64,000 nt of DNA from contig NZ_FSQZ01000001.1 in NCBI RefSeq assembly GCF_900129645.1, positions 1,178,001 through 1,242,000 on the forward strand, read 5' to 3'. Of the stretch, positions 1-64,000 are shown one piece after another. A program made the position numbers and the translations under genes. The stretch comes from Acetomicrobium flavidum. Lineage in GTDB: Bacteria > Synergistota > Synergistia > Synergistales > Acetomicrobiaceae. The stretch's first letter is position 1. The number at the start of each line of letters is the position of its first letter. The notes under the pieces were generated by a model. The model saw nothing but the letters and a program-made list of their open reading frames with translations, did not search any database and was not told the origin of the DNA.

Positions 1-2
1 TC

Positions 3-323
3 ATCCGTTCCGTAATGGGGATGGGCAAGGAAGCGCTGAAGCTGCTTTATCGCCTGAACACCGACGAGATCACGTTGGACCAGTTCGTCGAGGGGATGGC
101 CTCGCTCAACGCCGCCGATCTATTGGCCGAATATTGGGCTTACGACGAGGGGGACGAGCGGGCCTTCGACGTAGCCAGGCAGATTTTATGGCTCATAAGC
201 TCCCTTGAAAGCGATGCCTACAATCAGTTCGAGCTCTACGGGATAACCGCCTTCCACGAGGATTTCCGCGAACTTCGGGATTATCTTTTAACGCTAGAAA
301 AATATTGTGGCATAAAGCTGTGA
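3..323 (+). CDS. Hypothetical protein, probably 5'-truncated by the window edge
   Basis: The reading frame is open from the first bases of the window to a TGA at 323. The first ATG (position 15) has no ribosome binding site in front, so this is probably the C-terminal part of a longer protein. About 100 residues are visible, acidic and helical in composition, with Trp/Tyr-rich stretches. I recognise no family. A strong hairpin follows, so it is the last gene of its transcript. Confidence 0.6.
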   Translation: MRSVMGMGKEALKLLYRLNTDEITLDQFVEGMASLNAADLLAEYWAYDEGDERAFDVARQILWLISSLESDAYNQFELYGITAFHEDFRELRDYLLTLEKYCGIKL

Positions 324-343
324 TGCCTGCCTTCAGGTAATTT

Positions 344-397
344 GCCGGTAAAGACGAAGCTTCCATAACATAGTGGAAGCTTATCTTTGCGGCTTTT
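344..397 (+). terminator. Intrinsic terminator after the first gene
   Basis: The inner stem AAGCTTCCA/TGGAAGCTT (357-365 and 374-382) is extended by GTAAAGA/TCTTTGC and CC/GG outside it, and is followed by CTTTTTG. The long stem plus T-run fits a Rho-independent terminator ending transcription from the left. Confidence 0.75.
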
Positions 398-516
398 TGT
401 AGGGTTCGTCAATCGATATGCGGTAAAAATTTGTACTAAGTATACAAAAGACCTGATGACTGGATATGCCATGTGATGTTATGATCTACCCAGCATCTTC
501 GAACAGGAGTGATCTC

Positions 517-1473
517 ATGAAAAGCTGCCTCCACTGCGGCATATCCATCACAGGGGAAGGGCTTCGCTATGTGGAGCTCCAAAGGCAAGGCACCTCGGTC
601 TGGTGCAGTTCGCGGGCCAAGGTTTACCTCTCAAAAAAGGCCATATGCACCGAAAGCGTTGCCGATGTAGATTTCCTTTATACTGCGCTTAAAAAATTGA
701 AGCGAAAGATAGGAAGGTTTGGCAAAATCAGGGCTGCATTCGGGATCCCGATGAGGGATAGCTACGCCTGCTTCTTGGATTTTCCCGGCGACATGATCTT
801 CGATGATGTCAAAAAATCGCTTCGTTGGCGACTTGAGGAACACTTTCCCCTTTCCGGCGAAGAAGCTTACTACGATGCGGCGGAAGTGGGTTTTCCCTAC
901 GGTGGCGATTTATATGATAAAGGACCGCTTAAGAAGTATCTTGTTGTGGCATCCAGCAAATCATTTGTAGACAATATCATGAAAGCTACGACTAAAGCCG
1001 GCTTTTTCCCGACGGCCTTGGAGCCCGTATCGGTGGCGCTTTTTAGGAGCGCCTTTGCTCAATTTAAGGACAAAGACGACGCTTCAGCCGTATCTAAGGA
1101 TGAATGGCAGCTATGTTTTTTCCCTGGAGGGACAATATCATTGATAGCGCTCGGCTACAGAGGAAACGAGATATTTTTCAGGCCTGTAATGGTAGGCCGC
1201 CAAATGGCCTTCGAGGATTTGGTCCAAAACGCCGCAAAGGAGATCAACTTTACCGTGGATTACCTTAGCGGATGCTATCCCCATTTTGAGATAAATAAAT
1301 TGTTTTTGGTCTCATCTGCCAAAAGAGACCTTATCTTGCTCGATGCCTTAAGGTCTGCCCTTAGATTTGAGGTATCCTTGCTCGATCCTTGGGGGACGTT
1401 TTCTTACCACGAGCGGCCCAAGGGAAGCGGCTGGGAGGCCTCGCTGGGCTTGGCCCTCAGAGATATTGTATAA
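517..1473 (+). CDS. PilM-like type IV pilus assembly / competence protein
   Basis: This 318-residue protein has the layout of the actin-like PilM/ComA family: an N-terminal segment with GISITGEGLRYVEL, then a long stretch with conserved aromatic and acidic residues (FGIPMRDSYACFLDFP, LRWRLEEHFPL). PilM family members sit on the cytoplasmic side of the type IV pilus alignment complex and bind PilN. ATG 517 is chosen because AGGAG lies 7 nt before it. An in-frame ATG at 466 has no such site. No other pil genes are in view, although pheA follows at 31 bp and may be cotranscribed. The assignment rests on overall similarity of pattern; the function is inferred. Confidence 0.55.
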   Translation: MKSCLHCGISITGEGLRYVELQRQGTSVWCSSRAKVYLSKKAICTESVADVDFLYTALKKLKRKIGRFGKIRAAFGIPMRDSYACFLDFPGDMIFDDVKKSLRWRLEEHFPLSGEEAYYDAAEVGFPYGGDLYDKGPLKKYLVVASSKSFVDNIMKATTKAGFFPTALEPVSVALFRSAFAQFKDKDDASAVSKDEWQLCFFPGGTISLIALGYRGNEIFFRPVMVGRQMAFEDLVQNAAKEINFTVDYLSGCYPHFEINKLFLVSSAKRDLILLDALRSALRFEVSLLDPWGTFSYHERPKGSGWEASLGLALRDIV

Positions 1474-1504
1474 TTGCATGAAATACCGGTGAGGTGGCAT
1501 TGTC

Positions 1505-2581
1505 GTGTCGAATGAGGACCTATATGCACTAAGGCAGAGGATAGAATCAGTGGACGAGGGGATGCTTCGCCTTCTGGAGGAGCGCGTGAAGTTGGCCAAG
1601 GAGATAGGCAAGGTCAAGGGCGGAGATTGCATCTACGATCCCGTGAGGGAGACCGAGGTGATAGAGCGGCTTTGCCGTTTGGCCGAAGGCCTGGACCCCA
1701 GGTTTGTGAGCTTGCTGTTCAGGGAAGTCATATCCTTTTGCAGGTCCGTACAAAAGCCGACCAGGGTGGCCTGCATGGGCCCTGAGGGCTCCTTTTCCCA
1801 CGAGGCCGTGATCTCATTTTTGGGCAGGTTCGTGGACGTGGTTTTCGTCGAAAATCCTGCCGAGGTGTTTGACTATGTATCGAAGGATAAGGCCGGCATT
1901 GGGGTTGTCCCCGTGGAAAACACCACGGAGGGCACTGTCTATTCCACGCTGGACGCCTTTGCCGCGGCCGAGCCCGGCATTTCCGTGATGGGCGAGGGGC
2001 AGATCCCCATAAGGCTTGTCCTGGCAAGCATGGAAGAGGACATGGCAAATATCGAAGAAGTCTACTCCCATCCTCAGCCCTTCGGTCAATGCAGGAACTG
2101 GCTTTACAAAAACTTGCCCGGGGCGCGGCAAATACCCACGTCTAGCACCAGCTTTGCGGCGAACCTGGCAAGAACAACCAAGAAAAGCGCTGCCATATGC
2201 GGAAGGCTTGCGGCGGAGCTAAGCGGATTGAAGGTCTTAGAGGAGGGCATAGAAGACCAGCCCTACAACGCCACGAGGTTTTGGCTCATCGGGCACGCCG
2301 TTGCCAGGCCCTCCGAGAGGAGCAAGACATCGATACTTTTTAACGTCGCCCACAAGCCCGGCACACTGTTTCAGGCCTTGGAGCCGTTATACCTGGCAGG
2401 CCTTAACCTTACGCTCATACAGTCGCACCCGCTTCCCGGAAACCCCTTCGAGTACTTCTTCTTCGTGGACTTCGAGGGCGACATCGAAAGCCAAAACGTC
2501 AAAGAAGCCCTCAATATCATGAAGTCAAGGGTCGAGCGCCTGCGGGTGTTGGGCTCCTATCCGCAGATCAAAAGGGTGTAA
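1505..2581 (+). CDS. pheA: Bifunctional chorismate mutase / prephenate dehydratase (P-protein)
   Basis: This cytoplasmic enzyme converts chorismate to prephenate and then to phenylpyruvate for phenylalanine synthesis. Residues about 1-85 are an AroQ-type chorismate mutase (LRQRIESVDEGMLRLLEERV). About 88-270 are the prephenate dehydratase with GPEGSFSHEA and the TRF catalytic motif in NATRFWLIG. The last 85 residues form an ACT domain. The usual Phe-binding ESRP motif of the ACT domain reads QSHP here, so feedback inhibition may differ. The GTG start at 1505 follows GAGGTGG at 1491. It converges with the aro operon and leaves only 14 bp between stop codons. Length and domain order are typical. 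Confidence 0.93.
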   Translation: MSNEDLYALRQRIESVDEGMLRLLEERVKLAKEIGKVKGGDCIYDPVRETEVIERLCRLAEGLDPRFVSLLFREVISFCRSVQKPTRVACMGPEGSFSHEAVISFLGRFVDVVFVENPAEVFDYVSKDKAGIGVVPVENTTEGTVYSTLDAFAAAEPGISVMGEGQIPIRLVLASMEEDMANIEEVYSHPQPFGQCRNWLYKNLPGARQIPTSSTSFAANLARTTKKSAAICGRLAAELSGLKVLEEGIEDQPYNATRFWLIGHAVARPSERSKTSILFNVAHKPGTLFQALEPLYLAGLNLTLIQSHPLPGNPFEYFFFVDFEGDIESQNVKEALNIMKSRVERLRVLGSYPQIKRV

Positions 2582-2595
2582 GCTGCCCTCTTGGT

Positions 2596-4263
2596 TTAGC
2601 ACGTCGTTGCGCGGTAGGCGTCCCCTAAAAGCTCTAACGAGGTTTGAAGGACCTTACATTTTCCGCCTTCAGTGGGAAGTACCATCGTGGGCCTTCCGCC
2701 CACGAATTTTTTGTCCTTCATCAGATAGGCGACGACTTCATCGAAGGGCCTGTCGGGCCTGACTGGCAGGCCGAAGAACTCGAGCAGTTCGAGCAGCTCG
2801 GCTAAGGTCTCGTCGCGGCATAGGTTGAGCATGACGGCCATGCGAGCGGCGACGACCAATCCGATGGCCACGGCGTCTCCGTGCTTTATTTCGCTGTAGC
2901 CCGAAGATGCCTCCAAGCCGTGGGCCACGGTATGGCCCAAGTTCAGGCGCGTCCTTGCACCGGATGTTTCCTTTTCGTCTTCTTTGACGATCGAGGCCTT
3001 GAGCTCGATACATCGTTTTACCATTTCAAGCAATGTATCCGGATCCCTTTCAAGGATCGATCTTCTGTTATCCGAAAGCCAGCGGAAAAACTCGCGGTCC
3101 TCTCCGAGGCCGTATTTTATGACTTCTGCCATCCCCTGCCTGAACTCCTCGTCGGGGAGGCTCAGGAGGCAATTGACGTCGACGATGACGCAGCAGGGCT
3201 GATGAAACGTGCCTACGAGGTTTTTGCCCTCAGGCAGGTTTACGGCCGTCTTTCCCCCGATGGAGCTGTCCACCTGCGCGATGAGGGTGGTGGGGATATG
3301 TACGATATCTATGCCCCGCATCCATGTGGAGGCGGCAAAGCCCGCCGCATCTCCCACGCAGCCTCCGCCTACGGCAAGAATTAAGCCCTTCCTGTCCACT
3401 CCGCACTGGCTCAACTTTTCGTAGATGGCCGAAACCTGGCGCAGGGTCTTTCCTTCCTCGCCTCGGGGGAGGAGGTGAAAGCCCGAAGCCTCTTTGATCT
3501 TCCTTGCAAACATCGTAAACGTAATGGGATCGCTTATTATGAAGGGCTTTCCGCTGTGAATGCCAAGGAATGCCTCAAGGGTGTCATTTAAGGCCTTATC
3601 CGAGGTGAGTATTCCTCTTCCAACGATCACGGGATAGCTCGCGCCCTTCGTCTTTACCTGCAAGGTCTCACATCTTGTCTTTGGCATGTCTTTGGCCACA
3701 TCAAGGCCGAGGCCCTGTACTATGAGCGAAGCCACCTCGTCGACTAAGATCTCGTCGGTCGACACGCGAAAGTGCGCGTCCTTGTAGGCATCGCGCCGCT
3801 TGTTCAACAGCTCGGCTACGTTGTCTTCCCTTAAAAGCGGCCTTTTGCCCGGTTGGTTTGATGCGCGCTTTATTATGGTGTTCACGGCTGCATCCAGCAT
3901 TATCAGGGTGCCGTTTGCCATTATCTTTGCCTTGTTCTCGGGGTTGACGAGCACGCCTCCGCCCAGGCCTACTATGACGTTTTTGAGCTTAAAGGTCTCG
4001 TCGAGCACGCGCCTTTCAAGCTCGCGAAAATGGCCTTCGCCGCAGGTGGCAAATATTTCTGCAATACTCATGCCTGCCATGGCCTCTATCAGGTCGTCGG
4101 TGTCCAGGAAGGGCAATCCCGTTAGCTCCGATAGCTTGCTTCCCACGGAGGTCTTGCCGGCGGCCATGAATCCCCCGAGGTACAACCTGAATGAAGTCCC
4201 CTTTAGATCCGGTTTATCTTTTTTTATCGTTTCAACCGTTTGGGTTGCCGTCACATTATGCAT
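2596..4263 (-). CDS. aroKB: Shikimate kinase / 3-dehydroquinate synthase fusion
   Basis: This is a two-domain shikimate-pathway protein of 555 residues. Residues about 25-190 are shikimate kinase, with the P-loop GFMAAGKTSVG at 31-41 and the shikimate-binding GLGGGVLVNPE. Residues about 200-555 are 3-dehydroquinate synthase, with GGGCVGDAAGFAAS, the NAD-binding loop, and metal-binding Glu/His residues in RLNLGHTVAHGLE. The domains catalyse non-adjacent steps (5 and 2), so the fusion is for co-expression rather than channelling of consecutive reactions. The start overlaps the end of aroC by 8 nt and has AAGGAGG upstream. It is the last gene of the operon. Such AroKB fusions are known in several phyla. 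Confidence 0.93.
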   Translation of the reverse strand: MHNVTATQTVETIKKDKPDLKGTSFRLYLGGFMAAGKTSVGSKLSELTGLPFLDTDDLIEAMAGMSIAEIFATCGEGHFRELERRVLDETFKLKNVIVGLGGGVLVNPENKAKIMANGTLIMLDAAVNTIIKRASNQPGKRPLLREDNVAELLNKRRDAYKDAHFRVSTDEILVDEVASLIVQGLGLDVAKDMPKTRCETLQVKTKGASYPVIVGRGILTSDKALNDTLEAFLGIHSGKPFIISDPITFTMFARKIKEASGFHLLPRGEEGKTLRQVSAIYEKLSQCGVDRKGLILAVGGGCVGDAAGFAASTWMRGIDIVHIPTTLIAQVDSSIGGKTAVNLPEGKNLVGTFHQPCCVIVDVNCLLSLPDEEFRQGMAEVIKYGLGEDREFFRWLSDNRRSILERDPDTLLEMVKRCIELKASIVKEDEKETSGARTRLNLGHTVAHGLEASSGYSEIKHGDAVAIGLVVAARMAVMLNLCRDETLAELLELLEFFGLPVRPDRPFDEVVAYLMKDKKFVGGRPTMVLPTEGGKCKVLQTSLELLGDAYRATTC

Positions 4264-5425
4264 GAAGCATCCTCCTTGTCCGTTCTATATGTTCTTTGAG
4301 ACGACCTTTCAGGTCTTCCATCCTGTCGCCGCCAAACTGCTCGCATATGGCTTGCGCAAGCGCCAGCGACGTCATGGCCTCTCCTACGACGCAGGCAGCC
4401 GGCACGACGCAGACATCTCCTCTTTCCACGTGGGCAGTGGCGCCCTGCTTGGTTTGGACGTCAAAGGTGTGAAGTGGCTTTTTAAGCGTGGGGATGGGCT
4501 TTAAGGCCACGCGAACTAGGATGTCCTGACCGTTTGTTACGCCACCTTCGATGCCGCCGGCGTTGTTCGTGCTTCGCCCCCATTGGTCCGATAAGAGGAC
4601 AAATTCATCGTGCACCTCGCTTCCGGGCTTCTTTGAAAGCTCGAAACCTCCCCCGATCTCCACGCCCTTGGCCGAAGGGATTGCCATCAAAGCCTGGGTC
4701 AGCCGGCCGTCCAAGCGCCTGTCCCATTCGCCGTAGGAGCCTATGCCTGCCGGGACGTTTTTTACGACGACCGCAAAGGTTCCGCCAAGGGAGTCGCCGC
4801 TTTGTTCAGCCTCATCTATTGCCCTTCTAAGTCGGGCTTCCACATTGCGTCCTGCAACTCCCATGTCTGAGCTGTATGCCTCGGCCCATTTTTCGTCGCT
4901 TTCCGGCAAATCTGCGATTTCCGTTCCTATGGACGTAACGGCACTTCTTACGGTGATTCCAAGTTCGATTAAAAAGATTTTGCAGATCGCGCCTGCCACG
5001 GTCCAGGCAGCTGTCGCCCTTGCGCTTGCCCTCTCTAAGACATTTCTTGCCTCTTCAAATCCGAACTTTGCCATGCCCGCAAAGTCGGCATGTCCGGGCC
5101 TCGGTCGCGTCACGGCCTTTTGTGCCGCTTCTTCCTTGTCAACTTTGAAGGGGTCCATGGCGCCTATCCACTTTTCCCATTCGCTGTTTCGAAGGACGAC
5201 CCCGATCGGGTTTCCCGTTGTATGTCCTCCCCTGACGCCTCCGAAAAATTCGAATTCGTCCTTTTCAAGCTTCATGCGCTCCCCGCGCCCATATCCGCGC
5301 CTCCTGCGGGCGAGGTCCTGCTCGATAAGCTCCTTTGATATTGCAAGGCCGCAGGGCATTCCCTCAAGGATGATGAGATATCCCTTCCCGTGAGATTCAC
5401 CGCAGGTCAAGATGCGCAGGCTCAT
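4256..5425 (-). CDS. aroC: Chorismate synthase
   Basis: This enzyme uses reduced FMN to convert EPSP to chorismate, the branch-point compound for Phe, Tyr and Trp. Recognisable parts are the N-terminal GESHGKGYLIILEGMPCG, the RRRRGYGRGERM loop, GGHTTGNPIG, and the C-terminal GGIEGGVTNGQDI and DVCVVPAACVVGEAM. At 389 residues it has normal length. The ATG overlaps the aroA stop codon in an ATGA arrangement, which indicates translational coupling. Confidence 0.96.
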   Translation of the reverse strand: MSLRILTCGESHGKGYLIILEGMPCGLAISKELIEQDLARRRRGYGRGERMKLEKDEFEFFGGVRGGHTTGNPIGVVLRNSEWEKWIGAMDPFKVDKEEAAQKAVTRPRPGHADFAGMAKFGFEEARNVLERASARATAAWTVAGAICKIFLIELGITVRSAVTSIGTEIADLPESDEKWAEAYSSDMGVAGRNVEARLRRAIDEAEQSGDSLGGTFAVVVKNVPAGIGSYGEWDRRLDGRLTQALMAIPSAKGVEIGGGFELSKKPGSEVHDEFVLLSDQWGRSTNNAGGIEGGVTNGQDILVRVALKPIPTLKKPLHTFDVQTKQGATAHVERGDVCVVPAACVVGEAMTSLALAQAICEQFGGDRMEDLKGRLKEHIERTRRMLHA

Positions 5426-6729
5426 GATGAAACCTCCTTAAGGCATGTTTGCGTAAGTTCGGTCAGGTCGTCGAAGAAGCCCGGGTAGGATATGCTGACG
5501 CATTCCTCATCTTCGATGCAAACCGGTCCTGTCGCGACAAGGCCGGCGACGGCCATGGCCATTGCTACGCGATGATCGCCAAAGCTTTTTGCCCTGCCGC
5601 CCAAAAGGGCAGTTCTTCCTTTGATGATCCATCCGTCATCCGTCTCCTGTATCTGGGCTCCAAGGGCTTTTAGGTTTATGGCCATGGCATGTATCCTGTC
5701 GCTTTCCTTTACCCGCAGTTCCCTTGCTCCCCTTATCTCGGTTATCCCTTCGGCCTGGGTGGCGGCCACGGCCAGCACGGGAAGCTCGTCGATGAGAGAG
5801 GGGACCTCTTCGGGCGAGACGGTCGTGCCTTTAAGCCGGGAGGATCTTACGGCTACGGTGGCCGTCCTTTCCCCTCCGCTCAAGGTCTCGTCCTCGATGG
5901 CGTGATCAAGCCCCATCCTCTCAAGCACTTTCAGAAGCCCTGTCCTGGTGGGATTTACGTTGACCTCCTTTATGCGAAGCTCGCTTTCTGCAGTTATTGC
6001 GGCGGCGACTATCCAAAAGGCTGCCGCCGAGAAATCTCCCGGTATCCTCCAGCTTCCGCCCGGAATGGAGCTTGTAGGATACACCGTGACCTTGAGGCCG
6101 TCTTTAAGTACTGGGACACCTAAGTATTCAAGCATTATCTCGGTATGGTCCCTCGTGGGGGAAGGTTCAATGACTGTCGTTGCGCCCTGTGCGCCCAGAC
6201 CGGCAAGCAGTATGGCCGTCTTTACCTGAGCGCTTGCCACCTGAAGGGCGTGAACGCCGCCGCTAAGCTTTCTTCCCCTGACCGCCAGGGGAAGCCTTTC
6301 GCCAAACTCGCGGCCGTCGATTTTTGCCCCCATGGCGACCAAAGGTTTTACCACTCTCCCCATGGGTCGTCTTTTCAGGCTTTCGTCTCCCGTCACGACG
6401 GCAAATAAATTCGGGATGCCCGACAGAAGGCCTAGCAAAAGGCGGGCCGTGGTGCCGGAATTTTTGGCGTCGAGCACGTCCTTCGGTTCCTTGAGACCTG
6501 CCGGTGCCTTTATTTTTACCGTGTTAAGTGCCTTGTCCTGCTCAACGGCGCATCCCATCGCCTCAAGGCATGCCAGCGTGCTGGCGCAGTCCTGTCCGGG
6601 GGAGAAATTGGATACCTCTACGCCGTCCCTCGTCAGGGCACCAAGGAAGGCCGCCCTGTGCGATATGGACTTGTCGCCGGGCACGTGAATTTCGCCATTG
6701 ATTCGGCTGGTGGGGTTAATTTCTATCAT
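5422..6729 (-). CDS. aroA: EPSP synthase (3-phosphoshikimate 1-carboxyvinyltransferase)
   Basis: This enzyme transfers the enolpyruvyl group of PEP to shikimate-3-phosphate. The N-terminal PGDKSISHRA binds shikimate-3-phosphate and PEP. NSGTTARLLLGLLSG carries the Gly/Thr loop that binds PEP, and the C-terminal KESDRI and GDHRVAMA motifs are present. The length of 435 residues is typical. The gene starts 14 nt inside the end of tyrA, with GAGGTGA just upstream, and runs into aroC with a 4-nt overlap. The PEP-loop glycine is followed by LL, and I cannot judge glyphosate sensitivity class from that alone. Confidence 0.96.
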   Translation of the reverse strand: MIEINPTSRINGEIHVPGDKSISHRAAFLGALTRDGVEVSNFSPGQDCASTLACLEAMGCAVEQDKALNTVKIKAPAGLKEPKDVLDAKNSGTTARLLLGLLSGIPNLFAVVTGDESLKRRPMGRVVKPLVAMGAKIDGREFGERLPLAVRGRKLSGGVHALQVASAQVKTAILLAGLGAQGATTVIEPSPTRDHTEIMLEYLGVPVLKDGLKVTVYPTSSIPGGSWRIPGDFSAAAFWIVAAAITAESELRIKEVNVNPTRTGLLKVLERMGLDHAIEDETLSGGERTATVAVRSSRLKGTTVSPEEVPSLIDELPVLAVAATQAEGITEIRGARELRVKESDRIHAMAINLKALGAQIQETDDGWIIKGRTALLGGRAKSFGDHRVAMAMAVAGLVATGPVCIEDEECVSISYPGFFDDLTELTQTCLKEVSS

Positions 6730-7585
6730 TCATCTCACCTCGTTGCGCTAATAGCGCATCTCTCGACTCTTTTGCATTGGCTGCAAACTTAAGCAGTTCC
6801 TTTGGGTCCATCTTCGACATCTCCGACAAAATGTCCATGAAGTCCTTTATCGCCTGGCTTATAAAGCCTTTGTTCGTCTCCCATACGTCAGCGATGAGCC
6901 AGGGGGGACATGAAGCCACCCTGGTCGTGTCTCTGAAGCCGCCGGCTACGAATTTTGGAAGCTCTTCCTGTTGAGACGCCCTTGTGCCCGCAAGTGCCGC
7001 AAGGGCTGTGGCTAAAAACATGGGGAGGTGGCTCGTTACTGCCACTATCTCGTCGTGTTCCTCGGAGCTTACGATTACAGGATGCGAGCCTAAGGCGCAA
7101 ATTAGGTCTTTAGCCAGCTCTACGGCTTTATTGCTTGACGAAGCGGTAGGCACCAATGCGCACACGGCGCCTGCAAAAAGATCCGCAGATGCGTTGTCTA
7201 TGCCGCCCTTTTCCTTGCCTGCCATAGGATGAAGCCCTACGTATCTTTCCTTCCAGATGACGGATAATTCCCTTGACAACGAATGCTTGGTGCTCGCGGT
7301 ATCAGTTACCGCTTTAAGCTTCTCATCAGCGCAGGGAGCGATCCTTTGGCTTAAATTGACCATTTGGCTTGGCGGCGTGGCAAGAATCAAAAGATCGACC
7401 TCTTGGACCATTTCCTCCGGCCTGCATGCTTCGGTGATCGCCCCGGAGGCAAGGGCGCGTCCTACGACATGTTCGTCCCTGTCCCAGCCAAGCACATGTT
7501 CTGCCCAGTCGCATTGATGAAGGCGTTTCCCAATTGAGCCTCCGATGAGGCCAAGGCCGATGATCCCTACGCTGCTACACTGCAC
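6716..7585 (-). CDS. tyrA: Prephenate/arogenate dehydrogenase
   Basis: This NAD(P)-dependent enzyme oxidatively decarboxylates prephenate (or arogenate) on the way to tyrosine. The Rossmann motif GLGLIGGSIG lies at the N-terminus, HPMAGKEKGG is the substrate-site motif, and TSHLPMFLATALA follows in the helical domain. There is no fused chorismate mutase and no clear ACT domain. I prefer the GTG at 7585 because GGAG stands 8 nt upstream; an alternative GTG at 7594 adds three residues. It overlaps aroF by 19 nt, so translation is probably coupled. Whether prephenate or arogenate is preferred cannot be read from the sequence. Confidence 0.93.
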   Translation of the reverse strand: MQCSSVGIIGLGLIGGSIGKRLHQCDWAEHVLGWDRDEHVVGRALASGAITEACRPEEMVQEVDLLILATPPSQMVNLSQRIAPCADEKLKAVTDTASTKHSLSRELSVIWKERYVGLHPMAGKEKGGIDNASADLFAGAVCALVPTASSSNKAVELAKDLICALGSHPVIVSSEEHDEIVAVTSHLPMFLATALAALAGTRASQQEELPKFVAGGFRDTTRVASCPPWLIADVWETNKGFISQAIKDFMDILSEMSKMDPKELLKFAANAKESRDALLAQRGEMNDRN

Positions 7586-8610
7586 TTTGAACACTCCAGA
7601 GATTTGCCCGAAATGGCAGAAAGCAGCCTCTTTATGGATCTCATGAGGTCGTCAAACTCCTCGAGGTCCAGCGATTGGTCTCCGTCGCTTACGGCCTCCT
7701 TGGGGTTGGGGTGTACCTCTACGATGAGGCCGTCTGCTCCTGCAGCCATTGCAGCCAGGCTCATGCTCGGGACCAAGGCCCTGTCGCCCGTGCCGTGGCT
7801 AGGGTCGACTATGATCGGAAGGTGGCTAAGGCTCTTTATCAAGGGCACGGCGTTTAAGTCCAGGGTGTTGCGCGTCCTTTTTTCAAAGCTCCTTATCCCG
7901 CGTTCGCACAGTATGACGTTGAAATTCCCGCCGGAGAGTATGTATTCTGCAGCCTGCAGCCATTCGTCCACGGTGGCCATCATCCCGCGCTTAAGGAGGA
8001 CGGGCTTGTCGACCTTGCCCAGGGCCTTTAGCAGGGAGAAGTTCTGCATGTTGCGCGAGCCGACCTGCAGTATGTCGGCATGGGGAAGCATCAGGTCGAT
8101 GTCCTCGGGGGTCATGACTTCCGTGACTATGGGAAGGCCCGTAATCCTTTTTGCCTCTGAAAGAAGGTTCAAACCTTCGACGCCCAGGCCCTGGAAGGAG
8201 TAGGGGTTAGTCCTCGGCTTGTAGGCGCCACCCCTGAGGGCCATCGCACCAGATTTCTTAATGGCCTGTGCCGTTTTAACGATCTGTTCCCTGTCTTCGA
8301 CGGCACAGGGTCCCGCTATGACCAGGGCATTTCCGCCACCTATGACCACTCCGGGGGCTATTTCTACGGTGCTTTCTTCCTGCAGCCATTCGCGGCTTGC
8401 CAGCGGGAACTGGGATTTTGCTATGGTGAAATTGGCTACCTCCGGCATCTCCTGCAGCTTGCCTTCGTTTATCAAGCCCTCGGCCAGCACTATGGCTTCA
8501 CAGCCATCTTTGATTATGCGCGCCCCGATGCCTGCCTCGTCTAATCTCATGAGCAGCCTTCCTGCGGATGCCCCTCTTTTCGTCGTTATGATCGCCCTTG
8601 TTGCTGTCAT
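7567..8610 (-). CDS. aroF: DAHP synthase, type I-beta with N-terminal ferredoxin-like domain
   Basis: This is the first enzyme of the shikimate pathway, condensing PEP and erythrose-4-phosphate. Residues about 1-70 form the ferredoxin-like regulatory domain seen in the Thermotoga-type enzyme, and the rest is the TIM barrel. Visible motifs are VIAGPCAVEDREQI (metal-binding Cys), GGAYKPRTNPYSFQG, LQVGSRNMQNF, LLKRGM and IVDPSHGTGDR. At 347 residues the length is normal. AAGGAGG precedes the ATG. It is the first structural gene of the operon, directly behind the attenuator, which fits its role as the control point for pathway flux. Confidence 0.95.
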   Translation of the reverse strand: MTATRAIITTKRGASAGRLLMRLDEAGIGARIIKDGCEAIVLAEGLINEGKLQEMPEVANFTIAKSQFPLASREWLQEESTVEIAPGVVIGGGNALVIAGPCAVEDREQIVKTAQAIKKSGAMALRGGAYKPRTNPYSFQGLGVEGLNLLSEAKRITGLPIVTEVMTPEDIDLMLPHADILQVGSRNMQNFSLLKALGKVDKPVLLKRGMMATVDEWLQAAEYILSGGNFNVILCERGIRSFEKRTRNTLDLNAVPLIKSLSHLPIIVDPSHGTGDRALVPSMSLAAMAAGADGLIVEVHPNPKEAVSDGDQSLDLEEFDDLMRSIKRLLSAISGKSLECSKCSVAA

Positions 8611-8630
8611 TTCTTTTCCCTCCTTCTTGA

Positions 8631-8673
8631 AATAAAAAATCCGGGGTTCGGCCTTGAGACCGAACCCCGGATT
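8631..8673 (-). terminator. Attenuator terminator in front of aroF
   Basis: Read on the minus strand, a perfect 14-bp stem (arms 8673-8660 and 8651-8638) with an 8-nt loop is followed at once by TTTTTT within the last stem bases and the next residues. It sits 20-odd nt before the aroF ribosome binding site and 23 nt after the leader ORF stop, so it would stop transcripts before the aro genes. Confidence 0.9.
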
Positions 8674-8739
8674 GTCTTGCTAATATGATACTTTACTATA
8701 CTATATTACGATACTGCTTCCCGCCCGGCGGTCGGTCTC
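8656..8739 (-). promoter_or_regulatory. Predicted antiterminator pairing of the aro leader
   Basis: The leader segment 8739-8725 (codons Gly-Asp-Arg-Pro-Pro of the leader ORF) is complementary to 8670-8656, the 5' arm and loop of the terminator, at 13 of 15 positions. Forming this helix would exclude the terminator stem. This is the alternative structure expected of a ribosome-mediated attenuator, in which stalling on the aromatic codons just upstream leaves the arm free. Pairing was found by eye; energies were not computed. Confidence 0.75.
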
Positions 8740-8881
8740 CATAAGAAAATTGGCCAGAAGCGTAATAATAACGCCACTGGCCGTCGCTAAAGTAATAACC
8801 GCCGGATATGGAGGCGCACATGCTACTGATGGCACTGACACATTGCCCTGATGCCGCTAGGAAACGTTCACCTATCATCAT
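8696..8881 (-). CDS. Aromatic-codon-rich leader peptide of the aro operon
   Basis: A 61-codon ORF with a very strong site GGAGGAGG (8895-8888) 6 nt before ATG 8881. Its second half holds YYF (codons 29-31), W36, YYY (38-40), F45, Y47 and Y57: ten aromatic residues in the last 34. The stop lies 23 nt upstream of the terminator stem, and the ORF encodes one arm of the antiterminator. The likely role is to sense charged tRNA-Tyr/Phe/Trp through ribosome progress, as in trp and pheA leaders. It is longer than the classical 14-30 residue leader peptides, so a separate function of the small protein is possible. Confidence 0.8.
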   Translation of the reverse strand: MMIGERFLAASGQCVSAISSMCASISGGYYFSDGQWRYYYASGQFSYGDRPPGGKQYRNIV

Positions 8882-8924
8882 TTAGCGCCTCCTCCATTTC
8901 GCAAAGTTTTAGGTTGACAATTAT

Positions 8925-8951
8925 GTTATACGACATGTCATAGTTTGTCAA
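8925..8951 (-). promoter_or_regulatory. Promoter of the aro leader and operon
   Basis: On the minus strand TTGACA (8951-8946) is a perfect -35 box. TATAAC (8930-8925, spacer 15) or TAACAT (8928-8923, spacer 17) can serve as -10. Start of transcription would be about 30-40 nt before the leader ATG. The region is flanked by an inverted pair TTGACAA/TTGTCAA (8914-8920, 8945-8951) and contains the palindrome GACATGTC (8932-8939), which could bind a repressor. Confidence 0.65.
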
Positions 8952-9007
8952 CAAGGATTTTGAAATGTCATGCATGTTTTGCAATTGAGATCGGCCTGTT
9001 AAGGGCC

Positions 9008-9748
9008 TTAATCAAATTTTGACCACCTGAACTCTAATGAAATTTTGCCGTAAAAGGCGAAGCTTGCCCCCTTTGACGCTGCCCAGTTCTGATTGCCGTA
9101 GTCATAATGCCACCATTCATCTGCATAGTTTATAAAGTTGGATTCTATCATGGCATTATACAAAATTCTCCTGTTGAACAGATATTCCCGCTCCTCGGGC
9201 ATCAGCTCCTCATTTCTTAGCTTTTCTTCAAAGTAATGCGTGACGGAGCGCTTGGAAGTCTCGTCAAATTCGCTTCCCATGGGACATGAAAGCCCACATT
9301 CGTCGACAAGGCCAACGTCGACGGCTCCCCCCGTCATGTGGGGAGATACTTTATCGGGGTCGTTTTTTGGGGGAGAAACGAAGCGGGAGGCCATATCGAA
9401 TATAGACTCGTCATCTGTATCGCTTGGGCATTCTTTCCTGAGCTCCTCGGAAAACTTAAGAAACAAGGATTGCTGGACCTTAAAGGGTCTCCAGGCATCG
9501 TAAATTACCAAACGATACCCCTTTGGCAATAGGGTTGCAGCTTTACGAAGGGCAGCGAAAGCTCCCTCCCTCATAAAGCATTCCGGTACTGCGCCATCTA
9601 TGCCCTGAACGAAGTACTGGGGCCGGCATAAAATTTTCTCCGGGATGTAGCTGGCCGGGATCAATTTTTCCCCCGATTCCATTATGGGGATTTTCCATAT
9701 CTCCTGCCATTTGATGCTATCAACGATTGGAATAGCAGCTTCGTGCAT
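9008..9748 (-). CDS. D-alanyl-D-alanine dipeptidase (peptidase M15D, VanX/DdpX type)
   Basis: This zinc peptidase cleaves D-Ala-D-Ala. The zinc and catalytic motifs are present: HMTGGAVDVGL (SxHxxGxAxD type) and DEWWHYDYG (ExxH), plus the substrate-binding Arg in DAWRPF. At 246 residues it is somewhat longer than VanX. No signal peptide is visible, so it acts in the cytoplasm. It is the last gene of a four-gene minus-strand unit after the TRAP transporter genes (30 bp gap). That points to use of imported peptidoglycan-type D-dipeptides as nutrients rather than vancomycin resistance; no vanHA homologues are near. The link between transporter substrate and peptidase is inferred. Confidence 0.88.
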   Translation of the reverse strand: MHEAAIPIVDSIKWQEIWKIPIMESGEKLIPASYIPEKILCRPQYFVQGIDGAVPECFMREGAFAALRKAATLLPKGYRLVIYDAWRPFKVQQSLFLKFSEELRKECPSDTDDESIFDMASRFVSPPKNDPDKVSPHMTGGAVDVGLVDECGLSCPMGSEFDETSKRSVTHYFEEKLRNEELMPEEREYLFNRRILYNAMIESNFINYADEWWHYDYGNQNWAASKGASFAFYGKISLEFRWSKFD

Positions 9749-9778
9749 GTATCATCTTCTCCTTCGGAGCACCTAGTA

Positions 9779-11068
9779 TCAAAGCCCCAGAGCTTTAGGT
9801 ATATATATAGTTATAACGGGAAATAGTATGATTAAAACGAGGACAATGAGAGAGACAGCTATGAAGGGCCATATGAACTTCAATACCTCGCTTAAAGGCA
9901 CCTTGCCCACGGCCGAGACTATGTAGTTGCACGCACCCATCGGAGGGGTTACCAGGGCGATGGTGACGTTTAGCGTCATGACGATGCCAAAATGCAGCGG
10001 GTCAATGCCTGCCTGCATGGCCAGCGGATAAAATATGGGCGTAAGAAGTGTCAGGGTTGCCACTTCTTCCATGAAGCAACCCACCACGAATATGATGGCG
10101 CTGAAGGTCAACATGAGTAAAATGGGACTCGAGGCAAGTCCGGCTCCGGCAAGTAGCCCGGCAAAATGCTGCGGTATTCTTTCCCATTTGAGCAGCCATC
10201 CTACCGCCTGGGCTGCGCCCATGATTAGAAATATGGAGCTGGTCGTGCGCACCGTCTCGTAAAGGGCCCCGAAAATTGCCCCTTTGTCGAGCTTTTTGGT
10301 ATGAAACAGCCCTATCAGGAGGCAGTAAGCGGCGGCCAATGCCCCCGATTCCGTAGGGGTCACGACGCCTGTGACGATTCCGCCGATGATGATTATCGGC
10401 GCAAGTAGACCGGTTATGGATTGAGTTAATATATTCTTGGCCTGCGATCTTTCTTCGCCGCTCGAGACTGGGGCGCCATATCTGAAGGAATAAAAGTAAT
10501 TCATGACCGCATAAGCCAAACCCAAGAGTAACCCCGGAACGATGCCGGCAGCAAATAAGCCGCCGATGGACGTGTTGGTCATGGAGGCGTAAATGATCAT
10601 GAAGATCGAAGGAGGTATTATGGGGCCTATGAGAGAGCTTGCGGCGGTAAGGCCTGCAGCGTAACCTTGGTTGTAGCCTTCCTTTTTCATGGCCGGAATC
10701 AAGATCGAAGAGAGGGCAGAAGCATCTGCAGCTGCTGACCCGTTTACGCCTGCCAGTATTATGCCTGCAACTATGTTTACGTATCCCAGCCCGCCGCGTA
10801 TGGAGCCCACCAGAAGCTTGGAAAAGTCTATGAGCTTATCTGTCAGGCCCGATCTGTTCATCAAAGATCCAGCCAGGACGAAAAAGGGGATGGCCATCAG
10901 GGTAAAGGAATCCATCCCGCCAAAGAGCTGCTGGCTTACTACGGGAAGAAGTGATGCGTCACCCAATACCGCTATCCCTGCAAAGGCGACCGACAGCAGC
11001 GCAAGGTAAAGAGGAAGGCCGATTAACATGAGAAAAAAGAAGAACAGCAGCAAAAGAAGCAGACTCAT
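9779..11068 (-). CDS. dctM: TRAP transporter large permease (DctM family)
   Basis: This is the membrane transport subunit of a Na+-driven TRAP importer, 429 residues with about 12 hydrophobic segments. Family motifs include PFFVLAGSLMNRSGL, GGLGYVNIVAGIILAGVNGSAAADASA and GPIIPPSIFMIIY. It forms a complex with the small permease, whose gene overlaps its start by 4 nt, and receives substrate from the binding protein encoded first in the operon. The substrate is unknown; the downstream D-Ala-D-Ala dipeptidase hints at a small peptide or amino acid. Confidence 0.93.
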   Translation of the reverse strand: MSLLLLLLFFFFLMLIGLPLYLALLSVAFAGIAVLGDASLLPVVSQQLFGGMDSFTLMAIPFFVLAGSLMNRSGLTDKLIDFSKLLVGSIRGGLGYVNIVAGIILAGVNGSAAADASALSSILIPAMKKEGYNQGYAAGLTAASSLIGPIIPPSIFMIIYASMTNTSIGGLFAAGIVPGLLLGLAYAVMNYFYSFRYGAPVSSGEERSQAKNILTQSITGLLAPIIIIGGIVTGVVTPTESGALAAAYCLLIGLFHTKKLDKGAIFGALYETVRTTSSIFLIMGAAQAVGWLLKWERIPQHFAGLLAGAGLASSPILLMLTFSAIIFVVGCFMEEVATLTLLTPIFYPLAMQAGIDPLHFGIVMTLNVTIALVTPPMGACNYIVSAVGKVPLSEVLKFIWPFIAVSLIVLVLIILFPVITIYIPKALGL

Positions 11069-11550
11069 CTCTCGTCCCCTCCCACGACTTCTTTTCTATA
11101 GATGACAAACTCCACGAGCAGTATTCCAAGGCCCACCGGCAGGGAAAGAAGCGGTATGGTTTTGGGGATCTTTAAGCCCATCGTCCTCATGTTCCAGGTT
11201 CCAATTGCGTTATGGGCTCCGAAATAAACGATCAGCATCAGCACGATAACGCCTATGATGAACTTAAGCACGTTGAAGATGCGCTGCAGCTTCACGGGAA
11301 GCCTGGGCAGGATGAAATCTATGGCCATCATATCTCCTCGAACGTGTGCGCAGCTTGCCCCCACCATGACCATCCATATCAATGTGTATCGCGCCAACTC
11401 CTCCGTCCATATAAAGGAAGTGTGAAATAGGTACCTTGAGACGACGCCCATGAGGATGTCACATATATTTAAGGCCAAGAGCGAGCACGAGATGTAAGCG
11501 CATGCTCGCTCTATGGCCGCAGACAGCTTAGGCAAAATGTCCTTCGTCAT
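11065..11550 (-). CDS. dctQ: TRAP transporter small permease (DctQ family)
   Basis: A 161-residue protein with four hydrophobic segments, typical of DctQ subunits that stabilise the large permease. The characteristic RYLFHTSFIWTEELARYTLIWMV segment (motif positions about 39-61) is present. It lies between the binding protein gene and dctM, 13 bp after the former and overlapping the latter by 4 nt, the standard P-Q-M order. Confidence 0.92.
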   Translation of the reverse strand: MTKDILPKLSAAIERACAYISCSLLALNICDILMGVVSRYLFHTSFIWTEELARYTLIWMVMVGASCAHVRGDMMAIDFILPRLPVKLQRIFNVLKFIIGVIVLMLIVYFGAHNAIGTWNMRTMGLKIPKTIPLLSLPVGLGILLVEFVIYRKEVVGGDER

Positions 11551-11563
11551 ATCCGCTGGATCC

Positions 11564-12598
11564 TTACTTTACGGCCTCATTTGCGGTCTTCGCGTCTTCC
11601 AGCGCCATATTTAGCCACTTTTCGTCCACGGTGGCCTTTAGCCATTCTATGTAAGCCGGCTGCCCCTTTGACCTAAAGGCGTTCATTTCCTTTTCGTTCG
11701 GGGCATAAACTTTCATTCCCTTTTCCTCGAGGAACTTTATCTGTTTAGCGTCTTGGGACTCGACCATTTGTCTGGTCATCACGTTGGCCTTATGGGCTGC
11801 TTCGGCTATCGCCTTTTGGTCGGCTTCGGGCAGTCCGTCAAAAAGATCGCCGTTTACCACCAAAAATTGGTCTGAATACTGAATGTTGGCCAAGGTCATG
11901 TATTTTTGCACCTCGTAAAGGCTTCCTATGATGATGTAGGTGGCGGGGTTCATCTGACCGTCGACTATGCCTGTTTTTAAGGCCATGTACAGCTCCGTCC
12001 AGGGGATGGGTATGCCGCTTGCGCCAAAGGCCTTATAAAGCGTCACTTGGCCTTCGTCCATTGCCCTGAACTTAAGCCCCTTGAAGTCGTCGGGGCTTTT
12101 AATCTCGCGCTTTGAGTTGGTAAAGGCAAGAAATCCTCCTTCTTCCACTGCCTCAAGCAGGACGGCGCCAGTGCGTTTTTTGAACTCCTCTTTTACCTTT
12201 GACCAATACTTGCCGGAGTCGAAGAATCGGTGGGCCGCCTTGTAGCTGTCGAACATGAAGGGAATCGATGCTGCGTAGGCTTCAGGCAATACGGGAGCTA
12301 TGCCGGCGTATGACGCAACGTTTATGATGGGTTGGTTAAGCCCGCTCTTTGTCAAAAGCTGCATGCGTTCCTCTTCAGTGCCCAGCTGGCTGTCGGGGTA
12401 AAGCTCGATCTTGATCTTGCCCCCAAGCTTGTCCTCTACGAGCTTTTTGAAGTTGACTGCGTAATAGTGGACGGCGTTATTTACCTCGTCGGGCGGGCCG
12501 TTGTAAGACATCTTGATCGTCAGCGTCTTTGCCGTAGCAGACCCCGATATTGCTAACATAGACAGGACGGCGAGTAAACAGATAACAACACGCTTCAT
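11564..12598 (-). CDS. dctP: TRAP transporter solute-binding protein (DctP family)
   Basis: A periplasmic binding protein of 344 residues. The N-terminus MKRVVICLLAVLSMLAISG ends in SATAKT, a clear Sec signal peptide. The mature protein shows the DctP pattern: YPDSQLGTEEERMQLL, GLKFRAMDEGQVTLYKAFGA, PIPWTELYMALKTGIVDGQMNP and the conserved substrate-carboxylate Arg in KFRAMDE. Start 12598 is chosen because AGGAG stands in front and a signal peptide follows; the longer frame to 12667 lacks both. It is the first gene of the TRAP operon. Confidence 0.93.
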   Translation of the reverse strand: MKRVVICLLAVLSMLAISGSATAKTLTIKMSYNGPPDEVNNAVHYYAVNFKKLVEDKLGGKIKIELYPDSQLGTEEERMQLLTKSGLNQPIINVASYAGIAPVLPEAYAASIPFMFDSYKAAHRFFDSGKYWSKVKEEFKKRTGAVLLEAVEEGGFLAFTNSKREIKSPDDFKGLKFRAMDEGQVTLYKAFGASGIPIPWTELYMALKTGIVDGQMNPATYIIIGSLYEVQKYMTLANIQYSDQFLVVNGDLFDGLPEADQKAIAEAAHKANVMTRQMVESQDAKQIKFLEEKGMKVYAPNEKEMNAFRSKGQPAYIEWLKATVDEKWLNMALEDAKTANEAVK

Positions 12599-12853
12599 TT
12601 CTACCACTCCTCTTATGTATTTTTGTAACGTGAGCAAGTTTAAAATCATTATAATGAATTTATGCAATGCCGGTCAATGGAGGCCAAAACTTGCCACAAA
12701 TTTTTTAAGGTTTCCCCCTTGTATTTTCCCTTTGGCACTGATATATTCTAAACTAACCGTTTGGCATAGTGTTCGAATTTAGGGTCAGGAGAATTTAGAT
12801 GATTTTAGACAGTATGTGTCGTCATGTGGAAGTAAAAAGAATATTTGGAGATT

Positions 12854-12984
12854 GGTGGTGGCGTTAAAGCCGCCGCCGTAGCTCTTTTTGGGGCCACGGG
12901 GCGATAAAGTTCGCTTACGTGGCCCTTAGTTTATTTTAAGCTGACGTTAAGAGGGCCATGAAAATGGCCCTCTTAATTTTTTTT
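12854..12984 (+). promoter_or_regulatory. Riboswitch-like leader before the aldehyde ferredoxin oxidoreductase operon
   Basis: Three consecutive structures precede the ferredoxin gene. The first is a 9-bp GC-rich stem (12854-12862/12869-12877, two G-U pairs, loop GTTAAA). The second is an 8-bp stem GGGCCACG/CGTGGCCC (12891-12898/12918-12925) with an inner GCGA/TCGC stem. The third is an intrinsic terminator. The 3' arm of the second stem (TGGCCCT, 12920-12926) is also complementary to the 5' arm of the terminator (AGGGCCA, 12952-12958), giving an antiterminator that excludes both. Because the downstream enzyme family uses a tungsten-pterin cofactor, a Moco/Tuco-class riboswitch is an attractive candidate. 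I could not match its consensus from memory. Confidence 0.6.
12947..12984 (+). terminator. Intrinsic terminator inside the leader of the aldehyde ferredoxin oxidoreductase operon
   Basis: Perfect 13-bp stem (12947-12959/12964-12976) with a GAAA tetraloop, followed by eight T residues (12977-12984). It ends 18 nt before the first start codon of the operon, so it can only be a conditional (attenuating) terminator or the terminator of an upstream small transcript. Confidence 0.9.
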
Positions 12985-13002
12985 AAGGGGGGGAATGTAG
13001 CA

Positions 13003-13713
13003 ATGGTCGATCTAAAGGTTGTCGTGGAAGAAGTCAGGGGCTTTTGCGATCTGCCGATGAAGCCCGGAGATTACTTCGAAGTAAGGGGAGGAGCGATAGT
13101 TATACCGGAAGGGGGAAAGGTTTGCCTGTGGGCGCTTCAAAGCCTTATGCCCCTTTTGCCGCTGAAACAAAGGAATATCGTCGAGGACAACGATTGGGTT
13201 CCCCATACGAACAAAATCATTTGCCCCGACCCCAAGGGGGGAGTGGTGTATCGCATTGAGCCGCTGGGGGCTAATTCGCATCCAAAGTCGGAAACACAAG
13301 ATCTGCCCCTTCGCATAGTGGCTGATCCCTCAAAGTGTGTGGGATGCAGGGTCTGCGAACTGACATGCAGCTTTGTCCATGAAGGAGTTTATTGTCCCGA
13401 CATGTCGCGCATAAGGGTGGAAAAGGACGAGTTGACGGGCAAAGACGAGCCCATAGCCTGTCATCAGTGCGGCACGGCACGGTGCGTACTGGCATGTCCC
13501 GTGGGAGCGCTTAAAAGAAACGCCGCTACAGGGGCGGTAGAGGTCGACGGCGATAAGTGCATAAGGTGCAAAGGCTGCGCCAAGGCGTGTCCCTTTGGGG
13601 CAATAAGGTTTCATCCCGAAAGCGGCCTTCCCATGATATGCGACCTTTGCGGAGGAGATCCCAAATGCGTCAAAGAGTGTGTGGCTAAAGCCCTGGAAGT
13701 ACGGGAGAGGTAG
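13003..13713 (+). CDS. TIGR04076-like domain plus 4Fe-4S ferredoxin, electron partner of the aldehyde oxidoreductase
   Basis: A 236-residue protein. Residues about 1-85 resemble the small TIGR04076 cysteine-bearing domain (VKVVVEEVRG-like start, later YFEVRGGAIVIPEGGKVCLWAL and NKIICPDPKGG). The C-terminal half holds CVGCRVCELTC, CHQCGTARCVLACP, CIRCKGCAKACP and CDLCGGDPKCVKEC, enough cysteines for about four 4Fe-4S clusters. ATG 13003 is used because the earlier in-frame ATG (12958) lies inside the terminator hairpin. It precedes the oxidoreductase by 10 bp and most likely carries its electrons. Confidence 0.8.
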   Translation: MVDLKVVVEEVRGFCDLPMKPGDYFEVRGGAIVIPEGGKVCLWALQSLMPLLPLKQRNIVEDNDWVPHTNKIICPDPKGGVVYRIEPLGANSHPKSETQDLPLRIVADPSKCVGCRVCELTCSFVHEGVYCPDMSRIRVEKDELTGKDEPIACHQCGTARCVLACPVGALKRNAATGAVEVDGDKCIRCKGCAKACPFGAIRFHPESGLPMICDLCGGDPKCVKECVAKALEVRER

Positions 13714-13723
13714 GTGACGAACA

Positions 13724-15628
13724 GTGAAGGGTTCATACAGAAACAAAGTTTTGGACGTGGACCTTACTAGCGGAACGGCGAAGGTGGAGCCACTTTCGGA
13801 GATCTTGATCGAAACGTTTCTCGGGGGTAGGGGGTTTAACGTCAGGAGGTTTTTTGAGGAAGTGCCTCGCGATGTCGATCCCTTGGGCCCCGAAAACGCG
13901 CTTTATATCGGCATAGGTCCGTTGGAGGGGACTTCCTTTCCCGGAAGCTGCAGGGTTAACTTTACCGCGAGATCTCCCCAGACGGGGTTGCTAGGCGACT
14001 CAAACGCTGGCGGTTTCTTTGGGCCCGAGCTTAAGTATGCGGGCTTCGATCAGGTGGTATTGCGAGGCAGGGCTTCAAAGCCCGTGTATCTTTTCATCCA
14101 CGATGAAGCTTGTGAGTTTCGTGACGCCTCAAACCTGTGGGGAAAGGATATCCCCGATACCCAAAAGGCCATCATAGAAGAGCTGGGCGACAGCCGCGTG
14201 CAGGTGGCAGCCGTAGGCCCCGCAGCCGAAAGGGGGGTTAAGTTCGCCGGAATCTTTTGCAATCTGGTGCGCGCTGCCGCCAGGACGGGCATGGGAACGG
14301 TGCTTGCGTCAAAAAACGTCAAGGCCATAGCCGTGCGGGGAACGATTCCGGTAGAGGTCGCCTTGCCCGACATGTTCGACGATCTGATTGCCGAAATAAA
14401 AAGGGAGATATTGGTTCATCCTCAGTACAAGGGCAGAATTTACCTGGGCACGACGGCATTGATGTCCTCATTGAACCAGCTGGGATGTTTGTGTACTCGC
14501 CATTATCGTACGGGAAGGTTTGAGGCCATCCATCAGGTCAGTGGGGAAAGGCTTGCCGATACCCTAAAAATCAAGGGAAAGGCCTGCTTTTCCTGCATCA
14601 TTCCCTGCAGCAGATATGTTCGAATCGATGAAAAAGGCAAGACGATTCTGGCAAGCGAGGGCCCGGAATTCGAGGGGCTTGCTGCCTTTACGTCCAAGGT
14701 CGGGAACCCCGACCTCAAAGAAGGGCTTATCGCCGTAGATATGTGTAACCGCATGGGGATGGACGTGATCACCACGTCAGAGGCCATCGCCTTTTTGATG
14801 GAGCTCTATGAGAGGAGCGAAATATCAAGCTCCGATGTAGACGGCCTGGATCTTTCCTTTGGAAACATGCAAGCGGTATATGCATTGATCGAAAAGATCG
14901 CTCGCAGGGAAGGCATAGGAGATTTGCTGGGCGACGGTGCGGTCGAGGCGGCCCGAAAGTTGGGCGTGGGAGAAGAGCTGGTTATGCACGTGAAGGGCTT
15001 GGAGATATTCAAGGCAGACCCTAGAGGGCTTAAGGGTTACGCCCTTGGCCTTGCCGTGGCAAGCCGCGGGGGAGACCACTTGAGGTCTGAGCCGTCATTT
15101 GAGTTCAGCGAGGACGCGGAAGCCGCCAGAAAGTTGTACGGGACGGAAGATGCTGCCTTCAGGCTCAGGTACAAAGGCAAGGGCAGGGTGGTCAAGGACT
15201 ACGAAGAACGTTGCGCCATCGCCGACTGCCTTAATGCATGCAAAAACACGCTGGTGAACATGGAGATACTGTCCTACGACAGGATGTCGACGCTTCTTCA
15301 TGCGGCTACCGGGATAAAGCTAGATCCGGAAGAGATAAGGCTTATCGGCGAAAGGATCGTGAACCTTGAAAGGATGTATCTTGTCTCGCACGGCGTTACG
15401 CGTGCCGACGATACATTGCCTAAAAGGTTTACCGAAGAACCGCTGCCGGAAGAAAGCGGCCCTTCTGCGGGAAGCGTGGTAGAGCTCGATCCCATGCTTG
15501 ACGAGTATTACGAATCAAGGGGATGGGACATAAATAGCGGCATCCCCAAGGAAAGCACCTTGAAGAGGCTGGGCATTCTGCATTTGGTCAACGGCGTCTT
15601 AGACGAAAGCTTGGTTTTAAGGAGGTAA
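13724..15628 (+). CDS. aor: Aldehyde ferredoxin oxidoreductase (tungsten-pterin enzyme family)
   Basis: This 634-residue cytoplasmic enzyme is of the AOR family, which oxidises aldehydes to carboxylic acids with ferredoxin as acceptor, using a bis-pterin tungsten centre and one 4Fe-4S cluster. It shows the N-terminal pattern (DVDLTSG, GGRGFNVR), AARTGMGTVLASKNVKAIAV, the cluster cysteines in ACFSCIIPC (near 286-294) and a fourth cysteine in DCLNACKN (near 502). GTG 13724 follows the ferredoxin gene by 10 bp. In amino acid fermenters such enzymes handle aldehydes made from 2-oxo acids. Its exact substrate cannot be told. Expression is probably governed by the leader RNA upstream. Confidence 0.93.
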   Translation: MKGSYRNKVLDVDLTSGTAKVEPLSEILIETFLGGRGFNVRRFFEEVPRDVDPLGPENALYIGIGPLEGTSFPGSCRVNFTARSPQTGLLGDSNAGGFFGPELKYAGFDQVVLRGRASKPVYLFIHDEACEFRDASNLWGKDIPDTQKAIIEELGDSRVQVAAVGPAAERGVKFAGIFCNLVRAAARTGMGTVLASKNVKAIAVRGTIPVEVALPDMFDDLIAEIKREILVHPQYKGRIYLGTTALMSSLNQLGCLCTRHYRTGRFEAIHQVSGERLADTLKIKGKACFSCIIPCSRYVRIDEKGKTILASEGPEFEGLAAFTSKVGNPDLKEGLIAVDMCNRMGMDVITTSEAIAFLMELYERSEISSSDVDGLDLSFGNMQAVYALIEKIARREGIGDLLGDGAVEAARKLGVGEELVMHVKGLEIFKADPRGLKGYALGLAVASRGGDHLRSEPSFEFSEDAEAARKLYGTEDAAFRLRYKGKGRVVKDYEERCAIADCLNACKNTLVNMEILSYDRMSTLLHAATGIKLDPEEIRLIGERIVNLERMYLVSHGVTRADDTLPKRFTEEPLPEESGPSAGSVVELDPMLDEYYESRGWDINSGIPKESTLKRLGILHLVNGVLDESLVLRR

Positions 15629-15633
15629 TTGAC

Positions 15634-16989
15634 GTGGAAAACAGCAAAAAGGAAGTCTTGAACGGTTCGGGAGCGCTTGTTAGGGAGCTTGGCAAACTGC
15701 AGGGATACGCCACGTTGATAGGCGTATTGATAGGTTCGGGCATATTTGTGGTGATAGGTACGGCCGGAGGCATGACAGGGCCATCCGTGCCGCTGTCTTT
15801 TTTGGCCCTTTATCCTGTGATACTGTCGACGGCCATGGCCTACATGGTGTTTTTGAGCACGCCCTTGGGGGAAAGGCCGGGAGGCGCTTACCTGCACATA
15901 CAGGAGACCTTCGGGAAGACCTATCCTGCCTTCATGGCCGTATGGTTTCAGTGGATTGCCTTTATGGGGGCTTTGGGGGTGCTGTCGCTGTCCTTTGGGG
16001 AATATGCCACGTTCTTCGTCAAGAAAGCAAACCCCGTTGCCGTAGCATGCGGAATACTGCTCTTGTTTTACCTGGTAAATTTGGTCGGAGTCAGGTACTA
16101 CGGAAATGTTCAGACGATCATGTGCTTCGTCTTGCTCGTCTCCATCGTCATCCTGGTCGTGCCCGGGCTGTTTCACGTAAAAATTTCAAACTACAGGCCG
16201 CTTTTCCCCTTTGGGTTAAAGGGTTTTCTGGGCTCTTTGGCGCCGCTTTTCATGTCCTATGCGGGCTTTGAAGCGTTGGCCCAGGCTGCCGGAGAGACGA
16301 GGGAAGCAAGAAAAACCCTACCGATGGTGTTTTTCAAGGGCATAAGCCTGACCGTGGCGATATACGTGATAATGGCCTTCGTTGCCTTTGGGGTGCTGCC
16401 TTACGGTGAGCTTGCCAAATCTAAATCGGCAATGGCCGACGTGGCTGCCACATACCTTCCCTTTGGCGCGGCCGGCATAGTGGCCTTGGGGGCCCTCATG
16501 GCATTTACCACGTCCATTAATGCCACCCTCATGGCTCCGCCCAGGGTCCTCTTGGTGCTTGCCGAAGACGGCGTAATACCTCCTGTTTTATCCAGGGTGC
16601 ACCCGAAGTTTCATACCCCCCACGTTGCCCTTACCATAAGCACGCTTGTCGCGCTGGCCCTCCTTTTGACCAAGACCTTGGACTACATCCTTGCCGTCAC
16701 CCTGCAATCCATCTTCATACTTTACATCATTCATGGCGTGGCCTTGATAGCCCTTCCCTTCATAAACAAAAAACTTTACGATAGCGCCCTCTTCCGCCCA
16801 AGGAGACTTCTGATCGTGGTATGTGGTTTATTTTCCGTTTGTTGTATGATAGCTTTCAGCTATAAGATGCTCATCCAGACGTGGCCGTTGATCCTGCTTT
16901 GCGCCGTCGTCGGGACGGGAGTGTTCATATATGGCATGGCAAGGAATTTTCGCGGCGAAAGGGTTTTAAAGGGAGCCGAAAAGAGCTGA
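15634..16989 (+). CDS. Amino acid permease, APC superfamily
   Basis: Membrane protein of 451 residues with about 12 transmembrane segments. The TM1 motif GVLIGSGIFVVIG and a helix with MSYAGFEALAQAAGETREARKT match the APC (basic/neutral amino acid) family. The GTG start at 15634 uses AGGAGG, which is built from the last codons of the oxidoreductase gene, so it is coexpressed with it. It could import or exchange an amino acid whose aldehyde is handled by the enzyme next door, but that is only context. Confidence 0.9.
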   Translation: MENSKKEVLNGSGALVRELGKLQGYATLIGVLIGSGIFVVIGTAGGMTGPSVPLSFLALYPVILSTAMAYMVFLSTPLGERPGGAYLHIQETFGKTYPAFMAVWFQWIAFMGALGVLSLSFGEYATFFVKKANPVAVACGILLLFYLVNLVGVRYYGNVQTIMCFVLLVSIVILVVPGLFHVKISNYRPLFPFGLKGFLGSLAPLFMSYAGFEALAQAAGETREARKTLPMVFFKGISLTVAIYVIMAFVAFGVLPYGELAKSKSAMADVAATYLPFGAAGIVALGALMAFTTSINATLMAPPRVLLVLAEDGVIPPVLSRVHPKFHTPHVALTISTLVALALLLTKTLDYILAVTLQSIFILYIIHGVALIALPFINKKLYDSALFRPRRLLIVVCGLFSVCCMIAFSYKMLIQTWPLILLCAVVGTGVFIYGMARNFRGERVLKGAEKS

Positions 16990-16996
16990 TATCATA

Positions 16997-18346
16997 ATGG
17001 CAAACGATAGGCTTGGCGTGAAATGGCTGACCTATTGGCATTGCGCGATAGTTGCAGTCGCCTTGCTTTTAAGCTTCTTATTCTGTCCTTCTGAGCTCGA
17101 AGGTCTTGAAGGTTTGTCGCCCAAGGTCTCGCAGAACCCCTTTTATTATCTAAACGACGACTTTGGTCAGCCCATATTGCCGAGCCTTGAGCAGGCAATG
17201 CGGGCTGACCGTGCAAGAGGCAGGTTTTTTCTTCCCTGGACGGAAGGAGGCTTTAGGCACTTAAAAGAAGACCTGCTTTGGCCCTTTAGAGCTTACCTGC
17301 CCGGAGGGGTTTACGATGAAGCCGGAATTTTGCGCCAAAAAGGGTGGTTTGACGAATTATACGACAAGGTCAAGGTCGAAGCCTTTGGCGGCGTAGACGC
17401 CCCAGGCATAACGCTTGCGGAGGTCGACCTTAGGCTATTTCCTACGTATGAGCCGATTTTCTTGTCGCCCGAGCTTCCCGGCGAAGGATATCCCTTCGAC
17501 TATGGGCAGGTATCTCATGTAAACGGAGGAGAGCCGATCAGGATCTCGCATTTTTCCGCTGACAACTCCTGGGCATACGTTGAAACTTCCTTTGCCGCAG
17601 GTTGGGTCGACGCCGAAAAGATTGCTCTTGTAAGCAGGGAAGCAATCGAAGGGTGTTTGTCGATGCCGATGGCGGCAGTGGTAAAGGATAACGAAGCGGT
17701 AAGCGAAAACGGCCGTTTTCTTTTTAACGTCAAAATAGGTGCCCTTTTCCCGCTAAATAAGGAGTTGCTATATGAGCTTGAAGTGCTTGTGCCGACAGGC
17801 AGGGATGAAAGGGGATTTGCCAAGTTCGACTGCGTTCGCTTGCCAAGGGAAACAGTAAGGAGGTGGCCTCTGGAGTTTACGCAGTGGAACGCTGCCGCGA
17901 TCATAAACGAGATGATCGGAGAAAGCTACGGCTGGGGTGGTTTGTCCGGCAAAAGGGACTGCTCGGCCACTACCAGAGATTTCTTCTTGCCCTTCGGCGT
18001 GTGGTTGCCCAGGAACTCAAAGGCGCAGGCAGAAAGCGGGGTGTTTATCTCCCTTGAGGGGTTGACGGCCCTTCAAAAGGAAAGGCTCATAATCGAGAGG
18101 GGGACCCCCTTTGCGAGCTTGCTCTACAAGCCTGGCCATATCATGCTTTATGTCGGCACCTACAGGGGAAAGGTCGTAGTTTTTCATAACCTTTGGGGGC
18201 TTAAGACGCAAGTCAAGGGCAAGGAGGGCCGTTACGTCATAGGCCGTTCTATATTCAGCACCCTGGATATCGGAAATGATTTTCCGGACATCAGATCGGA
18301 GGACCTCTTGATCAACAACATAACGGGATTGGCGGGTATACTGTAA
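16997..18346 (+). CDS. SH3-domain NlpC/P60 family peptidase
   Basis: A 449-residue exported protein. One N-terminal transmembrane or signal segment (residues about 15-33) is followed by a region of bacterial SH3-like folds (SADNSWAYVETSFAAGWVD) and a C-terminal NlpC/P60 cysteine peptidase: YGWGGLSGKRDCSATTRDFF with the catalytic Cys near 321 and PGHIMLYVG with the His near 382. The family cleaves gamma-D-Glu-diamino acid bonds of peptidoglycan stem peptides, as in the YkfC/dipeptidyl-peptidase VI group. It is 7 bp after the permease gene and fits the cell-wall peptide recycling theme of neighbouring loci. Confidence 0.85.
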   Translation: MANDRLGVKWLTYWHCAIVAVALLLSFLFCPSELEGLEGLSPKVSQNPFYYLNDDFGQPILPSLEQAMRADRARGRFFLPWTEGGFRHLKEDLLWPFRAYLPGGVYDEAGILRQKGWFDELYDKVKVEAFGGVDAPGITLAEVDLRLFPTYEPIFLSPELPGEGYPFDYGQVSHVNGGEPIRISHFSADNSWAYVETSFAAGWVDAEKIALVSREAIEGCLSMPMAAVVKDNEAVSENGRFLFNVKIGALFPLNKELLYELEVLVPTGRDERGFAKFDCVRLPRETVRRWPLEFTQWNAAAIINEMIGESYGWGGLSGKRDCSATTRDFFLPFGVWLPRNSKAQAESGVFISLEGLTALQKERLIIERGTPFASLLYKPGHIMLYVGTYRGKVVVFHNLWGLKTQVKGKEGRYVIGRSIFSTLDIGNDFPDIRSEDLLINNITGLAGIL

Positions 18347-18550
18347 GCGTTCATCTCTACTAGAAGAACAGATGCCGCGTTAGTATTATGATATGAAGTA
18401 AATCTTCGTAATTTTTAACGAATATCATCAGCTTCCAAAGAGTTGGCTCATGAAGAGCTCGCTGCTCCTGGAAGAATAACATTAAACCTTAAAGTTAAGA
18501 TATTATTATAGCAACAGTATGAACTAATTGTTGTTGATTCTCCTTTTTGC

Positions 18551-18606
18551 TTGACATGGAGGATATTCAGATGTATGATTTCCGAGAACGGATATATATA
18601 TCCGTT
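18551..18606 (+). promoter_or_regulatory. Promoter and 20-bp palindromic operator of the dpp operon
   Basis: TTGACA (18551-18556) and TATGAT (18574-18579) are separated by exactly 17 bp, an excellent housekeeping promoter. The perfect palindrome AACGGATATATATATCCGTT (18587-18606) covers the expected transcription start and first bases, an ideal site for a repressor. The position also shows that a start codon at 18551 for the next gene is wrong. The rest of 18347-18550 is AT-rich with only an imperfect hairpin (CTTCCA/TGGAAG near 18431-18475). Confidence 0.8.
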
Positions 18607-18625
18607 AATTTGGGGGTGTCCCTGC

Positions 18626-19591
18626 ATGGAAATGCCGCTGTTGGACGTTAGGAACCTAAAGACCTATTTTTACATTGAAGATGTTGTCATTCCAGCGGTG
18701 GATTCTGTAAGTTTCGTCGTTCAGCCTGGCGAAACTTTAGGAATAGTGGGAGAATCAGGGTCAGGCAAGAGCGTTACAGCCCTTTCGATAATGCGTTTAA
18801 TCCCCCAACCCCCTGCAAAGATAATCGATGGAGAGATTTTATTTAAAGGCGAAGACCTCATGCTTAAGAGTGAGGATGAGATGAGGAAGATCCGTGGAAA
18901 CGAGATCTCCATGATTTTTCAGGAACCGATGACCTCCTTAAATCCCGTTCTTACAGTTGGAGCTCAGATTTCTGAAGCAATTATGCTTCATCAGGGAGCA
19001 TCCAAGAAAGAAGCGTTAGAGAAAAGCGAACACCTGTTGCACCTTTGCAAAGTCTCTCTCCCCAGAAAGCGACTGCATCAATATCCACACGAGCTAAGCG
19101 GTGGCATGAGACAACGCGTCATGATCGCCATGGCCTTAGCCTGCAATCCAAGTTTATTGATAGCCGATGAACCTACAACTGCATTAGATGTAACGGTTCA
19201 AGCCCAAATTCTCGAACTCATACTGGACCTTCAAGAAAAAATGGGCACGGCCGTGTTGTTCATTACACACGACCTTGGGGTGATCAATGAAGTCGCCGAT
19301 AACGTGGCCGTAATGTATTGTGGACGTATCGTAGAGTATGGGAAGACGAAAGATGTTCTAAGGCATCCGCTTCATCCCTATACAAAAGGGCTTTTGGCTT
19401 CTTTGCCCACCATCAGGGGACCCAGAAGGCCGCTCAAGCCAATTAAAGGTACAGTTCCGTCACCTCAAGAAATAGCTTCGGGTTGCAAGTTTGCCCCGCG
19501 TTGCGATTATGCAGGATGTGATTGCAAAAACGTCGAACCTCCCCTTGTAAATATTGATGATCGACTTGTGCGATGTCATAGCATCCCATGA
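18626..19591 (+). CDS. dppD: Peptide ABC transporter ATP-binding protein (DppD/OppD)
   Basis: An ABC ATPase of 321 residues that powers a di/oligopeptide importer together with DppF. It has Walker A GESGSGKS, signature LSGGMRQRV, Walker [13 protein letters not shown], and the C-terminal oligopeptide-transporter extension with [14 protein letters not shown] cysteines, which in this family can hold an Fe-S cluster. Start 18626 lies downstream of the promoter; GGGGGTG is 5-10 nt in front. It is the first gene of dppDFABC and two hydrolases. Confidence 0.93.
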
Positions 19592-19611
19592 AATGAGAAA
19601 GGGCTGATGTT

Positions 19612-20577
19612 ATGCTCGATAGTTTGCTCAAGTTGCAAGATTTGAGAGTTTACTTCTCGGCATCAAGTGGCCTATTTGGAAAGAAGCAATATGTAAAAGC
19701 CGTCGATGGCATCAATTTGGAAATTATGGCAGGCGAGGTATTAGGCCTAGTTGGTGAGAGCGGCTGCGGCAAATCTACCCTGGGTCGGTCCATTGTGAGG
19801 CTGGTGGAAGCTGAAAGGGATAGCAAGATATTTTATCGTGGCGATAACATACTTTCCTACGATAAAAGGCAACTTAAGGGGTATCGTAAAAAGGCCCAGA
19901 TGGTCTTTCAGGATCCCTTTGGTTCCCTTAACCCAAGGTTGACGGTTGGGGAAACGATAGAAGAGGTGTTAATCGTTCACGAAAAAGCGACCAAATCTGA
20001 AAGAAAGAATAAAGTCATCAGGCTTATGGATGCGGTTGGATTACCAGCCCATTTCCGATCTAGATACCCTCACGAATTAAGCGGAGGACAAAGACAGAGG
20101 GTTGTCATCGCCAGGGCTTTGGCCATAGATCCCGAGTTTCTCGTCTGTGACGAACCGGTTTCGGCGTTGGACGTCTCCATCAGGGCTCAAATTATAAACC
20201 TATTCGAGGATCTTCAAAGAAGGTTTAACTTGACCTATTTGTTCATATCTCATGACATGAGCGTTGTGAGACACATAAGCACACGAGTTGCCGTCATGTA
20301 CCTTGGGAAAATTGTTGAAATCGCGGAGACCGATAGGTTGTTTGAAAGCCCTCTTCATCCATATACAGATGCATTACTGGATTCAATTCCAGATATCTTA
20401 ACGGAGATGAGGGGTAGGCGCAAAATTCTTGAGGGAGATGTCCCAAGTCCTTTATCGCCTCCCGAGGGGTGTCGATTTCATCCTAGGTGTTTTAAGGCCA
20501 AGGAAAAATGCGCAATTGATGAGCCGCCTCTGATAGAGAAGGGAGATAATCATTTTGTAGCTTGTCATTATGCTTAA
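19612..20577 (+). CDS. dppF: Peptide ABC transporter ATP-binding protein (DppF/OppF)
   Basis: Second ATPase of the peptide importer, 321 residues. It has Walker A GESGCGKS, signature LSGGQRQRV, Walker B LVCDEPVSALD, and the family-specific C-terminal CRFHPRCFKAKEKC. An insertion near residue 20 (SSGLFGKKQYVKAVDGINLE) is typical of DppF. It follows dppD by 20 bp and is expected to form a heterodimer with it. Confidence 0.93.
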   Translation: MLDSLLKLQDLRVYFSASSGLFGKKQYVKAVDGINLEIMAGEVLGLVGESGCGKSTLGRSIVRLVEAERDSKIFYRGDNILSYDKRQLKGYRKKAQMVFQDPFGSLNPRLTVGETIEEVLIVHEKATKSERKNKVIRLMDAVGLPAHFRSRYPHELSGGQRQRVVIARALAIDPEFLVCDEPVSALDVSIRAQIINLFEDLQRRFNLTYLFISHDMSVVRHISTRVAVMYLGKIVEIAETDRLFESPLHPYTDALLDSIPDILTEMRGRRKILEGDVPSPLSPPEGCRFHPRCFKAKEKCAIDEPPLIEKGDNHFVACHYA

Positions 20578-20628
20578 CTTTTAGGGGCAAGTAAAACTGG
20601 TGTCAGAAAAGGAAGGAGGCAGGAGAAT

Positions 20629-22206
20629 ATGGGTAAGATGAAGGGGTTTTTAAGGGTACCTGTTTTTGTAGCTTCTATGTTGATCTTGCTTTTTGGGGTT
20701 TTTGGCATGATGCTCATGGGGCCACCCACGATGGCGGCTGAAAAAAAGGTGATCGTTCAAGCCATGGACCGAGATCCTGACATTCTGGATACTATAAAAG
20801 CGGCGTGGTATTCCGATGCATTGATCTATTTACACGATCGCCTTGTGTCGAGGGATTACAATTTTGGGTACCGTCCGGGCCTCGCGACAAGTTGGGATGT
20901 ATCTGGGGATGGATTGGTATGGACCTTTCACCTGCGTCAAGGTGTCACTTTCCATGATGGGACTCCATTTACTGCCAAGGACGTGAAGTGGACGATCGAT
21001 ACAATAAAGGATCCCAAGACCGCATCTCCTTTCGCAGGCGATCTGAAGGCGATCGACAAGGTCAAAATTGTCGACGATTATACTGTGCAAGTCTTCTTAA
21101 AATATCCTTTCCCGAATTTGCTCTTCAATCTATCAAACACAGCATCAGGAATACAGAAGGCTGGTTGTTATGACAAGTACGGAGATGATTACGGCATAAA
21201 AGTAGTCATAGGAACGGGGCCCTTCATGTTCAAGGAGTGGGTGCGTGGGGACAGGATAGTTCTCGTTAAGAATCCTAACTACCATTGGGGTCCCGAATGG
21301 ATGTCAAATCAAGGGCCACCTCTCTTCGATGAGCTGGTCATTCGAACGATCCCGGAAGAAAGTTCGCGCATCATGGAATTGGTGACCGGTGGCGTTCATG
21401 TCCTCCGCGATGTGCCTCCGCTCCAGGTTGATAAACTAAAAAACAATCCCGAGATAAATATTTTTACTGAACAGTCAACGAGGCTGGGATATCTTGCATA
21501 TGCATGCGACAAGAAGCCCTTCGATAACGTCCTTGTGAGGAGGGCCATTAACCATGCTGTCGATAGGGATACGATAGTGAAATACATCTTCAATGGCCAC
21601 GCAACGCCGGCATATGGCTATCTTCCCCCGGCCCTAAAGGACGAATATCTTGCTGAAAGCGAAAAATTGGGTTATAAATACGATCCCGCTAAGGCAAAAG
21701 CCCTGCTTGCAGAGGCAGGATTCTCTAAAGGCTTTGAGACGACCCTGTCTGCAGAGAATGACTCCACATCGAAAAGGCTCGCCGAGGTACTTCAGGCACA
21801 ACTAGCCGATGTGGGCATCAAGGCCAAGATCCAGCTATATGACAGCGCAAGCTATGTGGCCATGTTGAAGGCAGGTCAACAGGATTTGTTCATTCGTCTA
21901 TATAGTTGGCCTAATGCGGATATTCTAGACTGGTTCTTGTTGTCGTCGCAATTTCCATACCCGAACCACTCTCGCTGGTGCGACCCAAAGACGGATGAAT
22001 TGATCAACTCTGCAGCGTCTGCTCCTACATGGGAAAAACGGGCGCAAGGGTATAAGGAAGTACAAAGACATCTCATCGAGCAGGCAGTATGGTGTCCCAT
22101 CTATATCCCGGATATGATGTTGGCTGTGCGTAAAGAAGTGATAAACTTCAAGATTCATCCATGGATGATTCAATATAGCGACGGCATCGACATTAAGACG
22201 AAATAG
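20629..22206 (+). CDS. dppA: Peptide ABC transporter substrate-binding protein (SBP family 5)
   Basis: A periplasmic or lipid-free binding protein of 525 residues. The signal peptide (about residues 1-36, ending near TMAAEKK) has no lipobox Cys. The mature part shows family 5 features: ATSWDVSGDGLVWTFHLRQGVTFHDG at 80-105 in pieces, GTGPFMFKEWVRGDRIVLVKN, and VRRAINHAVDRDTIV. GGAGG stands 13 nt before the ATG, within GGAAGGAGGCAGGAG. A stable hairpin follows the gene, as is usual after the binding-protein gene of ABC operons. Confidence 0.92.
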   Translation: MGKMKGFLRVPVFVASMLILLFGVFGMMLMGPPTMAAEKKVIVQAMDRDPDILDTIKAAWYSDALIYLHDRLVSRDYNFGYRPGLATSWDVSGDGLVWTFHLRQGVTFHDGTPFTAKDVKWTIDTIKDPKTASPFAGDLKAIDKVKIVDDYTVQVFLKYPFPNLLFNLSNTASGIQKAGCYDKYGDDYGIKVVIGTGPFMFKEWVRGDRIVLVKNPNYHWGPEWMSNQGPPLFDELVIRTIPEESSRIMELVTGGVHVLRDVPPLQVDKLKNNPEINIFTEQSTRLGYLAYACDKKPFDNVLVRRAINHAVDRDTIVKYIFNGHATPAYGYLPPALKDEYLAESEKLGYKYDPAKAKALLAEAGFSKGFETTLSAENDSTSKRLAEVLQAQLADVGIKAKIQLYDSASYVAMLKAGQQDLFIRLYSWPNADILDWFLLSSQFPYPNHSRWCDPKTDELINSAASAPTWEKRAQGYKEVQRHLIEQAVWCPIYIPDMMLAVRKEVINFKIHPWMIQYSDGIDIKTK

Positions 22207-22224
22207 ACCTTGTTTTAAATTCGG

Positions 22225-22270
22225 TTCACTGGAGGAGGGAGATCACGTGCCATCTCCTTCCTCCAGTGAA
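22225..22270 (+). promoter_or_regulatory. Intercistronic hairpin after dppA
   Basis: Arms 22225-22243 and 22252-22270 form a 19-bp stem with a single G-U pair around an 8-nt loop CACGTGCC. There is no T-run. Such hairpins behind binding-protein genes protect the upstream mRNA and lower expression of the permease genes; that role is inferred here. Confidence 0.8.
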
Positions 22271-22289
22271 AGCAACAGGAGTGGTCATA

Positions 22290-23210
22290 ATGTTGCGCTA
22301 TTTTGCTAGGCGTATGACGTTTCTTGTTTTAACCTTGTTGGGCATGACGATCATAATATTTTCCATGCTTCATCTGGCTCCTGGAGATCCGATAGATTTG
22401 ATCGTCGGCCCCAATGTTACGCCAGAGGTTAGGGAAAATATACGTCACCAATATGGTTTGGATGAGCCCCTGGTAGTTCAGTATTTTGGCTTCATGAAAT
22501 CCCTATTGCATGGAGATCTTGGAGAATCGATAATTCAGCATAAGCCGGTCTCAGAGCTGATAGCTGAGAGATTTTTTGTAACATTGGAATTAAGCATAAC
22601 GGCTTTAGTGATATCCTTTTTGATCGCAATACCAATAGGTATCAAAGCCGCATTGAAGAGAAATACGATTACAGATTATTCGCTCATGGCAGTTTCTTTA
22701 ATTGGCATTTCAATGCCAACATTTTGGTTTGGGCTCATGCTCCTTTATATAGTGGCTTTCAAGTTGAGGCTTTTCCCCATTTCTGGTTACGGGACGTGGA
22801 AGCATCTTATTTTGCCGGCGTTAACGATAGGTATAACTGATGCCGCTTTGGTTGCGCGAATGGTGCGATCGAGCATGCTCGAGGTCATTCGTCAGGATTA
22901 TATACGTACTGCTCGAAGCAAAGGGCTAGCTGAAAGAGTAGTGATTAACAAACATGCCTTGAGAAACGCTCTCATTCCGATCATTACCCTGTTTGGGTTG
23001 CGCATCGGATGGGTAGTTGGCGGGTCCGTTGTAGTGGAGATCGTCTTTGCAAGACCAGGATTGGGAAGGTTGATGGTAGACTCCATATTGGCTCGCGATT
23101 ACCCTGTCGTGCAGGGAACAATGATTGTTTTGACGACATGCATAATACTGGGGAACCTCTTCGCGGATGTTTTGTATGCTATCGTAGATCCCAGAATAAA
23201 GCTAAGATGA
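22290..23210 (+). CDS. dppB: Peptide ABC transporter permease (DppB)
   Basis: A 306-residue inner-membrane permease with six predicted segments. It has the N-terminal DppB pattern (TLLGMTIIIFSMLHLAPGDP) and the EAA-loop RTARSKGLAERVVINKHALRN that contacts the ATPases. ATG 22290 follows AGGAG; the earlier in-frame start at 22266 falls in the intercistronic hairpin. It pairs with DppC to form the channel. Confidence 0.93.
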   Translation: MLRYFARRMTFLVLTLLGMTIIIFSMLHLAPGDPIDLIVGPNVTPEVRENIRHQYGLDEPLVVQYFGFMKSLLHGDLGESIIQHKPVSELIAERFFVTLELSITALVISFLIAIPIGIKAALKRNTITDYSLMAVSLIGISMPTFWFGLMLLYIVAFKLRLFPISGYGTWKHLILPALTIGITDAALVARMVRSSMLEVIRQDYIRTARSKGLAERVVINKHALRNALIPIITLFGLRIGWVVGGSVVVEIVFARPGLGRLMVDSILARDYPVVQGTMIVLTTCIILGNLFADVLYAIVDPRIKLR

Positions 23211-23240
23211 AGTCCCCATGAGGATTAAGGTGGCGATCAT

Positions 23241-24122
23241 ATGGCTGAAGAAATCGTAAATACCAGTAGACCTGCTGAGAACGATAGCGCCCTTTATGGC
23301 CTGATGAAGCGATTGTTTCGAAACAAAGCTGCTGTTTTTGGGCTCATTATCATAGCATTAATGTTTTTATGCGCTCTGTTTGCCCCAATGTTAGCTACAT
23401 ACGATTTTGCCAAGCAGGATCTTCCATCGATGTTACAGCCCCCATCGAAGGCCCATATATTTGGTACCGATGAATTCGGACGCGATATTTATAGCAGGAT
23501 AGTTTATGGCTCCAGAGTATCCTTGGAAGTGGGTTTTTTGGCAGTTGGAATTTCGCTGCTGGCAGGTTTAGTATTGGGAAGCGTCGCCGGTTATTACGGT
23601 AGGACACTTGATAGCGTCATATGCGCATTGATCGATATAGCCCTGGCATTTCCCATGACATTGTTGGCCATTGCCATAATAGCGATACTTGGTCCGGGGC
23701 TGTTTAACGTCTGCTTGGCAATCGCGCTTTCGTCTTGGGGGTCCTTTGCCCGAATTGTCAGAGGTCAGTTCCTGTCTTTAAAAAACCAAGAATTTGTAGA
23801 GGCCGCCAAGATCCTGGGTTACTCGGATGTGCGAATTATATTCCGTCACATACTGCCCAATTCGTTGGCCCCATTGGTAGTTTTAACGACCCTTGAAGTG
23901 CCTAAGGCAATAATAGTTGAGGCAACGCTCAGCTTCCTTGGTTTAGGGATACAGCCCCCTCTGCCTAGTTGGGGTTCAATCATGAGTTCTGGTCGCTCTT
24001 TTCTTTTCGATGCCCCATGGATAACGGTATTCCCGGGAGTGATGATCATTTTGGTGGTTATGGGCTTTAATCTCTTTGGGGATGCCTTGCGAGATACGCT
24101 AGATCCAAGGCTTCGAAACTAG
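23241..24122 (+). CDS. dppC: Peptide ABC transporter permease (DppC)
   Basis: A 293-residue permease with the DppC N-terminal extension, the motif HIFGTDEFGRDIYSRIVYGS, and the EAA-loop EAAKILGYSDVRIIFRHILPN. Six hydrophobic segments are visible. It lies 30 bp after dppB and completes the importer. Confidence 0.93.
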   Translation: MAEEIVNTSRPAENDSALYGLMKRLFRNKAAVFGLIIIALMFLCALFAPMLATYDFAKQDLPSMLQPPSKAHIFGTDEFGRDIYSRIVYGSRVSLEVGFLAVGISLLAGLVLGSVAGYYGRTLDSVICALIDIALAFPMTLLAIAIIAILGPGLFNVCLAIALSSWGSFARIVRGQFLSLKNQEFVEAAKILGYSDVRIIFRHILPNSLAPLVVLTTLEVPKAIIVEATLSFLGLGIQPPLPSWGSIMSSGRSFLFDAPWITVFPGVMIILVVMGFNLFGDALRDTLDPRLRN

Positions 24123-24158
24123 ATATAGATAATAACTATAAGGAGTGTATAGATTAGA

Positions 24159-24896
24159 TTGAAGCCTTTAATCGGAGTAAGCTGCGCATGGTCTGTAGAG
24201 ACGTGGTCTTCCGACGAGAGCCAAGATGGTTACCTATACGTTGGAAAGGAATATGTCGATGCTGTTTTGGATTCTGGGGGCGTGCCTTTTGTTCTTCCCA
24301 TCGTCAGCAATGAAGAAATCCTAAAAGCAGTGGCAATGGACATCGTATCAGTCATTGATGGGTTGTTGCTAAGCGGGGGAGGTAGCGTAGTGGGGATGCC
24401 CTCGAAACCAACGCGACCGACACTGATCGAACAGCAGCCAATACGATACCAATTTGAGAAAGAGTTATTGCTCCATGCCCGCGAGAAAGGGATGCCCATA
24501 TTCGGGATATGTCGCGGTTGCCAGATGATCGCTGAAGTGTTCGGGGGAAAGATGAATTATTCTTGCTTTTTGCAGGGCCATCGGCAAAAAGAGCCTGGCG
24601 ATCGCCCTACGCATAGCATAAAGATTATGGATAATACCAAAGCTAGACAAGTTGTACAGGTCGACAGCATGATGGTCAACAGCTTTCATGTCCAATGTAT
24701 AGATTTTGTGCCTGAAGGGTTTGTAGCAAGCGGGATCTCAGATGACGGAGTGATCGAGATGATCGAATCGACTGTTGATCCCTTTGTTTGGGGGACTCAA
24801 TTTCATCCCGAAGAAATGCGTTTATCCAGCGAGTTGGCAAAAAGGATCATCGATTTTTTCATAAAAAAAGCTCAAACTTATAAACAATCACGATAG
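24159..24896 (+). CDS. Class I glutamine amidotransferase-like hydrolase (peptidase C26, PuuD type)
   Basis: A 245-residue cytoplasmic protein of the gamma-glutamyl hydrolase family. The nucleophile Cys is in FGICRGCQ, and the His-Glu pair of the triad is in FHPEEM (WGTQFHPEE). PuuD-type enzymes split gamma-glutamyl-GABA; others act on gamma-glutamyl peptides. TTG at 24159 is the likely start, with AGGAGTG 11 nt upstream. It sits 36 bp after dppC, so it probably hydrolyses gamma-glutamyl compounds brought in by the importer. The substrate is inferred from context. Confidence 0.83.
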   Translation: MKPLIGVSCAWSVETWSSDESQDGYLYVGKEYVDAVLDSGGVPFVLPIVSNEEILKAVAMDIVSVIDGLLLSGGGSVVGMPSKPTRPTLIEQQPIRYQFEKELLLHAREKGMPIFGICRGCQMIAEVFGGKMNYSCFLQGHRQKEPGDRPTHSIKIMDNTKARQVVQVDSMMVNSFHVQCIDFVPEGFVASGISDDGVIEMIESTVDPFVWGTQFHPEEMRLSSELAKRIIDFFIKKAQTYKQSR

Positions 24897-24978
24897 CGTC
24901 GTAATTAGCAGACAAGCAACCTGTAGCATCGAACTAAATACATGAGTCAATATTTTGACTTTCTTGGGAAGGGATAAA

Positions 24979-26607
24979 ATGCTCGATATAGTTATAAAAA
25001 ACGGTACGATCATAGATGGAACGGGTAAAAAGGGGTACGTTGCCGATGTCGGGATTAAAGGCGAGTACATATGTAAAATTCATGACGAAATTAAAGATGA
25101 GGCCAAAGAATATATTGATGCTAAAGGATTTATAGTATCTCCAGGTTTTATTGATGCCCATGGCCACTCTGACTTTACTATTTTCATAAACAACTTCGGA
25201 GAGAGCAAAATAAGGCAGGGCATAACTACTGAGGTGGTTGGAAATTGCGGGTTTACCGCCGGGCCAATCACGGCAGAACATAAGGACGACCAACTCCAAT
25301 ATTTAGCGAATACCATAGTTTTGAGCGATGAGATGAGGGAAAAATGGAATTGGGAAAGTCAAAAAAGTTTTTTGGATTATTCCTCGAGAAATGGGATGTC
25401 CTTCAATTTAGCCCCCCTGGTGGGCCATGGAATGATTCGTGTCGGCGTAATGGGGTTTGAACAGAGAAGGCCAACGCATGACGAAATGGATAGGATGAAA
25501 GCCCTCCTCAAGCACGAGCTGGATAATGGCTTTTATGGTTTATCCACGGCATTTCAATATGAACCAGGAAATTTCATGGAAATGGATGAAATAGCAGAGT
25601 TGTGCAAGTTGGTTAAGGAGTATGATGGTATATATACCATTCACATGCGAGATGAAGGCAAAGATTTAATCCCCTGCGTCAAACATGCCATAGCAATAGC
25701 CAGAAAAACCCGGGCGAGGATTCAGATATCCCACTTGAAAGCCACCTATAAACCCAATTGGGGCAAAGTTAACGAAGCAATAGCATTGATTGACGATGCC
25801 TACAACGATGGTTTGGATGTGGGATTTGACGTCTACCCCTATACGGCCTTTGGCAGTGGGCTGATCGACTTAGTCCCGCCGTGGGCGAAAAAAGATGGCC
25901 CCAAGGAAATGGTGAACTTGCTCAAGGACGAAAAGGCGAGGCGAAGGGCCGTTATGGATATGAAAGACGGGATAAAAGATTGGGAAACGATAATGATCTG
26001 CGACGATTGGGATGAATGTGTCAAAATTGCGTTGTTAAAGAGCGAGAAGAATAAAAAGTATGAAGGTATGACCATAAAAGAGATTGCCAAAGACATGCAA
26101 TGCTCTCCTTACGAAGCCGTAATCCAACTGTTGATCGATGAAGATGCGGCCGTAAAGTGCATATATTTCGCCATGTGCGAAGAGGATTTGATTAACATCA
26201 TGCGACACTGTAGGGCATGCTTTGGAACCGACGGAAGGGCATGCGCAACCTATGGCGAATTGAGCAAGGGTTCTGTGCATCCGCGTTATTACGGCACATA
26301 TCCGAGGATATTTGGGCGCTACGTAAGAGAAAAGAAAGTGCTAACTTTGGAAGAGGCCGTTAAAAAATCCACCTCACTACCGGCTGAAAGATTTCACATA
26401 CACAGGCGCGGAGCGGTTAAAGAGGGTTATTTTGCCGACATAACCATATTTGACCAGGACAAAATTATCGATACCGCTACCTTTAAAAACCCTCACCAGT
26501 ACCCTCAGGGCATCGAGCATGTCATCGTAAACGGCAAAGTAGTCATAAATCGAGATGCTCATACCGGACGATTGCCGGGTGTGGTCCTTCAGAAAAAAAC
26601 AGGTTGA
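24979..26607 (+). CDS. N-acyl-D-amino-acid deacylase / D-aminoacylase (amidohydrolase superfamily)
   Basis: A 542-residue amidohydrolase. The N-terminal beta-sandwich part (IVIKNGTIIDGTGKKG) leads into DAHGHSDFT (metal HxH), GHGMIRVGVMG, TIHMRDEGKD and the C-terminal FGTDGRAC with the metal Asp. The family removes the acyl group from N-acyl-D-amino acids or opens related cyclic amides. ATG 24979 has a purine-rich site (GGGAAGGGAT) upstream. It closes the peptide uptake operon, 82 bp after the previous gene, and suits catabolism of D-amino acid derivatives. Confidence 0.87.
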   Translation: MLDIVIKNGTIIDGTGKKGYVADVGIKGEYICKIHDEIKDEAKEYIDAKGFIVSPGFIDAHGHSDFTIFINNFGESKIRQGITTEVVGNCGFTAGPITAEHKDDQLQYLANTIVLSDEMREKWNWESQKSFLDYSSRNGMSFNLAPLVGHGMIRVGVMGFEQRRPTHDEMDRMKALLKHELDNGFYGLSTAFQYEPGNFMEMDEIAELCKLVKEYDGIYTIHMRDEGKDLIPCVKHAIAIARKTRARIQISHLKATYKPNWGKVNEAIALIDDAYNDGLDVGFDVYPYTAFGSGLIDLVPPWAKKDGPKEMVNLLKDEKARRRAVMDMKDGIKDWETIMICDDWDECVKIALLKSEKNKKYEGMTIKEIAKDMQCSPYEAVIQLLIDEDAAVKCIYFAMCEEDLINIMRHCRACFGTDGRACATYGELSKGSVHPRYYGTYPRIFGRYVREKKVLTLEEAVKKSTSLPAERFHIHRRGAVKEGYFADITIFDQDKIIDTATFKNPHQYPQGIEHVIVNGKVVINRDAHTGRLPGVVLQKKTG

Positions 26608-26883
26608 AGCGTGGGATGCCTGGAATTGAGGCACGACTTATCGTAAGAAGCATGGCGGTGCCACGAGTCCGGAAAGAGCAATTATTTTATGGCTGAATTC
26701 CTTGACATCATCGCCTCGAAATCGATGGCCCTTTTAAAGCTCAAGTTTAAGGTTAAAAGTGGAGCAAAATAAAGAAAAATACTTAATAAATCAAAGTTAA
26801 TGTAAAAAGCCTTTTAAGTATAGATTTATAGGGGTAAAATTCATTATTGCTTCTGAGCTTTCCAGTCCATGGTCAAGGAAGCT

Positions 26884-27423
26884 TCATCTTTCGCATATAC
26901 GACGAATACCGTATCTTTGCGCTATCTTCACTGCCCTTTGAAACTCAGCGCGATTGATGGACTTTGAAAGCTCGGGATACTGTCTAGCCATGTATAAAGG
27001 GCGGTACTGGTCCATTATGTTTACGAAGGTTTCGGTAGAAATTTCGGTGGCCAAAAATTCCATCACCTTTTCCGTGCCGGCAAGGTCGCCTGGAAGCACC
27101 AAGTGCCTCGCCAAAAGCCCTTTTACGGCAATTCCACTATCGTCCGTCTTTAAATCTCCCACCTGTCGGTGCATTTCCTTGACAGCTTTCTTCGCAACTG
27201 TGAAGTAATTGGGGACCTGGGAGTACCGATTGCCCGTCTCGTCGTCGCCGTATTTTATGTCCGGCATGTATATGTTGACGATCCCATCGAGCAACTTCAA
27301 AGTATCGACGGAATCGTAGCCGCCCGTGTTGTAGACGATGGGAATTTTCAAACCCTCCTCGAAGGCGATAAGAAGGGCTTCCAATATTTGGGCGACGCAG
27401 TGCGTGGGAGATACCAAGTTAAT
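26884..27423 (-). pseudogene. C-terminal part of a radical SAM protein (COG1313, PflA-like), cut by the integrated element
   Basis: About 180 residues starting ...NLVSPTHCVAQILEAL and ending YGIRRICER. They continue exactly the N-terminal fragment found 16 kb away at 43473-43834. Read together they give a protein of about 300 residues, normal for COG1313 'pyruvate formate-lyase activating-like' radical SAM proteins of unknown substrate. This part holds the back half of the TIM barrel and has no ribosome binding site of its own, so it is not expected to be translated while the element is in place. Confidence 0.85.
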
Positions 27424-27439
27424 GTTATATATGGTTTTA
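27419..27439 (+). other. attL: core TTAAT plus left attP arm
   Basis: Host sequence ends CCAAG; the core TTAAT follows, then G, TTATA (27425-27429), three bases, and GGTTTTA (27433-27439). These arm motifs are the mirror image of TAAAACC and TATAA at the right end, as expected for the two arms of a serine-recombinase attP. Confidence 0.8.
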
Positions 27440-27442
27440 TAG

Positions 27443-27497
27443 TATAAAGCCTTAAGCGAAAATGAATAGGACTGTATAATAAGGTTAAGGCTTTATA
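27443..27497. repeat. 13-bp perfect inverted repeat near the left end
   Basis: TATAAAGCCTTAA (27443-27455) and TTAAGGCTTTATA (27485-27497) are perfect inverted copies 29 bp apart. They flank nothing coding and may bind the element's recombinase or initiator protein. Confidence 0.7.
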
Positions 27498-27537
27498 TCG
27501 CCCGAAGCGTAAAAACGCAATAGGAAGAATAAAATTT

Positions 27538-27601
27538 TTGCCGGGGATAGGCCAGCCTTGCAAACTGGCTGACAAGCGAAGTCTCCCCGCTTCCCCGGCA
27601 A
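27538..27601. promoter_or_regulatory. Three-way-junction structure upstream of the rep gene
   Basis: The outer stem TTGCCGGGGA/TCCCCGGCAA (27538-27547/27592-27601) encloses two small stem-loops, CAGCC/GGCTG (27553-27557/27567-27571) and AAGCG/CGCTT (27574-27578/27588-27592, sharing one base with the outer arm). It lies 39 bp before the rep gene. It could be a copy-control RNA, an mRNA leader structure or part of an origin. Confidence 0.5.
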
Positions 27602-27639
27602 CAATTTCAAAAATAGGGAGACAGAAAGGGAGACGAAAT

Positions 27640-28473
27640 ATGAAATCTATGAAAGGGAAAGTCATTCGGGACATTAGGAACCAGGAAGCAAAAAGAAAGC
27701 AACTCCAAAAGGAGGTGTTCAACCAGCGGTACAATGCTACGAAAGAGGCGAAGTTCATAGACAAGGAGGATATAAATATGAATAGCTTCCGGGCTATTCC
27801 TAAAAGCGTGATACAAGAGCTAGGCTTATCGAAAGCGGCCCTGGCTGTTTATCCGGTGCTCTGCTGTGAGGCCGATTTTGAGAAGGATGAAGCCTTCCAA
27901 ATATCGCAGAAAAATATTGCCCGCTTTGCAGGAGTGAGCGAGAACAGCGTCCGCAATGCCTTGAAGGAATTGGAGAACGCCGGACTGCTAACAAAAGAAA
28001 AGGTTACAGATGGCCCCCGCCACTTCTACGTCTATAAAGTGACCTTTTATCGTAGGCCTGAGCTAGAAGCAAACGAACAACGTGGGGATGCAATCTATTT
28101 TTATAACTGCATTATTGATAACGGAATATGGGCTGAGCTAAAACCAAGGGCGAAGGTTCTTTATTTGACCCTGCGTGCTGTCGCGAAGCAGGATCTTGAA
28201 CTATATTCTGTTATCGAAGGGGAGAATTACGGTGGGGATTGGAACGGGGTTAACTACGATGATTATATCCGCAACCGTAAATGGGACGTCTGCGATATTT
28301 CCCTTTCTAAACTCTGTAAGCTAGTTAAAATTGAACGTACGAATCTAACCCCAATATTGGAGGAACTAGAACGATATAAATTGATTGAGAGGGTTGGAGA
28401 ATGGACGAAAGTTTATCTAAAACCTGGACGTCTGTTAAGACACAAAACCTTAACGTCTAAAATCGCCTATTAA
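27640..28473 (+). CDS. Replication-initiator-like protein with winged helix domains
   Basis: A 277-residue protein. After a basic N-terminus, residues about 55-130 hold a winged HTH (ISQKNIARFAGVSENSVRNA, then LENAGLLTKEK), and residues about 200-260 a second helix-turn-helix-like segment (DISLSKLCKLVKIERTNLTP, LEELERYKLIERVG). Two tandem winged helices are the plan of plasmid RepA/RepB-type initiators. Four 22-bp tandem repeats follow immediately, and a fifth degenerate copy overlaps its last codons, which strongly supports an iteron-binding Rep role. ATG 27640 has AAAGGGAG in front. I do not recognise a specific family; a plain regulator is the alternative. Confidence 0.6.
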   Translation: MKSMKGKVIRDIRNQEAKRKQLQKEVFNQRYNATKEAKFIDKEDINMNSFRAIPKSVIQELGLSKAALAVYPVLCCEADFEKDEAFQISQKNIARFAGVSENSVRNALKELENAGLLTKEKVTDGPRHFYVYKVTFYRRPELEANEQRGDAIYFYNCIIDNGIWAELKPRAKVLYLTLRAVAKQDLELYSVIEGENYGGDWNGVNYDDYIRNRKWDVCDISLSKLCKLVKIERTNLTPILEELERYKLIERVGEWTKVYLKPGRLLRHKTLTSKIAY

Positions 28474-28568
28474 AACTTAACGGTTGCCTTATTAAAAATT
28501 ACGGGTTGCCCTATTAAAATTTTAGGGTTGCCCTATTAAAATTTAAGGGTTGCCCTATTAAAACTTAA
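28459..28568 (+). repeat. Iterons: tandem 22-bp repeats (4 good copies and 1 degenerate)
   Basis: Copies start at 28481, 28503, 28525 and 28547, each beginning GGGTTGCCCTATTAAAA or a close variant, with an exact 22-bp period (two helical turns). A degenerate copy (28459-28480) covers the end of the Rep-like gene. Tandem, in-phase repeats beside an initiator gene and followed by AT-rich DNA are the hallmark of an iteron-type replication origin. Confidence 0.8.
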
Positions 28569-29160
28569 CCATATATATAGAATATTTATTTAGAATTAAA
28601 TTAGAATTTATTAGAATTATTAGGCTTTGAACTTGGAAAGTTCAAAGAATGTGAGATTCTTCTATTAAAGAAAAGATAGTATTCCTCCATTAAAGAAAAG
28701 ATAGTATTCCTTCACTAAAGATTTACAAAGTTTATTTAGAATTAAATTAGAATTTATTTATGCATTGAACTAAAATTCAATGGATGATTAATTAAATCAA
28801 ATTCCTCCAATTAAAGATTTACAAAGTTTCCTCCAATAAAGATTTATATAGGTTCCTCCAATAAATAAATGTATTCAGCCATTACTGCTTTTAGCAGTTC
28901 GGCCCATTACAAACAAAAATATTCTTTCCATGAAAAATATTAGTGGGTTCCGCCATCCTGCTTTCAGCAGCCCGGCCAGTCCCATATAAAGGCTCCGACA
29001 GTCCTGCGCCGGCCTAGCTATGCATTGACCCCGGCCCGGCTATGCATCGCCCCCGCCTATGCACCGATTTACTGCCAATTTTTTGCCATTTTAAGCCGCT
29101 GAAAAGCCTTCCCCATATAAAAGGTATTCCCCACAGCCTATAGAGCAAAATAGAGCAAAT
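28569..29160. other. AT-rich, repeat-laden non-coding region, candidate replication origin
   Basis: No gene is seen. The first 300 bp are very AT-rich and hold a 26-bp exact direct repeat (28585-28610 and 28731-28756). They also hold several copies of a motif like TTCCTCCATTAAAGA (near 28690, 28800 and 28830). Further right are two related hairpins CTGCTTTTAGCAG (28885-28897) and CTGCTTTCAGCAG (28958-28970), and three imperfect GGCTATGCAT repeats (29010-29065). This fits a DNA-unwinding region and accessory sites next to the iterons. Confidence 0.55.
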
Positions 29161-29163
29161 TTG

Positions 29164-29991
29164 ATGGCTTATTTTTGTGTTAACCTGGTTATCACGAATC
29201 CTAAGCTATACGATGCTCTCATCGAATACTTCAAGTCTAAAGCGGATAAGCAGCCGGCTACCTACAACCGACCTTATTCTAACCTCCATGCGTTCTTTGA
29301 ATTCTGTGTCGCACAGTCGTATTTAAGATCCAACCCACTCAAAGACCTTGGCCTCAAAAAACGCAAAGACGATGGTGAAACTGTACGCCATGTGGATGAG
29401 TCTACCCTCGAAAAACTGCTTAAAGCTATAGACAAGAAGACCTATACAGGGTTGCGTGATTATGCCCTTATTCTTCTTACTCTCGATACGGGTATACGAC
29501 CCAAGGAAGCACTTAGCCTCACGGTTGATGACGTAGATCTGGATAAGTTGATTGTGCACGTCCGCAAAGAGTATTCCAAAGTGAAGAAAGCGAGGATTCT
29601 TCCAATATCCCCTGTTACGGCTGCTGCCATAGGCGAAGTGATTAACATGACTCCCGAAGAATGGGGCAATATGATATTCTACTTCACTACCGGCCTTCCA
29701 ATGACAACCCATATGTGGACTAAACGGTTATACATGTACAGCAAAAAGATAGGCGTTAAAGTGACACCATATTCTCTACGCCATACATTTGCCATCATGT
29801 TTCTTAGAAACGGCGGTAACCAGTTTGCCCTAAAGTACGAAATGGGACATAGTACGATGGCTATGACGTCGCGTTATGTAAAACTAGCACAAATGGATAT
29901 AGAAAACCAGCATAAGATTGCTTCACCTGTAATCAAACTGGTCAGACGAAGTATAAGGCCTGGCAAAAGAGGCTCAACCAAAAAGTCATAA
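29164..29991 (+). CDS. Tyrosine recombinase (phage integrase family), N-terminally short
   Basis: About 275 residues. The catalytic domain is complete: Arg in DTGIRPKEAL, the beta-hairpin Lys region, HxxR-type YSLRHTFAI, the second His in MGHSTMAM, and the nucleophile Tyr in SRYVKLA. The N-terminal SAM-like core-binding domain is only half present, since the frame begins in its middle. There is no ribosome binding site before ATG 29164 and an in-frame stop at 29092. The gene may therefore be truncated at the 5' end and inactive, or start at a non-standard codon. In the element it could resolve multimers or be a relic of another integration. Confidence 0.75.
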   Translation: MAYFCVNLVITNPKLYDALIEYFKSKADKQPATYNRPYSNLHAFFEFCVAQSYLRSNPLKDLGLKKRKDDGETVRHVDESTLEKLLKAIDKKTYTGLRDYALILLTLDTGIRPKEALSLTVDDVDLDKLIVHVRKEYSKVKKARILPISPVTAAAIGEVINMTPEEWGNMIFYFTTGLPMTTHMWTKRLYMYSKKIGVKVTPYSLRHTFAIMFLRNGGNQFALKYEMGHSTMAMTSRYVKLAQMDIENQHKIASPVIKLVRRSIRPGKRGSTKKS

Positions 29992-30010
29992 GCATTAATC
30001 TCCACTTAAT

Positions 30011-30052
30011 AGTAAAAGGCCCAGGGAGTATTTCCCAAGGGCCTTTTATACT
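30011..30052. terminator. Bidirectional intrinsic terminator between recombinase and res
   Basis: The stem AGTAAAAGGCCC/GGGCCTTTTATACT (with two unpaired bases) encloses an inner GGGA/TCCC. Both flanks are A/T-rich, so it can stop the plus-strand recombinase and the minus-strand restriction operon, whose genes converge here. Confidence 0.8.
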
Positions 30053-30139
30053 ACCGATATCTGTCTAAGTACGCTTTAAGAAGAGCTTTGAATAACAGGT
30101 TATGGTTTGGCACTTTAAGGTGCAGCAGTTCATGCACAA

Positions 30140-33100
30140 TTACTTCAGCCCTGAAATCTGCTGGTTGATGCAATAGCCATGGAAGATCTTACGGAGATAG
30201 TCGTAGTCCTGATTCCGTTCCTGGAACAAGATATGATGTTGGGCAAACTTGTCTCTGTCCCAACTACCATCATCGTAGCGCTTGTATAAGTCATCGTAGG
30301 GCGTAGCTGAGATAATGAATGAATCTAGCGTAATATCCTGTCGACCGCTTCTTCGCCCTACCTCCTTTCCTAGCTCGCGTAAGCGCTCCCACAGACTGGC
30401 TTTTTCATCGTGCTCGTAAGCCTTAGCGTGTAACATGCCGTGCGGCTCGATAAAGACGATGCGCTGTTTTTTCTCATCCACAATCCACAAGATAAAGTCA
30501 GGGTAGAAACCGCTCTCTTCAAAGAAACCCACGCCCTTTCCTCTGCTCAAGTTTCGCAGGAGGAAGATTTCCTTTCCCGCCAGCGACTTATCCTTTTCAG
30601 CCTCCCAGTAGTCCTTCAGGTCACGGACGAAGCGTTCTTCACTCTCTTCCAGCAGCGGTGGGTCAGCGGTGAGCACACTGCCTTTTTTGAGAAGCAGAGG
30701 CAGATAGATGCTCCGGTCGAAGTAGAGGCGTGGCAAGCCACTGTTTTCTTCTTTAATAAGTTTATCCATATCTTCGCATAGTCTTTCGATGGCGGTAACT
30801 ATGTCTCTGTGTGAATGGGGTACGCGCACGATGTAGGCGGCTCTTTTTTCCTGCACACTCGGACGTTTGAGAGCCAAGTTGGGATCATCAAGGTCAAGGG
30901 GGCGATAGATCAAGTTTTGGCTGTCCCAGCGCTCGTGAGCTCGGCGGTAGAAGGTGTCCAGGTACTTGCGCAGAATGGCTGTGACCGCTTCTTGCAAACG
31001 GGTGCGGTCAGTGAAGGTACGAGGACGGAACACGGCTTCACTTGCCTTCAGAGTATAGGGAACTTTTTCTAGGATAGCGCGCAGGGTTTCGGGACGAATG
31101 ACCAGGTTGCTCCAGCCCTTGCGCGCCTTGTAGTCTAGCAGCTCGAGGTAGGCCTGTTCCCAATCCACCAATGTCAGACTTTCTGACGGGATAGTGGTCG
31201 CCTTATATTCGCTTTGGGCGCGAGCGTCCTGCAGGCCCACCGCGCCGCTTTCCAGTACCTGCACTTTGACCGATAAATCCACCCTCAGGCGGATGTTTTC
31301 ATCAGGGGTGAGCAGGAGTATCGTCTCGGTAGCAAAGTCACGGCCGCTCTCAGGACGCGGTAGCACCAGCCCGCGCTGAAGCATCTGTTCGTTGGTCCAT
31401 ATAGGGAGCGGTAGTTCAACCAGCGGCTCGGTCTCTACCCCTTCTCGTTCAAGATAATCACGGAATTGAGCCATATAATTAGCGCGCACAGCAAAGATGT
31501 TGAGTGTCTCCAGCAGTTTGATATACGGTGGATGATTGCCCGGAAGGGCAGCACTACGCTTTAGAGAATGGTTTTTCCCGCGCAAGCGTACACCGCGCCC
31601 GAAGAGTTGGATGATTTGTGAACCTTCCCGTCGTCCAATGTTGAGAAGTCCCATGTTGGAGACGCGCCAGGAATTCCAGCCTTCCATGAATTTCTTGGCA
31701 CCAATAAGAATATTAACCGGCGTGTCGGGGTGGTTGATATCCGTAAAGAGCGAGGAGGCGATAGCGTCTTCCTCCAGTGTGATGCCGGCGCCATCGGCTT
31801 CCACCAGTTTTTTGAATTCCGCGGTGTCGCCAATGTAGATGAGACCGAAATACTCCTCGGCGCCGGATGCCCTTAACCCCAGCTCGCCAGCGGCACTTTT
31901 AATGTCGCACACGTGCAGACCGCCACCGGCCGGGGAGTGAAAGACCCGCCGCAGGATGTCATCGTATAGGGCTTCGGCGGTAAGGCCAGTTTCACGCACG
32001 TACGGGAAGCGCCCGGCGAACAGGTCTATCCCATCTGGCGTAACGAGACCGCTTTTTCCCGCCAGGAGTTCTTCGATGCCTTTGACCGCCCAGTCGCGGT
32101 TTGCCAGCACTCGATGGAGAAAACGCACCACAGTTAGCACATCGCTGCGCTTCTGTTTGTTCTCGCTATAGACAGCGTTGACCGTGCTACCGACAAACAC
32201 CCAGAGCGGCTTTTCCAAATTGTATGGACGCAGGATCTCGGCTTGTTCATCAAACAGGCACTGTTGCTCATAGAAGGAGAGCAGGTTGCCCAGAAGGAGC
32301 AGATCGGTTTTGGCCTCGTCGGTCTCATCCTGCAGGTTGAGGATACGAAAGTCCTTGCCGTAGCCATCCCCGTAAAAGTACCGGTAGGAGTAATCAAAGA
32401 CGATGGCCTTGCCGTATTCGGCAGTAAGCGGATCGTTGCGCGCCGCCGAGAGAGCTTGCCCAAAGGTTGCGCTGTATTCAAAGGTGAAACCTGTTTCGCC
32501 AAGTGCATCGCGGTACTTGCGCCAAGCTTCGCCGCCGGAGCCTTTGTGCCCTTCGTCCACAAAGATCAGATTACGGCCCTCGAATGCCTCTACCGGCACG
32601 CTAACCCCACCACCGCGCTTTTCTTCAACAAGTTTAGTGATTTCGATAACCTGCACGGTGTGTTTACTGTCGCTCCACAAGCCGCCGTGGTTGAGATCGA
32701 AGCGGCGGGCGGGAATACCGGAAGCGGCAAGTTCGGCCAGGTGCTGCTCACTCAGGCCCTCGTTGGGCGTGACCAGAAGGATGTTATCGAGCGGCTCCTT
32801 GTTGTAGTGCAGGAATTGATAGTAGTTAAGATGCAGAATCAGCGTCTTGCCGCTACCTGTAGCCATCCAGTAAGCCAGCTTGGTCAGGTCGGTTTCGGTG
32901 AAGGGCTCGTCCTGCGGCTCGCTGGGCAATTTCTTTGCGTTGCGCTGGCACACAAAGGCGTTCAGATCAGCCAGGAGTTGCGCTTTGTGGTTGAACAGGC
33001 GGTCGAGGACGATTTCCGTGTACAGCGCTGCCAGGTATTGAAAATAGCGGAGGGTAATGGGCTGGGTGCGGCAGGCGTTAATGACTGCTAGGTGCGCGCG

Positions 33101-33331
33101 AATATTGTCGTCATAGCGTGCAAGGTCATCGGCAGAGATTTTGAGCTTGCTGCCGCGCGAGATGAGGCGGTAGTAAATATGGCTGCGCCCCTGCGCATCA
33201 AAACCTTCCTCAGCCTGTTTCATGTCCTCCAGCAGTTCACGGTTTTTCTCATAACCCAACAGGCTGTTGAGCCAGGAAAGCAGGAGGAGGCGGTTTTCGA
33301 GTTTTTGGTATTGGGTTGACCCGTTGCTCAT
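30140..33331 (-). CDS. Type III-like restriction subunit (Res): SF2 helicase with C-terminal nuclease domain
   Basis: A 1063-residue protein. Helicase motif I ATGSGKT is at 157-163, motif II DEGH at 259-262, and motif VI-like QLFGRGVRLRGK follows in the middle. The C-terminal part has a PD-(D/E)xK-like segment: PDFILW near 944 and IEPHG near 961, where the usual lysine is a histidine. Type III Res subunits translocate or slide on DNA and cut when two unmethylated sites face each other. The ATG overlaps the DUF262-HNH gene by 4 nt. It ends a three-gene operon with mod. The cut mechanism is inferred. Confidence 0.85.
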   Translation of the reverse strand: MSNGSTQYQKLENRLLLLSWLNSLLGYEKNRELLEDMKQAEEGFDAQGRSHIYYRLISRGSKLKISADDLARYDDNIRAHLAVINACRTQPITLRYFQYLAALYTEIVLDRLFNHKAQLLADLNAFVCQRNAKKLPSEPQDEPFTETDLTKLAYWMATGSGKTLILHLNYYQFLHYNKEPLDNILLVTPNEGLSEQHLAELAASGIPARRFDLNHGGLWSDSKHTVQVIEITKLVEEKRGGGVSVPVEAFEGRNLIFVDEGHKGSGGEAWRKYRDALGETGFTFEYSATFGQALSAARNDPLTAEYGKAIVFDYSYRYFYGDGYGKDFRILNLQDETDEAKTDLLLLGNLLSFYEQQCLFDEQAEILRPYNLEKPLWVFVGSTVNAVYSENKQKRSDVLTVVRFLHRVLANRDWAVKGIEELLAGKSGLVTPDGIDLFAGRFPYVRETGLTAEALYDDILRRVFHSPAGGGLHVCDIKSAAGELGLRASGAEEYFGLIYIGDTAEFKKLVEADGAGITLEEDAIASSLFTDINHPDTPVNILIGAKKFMEGWNSWRVSNMGLLNIGRREGSQIIQLFGRGVRLRGKNHSLKRSAALPGNHPPYIKLLETLNIFAVRANYMAQFRDYLEREGVETEPLVELPLPIWTNEQMLQRGLVLPRPESGRDFATETILLLTPDENIRLRVDLSVKVQVLESGAVGLQDARAQSEYKATTIPSESLTLVDWEQAYLELLDYKARKGWSNLVIRPETLRAILEKVPYTLKASEAVFRPRTFTDRTRLQEAVTAILRKYLDTFYRRAHERWDSQNLIYRPLDLDDPNLALKRPSVQEKRAAYIVRVPHSHRDIVTAIERLCEDMDKLIKEENSGLPRLYFDRSIYLPLLLKKGSVLTADPPLLEESEERFVRDLKDYWEAEKDKSLAGKEIFLLRNLSRGKGVGFFEESGFYPDFILWIVDEKKQRIVFIEPHGMLHAKAYEHDEKASLWERLRELGKEVGRRSGRQDITLDSFIISATPYDDLYKRYDDGSWDRDKFAQHHILFQERNQDYDYLRKIFHGYCINQQISGLK

Positions 33332-35091
33332 GCGCCAACCACCAACCTCTCAAAACCGAATTTTATAATAAGAGCAATTCGTCTCCTTCGTTCCTTAAGG
33401 AAATCCTCGTAATCAAGTTCGTACCAGTTTGAAGGCAATCCATGCCAATCATACATCTGTTGAAGTTCATCGGAAGCGAAGCGTTTTTCTAGTTCCGGCA
33501 CATAGTCCCTGGGAGCTCTGTCGGAAATCTTGATATTGTCGCTCCATTCCACCAAAGCATAGTTTGCTACCTGGTTAATGAGACGCTTTTCTCGAACCCC
33601 TATTCGTTGCAAGTATTTGCGGGGGAAGAGATGATGACGTTCCAAAGCAGTCTTTTTGGCCTTCGTGGTAGGATCTAGCAACTCGGACACCTTCATCTTC
33701 GAATACAAGACCCGCGCTTCCAACAGACAAAGCGCGGCATAGTAGGCAAATTGCGCAGTATTCCTGGCAGCAGCGGTTTCCAATTCGTTGGGCAAGGTTA
33801 CTTCCCAATAGTCTTTTGTCAAGACGGCGCTAATCTGCTCATCTAGAATGCGGACAAAGTCGTCGGCTGTGTTTGCGCTGCGCAGTAAGGCCATATCCTG
33901 TTCAAACCGCGCTTCGGGCGAACTTGTATAACGCCCCGTGAGCGTTGCCATAAAGAACCAGCGTGCCATCACTTCACGCAAACGGTACAAATCTACTTTG
34001 AAGTCCCGCTTCCCTATAAGCCACAATGCGTAAGTGTAAAGAACAGCCATTTGCGAGGAGATGAGTTGATCGGAGGGGTATCCTGCCCTTTTCAGCACCT
34101 TGAAAAACTCATGCCAGTTTTGAAGGTCCAAAACATATGCCTGAGCCTCTTGCAATAAGGCAAACTGCTTTACGCGCTGTTCATCGGAGAATTGCCGCGT
34201 TTCCAGGTCCTTCCCTCGAAGCAGGGAATAAACATGCTCTAAGCGAGCGCGGCGAAACCCCAGTGCCACGCTTACGCGCAGCAGCTGGTCAGGATTTGGG
34301 CGTAAATAATGATTAAAAGGTGAAGGACTGCCATCCGGGGAGGGTGCTTTGCTGCGCCGACAAAATTCTTCCAGCTCTTTGCGACCCTCGTCCCAGAATA
34401 CGGACATCAAGGTAAGAATAAAATTGGCCTGATTTAGAGGTGTCCCTTTACTATTGATACGCACAAAGATCTCTGAAACCTTGTCTTCGTCAACGGAAGA
34501 GGAGATCTCCAGCGCGGTGAGTGGATATTCTTCCAGTTTGATCAGTCGGTCAATTCTCTCATGAATTATATCTTCTTCTTCGACGGTCAAGGGGCGCCGT
34601 TTTCCTAATTTCTCAAGGAATTTTCTCTTGAAAGCATGCGGTTTCGTATCGGGTTGCCATAAAATGCTAATGTCAGGAATCCACTCTACATCCTTCTCAA
34701 TCGCTGCATTAGAGACTTCAAATTTCTCACTCAGCGGATGAAAAGCTATTTTTATCCGCTGGGACTTGAAGTCTTTTGTAATCACGGGTACGGCTTTCAT
34801 AACTGCGTATAATGAGGTCAACCTTTGCTGGCCATCTACGATGAGCAGACGCGCCACCTTTTGTTTTGGAGCAGCACCAATCGTTCGGTGGGTATCAGAA
34901 CAACCATTTTCCCAGAAGAGAAGATAACCAATGGGAAAGCCGCGATACATCGAGTCAAACAAATCGCGTACCTGGGTCATCGGCCAAACAAAGGGACGCT
35001 GAATATCAGGAAGCCCGATTTCTCCCATAGATATATCTTCAACCAGTTTCTTAAGGATATAATCAACCTTCTTGAAGAGTACTTCTGCCAT
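33328..35091 (-). CDS. DUF262 and HNH-type nuclease protein (GmrSD-like)
   Basis: A 587-residue protein set between the methylase and helicase genes. The N-terminal DUF262 (ParB/Srx-like NTPase) shows LPDIQRPFVWP near 28, LIVDGQQRLTSL near 82 and IFVRINSKGTPL. Near 482 an HNH/DUF1524-like nuclease motif appears: ALERHHLFPRKYL, then NQVANYALVEWSDNIKI. This pair of domains is found in the GmrSD family of modification-dependent (type IV) nucleases. It starts 2 bp after the mod stop and overlaps res, so all three are cotranscribed. It may add a second activity against modified phage DNA or be an accessory of the type III-like system. Confidence 0.82.
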   Translation of the reverse strand: MAEVLFKKVDYILKKLVEDISMGEIGLPDIQRPFVWPMTQVRDLFDSMYRGFPIGYLLFWENGCSDTHRTIGAAPKQKVARLLIVDGQQRLTSLYAVMKAVPVITKDFKSQRIKIAFHPLSEKFEVSNAAIEKDVEWIPDISILWQPDTKPHAFKRKFLEKLGKRRPLTVEEEDIIHERIDRLIKLEEYPLTALEISSSVDEDKVSEIFVRINSKGTPLNQANFILTLMSVFWDEGRKELEEFCRRSKAPSPDGSPSPFNHYLRPNPDQLLRVSVALGFRRARLEHVYSLLRGKDLETRQFSDEQRVKQFALLQEAQAYVLDLQNWHEFFKVLKRAGYPSDQLISSQMAVLYTYALWLIGKRDFKVDLYRLREVMARWFFMATLTGRYTSSPEARFEQDMALLRSANTADDFVRILDEQISAVLTKDYWEVTLPNELETAAARNTAQFAYYAALCLLEARVLYSKMKVSELLDPTTKAKKTALERHHLFPRKYLQRIGVREKRLINQVANYALVEWSDNIKISDRAPRDYVPELEKRFASDELQQMYDWHGLPSNWYELDYEDFLKERRRRIALIIKFGFERLVVGA

Positions 35092-35093
35092 AC

Positions 35094-38000
35094 CTATCCC
35101 TCCACGCCTGCAAACATTTTTGCCTTGAACACACCTTCCAGCGCCTGAGCACCGGGGATGAGCGAATCGCCGTTGACATAGATAACGTCCGCACCCTCGG
35201 TAAATTTGTGCTTGGCCACAAAGTCACGGTCGCGTTTGTAATCTTCCTCTGTCCAACCTGCGGTTTCGCGCCAGATGACCACGGTGCGCTTGCCCTCGCG
35301 CGTCGCGCCGCGATAAATCAGGTAGTAACGGCCGTTATTGTCCAGCAACTGCCGCTTTGCCACGTCCAGCCCGATGAGATAGTTGAAGGTCTCGGGAAGG
35401 TCCACTTTCTGGACACGAGTCTCGCCATCGCGGTATATGTGCAAGCAGTAGTCAAAGGGCTTGCTAATTTTTTCCACATTCAGCAGGGTTTCGCTTTTGC
35501 GTGCCTCCCAACGAAGCATGTACTTCAGCAGGTAGTCCTCGAATCGCATTGCCACCTGCCCACCGCTTTCGTCGAAGGATAGATTGTTGAGGGCGTCTTC
35601 GTAAGATTCCAGGCGTATTACCTTGATGATACGCGGACCCCGCTCGGCTTCTTCTGCCGTAGCCACGCGTTTGGGCTTGCCGTCCTTCCATTCCGGCGAG
35701 AAGGTGACTTTCTTTAAGCGCGGCAGTAGAACGGTATCAAAGTAATCCGCCATCTCCACCAGGATGAACTTGCGCCGCCCGCCGTCCTCGCGGTTAAGAT
35801 TGATGACCGCGTGGCCGGTGGTGCCGGAGCCGGCGAAGTAGTCGAGGATTAGGTCACTATCTTCAGGGGCTGCTGCAGCTACCAGTTCTTCATAAAGAGA
35901 GACAGGATGGCAATAAGGGAAATCTAGCCCCAGGGGTTCCAAGTCTCCTTTTCCTCTCTTTGCATCCTGTATAACCGAGCGCATCTGCATCTGGGAATCC
36001 TGAGTTAAGAAGCGTTTTTGTCGAGGCTGGGTTGTCTCATCCGGGCCAAAGAGTATTTCTCCTCGTTCGACCATTGCCCGGAGGGTTTCTGGTGTGCGGG
36101 AGAACCCATTGGGAGGAACCGGACACGGCTTACCTGTAATTGGATGAATTAGTGGTTGAAAAAACTTAGGGTCTGTACGAGGCTCTGGTGCTCTCAAGCT
36201 TACACTTTGGTAAATCCTTCCCTGCTCATCAAGGTAGCAATAGGCTTTTTCACCACCAGTAAGTCTTGGATTCTTCCGCACCCACTCTGTATATTCCCGG
36301 CGAGCTTCGTCTGTGACTCCACCATGCTTCGCGATGATTGATTGTGCTGTGCGCAGCATTGCTTGGATGCTGACATTTCGCTGATAAATGGATCTATTGA
36401 TTGCGGATCTCCAGATAATGTATTCATGTTGAGTAGCAATGCCACGTCCTGCAGTCATCGGATTGCGTTTGTCCCAAATAACCGTACCAGCGTCAGGAAT
36501 TCCAGAACAATCAAAGAGAAGCCCAAGCCGTTCAAACTCATTTTCATCAATATGGCAGAGAAAATGACCTTCATCCGTCAACAGCGTGCTAGCAATTGAT
36601 AGCCGATCCCACATCATTGCCAACCAACTTGAGTGCTGATAATCATTCTTGTAGAGGAATCCACTCGTCGCGGTATTGTACGGTGGATCAATATGAATAC
36701 ACTTCACCTGCTCACGATACTTCTCCTGGAGCAGGTTGAGCGCCTGCCAGTTTTCGGAGTGTACCAAGAGACCATCAGTCATCTCATCCAAATCGTCAAA
36801 ACTCGCCAACAGGCGGTTGGTGAAATCTGGAGTAAAGTGACGGGTATCCAGCGGCAGGGAAGGATGGGTCTTCAGGAACACCACTCTGCCCTCCGGTGTT
36901 ACCCGGTCCCCTGAAAACATGTCCTGGGGCAGGGCATCCAACCGCAGCATCTCCTCCCATTCCTTCCACTGGGCGTCACAGACGGCAATCTCTTCATAGA
37001 ACGCTTCCGGAATATTGCCCACGGCGACGACGCAAAAAGTCTCGGTGATGAATTTCTTCTTTTCCCAGAGCATTTTCTGGAAGTTTTCTATCTGTGCCAG
37101 GAACTCAATGATGATTAGGCCGATGCGCTTGATCAGACGCATGAGTTGGAACCAACCCTCGGCCAGCCCCTCGCCCGCGGCTTCCATCTCCTCCAAGTTG
37201 AGCACCTCGTTTTTCAGGTAAAAGTCCAGTTCCCGCGATAAGAAGCCTTTTAAATCCTTGTGGATGAAAAAGTCGCTGGTGTTGCGCCGGGTGTACTGGC
37301 GCAGGTGGTGTTCCAGCAGGGTTACTGCCGTCCCGTCGGTGCGGTGCTTTTCGGCAATCAATGCTGCCAAAGCCTCAGGGGCGTTCTTGAGCAGACGCTT
37401 TGAAATCTTTTCCAGCGCTTCGGCAATAATGGCCTCCTGCTGGTTCCTCTTGCCGTAGGTATTCTGCTCTTCCTGGTTAAGCGGGCGGAACTCGAAGGGA
37501 ATGGTAAGGGTGCTTGCGCTGGCGTCCCAGGTGATTTCGTCCAATCTCGGTAGAAAGAAGCGCTTTTCACCCTTGATGTTATTCTGTTCCACGTCGGCAG
37601 TCTTTAGCTTGAAGTGTACAGTCACGCCATTGGGAGCCTTCCATGTATAATCTGTGAAGTGCTCACCGGTCTTGACGTAATACTGGTCGTGGTTGGCCCA
37701 GTAGAGATAGACTTCCTCACCATTGTAGGGAATGGCATAGCGTTCCTTTTTGGAGTAACGGCGCTTGGAAATGAAGTCGCCGTCCTGCCAGTAGCGGCTG
37801 AAAAAGGAATAAAGATGGTTGTAGATAGCCGTCTCCAGAGCATGACGGCCCTTTGCGTATCTAGCCCGTTCCTGCGCAACAAGATATTCTCTTCCTGCCT
37901 TTGTCTCACGGTATTTCTCGGCTAAGTTGCCATCAGCATCGAGGGCATCTTCGCCCAGCGCTTCCAGCACCTTTTTCCGGGCAGCATCCAGCTCTTGTGT

Positions 38001-38195
38001 AGCTTGACTTTGCGCAGCCAGTGCCCCCTTGTTTAGCTCATCGTTCACCAAGCGCGGCAGGTCCTCGGAGATAAAGCGCTCGATGATTGCCCGCTTGAAG
38101 TTCATGATGCGATAGATGCCAAAATCCAGGTCAGCGCAATCAAATTGAAATAGCTCACGCAGAAGTTGTTGGAATTTTGTCTGAGGAGTGCTCAT
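35094..38195 (-). CDS. Type III-like DNA adenine methyltransferase (Mod), beta class, large
   Basis: A 1033-residue methyltransferase. Motif IV DPPYN at about 503-507 comes before the AdoMet motif I DYFAGSGTTGHA at about 783-794, the beta-class order of N6-adenine methylases. The C-terminus (ADVIYVNGDSLIPGAQALE) is typical of Mod subunits. The roughly 480-residue N-terminal extension makes it much larger than classical EcoP1I Mod (about 650), as in the 'mod' of many Synergistota/Chloroflexi-type systems. The insertion between the two motifs carries the target recognition domain. It leads the operon mod-DUF262/HNH-res. Confidence 0.88.
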   Translation of the reverse strand: MSTPQTKFQQLLRELFQFDCADLDFGIYRIMNFKRAIIERFISEDLPRLVNDELNKGALAAQSQATQELDAARKKVLEALGEDALDADGNLAEKYRETKAGREYLVAQERARYAKGRHALETAIYNHLYSFFSRYWQDGDFISKRRYSKKERYAIPYNGEEVYLYWANHDQYYVKTGEHFTDYTWKAPNGVTVHFKLKTADVEQNNIKGEKRFFLPRLDEITWDASASTLTIPFEFRPLNQEEQNTYGKRNQQEAIIAEALEKISKRLLKNAPEALAALIAEKHRTDGTAVTLLEHHLRQYTRRNTSDFFIHKDLKGFLSRELDFYLKNEVLNLEEMEAAGEGLAEGWFQLMRLIKRIGLIIIEFLAQIENFQKMLWEKKKFITETFCVVAVGNIPEAFYEEIAVCDAQWKEWEEMLRLDALPQDMFSGDRVTPEGRVVFLKTHPSLPLDTRHFTPDFTNRLLASFDDLDEMTDGLLVHSENWQALNLLQEKYREQVKCIHIDPPYNTATSGFLYKNDYQHSSWLAMMWDRLSIASTLLTDEGHFLCHIDENEFERLGLLFDCSGIPDAGTVIWDKRNPMTAGRGIATQHEYIIWRSAINRSIYQRNVSIQAMLRTAQSIIAKHGGVTDEARREYTEWVRKNPRLTGGEKAYCYLDEQGRIYQSVSLRAPEPRTDPKFFQPLIHPITGKPCPVPPNGFSRTPETLRAMVERGEILFGPDETTQPRQKRFLTQDSQMQMRSVIQDAKRGKGDLEPLGLDFPYCHPVSLYEELVAAAAPEDSDLILDYFAGSGTTGHAVINLNREDGGRRKFILVEMADYFDTVLLPRLKKVTFSPEWKDGKPKRVATAEEAERGPRIIKVIRLESYEDALNNLSFDESGGQVAMRFEDYLLKYMLRWEARKSETLLNVEKISKPFDYCLHIYRDGETRVQKVDLPETFNYLIGLDVAKRQLLDNNGRYYLIYRGATREGKRTVVIWRETAGWTEEDYKRDRDFVAKHKFTEGADVIYVNGDSLIPGAQALEGVFKAKMFAGVEG

Positions 38196-38587
38196 CGCTG
38201 TTCACCTTGCCTTTCCTTCTTCCTTTTCTTGACTTCTCCCGGCCTTTCTCCACCAGGCCCGGGATGATGGGCACAACGAAAACCTATTTAGACGATTTTC
38301 AAAGCATCCTGCCCGTAGCCTTACCCTCAATAGTCATTATCAAGACCAATAGGATGGCTGCATTACCAATACGTGTCTTACTTACCCCCCTATGTTTTTC
38401 CCCTTACTCTCTCGGGGAAGAAACCGCATCAGGCCTTTAACTATTACCATTTCCATTTATAGCTGTAACATCGTCGTTACCAATATGCTCGTTATAATAT
38501 TCTACATCGATATTCAATTTCATTCCAAAGAATAGAATGAAGAGCAGCAGCATGTGCAATCCCTTGTCTAACTTTGTCGTTAGCGTA
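38196..38587. other. Non-coding stretch upstream of mod
   Basis: No convincing gene in either strand. It must contain the promoter of the restriction-modification operon (minus strand), but I see no clear -35/-10 pair. A GC-rich imperfect hairpin CCCGGCCT/AGGCCCGGG lies at about 38238-38263. The right edge is the insertion sequence end. Confidence 0.5.
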
Positions 38588-40145
38588 AAGTTTTGGTAGG
38601 CGGTGGCAGGAAAAACGCGTGTGGAGATAAAAATAGAGACCTCGCACCAACAGATAGACAGAAAGGAGCGAGGTCTCATGAAGAGCGAGGCGTAGACATC
38701 GCCCTCAACCCTAGTGTACTGGATTTTGTAGAGGATATCAAGACTTTGGAGCAAGCCTGTTTGGCTGTAGCACGCCATTTGTTTGTTGCATTGATAGAGG
38801 CCCTTGATGACGCCTTATTGGCGCAAAAACCCAAACACTACAAATGCGTGGGTAAGAGGCGTAGGACGCTTTCCACACTGATAGGAGACATTGTGATACA
38901 CCGTCGCCTATACGTTCATGCCTCAAAGAAGCGAGGCAAGAAGAAAGGCAGTAAAGCTCGTTTTCTGCTGAACGAGAGACTGAATATCCAACCTCGCCGG
39001 CGTGTAACCCACGGATTATTGCGACTTATAGTGTCGGCTGCTACGCGCCTAAGTTTTCGAGAAGTATCGGAGATGCTCGAGGAAGCCGGTTTCCCAAGGA
39101 TTAGCCATACCACCATTCACAATGAGGTTCGCCGATATGGTGAATTACAAAGCCAAGTGCTGCAGCAATCAAAAGAGCTGTTATTTGTAGCTGGTCAGAG
39201 AGTGGAGAACGTCGAGCTAAGAAAGGTGCCCGTGCTGTTCATTGAAGCAGATGGCATTATAGTTAACTGTCAGGGCGCAGACACCACGAAACTAGAACTG
39301 AAACTGGCTGCGATTCATGAGGGCTGGGAAGAATTGGGTAAGCGGCGCAAGTTAAAGAAAGCGACAACTGTGATAGGCCTGTTTAATGGTGGAGACGATT
39401 TTTGGGAGACGGTTACAGCACAGCTGATGAAAACATACGACCTAACGGATACTCAGATTGTTATTAACGGAGATGGAGCGGACTGGATACAGAAGACAGC
39501 TAAGGATTATTTTGCTGATGCTATAGTCCAACTTGATAGGTACCATCTCATCAGGGACCTTCGTCTTGCGGTAGGTCAAAAGGCTGCTAATGATTTGTTG
39601 GCACAACTAGATAGGGGAGATGTAACCGTATTCGTAGATACTCTTGAGGCGATGGCTCCGAGGATTCCGGAAAAACGTCGAGAGGTTTACGGGAAACTAC
39701 TCAATCTATTTAAGAAGTATCCAGAGCATTTGTTGGACTACCGTCACCGCCTAGGCAATGAGTATGAGGGAATAAGGCTTCACGGGATGGGTGCAGCAGA
39801 AACAATGGTTGACAAGAAGGTAGCAAACCGCATGAAGAAACGAGGCATGCTGTGGAGCCGTATTGGCGCTTGTGCAATGGCATCGCTGCTAATGCTTCGC
39901 AGCAACGATCAACTATTCCAATGGCTAGACCGTCATCCCGAGAATGATGTTCTTAATCCTGTTCCCAGGTTGCGCCAGCAAGTGATAACTAGCGGCCATG
40001 AAGCACCAGGTGAATGGCTGAGAGTAGCAATGCCTAGCTTAGGGTACTCTACGAAACCCTGGGTGATAGCTCTACGGAACCTCAGCGGCTTCAGCACAGC
40101 TTTATGAACACCAATTGTGGCGAGGTCTCTCGCCTACTAAAGCTT
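38588..40145 (+). mobile_element. ISLre2-family insertion sequence
   Basis: Length 1,558 bp. Ends are 15-bp inverted repeats matching at 13 positions: AAGTTTTGGTAGGCG (38588-38602) and the complement of 40131-40145 (AAGCTTTAGTAGGCG). It encodes an ISLre2/UPF0236-type transposase. A subterminal sequence GCGAGGTCTC occurs at 38668 and again near the right end at 40121, and its complement at 38636. No clean target duplication is visible: the left flank ends GCGTA and the right flank has GCGTA three bases in. Confidence 0.8.
38593..40107 (+). CDS. ISLre2 family transposase, start region disturbed
   Basis: About 470 residues from ALNPSVLDFVEDIKTLE onwards match ISLre2/UPF0236 transposases. The catalytic-core-like segments FIEADGI, VINGDGADWI and LDRYHLIRDL are present, as is the C-terminal basic region. 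The frame nominally opens at TTG 38593 inside the terminal repeat, which cannot be the real start. The ATG at 38678, with AAAGGAG in front, is in another frame and stops after five codons. One base seems to be missing between the start and the body, or an unusual start is used. The hairpin 38636-38677 covers this ribosome binding site. Confidence 0.7.
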   Translation: MVGGGRKNACGDKNRDLAPTDRQKGARSHEERGVDIALNPSVLDFVEDIKTLEQACLAVARHLFVALIEALDDALLAQKPKHYKCVGKRRRTLSTLIGDIVIHRRLYVHASKKRGKKKGSKARFLLNERLNIQPRRRVTHGLLRLIVSAATRLSFREVSEMLEEAGFPRISHTTIHNEVRRYGELQSQVLQQSKELLFVAGQRVENVELRKVPVLFIEADGIIVNCQGADTTKLELKLAAIHEGWEELGKRRKLKKATTVIGLFNGGDDFWETVTAQLMKTYDLTDTQIVINGDGADWIQKTAKDYFADAIVQLDRYHLIRDLRLAVGQKAANDLLAQLDRGDVTVFVDTLEAMAPRIPEKRREVYGKLLNLFKKYPEHLLDYRHRLGNEYEGIRLHGMGAAETMVDKKVANRMKKRGMLWSRIGACAMASLLMLRSNDQLFQWLDRHPENDVLNPVPRLRQQVITSGHEAPGEWLRVAMPSLGYSTKPWVIALRNLSGFSTAL

Positions 40146-40428
40146 GACGCGTACGCATAGCGTGGAAGAGTGGCTAAACCTTTGCCGGCAGGGTAAAGTA
40201 AAAACCTACATTCGGGGAAATGACCCTAACCTTGACGATGCCTGGCGGCAGTATGAGGAAGAAAAAGAGATAATCCAGGATTGGGCAAAGAAATCCGCTA
40301 CACGGAAGAAGGTTTGTGGCGAAACGTTACCCTTACCGGAAGTTGCAAAACATTACAGCCAGGCCCGGCTACGGGAAATAGTTTCAGCTGCCCACCCGGA
40401 GGCGGCAAATGCAGTATTTGGACATTAA
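40144..40428 (+). CDS. Small protein adjoining the insertion sequence, possibly 5'-truncated
   Basis: About 94 residues, charged, with no recognised domain (contains EEWLNLCRQGKVKTYIRGNDPN). The frame opens exactly at the right end of the insertion sequence (TTG at 40144) without a ribosome binding site, so the element probably cut off its beginning. The left flank of the insertion sequence shows no obvious matching N-terminal part. Confidence 0.4.
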   Translation: MTRTHSVEEWLNLCRQGKVKTYIRGNDPNLDDAWRQYEEEKEIIQDWAKKSATRKKVCGETLPLPEVAKHYSQARLREIVSAAHPEAANAVFGH

Positions 40429-40460
40429 TGAAATGAAAGAGTGTGAATAGCATGGAAAAA

Positions 40461-40486
40461 GCACCTACTCCACCTGGAGTAGGTGC
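40461..40486 (-). terminator. Hairpin with minus-strand T-run
   Basis: Perfect 11-bp stem GCACCTACTCC/GGAGTAGGTGC around ACCT. On the minus strand it is followed by TTTTTCC, so it may stop antisense transcription. On the plus strand it is simply a structured leader before the small genes. Confidence 0.5.
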
Positions 40487-40557
40487 CTCCATTAAAGGAG
40501 GCGGACAAGAAAAGGTATAATATAGTTAGAAAGCGAAAAGTTGAACGAGGTGATACA

Positions 40558-40725
40558 ATGCCCGAGGATAAATTCAGATGGAAGAAAGGCGAGGTCATAG
40601 CTGAAATGTCGCAGTGTGCGTATTGCAAGAACGCCTTGGATTATGCTACCTGCGCAGAATTCGGGACAAAACCTAAAAAATACCGCTACAACGAAGAACC
40701 TTGTCCAAAACGAATACCCGAATGA
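40558..40725 (+). CDS. Small cysteine-rich protein
   Basis: A 55-residue protein with CAYCKN, then C at ATCAEF and C at EPCPK: four cysteines that could bind one zinc. The C-terminal half is rich in Tyr, Lys and Pro. The ATG at 40558 follows GAGGTGA. Similar small zinc-ribbon-like proteins of unknown role are common in mobile elements of Firmicutes. A second small gene follows 14 bp later. Confidence 0.55.
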   Translation: MPEDKFRWKKGEVIAEMSQCAYCKNALDYATCAEFGTKPKKYRYNEEPCPKRIPE

Positions 40726-40739
40726 AAGGAAGGAGGGCA

Positions 40740-40916
40740 ATGGAAGAGAAACAAAATCAAAACCAGCCAATTCAGGTTTACGAAAATCCTACCTCAAAGC
40801 GAATTGAGATTCATTCCAGACATCACAAGTTAGTCGTGAGAGATATGAAAACTGGGAGAAATGAATTGGAAAGAACCTTGCCCCTATTTATACTACCAAA
40901 TTGTACTTTGTACTAG
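40740..40916 (+). CDS. Small hypothetical protein
   Basis: A 58-residue, basic and Gln/Asn-rich protein; no family recognised. The strong site AAGGAGGG lies 3-10 nt before ATG 40740, so it is probably translated. It is likely cotranscribed with the Cys-rich gene before it. No transmembrane segment is seen. Confidence 0.5.
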   Translation: MEEKQNQNQPIQVYENPTSKRIEIHSRHHKLVVRDMKTGRNELERTLPLFILPNCTLY

Positions 40917-40976
40917 CCGAAAACGTTTTGAACAAAACGATCATATAAATTATTGAATCTATTACTGAAAAAAGGC

Positions 40977-41005
40977 TTGACTTTCTCTTTCTTTTCCTTT
41001 ATAAT
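40977..41005 (+). promoter_or_regulatory. Promoter of the serine recombinase genes
   Basis: TTGACT (40977-40982) and TATAAT (41000-41005) lie 17 bp apart, close to the ideal housekeeping promoter. The first recombinase ATG is about 50 bp downstream. Both recombinase genes are in line behind it. Confidence 0.8.
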
Positions 41006-41058
41006 TAAATTAAAAAATCCTAATTATGTCAAAAAAGGAAGATGAAAGGGGGGTTAAT

Positions 41059-41727
41059 ATGCCTACTACCAAGATTAAGACGAAGGCTCACCCGAGGCTA
41101 AGGCAATTTAGAATTTACGGCTACTTAAGAGTTTCAACGATTGACCAGGACACGGAAAAAAATAAGGCTGATATATTATCCTTTGCCAATTCAAAGGGAT
41201 TCTTGGGGCAGGTTGAATTTGTGGAGGAGAAAATCTCAGGCTTAAAATCCTGGAAAAAAAGAAAGTTGAAAGATTTGGTAGAATCAATGTCAGAGGGTGA
41301 CATCCTTATTGTCCCTGAATTGTCCAGGCTAGGACGTTCCCTAGTTGAGGTTTTAGAAGTCTTAAACGAATTAAAGGATAAAGGAGTTAAAGTTTTTTCT
41401 GTCAAAGAAAACTTCCAGCTAAACGGGGACGATATACAATCAAAAGTTATGCGGACAATGTTAGGTCTGTTTGCTGAAATAGAAAGGGATTTAATATCTG
41501 CAAGGACAAAGGAAGGACTGGCCGCAGCTAAAGCATCTGGAAAACGGCTAGGCAGGCCCAAAGGCCCTGGCAAGTCAAAGCTGGATAAGTTCAAGCCGGA
41601 AATCGTTGCATTGCTAAAGAACGGCTCAAAAAAGATTTTCATAGCAGAACGCTATGGCGTTACCCCGGCTACCCTGACTAACTGGCTGAAGAGGCACGGC
41701 CTGGACAAATTGACGCCTACACCGTAA
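41059..41727 (+). CDS. Small serine recombinase (resolvase/invertase family)
   Basis: A 222-residue recombinase. The catalytic Ser is near residue 26 in YGYLRVSTIDQD. The conserved ELSRLGRSLVEVLEVL and the E-helix (LGLFAEIERDLISARTKEGL) are present, and a C-terminal helix-turn-helix (IAERYGVTPATLTNWLKRHG) binds DNA. ATG 41059 follows AAAGGGGGG; the earlier ATG at 41026 lacks a site. It lies 19 bp before the large recombinase gene. It may resolve element dimers or assist regulation of the large recombinase. Confidence 0.88.
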   Translation: MPTTKIKTKAHPRLRQFRIYGYLRVSTIDQDTEKNKADILSFANSKGFLGQVEFVEEKISGLKSWKKRKLKDLVESMSEGDILIVPELSRLGRSLVEVLEVLNELKDKGVKVFSVKENFQLNGDDIQSKVMRTMLGLFAEIERDLISARTKEGLAAAKASGKRLGRPKGPGKSKLDKFKPEIVALLKNGSKKIFIAERYGVTPATLTNWLKRHGLDKLTPTP

Positions 41728-41746
41728 GGAAGGAGGGAAAATAACG

Positions 41747-43435
41747 GTGCAACCACGGGCTTTCAGTTATATCCGTTTCTCCTCTCCAGAGCAAGAAAAA
41801 GGTGATTCCTTACGGCGTCAAATTCAGTTATCCGAAGAATACTGCAAACAGCATGGCCTTATCCTAGACGATACATTAAAACTAACTGATAAAGGACTAT
41901 CTGCTTATAAAGGGCATCATCGCACTAAAGGGGCATTAGGGGAATTCCTCAGATTGGTGGAAGAAGGGAAAATCCCTCCAGGTTCGGTTCTGCTAGTAGA
42001 AAACCTGGACAGGCTTTCTAGGGAGCAAATCCTTGATGCACTTAATCAGTTTACAAGTATCATTAAAGCAGGAATTAAAATCGTAACACTGCAAGACGGG
42101 ATGGAATATGACCAGGAAAGCATTAATCAGAACTGGGCACAGCTTATAATTTCTATCACTTATATGGCCCGGGCACACGATGAATCAGAAACCAAGTCTA
42201 AACGTATATCAGCCGTTTGGGAGAACAAAAGGAGTAAAGCCGGCAATGGAGGCAAAAAGCTGACCGCAAAAGCCCCAGCGTGGCTAAAACTTTCTCAAGA
42301 CAGAACTAAATTTATCTTAATCCCTGAAGCAGCCAAAGCAGTTGAATTGATTTACCGTAAGAAACTGGCCGGTAAAGGGACGGGAAGAATTGAGAGAGAG
42401 CTTAACGAAGACCCAAATGTCTGGAAACCACCGAAAACAGGCCGTAATAAAACCGGGGGCTGGAGAAAAAGCTACATCACTAAAATTCTAAGGACCAAGG
42501 CTGTTATTGGGGAATTCCAGCCACATAAATTAGTTGATGGCAAGAGGCAACCCATAGGCGACCCAATACCGGATTATTTTCCACCAGTCATTGATAAGGA
42601 ATTGTTTTACCAGGTGCAGGCTCAATTACAAGCTAATGCAGAGAAAAAAGGCAATGCTGGAGGCAGGACGGGTAAAGTCTCAAACCTTTTCACCCATGTC
42701 ATTAAATGCGGTTTATGCGGTTATCCCATGCATTTTATAAACAAAGGCAAACCGCCAAAAAGCAGGAAATACCTAGTCTGTGATGCTTCTAGGCGGTTGA
42801 AAACCTGTACTGCTAAACCTATTCGATATGAGGAATTTGAGCAATTATTTTTTGATAACTTCGAGGAACTGGACATCAGCCAGCTAATACCGGGGGAAGA
42901 TGAAACCCAGGCCAGAATAAATGAGTTAGAAAAACTTCTAACAGTTAATAGGCAGAGGCTGCTTGAAATTGACAGTAAAGTGGAGAACTTCTCCGACACC
43001 ATCGGACGAACAAAGGACAGCAGAATCAGGGAACAGCTTGAAAAGAAGCTATCCCAGGCCTTTGATGATAAAGAAAGGTTAGAGAGCGAGAATAAGAAAT
43101 TTGAACGGGAAATAACGGAATTACGGCAACAAAAGGCCGGGCTGGAAAAAGACATTGAACAGGCTAAAGAAATATATCAGTTATTAAATTCCGCCCAAGG
43201 TGAGACAGAGCGAATTGAACTACGCTTGCGCTTGCGCCAGCAGATTCAGAAATCTATTGAATGGATTAAAATTTATCCGCTTCAGGAACCTTATCAGGAA
43301 ATACAGGAAACCGAAGAACCCGGCATTGTTAAGATTATGAAAAGCAAATATATTGACAAGGTGCGAATTAAGTTTCGGGGAAGCCGAGACCTCCGGGTGC
43401 TATACCTAAAGAACCATGCAGAACTGAGCGAATAG
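41747..43435 (+). CDS. Large serine recombinase (integrase of the element)
   Basis: A 562-residue protein in the usual order. The catalytic resolvase domain has Ser near 12 in YIRFSSPEQEKGDSLRRQ and VENLDRLSREQ. A recombinase domain follows (about 160-270). Then comes a zinc ribbon with CGLCG and later cysteines in YLVCD and KTC (about 325-365), and a long coiled coil (about 385-490) of the kind that controls directionality. GTG 41747 has AAGGAGGG 10 nt upstream. The gene ends 37 bp from the right attachment core, the usual place for an integrase, and very probably catalyses insertion into the radical SAM gene. Confidence 0.92.
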   Translation: MQPRAFSYIRFSSPEQEKGDSLRRQIQLSEEYCKQHGLILDDTLKLTDKGLSAYKGHHRTKGALGEFLRLVEEGKIPPGSVLLVENLDRLSREQILDALNQFTSIIKAGIKIVTLQDGMEYDQESINQNWAQLIISITYMARAHDESETKSKRISAVWENKRSKAGNGGKKLTAKAPAWLKLSQDRTKFILIPEAAKAVELIYRKKLAGKGTGRIERELNEDPNVWKPPKTGRNKTGGWRKSYITKILRTKAVIGEFQPHKLVDGKRQPIGDPIPDYFPPVIDKELFYQVQAQLQANAEKKGNAGGRTGKVSNLFTHVIKCGLCGYPMHFINKGKPPKSRKYLVCDASRRLKTCTAKPIRYEEFEQLFFDNFEELDISQLIPGEDETQARINELEKLLTVNRQRLLEIDSKVENFSDTIGRTKDSRIREQLEKKLSQAFDDKERLESENKKFEREITELRQQKAGLEKDIEQAKEIYQLLNSAQGETERIELRLRLRQQIQKSIEWIKIYPLQEPYQEIQETEEPGIVKIMKSKYIDKVRIKFRGSRDLRVLYLKNHAELSE

Positions 43436-43437
43436 CA

Positions 43438-43477
43438 TAAAACCGTTTATGCTTAAAACCGTTTATAATATTTTAAT
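43438..43477 (+). other. attR: right attP arm plus core TTAAT
   Basis: Two direct copies of TAAAACCGTTTAT (43438-43450, 43454-43466) precede the core TTAAT (43473-43477), after which host sequence ATTGTGGCAAC resumes. Joined to the left end, TAAAACC-3-TATAA-10-TTATA-3-GGTTTTA gives a symmetric attP of 40 bp centred on the TT of the core. Confidence 0.82.
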
Positions 43478-43834
43478 ATTGTGGCAACCCGTCCCTTGAA
43501 GCTCAAGCATGATGTCAGCCAATTCTTGGGCGGAGACCTCATTGCCCTTGCCAAGTTGACTGATGTCGTAATTTTGACAAAACACGCATGCCATGTTGCA
43601 GTGTGTGAAAAATATCGTGCCTGAGCCAAATCTTCCTACTAAAACTTTTTCTTCGCCGAAATGAGGTCCGTAGCTGCTTACGACGGCATTTCTTCCCGTC
43701 TTGCAAAAGCCCTTATCGCTTTTTAAGCGATTTACGTGGCACTTCCTGGGGCACAGTTCACAGTTCGACAAAATTTCCAAAGCCATTTCCAAGCGTTCCG
43801 GTAGCTCTTTTAGAAATTTTTTGTCCTGCTTCAT
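43473..43834 (-). pseudogene. N-terminal part of the interrupted radical SAM protein (COG1313, PflA-like)
   Basis: About 120 residues from MKQDKKFLKELPERLEM, with CELCPRKCHVNR before the radical-SAM signature CNMACVFCQ (CxxxCxxC) and ending GCHNI at the core TTAAT. In the present state three wrong residues and a stop follow. ATG 43834 has GAGGTG upstream. The remainder of the protein lies at 26884-27423. As it stands the fragment keeps the iron-sulfur cysteines but loses most of the barrel. Confidence 0.87.
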
Positions 43835-43911
43835 GCAAAGCACCTCAAATAAAGGAGCTAAATTTCTGCTCCTTGTATGCTATAGTTGGTCAAATTATAC
43901 TAAATGAATAT

Positions 43912-45465
43912 TTAAGCGTTGCGGTCTTTCCGTATAAGCTTTTGTGCCGAAGGACAGCATGCAAGCCCGCCCCGGGACGTGCAGCGCAGTTCTGCAGGAA
44001 GCATTTCTCCAACACTGTGGACGGCGTCGATGGTCTCGTCCAAAGGAATGAAGTTCTCGTAACCTCCAAGTATCAGGTCGGCACACAAAAGAGCTTGTGA
44101 GGCAAGGGCTGCGTTTCTGGTGTGGCAGGGGATTTCCACGATGCCCTGGACCAAATCGCAGACAGAGCCCATGATGTTTTGAAACACTATTGCGGCGGCA
44201 TCGCAGGCTTGCTTGGCCGTGCCGCCTGCTGCTTCGATTACTGCTGCAGCGCCCATGGCACCTGCTGCGCCGATCTCCACCTGACAACCGGCAACCTCAG
44301 CAGCAAACGTGCTGCGCCTGGCCAAAGCCAACCCCACCGCTCCGGCAGCCCAAAGCGCATCTAAAACTTTCTTTTTGTCTAATCCAAAGTCTTCTATGAG
44401 AGTTGATAATATTGCCGGTATTACGCCTGCCGAGCCACCTGTCGGACATGCGCACACTACGCCTCCGGATGAGTTAACGTGCATGGCGGCGAGAGCCCTT
44501 GTGGCAGCGTGGGAATGGATTCCACCGACAAAAAGTTTGCCCTCCTTTTCCGATTCGTACACCTTCCACGCCGTTGGAGTCAGCAGCTTCATCGGCAAAT
44601 CCTTGCTGGTAAGCCCAACTTGCGCTGACTCTAGCATCACCCTTAGCCTCGCATCCATTTCTTCGTTTAGTAGGGTTGCCGGCATTTGCAAGAGCGACTC
44701 CTCGTAAAAAAGAGCTGCTTCCCCTAAGGTCAATTTTTCTCGTTCTGCCAGGTTTAAAAGTTCGAAGGTGTCTTTAAATGCCTCTTTGCCCTTTAAGGGG
44801 AAAAGAATAGGTTTGGCAAGGTATGAAGAAATTACGCCAGTATTGTCGGATATGCCGGCAGGAGGCTCAAGGGGTGAGCTTGCATAAAGCGCTATATTGG
44901 AGGCCGCGACGATCTTTTTTGCCTCTTTGTCCCAAGATTTTAGAGCAGTTACAAGTTTTTCTTCGTCCTCCCCTTTGATGGAAAGGCCTAGTATCAATAT
45001 CATCTCGTAGCGATCTCCGGTGATCTTTACGGGTATCCCGTTTATAGAAGCTATTTCTATTGAGCCTCCTCCTATTGAACGGGCATGCGCAGTTAACTTC
45101 TTTCCATTCTCCCCTGTTGCCTCGATCAGGGTGCTGTTGGGGTGGTCTGCTTCAGGAAAGGCTTTGAGCTTAAAAGAAACTTTTATGTTTTCCGATTGAG
45201 CTATTTCAAGCATGCGCGGAAAGTCTGGATCAGTTAAATCGCGGTTCAATATGCCGGCTATGAAAGCCAAATCGCTGCCTTGGTCGTGGTAGCATACGGC
45301 CATTGAGCTTGCTGGATGAAAGCAGAAAATGACTTCACCAGGATTTTCCCCCAATAAGTCTCTTACTATCCTGCCGATCCTCCAGGGCCCTGCCGTGTGC
45401 GAGCTGGACGGCCCCCTCATTATCGGGCCAATTACGTCATTAAGGATGCTTACGCGCTTCTTCAT
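43912..45465 (-). CDS. sdaA: L-serine ammonia-lyase (iron-sulfur L-serine dehydratase, beta and alpha parts fused)
   Basis: A 517-residue enzyme that turns L-serine into pyruvate and ammonia with a 4Fe-4S cluster. The N-terminal beta part has RGPSSSHTAGP, and the alpha part has ACPTGGSAGVIPA, GSVCDLVQGIVEIPCHTRNA and the GGY segment near the C-terminus. The cluster cysteines are there. ATG 45465 follows GGAGGC; a start at 45489 would put that site inside the gene. It is oriented towards the broken radical SAM gene and may be cotranscribed with it. Confidence 0.93.
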   Translation of the reverse strand: MKKRVSILNDVIGPIMRGPSSSHTAGPWRIGRIVRDLLGENPGEVIFCFHPASSMAVCYHDQGSDLAFIAGILNRDLTDPDFPRMLEIAQSENIKVSFKLKAFPEADHPNSTLIEATGENGKKLTAHARSIGGGSIEIASINGIPVKITGDRYEMILILGLSIKGEDEEKLVTALKSWDKEAKKIVAASNIALYASSPLEPPAGISDNTGVISSYLAKPILFPLKGKEAFKDTFELLNLAEREKLTLGEAALFYEESLLQMPATLLNEEMDARLRVMLESAQVGLTSKDLPMKLLTPTAWKVYESEKEGKLFVGGIHSHAATRALAAMHVNSSGGVVCACPTGGSAGVIPAILSTLIEDFGLDKKKVLDALWAAGAVGLALARRSTFAAEVAGCQVEIGAAGAMGAAAVIEAAGGTAKQACDAAAIVFQNIMGSVCDLVQGIVEIPCHTRNAALASQALLCADLILGGYENFIPLDETIDAVHSVGEMLPAELRCTSRGGLACCPSAQKLIRKDRNA

Positions 45466-45525
45466 TTGATTGCCTCCGATTTGAATCATATTTCGGACAT
45501 AAGCCTTATGTTAGGAAGAAATCTA

Positions 45526-46584
45526 TTACATCCACTTTTTTCTTTTAAAATACACCACCATCCCTATGCCGATGACCAACATCGCGATTAGCACCATGGG
45601 ATAACCGTATCTCCATTCCAGCTCCGGCATGTATTTGAAGTTCATGCCGTAAATGCCCGCAATCAGGGTCAAAGGGATGAATATCGTGGCTATTATGGTC
45701 AAAACCTTCATGATCTCGTTAGTTTTATTGCTTATGCTCGAAAGATATATGTCAAGCAAACTGCTTGTCATATCCCGAAACATTTCAACGGTGTCTATTG
45801 CCTGAATGGTATGGTCGTATACATCTCTAAAGTATATGAGTGCTTCAGTGATTAAATGTGAATCTCCCTTCGACAGCTGGCTTAAAACCTCCCTCAAGGG
45901 CCATGCAGACCTTCTCATGTTAATTAAATTACTTTTAAACTTATGTATTGCCTGTACGGTATCTTGGGAGGGGTTTGTGATCACTTCGCTTTCCAGGCCT
46001 TCAATCTCTTCTCCCAGCTTTTCGAGGATTATATAGTAGTGATCGACGATGATATCGATTAAGGCATGGAGGAGATAATCGGCGCCCCTCTTTCTGATAG
46101 CTCCCTTGTCGTTTTCTATCCTTTCGCGTATAGGGTCAAAGATGTCCAGTTTTCTTTCCCGAAAGGTAAAGACAAAGCTGTCTCCCAACACCATGCTGAC
46201 CTGCTCGCTTTCGATCTCGTGCGATTTGTCGTCGTAGTTCAACATCTTGAGGACAATGAAGATGTAATCTTCGAAGTACTCTATTTTGGATCGCTGATGA
46301 ATATTTAGGATATCCTCTAACACAAGGGGATGCAGGTTGTAAATTTTGCCGATCTTTTCTACGGCATCTACCCTGTGCAGCCCCACAACATCTATCCATG
46401 TGACAGTAGAAGGATCTTTAAATGATGCACACTCGTCTATATCCTTGACCTTTATTTTTCTGTATCCACTGGCATTGTAGTCTATCGCAGTTATCTCGAA
46501 CTCTTCCCTTTTGTCGCCAGTGTATATGAGCGTTCCCGGTGGAGTCCCGACCTTTTTGCCGATCTCCTTTTTGGATCTTTTCAC
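45526..46584 (-). CDS. corA: CorA-type Mg2+/Co2+ channel
   Basis: A 352-residue membrane protein. The large cytoplasmic N-terminal domain is followed by two C-terminal transmembrane helices and the signature YGMNF between them. The ending KRKKW is basic, as in CorA. GTG 46584 is chosen because GGAGG precedes it; the frame extends to 46620 without a site. CorA pentamers import magnesium. It lies 61 bp upstream of the serine dehydratase gene. Confidence 0.92.
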   Translation of the reverse strand: MKRSKKEIGKKVGTPPGTLIYTGDKREEFEITAIDYNASGYRKIKVKDIDECASFKDPSTVTWIDVVGLHRVDAVEKIGKIYNLHPLVLEDILNIHQRSKIEYFEDYIFIVLKMLNYDDKSHEIESEQVSMVLGDSFVFTFRERKLDIFDPIRERIENDKGAIRKRGADYLLHALIDIIVDHYYIILEKLGEEIEGLESEVITNPSQDTVQAIHKFKSNLINMRRSAWPLREVLSQLSKGDSHLITEALIYFRDVYDHTIQAIDTVEMFRDMTSSLLDIYLSSISNKTNEIMKVLTIIATIFIPLTLIAGIYGMNFKYMPELEWRYGYPMVLIAMLVIGIGMVVYFKRKKWM

Positions 46585-46807
46585 ATCGATACCTCCATTT
46601 GTTACAATAAAATGATGCAATATATAAGTTCATCATACTGCTATTCTAAGACAAGAGCTGGTGATGCGGTTGTCGGCAAATACTCTACGCCCTTTATTTT
46701 AACCCACAACGAACCTGTAATTTTATATTGACACAGGACGATAGGTGACTGTAATATAATACACAGTATACATGATGTACTAAATGATTGGGGGGCATGG
46801 AGTCAAA

Positions 46808-48103
46808 ATGGATGATGCGGGAAAGAAGAAGAGATTTCTGGGTTGGTACTTCAGGGTACCGGTGGTGTGGAGGATTTTAGCCGGCTTTGCGTTGGGCATT
46901 TTTGCGGGGCTGATCATAGGGCCGAGCATCACCGTGGTTGAACCCTTGGGAAACCTGATGCTTAAGTTGCTGCAGATGGTCGTGCTTCCTCTGATCTTTT
47001 TTGCAATCGTTGTAGGTTTCGGGTCTACGTCTATCTTTGAGATAGGCAATATAGCGAAAAAGATCTTTTGTTATTATCTGTTTACCACTTTACTTGCAGC
47101 GACATTTGGCCTGCTCCTGGCTCATGTCTTTAAGCCGGGGTTGGGCATGACCTTTGCAGTTGGTGAGTCTGTAGCAAATAACAGCACAAAACTTGGGGAT
47201 ACGTCGATAAGTGATGTGTTTTTAAATTTATTTCCCGATAATGTAATAGCTTCTTTTGCGAAAGGGTCATATTTGCAAGTTTTGATCTTCGCCATTTTCT
47301 TTGGCCTTGCGATCTCATGCCTCAGGGATAGCAAGGACACCAGGGTGAGGGATGCCGTGAGGGCAGTCTACACCTTTTGTGAAGGCGGAGCCGAGATCAT
47401 GATTAAAATTACGCAAGGTGTTCTGGAGTATACCCCAGTAGGCGTCTTTGCCTTAATAGCCGTTCTATTTGCACAAAGGGGCCTAAATATCATAGGTGGC
47501 CTTGGGAAGTTGATCACTGCCTGTTACTCTGGCTACCTCTTTCAGGTTCTCGTAGTTTATGGTTTCTTCTTGATGTTGTTTAAAGTGGACTTGCGCAAAT
47601 TCTTTGCCAAGGTTAAGGACCCCATGCTAATGGCATTCGCCACGCGAAGCAGCAGTGCAACTTTGCCGCTATCGATAAAGACGGCAGAAGAAAAGATGGG
47701 AATATCCAGATCAGTGTGTGGTTTTACCCTGCCTTTGGGATCGCAGATAAATCTTGACGGGGAAGCTTACTACCAGGTGCTTTCCATATTTTTCGTGGCC
47801 AATGCGATGGGAATTCATTTTACATTGGCGCAGCAAGTATTGCTTGCTATAGTAGTAACTATTGGTACAACAGGTACGGCAGGGATTGCAGGATCAGGCC
47901 CTGTAATGTTGTTGGCGGCGATGAATATGTTGGGAATTAATCCTGAGCCGGGTACGGTAGCTGCAGCAGCTTTTGCCCTAGTTCTTGGGATAGACGTGAT
48001 TCTAGACATGGGCAGGACCTGCATAAACGTCACAGGCGACCTTGCTGGAACCACAATAGTCGCCAAAAGCGAAGGTCTGATCGATTGGGAAAAGTGGAAG
48101 TAG
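46808..48103 (+). CDS. Na+/H+-dicarboxylate or amino acid symporter (DAACS family, GltP/DctA-like)
   Basis: A 431-residue transporter with eight helices and two re-entrant loops. The serine-rich re-entrant motif TRSSSATLPLSI and the C-terminal DMGRTCINVTGDLAGT are present. The usual NMDGT of TM7 reads NLDGE here, which may alter cation or substrate use. GGAG lies 6 nt before ATG 46808. The upstream promoter region has TTGACA (46728) with TATAAT at 46755, an over-long spacer, or TAATAT at 18 bp. A dyad-like AGTATACATGATGTACT follows at about 46765, a possible operator. Confidence 0.9.
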   Translation: MDDAGKKKRFLGWYFRVPVVWRILAGFALGIFAGLIIGPSITVVEPLGNLMLKLLQMVVLPLIFFAIVVGFGSTSIFEIGNIAKKIFCYYLFTTLLAATFGLLLAHVFKPGLGMTFAVGESVANNSTKLGDTSISDVFLNLFPDNVIASFAKGSYLQVLIFAIFFGLAISCLRDSKDTRVRDAVRAVYTFCEGGAEIMIKITQGVLEYTPVGVFALIAVLFAQRGLNIIGGLGKLITACYSGYLFQVLVVYGFFLMLFKVDLRKFFAKVKDPMLMAFATRSSSATLPLSIKTAEEKMGISRSVCGFTLPLGSQINLDGEAYYQVLSIFFVANAMGIHFTLAQQVLLAIVVTIGTTGTAGIAGSGPVMLLAAMNMLGINPEPGTVAAAAFALVLGIDVILDMGRTCINVTGDLAGTTIVAKSEGLIDWEKWK

Positions 48104-48205
48104 GGGTTAAGGGGGCGTATAATATAACCAAATTAGAAATGATTATAAAATTTACAAATTACTATATAATTAGTTCATTTTATAGATAATCAGGAGGCAT
48201 GTAAA

Positions 48206-50632
48206 ATGTCCGAAGTAAGAGTGGAAATGGAAATGGCAAAAAGAAGGGCAGCGATAAGGCCTATAAGCGAGCGCATTGCGAAGCTCAGGGAAGAAAGCGT
48301 CAGCGCTCCTGTAAAGATATCAAGCGAACGGGCCAGGCTTGTTACCGAGTTTTACAAAAGCGGTCAAGCTGACGGCAAGTCCGAACCCGTTAGACGCGCC
48401 CTAGCCTTCAAGTATCTGATGGAGCGAGTAAGCCTTCCCGTGGAAGACGGGCAGCTCATAGTAGGCCTTCGTGGCACAGGACCTCAGGAGGTGCCGACAT
48501 ACCCAGAGATATGTACCCACGACCTCGAGGATCTGGAAGTTTTGGACACAAGGGAAAACATGCCCTACAGGGTCGACGAGGATACAAAAAAGATATATGA
48601 GGAGGAGATCATACCTTTTTGGAAGGGCAAGACGACCAGAGAGATAATCTTTAGCAGCCTCCCCAAGGAATGGATCGAAGCTTACGAGGCTGGCATATGG
48701 ACCGAGTTCATGGAACAGAGGGCGCCCGGTCACAGCGCCGGCGGAGAAAAGATATTCACGTCGGGCGTCTTGGACATAAAAGAAGATATAAAAAGACAGA
48801 TGAACGCACTAAACCCAGCAGACCCAGCTTACTACGATAAAATGGAAGAGCTAAAGGCCATGGACATCGCAGCTGACGCCATATTGATCTATGCTAAAAG
48901 GTATGCCGAAAGACTACGAGAGTTGGCCAAATTAGAAAGAGACGCCAAAAGAAAGGCCGAGCTTGAGAAGATGGCCCAAATTTGCGATCACGTGCCTGCC
49001 CATGCGCCAAGGACCTTTTGGGAGGCCTTGCAGCATTATTGGTTCGTCCATGTGGGCATAGTGTACGAGACAAATCCCTGGGATTCCTTCAACCCCGGAA
49101 GGCTGGATCAGCACCTATATCCCTTTTATGAGAGGGAAGTTGCCGATGGGACGCTTACCAGGGATCAGGCAAAGGAGCTGCTCGAGGCATTCTGGATAAA
49201 GATCAACAATCAGCCGGCAGTGCCAAAGGTGCGCGTCACGGCAGAGGAAAGCTTTACCTATAACGACTTCACGAAGATAAACATAGGAGGTCTTAAAGAG
49301 GACGGCTCCGACGGCGTCAACGAAGTTTCCTATTTATTGCTTGAAGTTTTAGACGAGATGAGGACGTTGCAGCCAAATACCGCTGTCCAGGTGAGCGTCA
49401 GAAATCCGGAACGTTTCGTCACAAAGGCGCTAAAGGTGGTGGGGCCTGGATTTGGCGAACCTCCATTTTTCAACTTCGATGGCGTCATCGTTAAGATGTT
49501 AAGGCAGGGCAAATCCTTGGAGGATGCCCGCACAGCAGGCGTAAGCGGATGCGTGGAGACCGGAGCCTTCGGAAAGGAATCGTACATTTTAACCGGATAC
49601 TTCAACTTGCCCAAAATACTTGAGATCACCCTAAACGACGGCATCGATCCCCGAACGGGCAAAAGGCTGGGCTTAAGCACTGGAGATCCCCGAAACTTTA
49701 AGACCTTTGATGATCTGTGGGATGCCTTCATGAAGCAGGTTAAGTATTTTATGGACATCAAGATGAAGGGAAATGACATCATAGAGTCCATATTTGCCAA
49801 GCATTTTCCCGTTCCCTTCATGTCCCTTTGGATCTGCGATTGCGTGGAAAAGGCAAAGGACTACAACTGCGGCGGCACACGCTACAATACCCAGTACCTC
49901 CAGGTGGTGGGCCTCGGCACCATTGCTTATAGCCTGACCTCTGTCAAATATCACGTCTTCGACAAAGGGGCTGTGCAGATGGGCGAACTGCTCGACGCCT
50001 TGAAGTCCGACTTTGCCGGCAGATACGAGATGTTGCGACAGGTCATATTGAACAAAACTCCCAAATACGGCGAAGATGACGATTATGCCGACAAGATAGC
50101 CAAAGACCTGGTGGACCAGGTCGTCAGCATGATCGAAAGCTATCCTCCCTCGCCCATGAGGAGGGCGTCAAAGAGGGCGTACTTTCTGCCTACCACTGCT
50201 CACGTCTATTTTGGCAAAGTCACAGGCGCTACCCCTGACGGCAGAAAGGCAGGCTTCCCGGTGTCTGAAGGCATATCGCCCGTACAGGGAAGCGACAGGA
50301 AGGGCATTGCAGCCGTTTTCAGGTCCGTCTCAAAATGCGATTGGGATAAGACAGGCGGTGCCTTGCTGAACCAACGGCTTAGCCCCGATCTGCTCGAAGG
50401 GGAAGAAAACGTTAAGAAGCTGGCCCAGTTGATCAGGACCTTTTTCATGATGGGCGGACACCACGTGCAGTTTAACGTCGTAAGCACCGAACTGCTCAAG
50501 GAAGCACAAAGAAGGCCCAAGGACTTCCAGGACCTCATGGTGAGAGTCGCCGGCTACAGCGATTACTTCGTCAATTTGCCCAAGGGCTTGCAGGAAGAGA
50601 TAATAGCGAGGACTGAATACGAGCAGGTTTAA
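48206..50632 (+). CDS. hypD: Glycyl radical enzyme, HypD-like trans-4-hydroxy-L-proline dehydratase
   Basis: An 808-residue member of the pyruvate formate-lyase superfamily. The active-site Cys lies near 449 in [14 protein letters not shown], and the radical Gly near 783 in [13 protein letters not shown]. The single GCVE motif marks an eliminase/dehydratase rather than a PFL (which has CC). The pattern around it ([23 protein letters not shown]) is what I recall for HypD, which turns trans-4-hydroxyproline into pyrroline-5-carboxylate. Neighbouring racemase/epimerase and proline-type oxidase genes agree. Glycerol- or propanediol-dehydratase-like alternatives are possible. GGAGG precedes the ATG, and the activase gene follows 22 bp later. 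Confidence 0.82.
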
Positions 50633-50654
50633 ACAAAGGAGAAAACTACGACAA

Positions 50655-51572
50655 ATGAATGAAGTAAAGAACAGTTGTCTTGGATTGATATTCGACGTTC
50701 AAAGGTACTCCATACACGATGGACCCGGCATAAGGACGACAGTGTTCTTCAAGGGATGTCCTTTGAAGTGCTGGTGGTGTCATAATCCTGAGGGAATAGA
50801 CTCTGGCAAGGAGTTGATGTACTTCGAGTATAAGTGCATGCACTGTGGCACCTGTGCTGAAGTGTGTCCTATGGGGGCAATCGAGTTCGACGAAAGCCCC
50901 AGAGTTAGCAGACATCTATGCATAGCGTGCGGTAACTGCTCTGCTGCTTGCCCGAGTGACGCCCTAAGGCTTGTGGGAAGGGAGTACACCGTGGGCGAGC
51001 TCATGAAGGAGATAGAAAGAGACGTCCTCTACTTTGATAATTCAAGCGGTGGAGTTACCTTTTCTGGCGGCGAGCCGTTGTATCAGCATGAGTTTTTGCT
51101 TGAGGTGTTGAAGGAATGCAAGAAAATGGGCATTCATAGGACGCTTGATACGTCTGGATTTGCGCCGCAGGAAGTTTTAGCTTTGGTCATGGATTACGTG
51201 GACCTTTTTCTGTATGACCTTAAGCTAATCGACGAAAAGGAACATATCAAATACACGGGCGTATCGAACGCTCAGATCAAGGAAAACTTGCGCTTTTTGG
51301 TGAACTACGGCAGGGCAAAGGACATAATACTCCGTTTTCCTGTGATCCCAGGGATAAACGACACGCCTGACAATGTAGAGGATATGGTCGAATTTATCTC
51401 GACTCTAAAGGGCTTAAGGGAAGTAGACCTCCTTCCCTACCATGACGTAAGCGAAAAGTACAACAGGCTCGATAAGGACTACAAGATGACGGTTCACAAA
51501 TCCCCTTCGCGGGAAAGGTTAATGGAGATCAAAAGGAAGTTCGAGGACATAGGTCTGTACGTTAAGCTTTAA
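50655..51572 (+). CDS. Glycyl-radical enzyme activating enzyme
   Basis: A 305-residue radical SAM activase. [15 protein letters not shown] carries the CxxxCxxC cluster cysteines near residues 35-42. A ferredoxin insert of about 50 residues has [12 protein letters not shown] and [12 protein letters not shown] (two 4Fe-4S clusters). Then come the activase motifs [10 protein letters not shown] and TSGFAP. It abstracts the hydrogen from the glycine of the enzyme encoded just before. The layout with two auxiliary clusters is normal for activases of HypD, glycerol dehydratase and choline lyase. Confidence 0.93.
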
Positions 51573-51589
51573 ATTTAAAGATTAAAGAA

Positions 51590-51630
51590 AATAAGGCCTC
51601 AAAGCTGTTAACCGGCATTGAGGCCTTATT
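51590..51630. terminator. Bidirectional terminator between activase and racemase genes
   Basis: Perfect 13-bp stem AATAAGGCCTCAA/TTGAGGCCTTATT (51590-51602/51618-51630), with TTT on the plus side and TTTCTTTAAT on the minus side. It lies between two convergent genes. Confidence 0.85.
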
Positions 51631-51652
51631 TTTAACGGTTTGCACGATCTGT

Positions 51653-52660
51653 CTATCGCAAGGTAAACCCATATTTTAGTGGATCTTCGTCGTCTATCAT
51701 GTAATGGCTTACGCCGGTCACAAAGGCCCTACCTGTGATTTCAGGGATCACTGCATCTAGGCCTGCGACCTTTGTCGTTCCCTTTAACCTTCCTATGAAT
51801 TGTGTGCCCAGTATGCTTTCGTTTATGAATTCCTGGCCAATTTTGAGTTCCCCGCGGGCAAAAAGGGAGGCCATCTTAGCACAGGTTCCCGTACCGCAGG
51901 GGGAGCGGTCGAGCGACTTCTCGCCAAAAATTACGGCGTTCCTGTAATGCACGCCTTCTTGTGGCACTTTTTCGAATATCTCTACCAGATCGATCGTGTT
52001 TATATGCGGTTTTTCAGGGTGCCCGACTTGGATGGAATTATTTACACATTCCAGTATCTCCATCCCAGCATCGATCAGCCTTTGGGCATATGGCTTTTCG
52101 ATCTTCAGGCCTAACCGTTCGGCTGAGATCAGGGCAAAAAAGTTTCCTCCAAACGCGATATCCATCTTTATTTCGCCAAATGACGGTGTATTTACTAATA
52201 CGTCCTTTTTGTATAAGAATGCAGGGACATTTTCAAAGGTCACTCCCTTTGTCCTGCCATTTGAGACTGCAACCCCGGCTTTGACGATACCTGCAGGTGT
52301 ATCTAATGTTATGTTTGTAATGGGCTCAATTGGCGTTACCATTCCCATCTCGACTGCGACCGTACATACACCTATGGTTCCATGTCCGCACATATTCACG
52401 TATCCGCCGCTTTCCATGAATATCACACCGAAATCCGCATCAGGTGTCGTTGGAGAGGTCATTATCGCTCCGAACATATCGCTATGACCCCTCGGTTCAA
52501 GGAGCAAGGCGGTCCTCAAATAGTCCAGGTTGGATGCCATGTATTCCCTTTTTTCGGACATGGTTTTACCGGGAATGTTTGGAATGCCTCCGATGATCAC
52601 CCTTGTCGGTTCTCCCATGGTGTGGGAATCGACCGCAATTATTGAACGGGAAATCTTCAT
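51653..52660 (-). CDS. Proline racemase / 4-hydroxyproline 2-epimerase
   Basis: A 335-residue cofactor-independent enzyme. Both catalytic cysteines are present: C91 in NMCGHGTIG and the second in RSPCGTGTCAKM (near 255). It therefore is a racemase/epimerase and not the dehydratase variant, where one Cys is replaced by Thr. With a HypD-like dehydratase nearby, hydroxyproline is the likely substrate, although proline cannot be excluded without the specificity residues. GAGGAGG precedes the ATG. It is divergent from the NSS symporter gene. Confidence 0.88.
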   Translation of the reverse strand: MKISRSIIAVDSHTMGEPTRVIIGGIPNIPGKTMSEKREYMASNLDYLRTALLLEPRGHSDMFGAIMTSPTTPDADFGVIFMESGGYVNMCGHGTIGVCTVAVEMGMVTPIEPITNITLDTPAGIVKAGVAVSNGRTKGVTFENVPAFLYKKDVLVNTPSFGEIKMDIAFGGNFFALISAERLGLKIEKPYAQRLIDAGMEILECVNNSIQVGHPEKPHINTIDLVEIFEKVPQEGVHYRNAVIFGEKSLDRSPCGTGTCAKMASLFARGELKIGQEFINESILGTQFIGRLKGTTKVAGLDAVIPEITGRAFVTGVSHYMIDDEDPLKYGFTLR

Positions 52661-53094
52661 CAGCTCAATCCTCCTCTAATTGGGTTTTCTCTCGGTCCTC
52701 TATTGGTCTTGACAGTTGGATTGGGCAGGATTATATTGAGCAATAAATACATTATAGTATATTTTTTATTGTGCGATTAGTATGAATATTCCGACCTATT
52801 TTGGACAGCGTCAATCGGAAGTCGAAGATTTTCCCCATGTACCTAGAATATGTATCACTCATTGCAACCCTGACAGATGAATAAGAGCTTGCTCTATAGT
52901 TATTCAATTTAACTCCTTATCTCGTCGAAATAACATTACAAAGCAACGGCCAATAAAGTATGCTGACATTCAAGCTTTTATTAGAAGAGCGAATAAAGGG
53001 GGGATAGATCGAGGTAAGTTCGCTGGGATATCGCTAGGCATATTTATGGGGGAAGGCATTATTTAGCCGAAGAGACAAGAGAGGGGGATGCTAA
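52661..53094. promoter_or_regulatory. Divergent promoter region with a long leader for the NSS symporter
   Basis: On the plus strand TTGACA (52709-52714) and TATATT (52732-52737) are 17 bp apart, which would give a 5' leader of about 350 nt before the symporter gene. On the minus strand TATAAT (52756-52751) may serve the racemase gene. An imperfect dyad based on CAATAAATA (52741-52771) overlaps the start region. A small hairpin GAGC-TT-GCTC lies near 52888. I see no known riboswitch in the leader, nor any gene. Confidence 0.5.
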
Positions 53095-54594
53095 ATGAGC
53101 GATAAGGATGCCTTTATGACGAGGTTGGGATTTGTCACGGCGGCCATGGGGCAAGCCATAGGGACAGGCAATATATGGCGATTTCCAAGGGTTGCTACAG
53201 CTAATGGCGGTGGACCTTTCATGGTGGCCTATGTGATTGCAGTCTTTGTGTGGGCCGTGCCTTTGCTCATGGCGGAAATGAGCCTTGGAATGCACACTAG
53301 AAAAGGATCTGTAGGCGCCTTTCGGGATTTCATGGGCAAGAAGTACACATGGATGGGCGGATGGCATGCATTTGTATGTCTTGCCCTGGGGGCTTATTAT
53401 TCCGTCACGATGGGATGGGCAATTAAATACTTCGTATTGAGCATAACGACCCTGAGGCCTGGCGTGGATACGGAATTGGTGTGGAATAGCTTTATCTCTT
53501 CTCCTTGGCAGGGCATTTTTTACCATGCCATATCTGTAGCTATTGCTGCGGTGGTAGTTTTTAGAGGCGTCAACAAGGGCATAGAATTGGCCTCCAAGCT
53601 TATGATACCGACTTTATTTGTATTGTTGATAATAGCAATGATAAGGGCTTTGACACTTCCTGGTGCTGCTGGTGGCTTAAATTACCTGTTTAACCCAAAC
53701 TTTAGCAAGTTATTAAACGGTAGGGTGTGGCTTGAGGCATTTACGCAAGCGGCCTGGTCCACCGGAGCCGGATGGGGTTTCATGACTACCTATGCTGCTT
53801 ACAGCCGTGAAAAGGAAGACATTGCCTGCAATGCATTTATGGTAGGCTTGGCTGATACATCTGCTGCTTTATTGGCCGGCATGACGGTGATACCCACCAT
53901 ATATGCCCTTGCTCCTGAAAATCTATATGAAGCCATAGGTGCAGGCAATACCGGCCTTACGTTTATATGGTTGGCGAGGCTTCTTCCCACGATGCCTGCC
54001 GGAACATTAGTGTCTGCCTTATTTTTCCTCGCCATGACCTTTGCTGCGGTAACCTCGCTTTATGCTATGTACGAAGTTGGCATAAAAAGCTACTTTATAG
54101 ATGCAGGATGGTCCAGGAGAAAGGCTGCATCTGTGGTAGTGGCCTTATGTTTTTTGGGAGGCTTGCCGTCGGCCATAAATGTGGAGTTCCTGAATAACCA
54201 AGACCAGGTGTGGGGAGTTGGACTTCTGGTAAGCGGTCTTTTTGTCGCCATAGCCATGATGAAATATGGAGTAGAAAAGGTCAGGAAGGAAATCATCAAC
54301 CCCGTTTCAGAGCTGTACGTGGGGAAATGGTGGAATTGGTGCATCCTTTGCTTCCCAGCGATGTTTACCATCGTATGCGGTTGGTGGACGTATCAGCAAT
54401 TTACTTGGTATCCTGCGACGTGGTGGAACCCCTTTGAGACCTATAGCCCAGGAACGATGTTCCTGCAGTGGGCATTGGTAATAGTGATTTTTATGCTGTT
54501 CAACAATACTTTAGCGAAAGCCATTATAAATAATGATGAGGTCGTTAAAGTGGAGGTCATGGGAGAGCCTATTAAAGGGGGAGCAAGATCATGA
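53095..54594 (+). CDS. Sodium-dependent amino acid transporter, NSS (SNF) family
   Basis: A 499-residue membrane protein with about 12 helices. TM1 has the unwound sodium/substrate site (GQAIGTGNIWRFPRVA). TM6 has WSTGAGWGFMTTYAAY, which matches bacterial MhsT/LeuT-like members. AGGGGG lies before ATG 53095. A tiny membrane protein gene overlaps its end, as in Corynebacterium MetPS. Context suggests proline, hydroxyproline or a hydrophobic amino acid as cargo. Confidence 0.92.
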   Translation: MSDKDAFMTRLGFVTAAMGQAIGTGNIWRFPRVATANGGGPFMVAYVIAVFVWAVPLLMAEMSLGMHTRKGSVGAFRDFMGKKYTWMGGWHAFVCLALGAYYSVTMGWAIKYFVLSITTLRPGVDTELVWNSFISSPWQGIFYHAISVAIAAVVVFRGVNKGIELASKLMIPTLFVLLIIAMIRALTLPGAAGGLNYLFNPNFSKLLNGRVWLEAFTQAAWSTGAGWGFMTTYAAYSREKEDIACNAFMVGLADTSAALLAGMTVIPTIYALAPENLYEAIGAGNTGLTFIWLARLLPTMPAGTLVSALFFLAMTFAAVTSLYAMYEVGIKSYFIDAGWSRRKAASVVVALCFLGGLPSAINVEFLNNQDQVWGVGLLVSGLFVAIAMMKYGVEKVRKEIINPVSELYVGKWWNWCILCFPAMFTIVCGWWTYQQFTWYPATWWNPFETYSPGTMFLQWALVIVIFMLFNNTLAKAIINNDEVVKVEVMGEPIKGGARS

Positions 54595-54707
54595 GCACGG
54601 GCAGCCTTATTACCATGATAGTGATATTGGGATTGGTATGGGGAGGAACTTTGTATTTTATGAATGTGGCTTTTTCCAGCGAGCGCAAGAAGGCTCAAAC
54701 TAAATGA
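54591..54707 (+). CDS. MetS-like small subunit of the NSS symporter
   Basis: A 38-residue single-span protein: hydrophobic MIVILGLVWGGTLYFMNVAF followed by SERKKAQTK. Its ATG overlaps the stop of the symporter gene (ATGA), showing translational coupling. In Corynebacterium glutamicum the small MetS protein is needed for the activity of the MetP symporter; this is the same arrangement. The two genes very likely form one transporter. It is below the usual gene-calling size limit. Confidence 0.8.
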   Translation: MSTGSLITMIVILGLVWGGTLYFMNVAFSSERKKAQTK

Positions 54708-54789
54708 TATATTGGTGTATATTTATATAAAACAAGGCGACCAAACGAATTAATTTATAAATGCTTCGTATAATCAGGAGGTGGCAAGC

Positions 54790-55122
54790 TTGGAACTGAT
54801 CAGGGAACACCCGGTACTGGAGTTTCGCCATGGCAGGTTGGTCAGGTTTACCTTCGAGGGCAAGGAGATGGAGGGGTTCGAGGGAGAGCCTATAGCCATG
54901 GCCCTTCATGCCAACGGGATTAAGGTATACCGCGAGACGCCCGAGATGAAGAGGCCTCGCGGCTTTTTTTGCGCCATAGGCAAGTGCTCTTCCTGCTTTA
55001 TGGTCGTGGACGGAGTGCCTAACGTGCGAACCTGCATAACGCCCCTTAAAGAGGGCATGCGAATCGAAGTGCAGCGGGGGAAGGGCAAGATTAAGCTCAA
55101 TCACGAAGGTGATCTGAAGTGA
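54790..55122 (+). CDS. 2Fe-2S ferredoxin-like subunit of a FAD-dependent amino acid dehydrogenase (HcnA-like)
   Basis: A 110-residue protein with the 2Fe-2S binding pattern CAIGKCSSCFMVVDG...C (CIT near 77). It is the N-terminal ferredoxin-like part that is fused in sarcosine oxidase alpha or stands alone in HcnA and OoxA. A TTG at 54790 fits best, because AGGAGGT lies 8 nt before it and a GTG at 54781 would sit inside that site. It overlaps the next gene by 4 nt. It supplies electron transfer in the complex encoded by 54790-58183. Confidence 0.85.
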   Translation: MELIREHPVLEFRHGRLVRFTFEGKEMEGFEGEPIAMALHANGIKVYRETPEMKRPRGFFCAIGKCSSCFMVVDGVPNVRTCITPLKEGMRIEVQRGKGKIKLNHEGDLK

Positions 55123-56228
55123 AAAACACCGAGGTTTTAGTGATAGGCGGGGGACCTGCTGGGTTATCGGCAGCTGCCGAGGCGGCATCCTACGGCGCTC
55201 ATGTCATGATCGTAGATAGCGATCTAAGGCTTGGAGGCCAACTGATAAAACAGACGCACAAGTTCTTCGGTTCCGCATTCGAGCGAGCAGGCACACGGGG
55301 GTTTGTCATATCCGATATACTGCTAGACGAACTTAAAGGATACGGCAATAGGGTCGAGACTTACTCCAATTGCACGGCCCTGGGCTACTACAAGGACGAT
55401 GGCGTGGTCAACTGCATGGAGGGCGAGGAAAATTACTTTAAGGTTTTGCCCAAGAAGATCTTGGTGGCCACGGGAGCACAAGAACGCCTGATACCCTTCC
55501 CAAACAATGACCTCCCCGGCGTGTACGGTGCGGGGGCGGTGCAGACCTTAATGAACGTCTACGGTGTGGTGCCGGGCAAAAGGGTGCTCATGGTTGGAGC
55601 GGGAAACATAGGACTCATAGTAAGTTACCAGCTGCTTCAAGCGGGGGTAGAGGTAGCGGCCATAGTCGAAGCGATGCCAAGGATAGGGGGATACTGGGTG
55701 CATGCGGCCAAGGTCAGAAGGCTTGGCGTTCCCATCCTACTGGAGCACTCCATCAAAGAGGCCTTGGGTAAAGACGTAGTAGAAGGTGCCATAATACAGC
55801 AGATAAGCCCAGGATGTGGCTTTATAGGGGAGGAAATTCACGTCGATTGCGACGTCATATGCATGGCAGTCGGTTTAAATCCCACATGCGAGCTTTTGTG
55901 GCAAGCGGGATGCGAGATGAAATACGTCCCTCAGCTTTGCGGGCACGTGGCTCTTCGAGATAGATCCATGCGCACGAGCAACCCAAACGTATGGGTGGCG
56001 GGCGACGCCGCTGGAATAGAAGAGGCCTCAAGCGCCATGGTGGAAGGTCGCATCGCGGGCCTCAGCATGGCTTACGACCTTGGTTACGCTAAGGAAGAAG
56101 AATACCTGGAGAAACTTGACGTTTACTGGGAAAGGCTAAATGCCTTAAGAAACGGCGAGACTGGCGTCAAGATTAGAGAAGGCATCGCTCAAGTTTTAAC
56201 GGATGATTTCGGAGGTAATGAAAGATGA
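55119..56228 (+). CDS. FAD/NAD(P)-binding oxidoreductase subunit (HcnB / proline dehydrogenase alpha-like)
   Basis: A 369-residue flavoprotein. It has N-terminal GGGPAGLSAAAEAASYG, the second nucleotide-binding motif VGAGNIGLIVSYQLLQAG, and the C-terminal VWVAGDAAGIEEASSA. It corresponds to the alpha subunit of HCN synthase, octopine or D-nopaline oxidase, and dye-linked L-proline dehydrogenase. GTG 55119 overlaps the preceding gene, and the following ferredoxin gene overlaps by 4 nt. With its neighbours it accepts electrons from the beta-type FAD subunit. Confidence 0.87.
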   Translation: MKNTEVLVIGGGPAGLSAAAEAASYGAHVMIVDSDLRLGGQLIKQTHKFFGSAFERAGTRGFVISDILLDELKGYGNRVETYSNCTALGYYKDDGVVNCMEGEENYFKVLPKKILVATGAQERLIPFPNNDLPGVYGAGAVQTLMNVYGVVPGKRVLMVGAGNIGLIVSYQLLQAGVEVAAIVEAMPRIGGYWVHAAKVRRLGVPILLEHSIKEALGKDVVEGAIIQQISPGCGFIGEEIHVDCDVICMAVGLNPTCELLWQAGCEMKYVPQLCGHVALRDRSMRTSNPNVWVAGDAAGIEEASSAMVEGRIAGLSMAYDLGYAKEEEYLEKLDVYWERLNALRNGETGVKIREGIAQVLTDDFGGNER

Positions 56229-56740
56229 ACCAGGGTGAAAGGCTTTTCAACAGCGGAGTGCTTCCTCCGGAGATGTATGGCAAACACCAGCCTCCTAAGG
56301 ATCTATGGGAGAAGAAGAAAAACGGCCTAGTTATCGTGGAATGCCCCCAAAGGATTCCCTGCAACCCCTGCCATACGGGATGTCCCACCGGTGCGATAAA
56401 GGAGTTTGCCGACATAAACGATACGCCGCAGATTGACTACGAAAAGTGCACAGGATGCGCTATGTGCGTCGCTAAATGTCCCGGACTTGCCTGTTTCGTC
56501 GCAGATCTTACTTACGGTGGCGATGAAGAGGCCCTACTTAAGCTGCCCTATGAGATGTTGCCGTTGCCTGACGAAGGGGAAGAGGTCGAATGCCTAAACC
56601 GCGAGGGCAAGGTCGTTTCTAAGGGGAAGGTCTTGAAGATCATGGAGCCCTGGAAGGATAAGACCAAGGTCGTACACGTGGCAGTGCCCAAATCCCTTGT
56701 GATGGAGATAAGGGCCATAAGGGTGGTGAGGAGCAGATGA
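56225..56740 (+). CDS. 4Fe-4S ferredoxin subunit of the dehydrogenase complex
   Basis: A 171-residue protein. A cluster of cysteines CNPCHTGCP and CTGCAMCVAKCP (residues about 44-90) binds two 4Fe-4S clusters, and the C-terminal 70 residues form an OB-like or accessory domain. The size is close to the 19-kDa gamma subunit of archaeal dye-linked L-proline dehydrogenase. Overlaps of 4 nt on both sides place it firmly in the complex operon. Confidence 0.83.
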   Translation: MNQGERLFNSGVLPPEMYGKHQPPKDLWEKKKNGLVIVECPQRIPCNPCHTGCPTGAIKEFADINDTPQIDYEKCTGCAMCVAKCPGLACFVADLTYGGDEEALLKLPYEMLPLPDEGEEVECLNREGKVVSKGKVLKIMEPWKDKTKVVHVAVPKSLVMEIRAIRVVRSR

Positions 56741-57024
56741 CAGAAGAAGAAAAGGAAAGAAACGTAATCGTATGCAGATGCGAAGAGATAACCATGGGGG
56801 AAATACGGGACTGGATCGCAAGAGGATACGACACCTTCGACGAGCTCAAACACATCCTGCGTGTAGGTATGGGTCCCTGTCAGGGCAGAGGATGCAGGGA
56901 GATAATCTTGAGGGAGATAGCCAAGATGAAAAACGTCCCGGTAAGTCAGGTTGATCCCGGAACCTTTCGTCCGCCTTCCAAGCCGGTTAAACTTGAGCTT
57001 TTAGCCGAGGAGGTGGACAAATAA
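56737..57024 (+). CDS. 2Fe-2S (BFD-type) subunit of the dehydrogenase complex
   Basis: A 95-residue protein with CRCEEI at residues about 12-17 and GPCQGRGC near 47-54, the BFD-like 2Fe-2S motif. Its size fits the 10-kDa delta subunit of archaeal dye-linked proline dehydrogenase, or the C-terminal BFD part of HcnB-type subunits. It overlaps the ferredoxin gene by 4 nt and precedes the FAD subunit by 1 bp. Confidence 0.83.
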   Translation: MTEEEKERNVIVCRCEEITMGEIRDWIARGYDTFDELKHILRVGMGPCQGRGCREIILREIAKMKNVPVSQVDPGTFRPPSKPVKLELLAEEVDK

Positions 57025-57025
57025 G

Positions 57026-58183
57026 ATGCCCGAAGAATGGAAGAACACGGCAAATGTCGTAGTGATTGGCGCCGGAATTCAGGGGTGTTCAATAGCTTAC
57101 AACTTGGCCAAGTTGGGCATGAAAGATGTCGTGGTTCTCGAAAAGGATACTCCAACGGCAGGTTCGACGGGAAGGTGTGCTGCCGGCATTAGGGCTCAGT
57201 GGGGAACGAAGATGAACTGTCAGTTGGGATTAGCCTCCCTCGAGATATTAGAAAACCTCCATGAAGAGCTCGGAATGGACATAGGCCTTCATCAGGGTGG
57301 CTACCTCATGGTTGCCTATAAAGAAAGCGAATTTGAGCAGTTAAAGAAAAATGTGGCACTTCAAAACAGCTTAGGCATCACCTCAAGGGTTGTGAGCAAA
57401 GAAGAGGCATACGAGATATGCCCGACCCTCTCGGCAGAAGATGCCGTTGGGTTTACCTATCACCACAGAGACGGCCATGCCGATCCCTTCCTTACGACCA
57501 TAGCCTACCACAAGGCTGCAAGCGAGAGAGGTGTGAGGTTTTATAAGTTCACCGAATGTACGGGCATAAAGGTGAAAGACGGTGAGGTCAAAGGTGTCGT
57601 TACGACAAGGGGAGAGATAGATGCCCCGGTAGTCGTGGATGCGGCCGGCCCTTACTCGCAGCATATCGCTGCCATGGCAGGCATTAAGCTTCCCTTCTAT
57701 TCCGAAAGACATGAGATATTGGTCACGGAGCCCGTTGAATTCGGAGTTTGCCCCTGCATGCTCATGAGCTTTTCCGGCAATTATTACATACAACAAAGGC
57801 CTATAGGTTCAATAATAGGCGGCTGCAGCCCTGAGGGGCACCCTGAGGATTACTCCCTTGGAAACACGTGGAACTTCCTGGAGCATATGTCGAGGGTGAT
57901 AGTCAAACTGCTGCCAAAGCTTGGAGGAGTAAGGGTCGTAAGGCAGTGGTCCGGCATGTACAACATGTCGCCTGACAAGCAGCCCGTCATTGGGGAATCC
58001 AAAGAAGTGAAGGGATTTTACATCTCAGCGGGCTTTTCGGGGCATGGGTTCATGTTCGGTCCCATTTCAGGCAAGCTCCTTGCCGAGCTTATCGTCACGG
58101 GAACGACCTCCATACCGATCGATGTATTGAATTATGATCGCTTCGAGAAGGGCGAATTGATAGAGGAGCCCGCCGTAGTGTAA
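57026..58183 (+). CDS. FAD-dependent amino acid oxidase/dehydrogenase subunit (DAO family, HcnC / proline dehydrogenase beta-like)
   Basis: A 385-residue flavoprotein of the DAO family. GAGIQGCSIAYNLAKLG binds FAD, and the C-terminal GHGFMFGPISGKLLAEL contacts the flavin. It is the substrate-oxidising subunit. The set resembles sarcosine oxidase beta, D-hydroxyproline dehydrogenase and the beta subunit of proline dehydrogenase. ATG 57026 starts 1 bp after the 2Fe-2S gene. The substrate is likely proline or D-hydroxyproline because of the adjacent racemase and HypD genes. Confidence 0.87.
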   Translation: MPEEWKNTANVVVIGAGIQGCSIAYNLAKLGMKDVVVLEKDTPTAGSTGRCAAGIRAQWGTKMNCQLGLASLEILENLHEELGMDIGLHQGGYLMVAYKESEFEQLKKNVALQNSLGITSRVVSKEEAYEICPTLSAEDAVGFTYHHRDGHADPFLTTIAYHKAASERGVRFYKFTECTGIKVKDGEVKGVVTTRGEIDAPVVVDAAGPYSQHIAAMAGIKLPFYSERHEILVTEPVEFGVCPCMLMSFSGNYYIQQRPIGSIIGGCSPEGHPEDYSLGNTWNFLEHMSRVIVKLLPKLGGVRVVRQWSGMYNMSPDKQPVIGESKEVKGFYISAGFSGHGFMFGPISGKLLAELIVTGTTSIPIDVLNYDRFEKGELIEEPAVV

Positions 58184-58185
58184 GG

Positions 58186-58244
58186 GCGTAAAATAAGGGG
58201 ATATCATGAAAATCTAAATCATGATATCCCTAAATTTTATACGC
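58186..58244 (+). terminator. Strong hairpin after the dehydrogenase operon
   Basis: The inner 12-bp stem GGGATATCATGA/TCATGATATCCC (58198-58209/58219-58230) is flanked by the outer pair GCGTAAAAT/ATTTTATACGC (58186-58194/58234-58244). AAATTTTA follows the inner stem but there is no long T-run, so it may be an inefficient terminator or an mRNA stabiliser. Confidence 0.6.
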
Positions 58245-58279
58245 AGAAAGGATGACTTGAAATAGCCGACGAAAAGCTT

Positions 58280-59239
58280 GTGCACGACAGGTTTACGTTG
58301 AACATTGGAGAAGGCGTAAATATCACCTTGATAGATCTGCCCATCGACAACCTAGCGGGATTTCATCATTTCTTAAGCAGCTGGCTCATCGTGGACAAAA
58401 CTTTGGATAGAGTCTCGTTAGTCGACGTTGGTCCGGCTTCGACTGTGCCTGTTTTGATGAAGAATATCGAGGGACTCGGCATATCGAAGCTGGATTTGAT
58501 TTTACTGACGCACGTGCATCTCGATCACTCGGGAGGGCTAGGACAGCTGCTTGAAGTTTTTGGCTCTGCCAGGGTTTTGGTACATCCAAAAGGAAAGAAG
58601 CACTTGGTAAACCCCGATCGTCTTTGGAAATCAAGCGTTGATGTGTTAGGTGACGTAGCTTTGGCTTACGGAAGGCCCATTGCCGTAAACGAGTCCTGCT
58701 TTTTGCCGGAAGATGTCGGATTGGATCGCATAACTAAGATTGAAACGTCAGGTCATGCATCCCATCACTATTCGTTTCTTTGCGATCTTGGATTAAAGGT
58801 CCTCTTCGCAGGAGAAGCCGCAGGAACGTATTACAAAAGGGGATTCGCCTACCCTGGAGTTAGCGACGGCACGTTTATATTGCGCCCGGCGACGCCGCCG
58901 AAATTTTACCTTGACAGCGCTCTTTCAAGCATAAAGGAGTTAAAGGCTTTGGACGCAGGCATTATGTGCTATGCTCACTTTGGTTATACTGATGAGGTAA
59001 ATAAGTTCCTCGATTTGGAGGAAAGGCAACTCCTGCATTGGAACGATTTGATTTGCGACTACTTATCCGACCATCAGGGATTGCCTGTCGACCCGGAGGA
59101 TGTGGCGTGTTATTTAATTGAACGGGATCCTCTTTTGAGCGATTTCTCACATTTGCCTGAGGACATCAAAATTCGAGAAATGGGCAACATCCTTTCTTCA
59201 ATCAATGGCTTTTTGGATTATCTGTCCAAAACAATATAA
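58280..59239 (+). CDS. MBL-fold metallohydrolase
   Basis: A 319-residue protein with the metallo-beta-lactamase signature THVHLDHSG (metal HxHxDH) near residue 75, HASHHYSF, and the later Asp/His ligands. The product is unknown. The first available standard start is GTG 58280, which has no clear ribosome site. AAAGGA at 58247 points to an ATA codon at 58262, which is in frame and would add six residues; the use of ATA would be unusual. It lies 15 bp before the ornithine cyclodeaminase gene and could act on an intermediate of the same pathway. Confidence 0.75.
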   Translation: MHDRFTLNIGEGVNITLIDLPIDNLAGFHHFLSSWLIVDKTLDRVSLVDVGPASTVPVLMKNIEGLGISKLDLILLTHVHLDHSGGLGQLLEVFGSARVLVHPKGKKHLVNPDRLWKSSVDVLGDVALAYGRPIAVNESCFLPEDVGLDRITKIETSGHASHHYSFLCDLGLKVLFAGEAAGTYYKRGFAYPGVSDGTFILRPATPPKFYLDSALSSIKELKALDAGIMCYAHFGYTDEVNKFLDLEERQLLHWNDLICDYLSDHQGLPVDPEDVACYLIERDPLLSDFSHLPEDIKIREMGNILSSINGFLDYLSKTI

Positions 59240-59254
59240 GGGGAGGGAATTGGG

Positions 59255-60238
59255 TTGAGGTCTTTAATGCTATCTAGGAGTTCCCTTGAGGAGCTGAACA
59301 TAAGGATGGCCGATATCATAGAAGCCGTGGAGCGCGGGTTTAGGCTGAAGGGAGAAGGCAAGGTGAGCATGCCTGCGAAGATAGGCATACATCCCAGAAA
59401 GGATTGTTTTATCCATGCCATGCCGTGCTACATAGGAGGGGAGGTAGATGCTTCAGGCATCAAGTGGGTAGCAGGCTATCCGTCCAACCAAGAGAAGGGG
59501 CTTCCCTATATAAGCGGCATCATGTGCTTGAACGAAAGCGATACGGGGCTGGTAAAGGCCATAATGGACGCGTCTTGGATAACAGCCTATCGCACAGGGG
59601 CCGCCTCTGCCGTGTGTGCTAAATACCTGGGCGACCCCGACTCAAAGGTGATCGCGGTGATAGGTCTAGGTGTGCAGGGAAGGATGAACCTCATGGCCTT
59701 GATGGAGGTGTTTAAAGAAGTAAGGCAGGTCAGGGTATATGACGTGTTTCCCTCGCAAATAGAACGTTATATCAAGGACATGTCCCCATTGTTTAAGCAA
59801 TGCCAATTCGTCGCCTGCGACAGTCCCAAAGAAGCAGTTGCGGATGCCGACGTGGTCGTCACCTGTACCCCGATCGTCGAATGCCCCAAGAGATACATTC
59901 GCGCCGAATGTCTCAAGGAAGATGTGCTGGCCATTGCCGTGGACTACGACTCGTCCTTTTGCGCTCCCGTAATGGCGGAGGCAGACGTATTCGTGTGCGA
60001 CGATACCGGCCAATACCTTTGGACACAGGAGCAGGGAGTTTACTTCCAGGACGGCTATCCGACAAAGGATAAGATCTACGCGGACATGGGCGAGCTTTGT
60101 GCCGGCTTGAAAACTCCGGTGAGAAAAGGCCGTCGCGGCGCCGTGCTCATGGGCATCGCAAGTCACGACGTGATGACAGCCCAATTGGCCTATGAAAAGG
60201 CTTTAGACAAGGGCATCGGCCAGTGGATTGAGATATAG
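59255..60238 (+). CDS. Ornithine cyclodeaminase / mu-crystallin family protein
   Basis: A 327-residue NAD(P)-binding enzyme. It has the substrate-binding MPAKIG and the Lys in GIKWVAGYP near 70, the Rossmann motif GLGVQGRMNL, and the family-typical TAYRTGAASAV. Members include ornithine cyclodeaminase (ornithine to proline and ammonia) and imine reductases such as delta1-pyrroline-2-carboxylate reductase. Because proline and hydroxyproline genes surround it, either makes sense, the second especially as an alternative to a D-proline route. TTG 59255 follows GGGGAGGG. Confidence 0.85.
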   Translation: MRSLMLSRSSLEELNIRMADIIEAVERGFRLKGEGKVSMPAKIGIHPRKDCFIHAMPCYIGGEVDASGIKWVAGYPSNQEKGLPYISGIMCLNESDTGLVKAIMDASWITAYRTGAASAVCAKYLGDPDSKVIAVIGLGVQGRMNLMALMEVFKEVRQVRVYDVFPSQIERYIKDMSPLFKQCQFVACDSPKEAVADADVVVTCTPIVECPKRYIRAECLKEDVLAIAVDYDSSFCAPVMAEADVFVCDDTGQYLWTQEQGVYFQDGYPTKDKIYADMGELCAGLKTPVRKGRRGAVLMGIASHDVMTAQLAYEKALDKGIGQWIEI

Positions 60239-60263
60239 TAAAATATTAAATTATAATTTACGT

Positions 60264-60300
60264 GCGGCGAGGGCTAAAATATATGTTAAGCCTTCGCCGC
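60264..60300. terminator. Hairpin between convergent genes
   Basis: A 12-bp stem GCGGCGAGGGCT/AGCCTTCGCCGC (one G-U) with a 13-nt AT-rich loop. It lies between the convergent ornithine cyclodeaminase and adenine deaminase genes. There is no clear T-run, but the position suggests a terminator. Confidence 0.6.
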
Positions 60301-60310
60301 GGCTTATTGA

Positions 60311-62104
60311 CTAGACGATCAGATCTACGAACTTGAAGTTCAAGGTATCGACCAATCCCCTGTTGGTTATTCGAAGCTCAGGAATTACGGGAAGCGAAAG
60401 CAGAGCCATGGTCATGAAGGGTGACACCATGGTGCATCCTAGTTTGCGCCATGCCTCATCCAAGGCCTTGACATGGGCATCCACCTCTTCCACGGGTTTG
60501 TCTGACATCAAGCCTGCTATGGGAAGTTCGACCAAGGCCAGCACTTTGCCGTCGCATACGGCGACCATACCGCCGCCGCACTTGCGCAGGACGTTTCCCG
60601 CAAAGGCCATGTCGGCGTCGTTTGTGCCCATGATCAAAAGGTTATGGCTGTCATGTGCCACGGTGGAAGCCACTGCCCCCCGCTTCAAGCTAAACCCGCT
60701 GACGAAGCCAATCCCCATGTTGCCGGGTCCGCCGTGACGCTCTACAACGGCGACCTTGGCCAGGTCTTGGGAAGGATCGGCTTCTATCCTTTGGTCATGA
60801 ACCTTAAGCTTCGTAGTTCTGTGAAAGGTATTTACCCTTGCCTCGACCACTTGGATTACCCTGACAGTTACTTCCTTTTCAGGCCCACCGTATTTGATCT
60901 CGAAGTCGCTTGCTGAAAGCTCATATTTTAGATGTACCGAGTTAAGCGCCCAATCGGGATAGTTTGGAGCTTTTAGTTCCGTCGTCAACTTGCCCTCCCG
61001 GGCAACAATCTCTCCGTCCGTCATGACTATCTCTGGGTTAAAATCGGCCAAGTCTCTAAGGAAAAGAATATCTGCACATCTTCCTGGAGCTATTGCTCCT
61101 ATTTCGTGGCTTACGCGGAAGCACTCGGCGGTGTTTATAGTGGCCATCTGTATGGCGCTAATGGGGTTCATGCCCTCTTCGATGGCCCTTTTTACTACGT
61201 GGTTCATGTGGCCAAGCGTCAGTATGGTGTGAGGGTGAGTGTCGTCGGTGACGAGCAATGCCCTTCTGTCGTCTACGAAGGTCTCGGTCAAGCTCTTGAT
61301 AGTGGCCTTTATGTCCTGCCAGGCCGATCCCTCTCGCATCTTGTTATACATGCCCAGGCGCATCCTGGCCAAGGCATCTTCTTTCCTTGTCCCTTCATGG
61401 CAAGATGCCACGCCGGAGGCCGCGTAAGCCTGTAAGCCTATTTCCGTTTCGGGTATGGAGTAATGCCCGGTTACGATCTTTCCTGACTGCATCGTTATTT
61501 TAAGCATCTCGTGCACATTTTCGTCGCCCGCTAACACGCCGGGAAAGTTCATCATCTCGCCCAAGCCTATTATCTCGTCCCACTTCATGGCCTCGGCTAT
61601 CTCCCTTGGCGTGATGACGGCTCCGGCATCCTCGAATCCGGGAGCGGACGGCACGCACGATGGCATGGTGGCAAACACCTTTAGCGGCAAATTTTTGCCC
61701 TCGTCCACCATCAGCTTGACGCCCCTTAATCCCAAGACGTTTGCTATCTCGTGGGGATCCATGAAGATGGTGGTAGTCCCGCAAGGAAGCGCTGCCCTGG
61801 CAAACTGCGTCACCGTGACCATGCTGGACTCTACATGCATATGGCCGTCAAGAAGTCCCGGCGTCAAATAAAATCCAGAAGCATCTATAATGTTCGTATT
61901 TGGGCCGATCGTGTGATCCGCGTTCCCGACGAGGACGATGCGCCCTTTGTATATGGCTACGTCTGCAGGCAATATCTCCTTTGTGAAGACATTTACCACA
62001 AGTCCTCCCTTTATCACGGTATCTGCCTTTATTTTGCCTTGGGCTGCAAGCGTTAGGTCGCGTGTAACCTCGTAAAGAGCATTTCTTCCCAAAAACCTCG
62101 GCAT
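60311..62104 (-). CDS. ade: Adenine deaminase
   Basis: A 597-residue amidohydrolase that converts adenine to hypoxanthine. The N-terminal metal motif GHMHVESSM and FMDPHEIANVLG are characteristic of Ade (COG1001). The later GHYS and VTDDTHPHTI motifs provide more metal ligands. The length is standard (about 580-600). It is monocistronic here and ends at the hairpin at 60264. Confidence 0.95.
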   Translation of the reverse strand: MPRFLGRNALYEVTRDLTLAAQGKIKADTVIKGGLVVNVFTKEILPADVAIYKGRIVLVGNADHTIGPNTNIIDASGFYLTPGLLDGHMHVESSMVTVTQFARAALPCGTTTIFMDPHEIANVLGLRGVKLMVDEGKNLPLKVFATMPSCVPSAPGFEDAGAVITPREIAEAMKWDEIIGLGEMMNFPGVLAGDENVHEMLKITMQSGKIVTGHYSIPETEIGLQAYAASGVASCHEGTRKEDALARMRLGMYNKMREGSAWQDIKATIKSLTETFVDDRRALLVTDDTHPHTILTLGHMNHVVKRAIEEGMNPISAIQMATINTAECFRVSHEIGAIAPGRCADILFLRDLADFNPEIVMTDGEIVAREGKLTTELKAPNYPDWALNSVHLKYELSASDFEIKYGGPEKEVTVRVIQVVEARVNTFHRTTKLKVHDQRIEADPSQDLAKVAVVERHGGPGNMGIGFVSGFSLKRGAVASTVAHDSHNLLIMGTNDADMAFAGNVLRKCGGGMVAVCDGKVLALVELPIAGLMSDKPVEEVDAHVKALDEAWRKLGCTMVSPFMTMALLSLPVIPELRITNRGLVDTLNFKFVDLIV

Positions 62105-62179
62105 ATTGTCACCCCTTTTCGGTTCCTTAGTTTAAAATAATTAATACTATTATAAGACAAGCAGAAGGCACGGTGATTT

Positions 62180-63193
62180 TTGTTGAGATGGGAAGATGTC
62201 TTAGAAAGGGCCAGGGAATCGTTGAAGGGGATATGTCATCTGTGTCCCGTCTGTGATATGAAGGCCTGTGCCGGAAAAGTGCCGGGCATAGGCGGCATAG
62301 GCACTGGAAGCAGCGCGAAGAACAATTACGAGGCACTTCGAGGGCTAAAGTTTAAGATGAAGCTGCTTCATGACGTTGACAAGCCCGATATGGGAGTTGA
62401 GCTTTTTGGACAAAAATTGGCGTTGCCGGTCATTGGGGCGGCCGTCGCCGGCGCCAAGGTCAACTTCGCCGCCAAGATAGCCGAAAAGGAGTTCGCGCAG
62501 GCTCAACTGGTTGGTGCCATGGAGGCGGGCACGATCGCCATGATAGGAGACGGCCCGGGAGATCTTTATGACGATACCATAGCGGCCTTAAGGGAAGCAG
62601 GTAAAGGCATTGCCATAATAAAGCCAAGGGAATTTGACGAAATAATGAGACGAATCAAGATGGCTGAAGAAGCGGGAGCTTTGGCCGTGGGCATCGATGT
62701 AGATGCAGCCGGGTTGGTCAACATGAGGAGATCGGGCGAGTTGGTTCGTCCTTTAAATCCGAACATCCTTAAAAGGATATGCGAAAGTTCAAATCTGCCG
62801 GTGATAGTTAAGGGCATAATGGCCGAAGAGGAAGCTGTGATGGCTTGCGATGCAGGTGCCAGCGCCATAGTGGTGTCCAACCATGGCGGAAGGGTATTAG
62901 ACGACCTGCCGGGCACGATATCCGTTCTTCCCGGAATAGCCTCAAGGGTTAGGGGTCGATGTATCGTATTGGCCGATGGAGGCGTAAGGACTGGGTCCGA
63001 TGTGTTGAAATTTTTGGCCTGTGGGGCCAGCGCAGTGTTGGTGGGACGCCCAGTCGTTTGGGGTGTCTTTGGAGGTGGCAAGGAAGGAGTCAGGCTCCTT
63101 TACGAGAGATTGGCACAGGAGCTGTCCGTCGCGATGATGCTAACATCCTGTCCAAGCGTAAGGGAAGTCTCTCATTGTATATCGGGAAACTGA
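62180..63193 (+). CDS. FMN-dependent alpha-hydroxy acid dehydrogenase/oxidase
   Basis: A 337-residue TIM-barrel flavoprotein of the lactate oxidase/glycolate oxidase family: catalytic SNHGGRVLDDLPGT (His and Arg) and ADGGVRTGSDVLKFLACGASAVLVGRP for FMN phosphate. The N-terminal CHLCPVCDMKACAGKVPG, with four cysteines, is typical of the anaerobe branch and may hold an iron-sulfur cluster. TTG 62180 is the annotated-type start, although no good ribosome site is seen. The gene is divergent from adenine deaminase. Confidence 0.85.
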   Translation: MLRWEDVLERARESLKGICHLCPVCDMKACAGKVPGIGGIGTGSSAKNNYEALRGLKFKMKLLHDVDKPDMGVELFGQKLALPVIGAAVAGAKVNFAAKIAEKEFAQAQLVGAMEAGTIAMIGDGPGDLYDDTIAALREAGKGIAIIKPREFDEIMRRIKMAEEAGALAVGIDVDAAGLVNMRRSGELVRPLNPNILKRICESSNLPVIVKGIMAEEEAVMACDAGASAIVVSNHGGRVLDDLPGTISVLPGIASRVRGRCIVLADGGVRTGSDVLKFLACGASAVLVGRPVVWGVFGGGKEGVRLLYERLAQELSVAMMLTSCPSVREVSHCISGN

Positions 63194-63221
63194 AGATTAA
63201 AACTGGAGGACTGATGCCGTC

Positions 63222-64000
63222 ATGGTTATGAAGCGTTGGTGCTTTTTTATGAGATTTGCCCTGTTCGCGGTCATTATGGCCCTTGTGGCAAATTGCCCGT
63301 ATATGGCCCAGGCCGCAGAGGAGGGAGACTACGATGTCATAGTGGTAGGCGCAGGTACCGGGGGTGTAGCAGCAGCGGTTCAGGCGGGTCGATTGGGGGC
63401 AAGGGTGGCCTTGTTTGAGGAAACGAACGTCCTTGGCGGCCAAATGGTGGCCTCCGCTGTCTCCACTATGGATGACATGTACGGCGTTAGGTGGGGAATT
63501 TACGGCGAGTTTCTGGATGCCATATTAAAACATTACGCTTCCTTGGGCAAATCGGTGGGTACGTGCTACTGGACGCCCATAACTGTGGCCTTCGAGCCCA
63601 CAGTTGCAGACTACGTCTTAGCTCAGATGATAAAAGATGTTCGAGATGGCAAGACAACCCGCGACGGCAAGCCGGGCCGGTTAGATGTGTTCTTCAAGGC
63701 AAAGGTACAAAAAGTGCTCAAATCAAGCGACGGCAAAAGCGTTACGGGCATTGTGGCTGACGTCAATGGCAAAAAGGTTGTGTGCAACAGTAAGATATTG
63801 ATAGATGCGACCGAATACGGCGATCTGCTTCCCCTTGCAGGCGCTGGCTACAGGGTTGGCCGTAACGTCGTCGACGGTGAGTTTAGCAAACTTGACGAAG
63901 ACGCCAGGGTGCAGGACATCACATGGGTAGCCGTGATCAAACACTACCCCGGTGGCGTTCCGGATGAGCTTAAAGTAAAGACCCCTCCTCCAGGCTACAA
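63222..64000 (+). CDS. Exported FAD-dependent oxidoreductase (incomplete at window end)
   Basis: The reading frame starts at ATG 63222 (or 63228), has GGAGGA upstream and runs to the window edge, 259 residues visible. A signal peptide (basic start, hydrophobic core to about MAQAAEE) is followed by the FAD motif VVGAGTGGVAAAVQAGRLG, ETNVLGGQMVASAVSTMDDMYG and IDATEYGDLLPLAGAGYR, which define the FAD-dependent oxidoreductase family (COG0644/PF12831). The substrate is unknown. The rest lies outside the window. Confidence 0.82.
   Translation, partial: MVMKRWCFFMRFALFAVIMALVANCPYMAQAAEEGDYDVIVVGAGTGGVAAAVQAGRLGARVALFEETNVLGGQMVASAVSTMDDMYGVRWGIYGEFLDAILKHYASLGKSVGTCYWTPITVAFEPTVADYVLAQMIKDVRDGKTTRDGKPGRLDVFFKAKVQKVLKSSDGKSVTGIVADVNGKKVVCNSKILIDATEYGDLLPLAGAGYRVGRNVVDGEFSKLDEDARVQDITWVAVIKHYPGGVPDELKVKTPPPGY

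Follow-up and report, generated by a model that had tools for sequence, protein, structure and literature searches.

In the trp and pheA leaders of E. coli, a stalled ribosome allows a 2:3 antiterminator to form in place of the 3:4 terminator. Each of these leaders senses one amino acid through tandem codons in a peptide of about 15 residues, and a 1:2 helix is part of the scheme. The E. coli ilvGMEDA leader senses isoleucine, valine and leucine, several end products of a branched pathway. In the E. coli trp leader, the control codons are contained in a pause hairpin (PMC1183508).

Attenuators have also been described in front of aroF. The aroR-aroF system of C. glutamicum (Neshat et al. 2014, as reported in PMC11802643; also PMC4046766) has a leader peptide before the DAHP-synthase operon, with Phe-Tyr-Phe control codons and increased transcription upon stalling; no Trp codon is reported for it. 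The uORFC-13-1 motif, predicted before aroF in Acholeplasma, combines a leader ORF containing Phe with a terminator, at least one Phe codon coming from a U-run, and no Trp/Tyr core is reported (PMC8632094). Two shikimate-associated candidate leader uORFs with Phe and Tyr are presented in Fig. 6b of Stav et al. 2019 (PMC6429828), whose main text names neither gene nor genome for them. According to the same text, Thermovirga lienii is among the five genomes scanned, under accession NC_016148.1. The T. lienii leader described below is located on CP003097.1 instead and is therefore probably not one of these uORFs, as far as the main text goes.

Here we analyse the region upstream of a DAHP-synthase operon in a window of 64,000 nucleotides, the whole stretch of DNA under study. 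Judged from its sequence, the region very probably constitutes a ribosome-mediated transcription attenuator through which expression of the aro operon is matched to the available charged tRNA-Tyr, tRNA-Phe and tRNA-Trp. The predicted arrangement of stalled ribosome, 2:3 antiterminator and 3:4 terminator is that of trp and pheA, and a candidate pause hairpin contains control codons as in trp. In contrast to trp and pheA, three amino acids would be sensed, the leaders have 46-80 residues, the stop codon lies past segment 2 and no conserved 1:2 helix was found. As in ilvGMEDA, one leader would serve several end products, here aromatic instead of branched-chain. Compared by description, the actinobacterial aroR shares the position, the aromatic control codons and the sense of the response, but not the Trp codon, while uORFC-13-1 belongs to yet another phylum.

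A leader ORF precedes the aro operon

The window comes from a genome of 2.02 Mb that shares its genus with G005. A sequence-only reading had placed a promoter, a ribosome site, an aromatic leader, an antiterminator and a terminator before aroF. All of these elements were confirmed in place on the minus strand, upstream of the DAHP-synthase operon:

8951-8923, minus strand: putative sigma-70-type promoter, TTGACA-17-TAACAT, 10 of 12 consensus matches
8895-8888, minus strand: Shine-Dalgarno sequence of the leader ORF, GGAGGAGG, 6 bases 5' of the ATG at 8881
8881-8696, minus strand: leader ORF, 61 codons, MMIGERFLAASGQCVSAISSMCASISGGYYFSDGQWRYYYASGQFSYGDRPPGGKQYRNIV; 36 Synergistota genomes have a homologue in front of DAHP synthase
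8797-8789, minus strand: upstream set of control codons, Tyr-Tyr-Phe (TAT TAC TTT); the Phe codon at 8791-8789 is TTT in each of the 32 distinct leaders
8782-8752, minus strand: core hairpin, GGCCAGTGGCGT..ACGCTTCTGGCC, a predicted fold present in all 36 loci
8776-8774, minus strand: Trp control codon, invariant in the comparison of distinct leaders
8770-8762, minus strand: Tyr-Tyr-Tyr control codons (TAT TAT TAC), from the comparison of distinct leaders
8739-8724, minus strand: antiterminator segment 2, GAGACCGACCGCCGGG, within the ORF, from shuffles and covariation
8673-8638, minus strand: intrinsic terminator, 16 bp with a loop of 4, then TTTTATTT; -30.1 kcal/mol
8671-8656, minus strand: segment 3, partner of segment 2, forming the terminator 5' arm and part of the loop, from covariation
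8610-7567, minus strand: aroF, DAHP synthase, first gene of the operon (PF00793, 5e-80)
7594-6716, minus strand: prephenate dehydrogenase, from Pfam
6729-5422, minus strand: EPSP synthase, from sequence and the similar annotated gene order on T. lienii pTLIE01
5425-4256, minus strand: chorismate synthase, on the same grounds
4263-2596, minus strand: shikimate kinase/dehydroquinate synthase fusion, on the same grounds

The start of aroF is located 85 nt past the leader stop codon. The tight packing of the genes fits the proposal that the whole aro operon is under control of the leader. Shikimate kinase and dehydroquinate synthase are apparently fused into a protein of 555 residues, and T. lienii has a 522-residue protein in the same place. 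The leader has exactly the 61 codons that had been proposed, with ten aromatic residues among its last 34, and the pairing of 8739-8725 with 8670-8656 at 13 of 15 bases is equally exact. Two details need correction. The terminator and its U-run are present, but the stem has 16 bp and not 14, and the parts stand in the proposed order except that the ORF ends after the antiterminator segment and not before it.

A Shine-Dalgarno-like sequence precedes the leader in 36 of 36 loci. The fold of the leader RNA (8951-8620) has a z score of -5.7, and none of 100 shuffles was equally stable. By itself the promoter evidence is weak, as one promoter-like site was found in the region against a chance expectation of 1.6; the TTGACA element recurs upstream of the leaders of relatives. 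An inverted repeat, TTGACAA...TTGTCAA, also lies in the promoter region (8951-8914), where the -35 and -10 elements flank a GACATGTC palindrome. These repeats are present in three congeners (L002-L004), absent in a fourth (L005), and are possibly an operator.

The leader belongs to a single DAHP-synthase clade

The leader peptide was searched in 61 related genomes, and a profile of 16 leaders in 188 Synergistota genomes. The leader was found in 36 Synergistota genomes of ten families (f1 to f10). All strong matches in the 188 genomes are located immediately before DAHP synthase, and the homologues far from aro genes that would have indicated an ordinary protein were sought and not found among them. 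A search of the phylum with DAHP synthase as the query gave about 77 genomes containing the enzyme; weaker matches near E = 1e-25 are, by their distance, probably KdsA.

In a tree of 78 DAHP synthases, all leader-bearing enzymes fall into a single clade (support 100/99, 36 rows), and every clade member with readable upstream DNA has the leader. In two clade members, G022 and G135, no leader was seen, and both loci end at contig ends. The 181 upstream bases of G022 contain the end of the core hairpin, an antiterminator-like GGAAATCGG and a terminator. This distribution indicates that the element has long been part of this lineage of DAHP synthases and is linked to it.

No leader was found upstream of DAHP synthases outside the clade in the Synergistota regions scanned, some of which are short. 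It was likewise absent from 75 regions upstream of the best DAHP synthases of other phyla, and from 23 whole genomes outside Synergistota in a search run without a positive control. Other Synergistota (L175-L213) have DAHP synthases of a different clade, without the leader. Rfam searches of 20 leaderless DAHP-synthase upstream regions gave no match, and no Rfam leader (Trp, Phe, His and others) or T-box reached the gathering score anywhere in the window.

In T. lienii, the leader is annotated as the hypothetical protein Tlie_1900, on plasmid pTLIE01. It is followed by genes for DAHP synthase, prephenate dehydrogenase, EPSP synthase, shikimate dehydrogenase, chorismate synthase and dehydroquinate synthase. 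The entire aro operon and its attenuator are located on a 31.9-kb plasmid (L214, CP003097.1), off the chromosome.

Aromatic codons occupy fixed positions

The 36 loci contain 32 distinct leaders, and 23 distinct peptides were compared for invariance. Leader length ranges from 46 to 80 codons. Only Phe31 and Trp36 (window numbering) are invariant among the 23 peptides, with Gly34, Tyr39, Tyr40, Ala41 and Gly43 near-invariant. Phe at -15 relative to the Trp codon, as well as Trp itself, is present in 32 of 32 distinct leaders, and the last Tyr in 30 of 32. The core Phe is preceded by one to several Tyr or Phe codons, while Trp-Arg (or Trp-Leu) is followed by two to four in nearly all leaders. 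With aromatic codons at these fixed places, all leaders include codons for Tyr, Phe and Trp, whose shared route of synthesis begins with this operon. Two observations count against an attenuator: in g26 (L165-L167) Cys replaces the last Tyr, and the window genus has extra aromatic codons, Phe at +27 and Tyr at +33, where a stalled ribosome would cover segment 2.

Synonymous choice is also constrained. At the Phe position 15 bases before the Trp codon, all 32 distinct leaders use TTT, a codon that accounts for 18% of the Phe codons in the DAHP-synthase genes behind the leaders. The naive product for this invariance is about 1e-21, a figure that ignores relatedness. The second-last Tyr codon is TAT in 26 of 30, compared with 12% in DAHP-synthase genes. 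The TTT codon lies outside all modelled helices. A structural role for it was considered and rejected, as its predicted partner varies by locus and its mean unpaired probability is 0.43. The codon following TTT (8791-8789 and the equivalent position in relatives) is A(C/G)C in nearly all leaders. Our guess is that slow wobble reading accounts for the invariant TTT.

Antiterminator and terminator covary

A terminator is present between the leader ORF and the first gene in 36 of 36 loci. Covariation was assessed in an alignment of 28 sequences built from three joined blocks (core, segment 2 and terminator). The 15 antiterminator pairs are paired in 90% of cells, and 8 of them have changed on both sides (31 cells). 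The cell and score measures were matched by none of 500 shuffles, and every slid control was far lower. In the terminator, 6 of 10 pairs have changed on both sides (37 cells, 0 of 500 shuffles); the control shuffles leave relatedness in, and covariation counts are not probabilities. The both-sided changes recur in separate families. In the window, GAGACCGA pairs with TCGGTCTC; relatives have GTGGAAATCCG with CGGATTTCCAC, GTAGAGATCCG with CGGGTTTCTAC and TGGGAAC with GTTCCCA. Aromatic codons, terminator and antiterminator are kept among relatives with compensatory changes, the outcome that the sequence-only reading had linked to an attenuator.

The window antiterminator duplex is better than all of 300 codon shuffles of the leader, and p is below 0.05 in 26 of 36 loci. 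In the other 10, mostly with GC-rich leaders, the duplex is no better than codon shuffles, which counts against the model. Compared with G048, a member of the same genus, G140 and G044 (L157 and L160) lack one base before segment 2. In both, the 24 bases TGGAAATCCGTCATCGGGACCTGC are preserved, while frame and peptide differ from L159. Their retention despite the frame shift indicates that the RNA is under selection in these genomes, as an RNA constraint predicts.

A 1:2 protector helix, formed by 8806-8797 with segment 2, is strong in the window fold, but is no better there than codon shuffles (p = 0.38). A conserved helix of this kind was not found among 32 loci, only 7 of which reach p below 0.05. 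The ribosome itself may do the job of the 1:2 helix.

A conserved hairpin contains the Trp and Tyr codons

The core hairpin is predicted throughout from GGCCAGTGGCG, a loop and CGCCAGTGGCC. The Trp codon is located in the 5' arm, with the Tyr codons in and around the loop. Covariation is modest: two pairs have changed on both sides, and 19 of 500 shuffles score as high. Since some of the changed pairs replace an amino acid (Gly to Asp, Gly to Ala), the RNA accounts for part of the conservation of the peptide. In 21 of 32 distinct leaders, a T|G step follows the base of the hairpin at a distance of 11 nt. This is the spacing of hairpin-stabilised pauses such as that of his. By this analogy, the core hairpin is a likely candidate for an RNA-polymerase pause hairpin.

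Ribosome positions and proposed mechanism

Counted from the first base of the last Tyr codon, the antiterminator starts at +22 nt in most lineages and at +25 in the window genus. This spacing is near-constant whether the run contains two, three or four aromatic codons. At the usual toeprint distance, a ribosome covers about 12 nt beyond the A-site codon. A ribosome with the last Tyr codon in its A site would therefore leave segment 2 free, and one advanced by about three more codons would start to overlap it. When the model places a ribosome at Phe -15 or at the last Tyr, the 2:3 helix forms (score above 0.4) before segment 4 is made in 36 of 36 loci. With the ribosome at Trp, it does so in 35 of 36. 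The stop codon is located beyond segment 2 in all loci (26 bases beyond in the window), so that an unstalled ribosome would cross segment 2 while segment 3 is being made.

Two results of the folding count against the model. In the ribosome-free equilibrium fold of the full RNA, the terminator beats the antiterminator in all loci, so the choice must be a kinetic one, as it is in classical attenuators. With no ribosome in the model, 2:3 would still pair before segment 4 in 14 of 36 loci, including the window.

In the mechanism that we propose, the polymerase would transcribe the leader with a ribosome translating closely behind, the core hairpin probably pausing the polymerase until the ribosome arrives. 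Should any of the three charged tRNAs run short, the ribosome would halt at YYF, W or YYY. Its front edge would then remain short of segment 2 (8739-8724), which could pair with the emerging segment 3, blocking the terminator and allowing transcription of the operon. With all three charged tRNAs plentiful, the ribosome would move over and past segment 2, leaving segment 3 to form the terminator. Leader, control codons, covarying antiterminator and terminator, and spacing come from sequence comparison; from them we infer stalling, pausing and a response to each amino acid.

The same genome contains a classical trp attenuator outside the window (L215, G000:C1:1361733-1361825, minus strand), with a leader ending in NNNWWWQAH before trpE and two strong hairpins with T-runs downstream. 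Attenuation thus operates in this lineage.

What the leader would sense

The best reading of the leader is an OR gate for Tyr, Phe and Trp, in which each of the three would be sensed. The earlier proposal that they are sensed together agrees with the invariant Phe and Trp and with Tyr in 30 of 32. More tentatively, the sensitivity of the gate could be set by synonymous codons, with the invariant, elsewhere rare TTT and the preferred TAT, both wobble-read, kept throughout the phylum as slow codons; we regard this as possible rather than probable.

A narrower response is the strongest alternative, and still an unlikely one: the attenuator would be real but would mainly sense one or two amino acids, such as Tyr and Phe, with the Trp codon kept as a constraint of the hairpin arm. 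The leader contains a single Trp codon, where trp leaders have two or three in tandem, which also counts against the three-amino-acid model, and this codon is inside the conserved hairpin stem. The same genome has a dedicated trp attenuator with three Trp codons, and for C. glutamicum aroR (Phe-Tyr-Phe) a response is reported under Phe limitation (PMC11802643). However, Trp is invariant in 32 of 32 leaders while its neighbours vary (GQWR to GLWL) and the hairpin tolerates changes, and one slow, well-placed codon can hold a ribosome.

It is improbable that, like TnaC, the F-x4-W-x-Y(Y) core arrests the ribosome as a nascent peptide, with a free aromatic amino acid as a possible effector. The invariable separation of Phe and Trp by five residues, as well as the near-invariance of non-aromatic core residues (G34, Q35 or L, A41, S/T42 and G43), could be explained in this way. 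These non-aromatic residues, however, mostly sit in codons of the core hairpin, and some of their changes are matched in the paired RNA (GGC to GGG with GGC to GCC in L007; Gly to Asp in L148). Conservation also extends to the choice of synonymous codon (AGT for Ser, TTT for Phe), for which an arrest peptide would have no use, and induction by amino-acid excess is the wrong direction for a biosynthetic operon.

Even less probable is a riboswitch or an RNA-binding protein that governs the same terminator with the ORF in a secondary role. The conserved hairpin upstream of the antiterminator speaks for this reading, but there is no Rfam match, conservation lies in codons of the pathway end products, and the Shine-Dalgarno-like sequence is present in all 36 loci. 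An ordinary small protein, by chance located before aroF with a constitutive terminator behind it, can hardly account for the data: among leader peptides the ORF would be a long one, and in T. lienii it is annotated as a hypothetical protein (Tlie_1900), yet a functional protein was rejected since in the genomes searched the ORF was found only before DAHP synthase with no copies away from aroF, just two residues are invariant, the frame changes in segment 2 and RNA changes are compensatory.

Discussion

Our results support the interpretation of the locus as an attenuator. The kind of element is already known from the trp and pheA leaders and from aroR before aroF in Corynebacterium. The sequence-only reading knew of no description in this group of organisms. 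This agrees with the literature, as we found no description of a Synergistota aro attenuator in open papers, the supplement of PMC6429828 excepted. The kind is nevertheless less new than that reading assumed, because aroF attenuators are known from Corynebacterium (aroR) and Acholeplasma (uORFC-13-1). What seems to be new, as far as the searches reach, is the phylum-wide family, the three-aromatic leader, the hairpin containing Trp and Tyr codons, and the invariant TTT, a codon rare elsewhere.

Little is known about gene regulation in Synergistota. Conserved in ten families of the order, the leader would be a point at which the synthesis of aromatic amino acids is controlled. It would represent a natural three-input sensor placed before the committed step of the shikimate pathway. 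Its natural variants, in which the Tyr or Phe codons number two, three or four, Cys replaces Tyr or the frame is shifted in segment 2, make the number, synonymous choice and spacing of control codons in attenuators directly testable.
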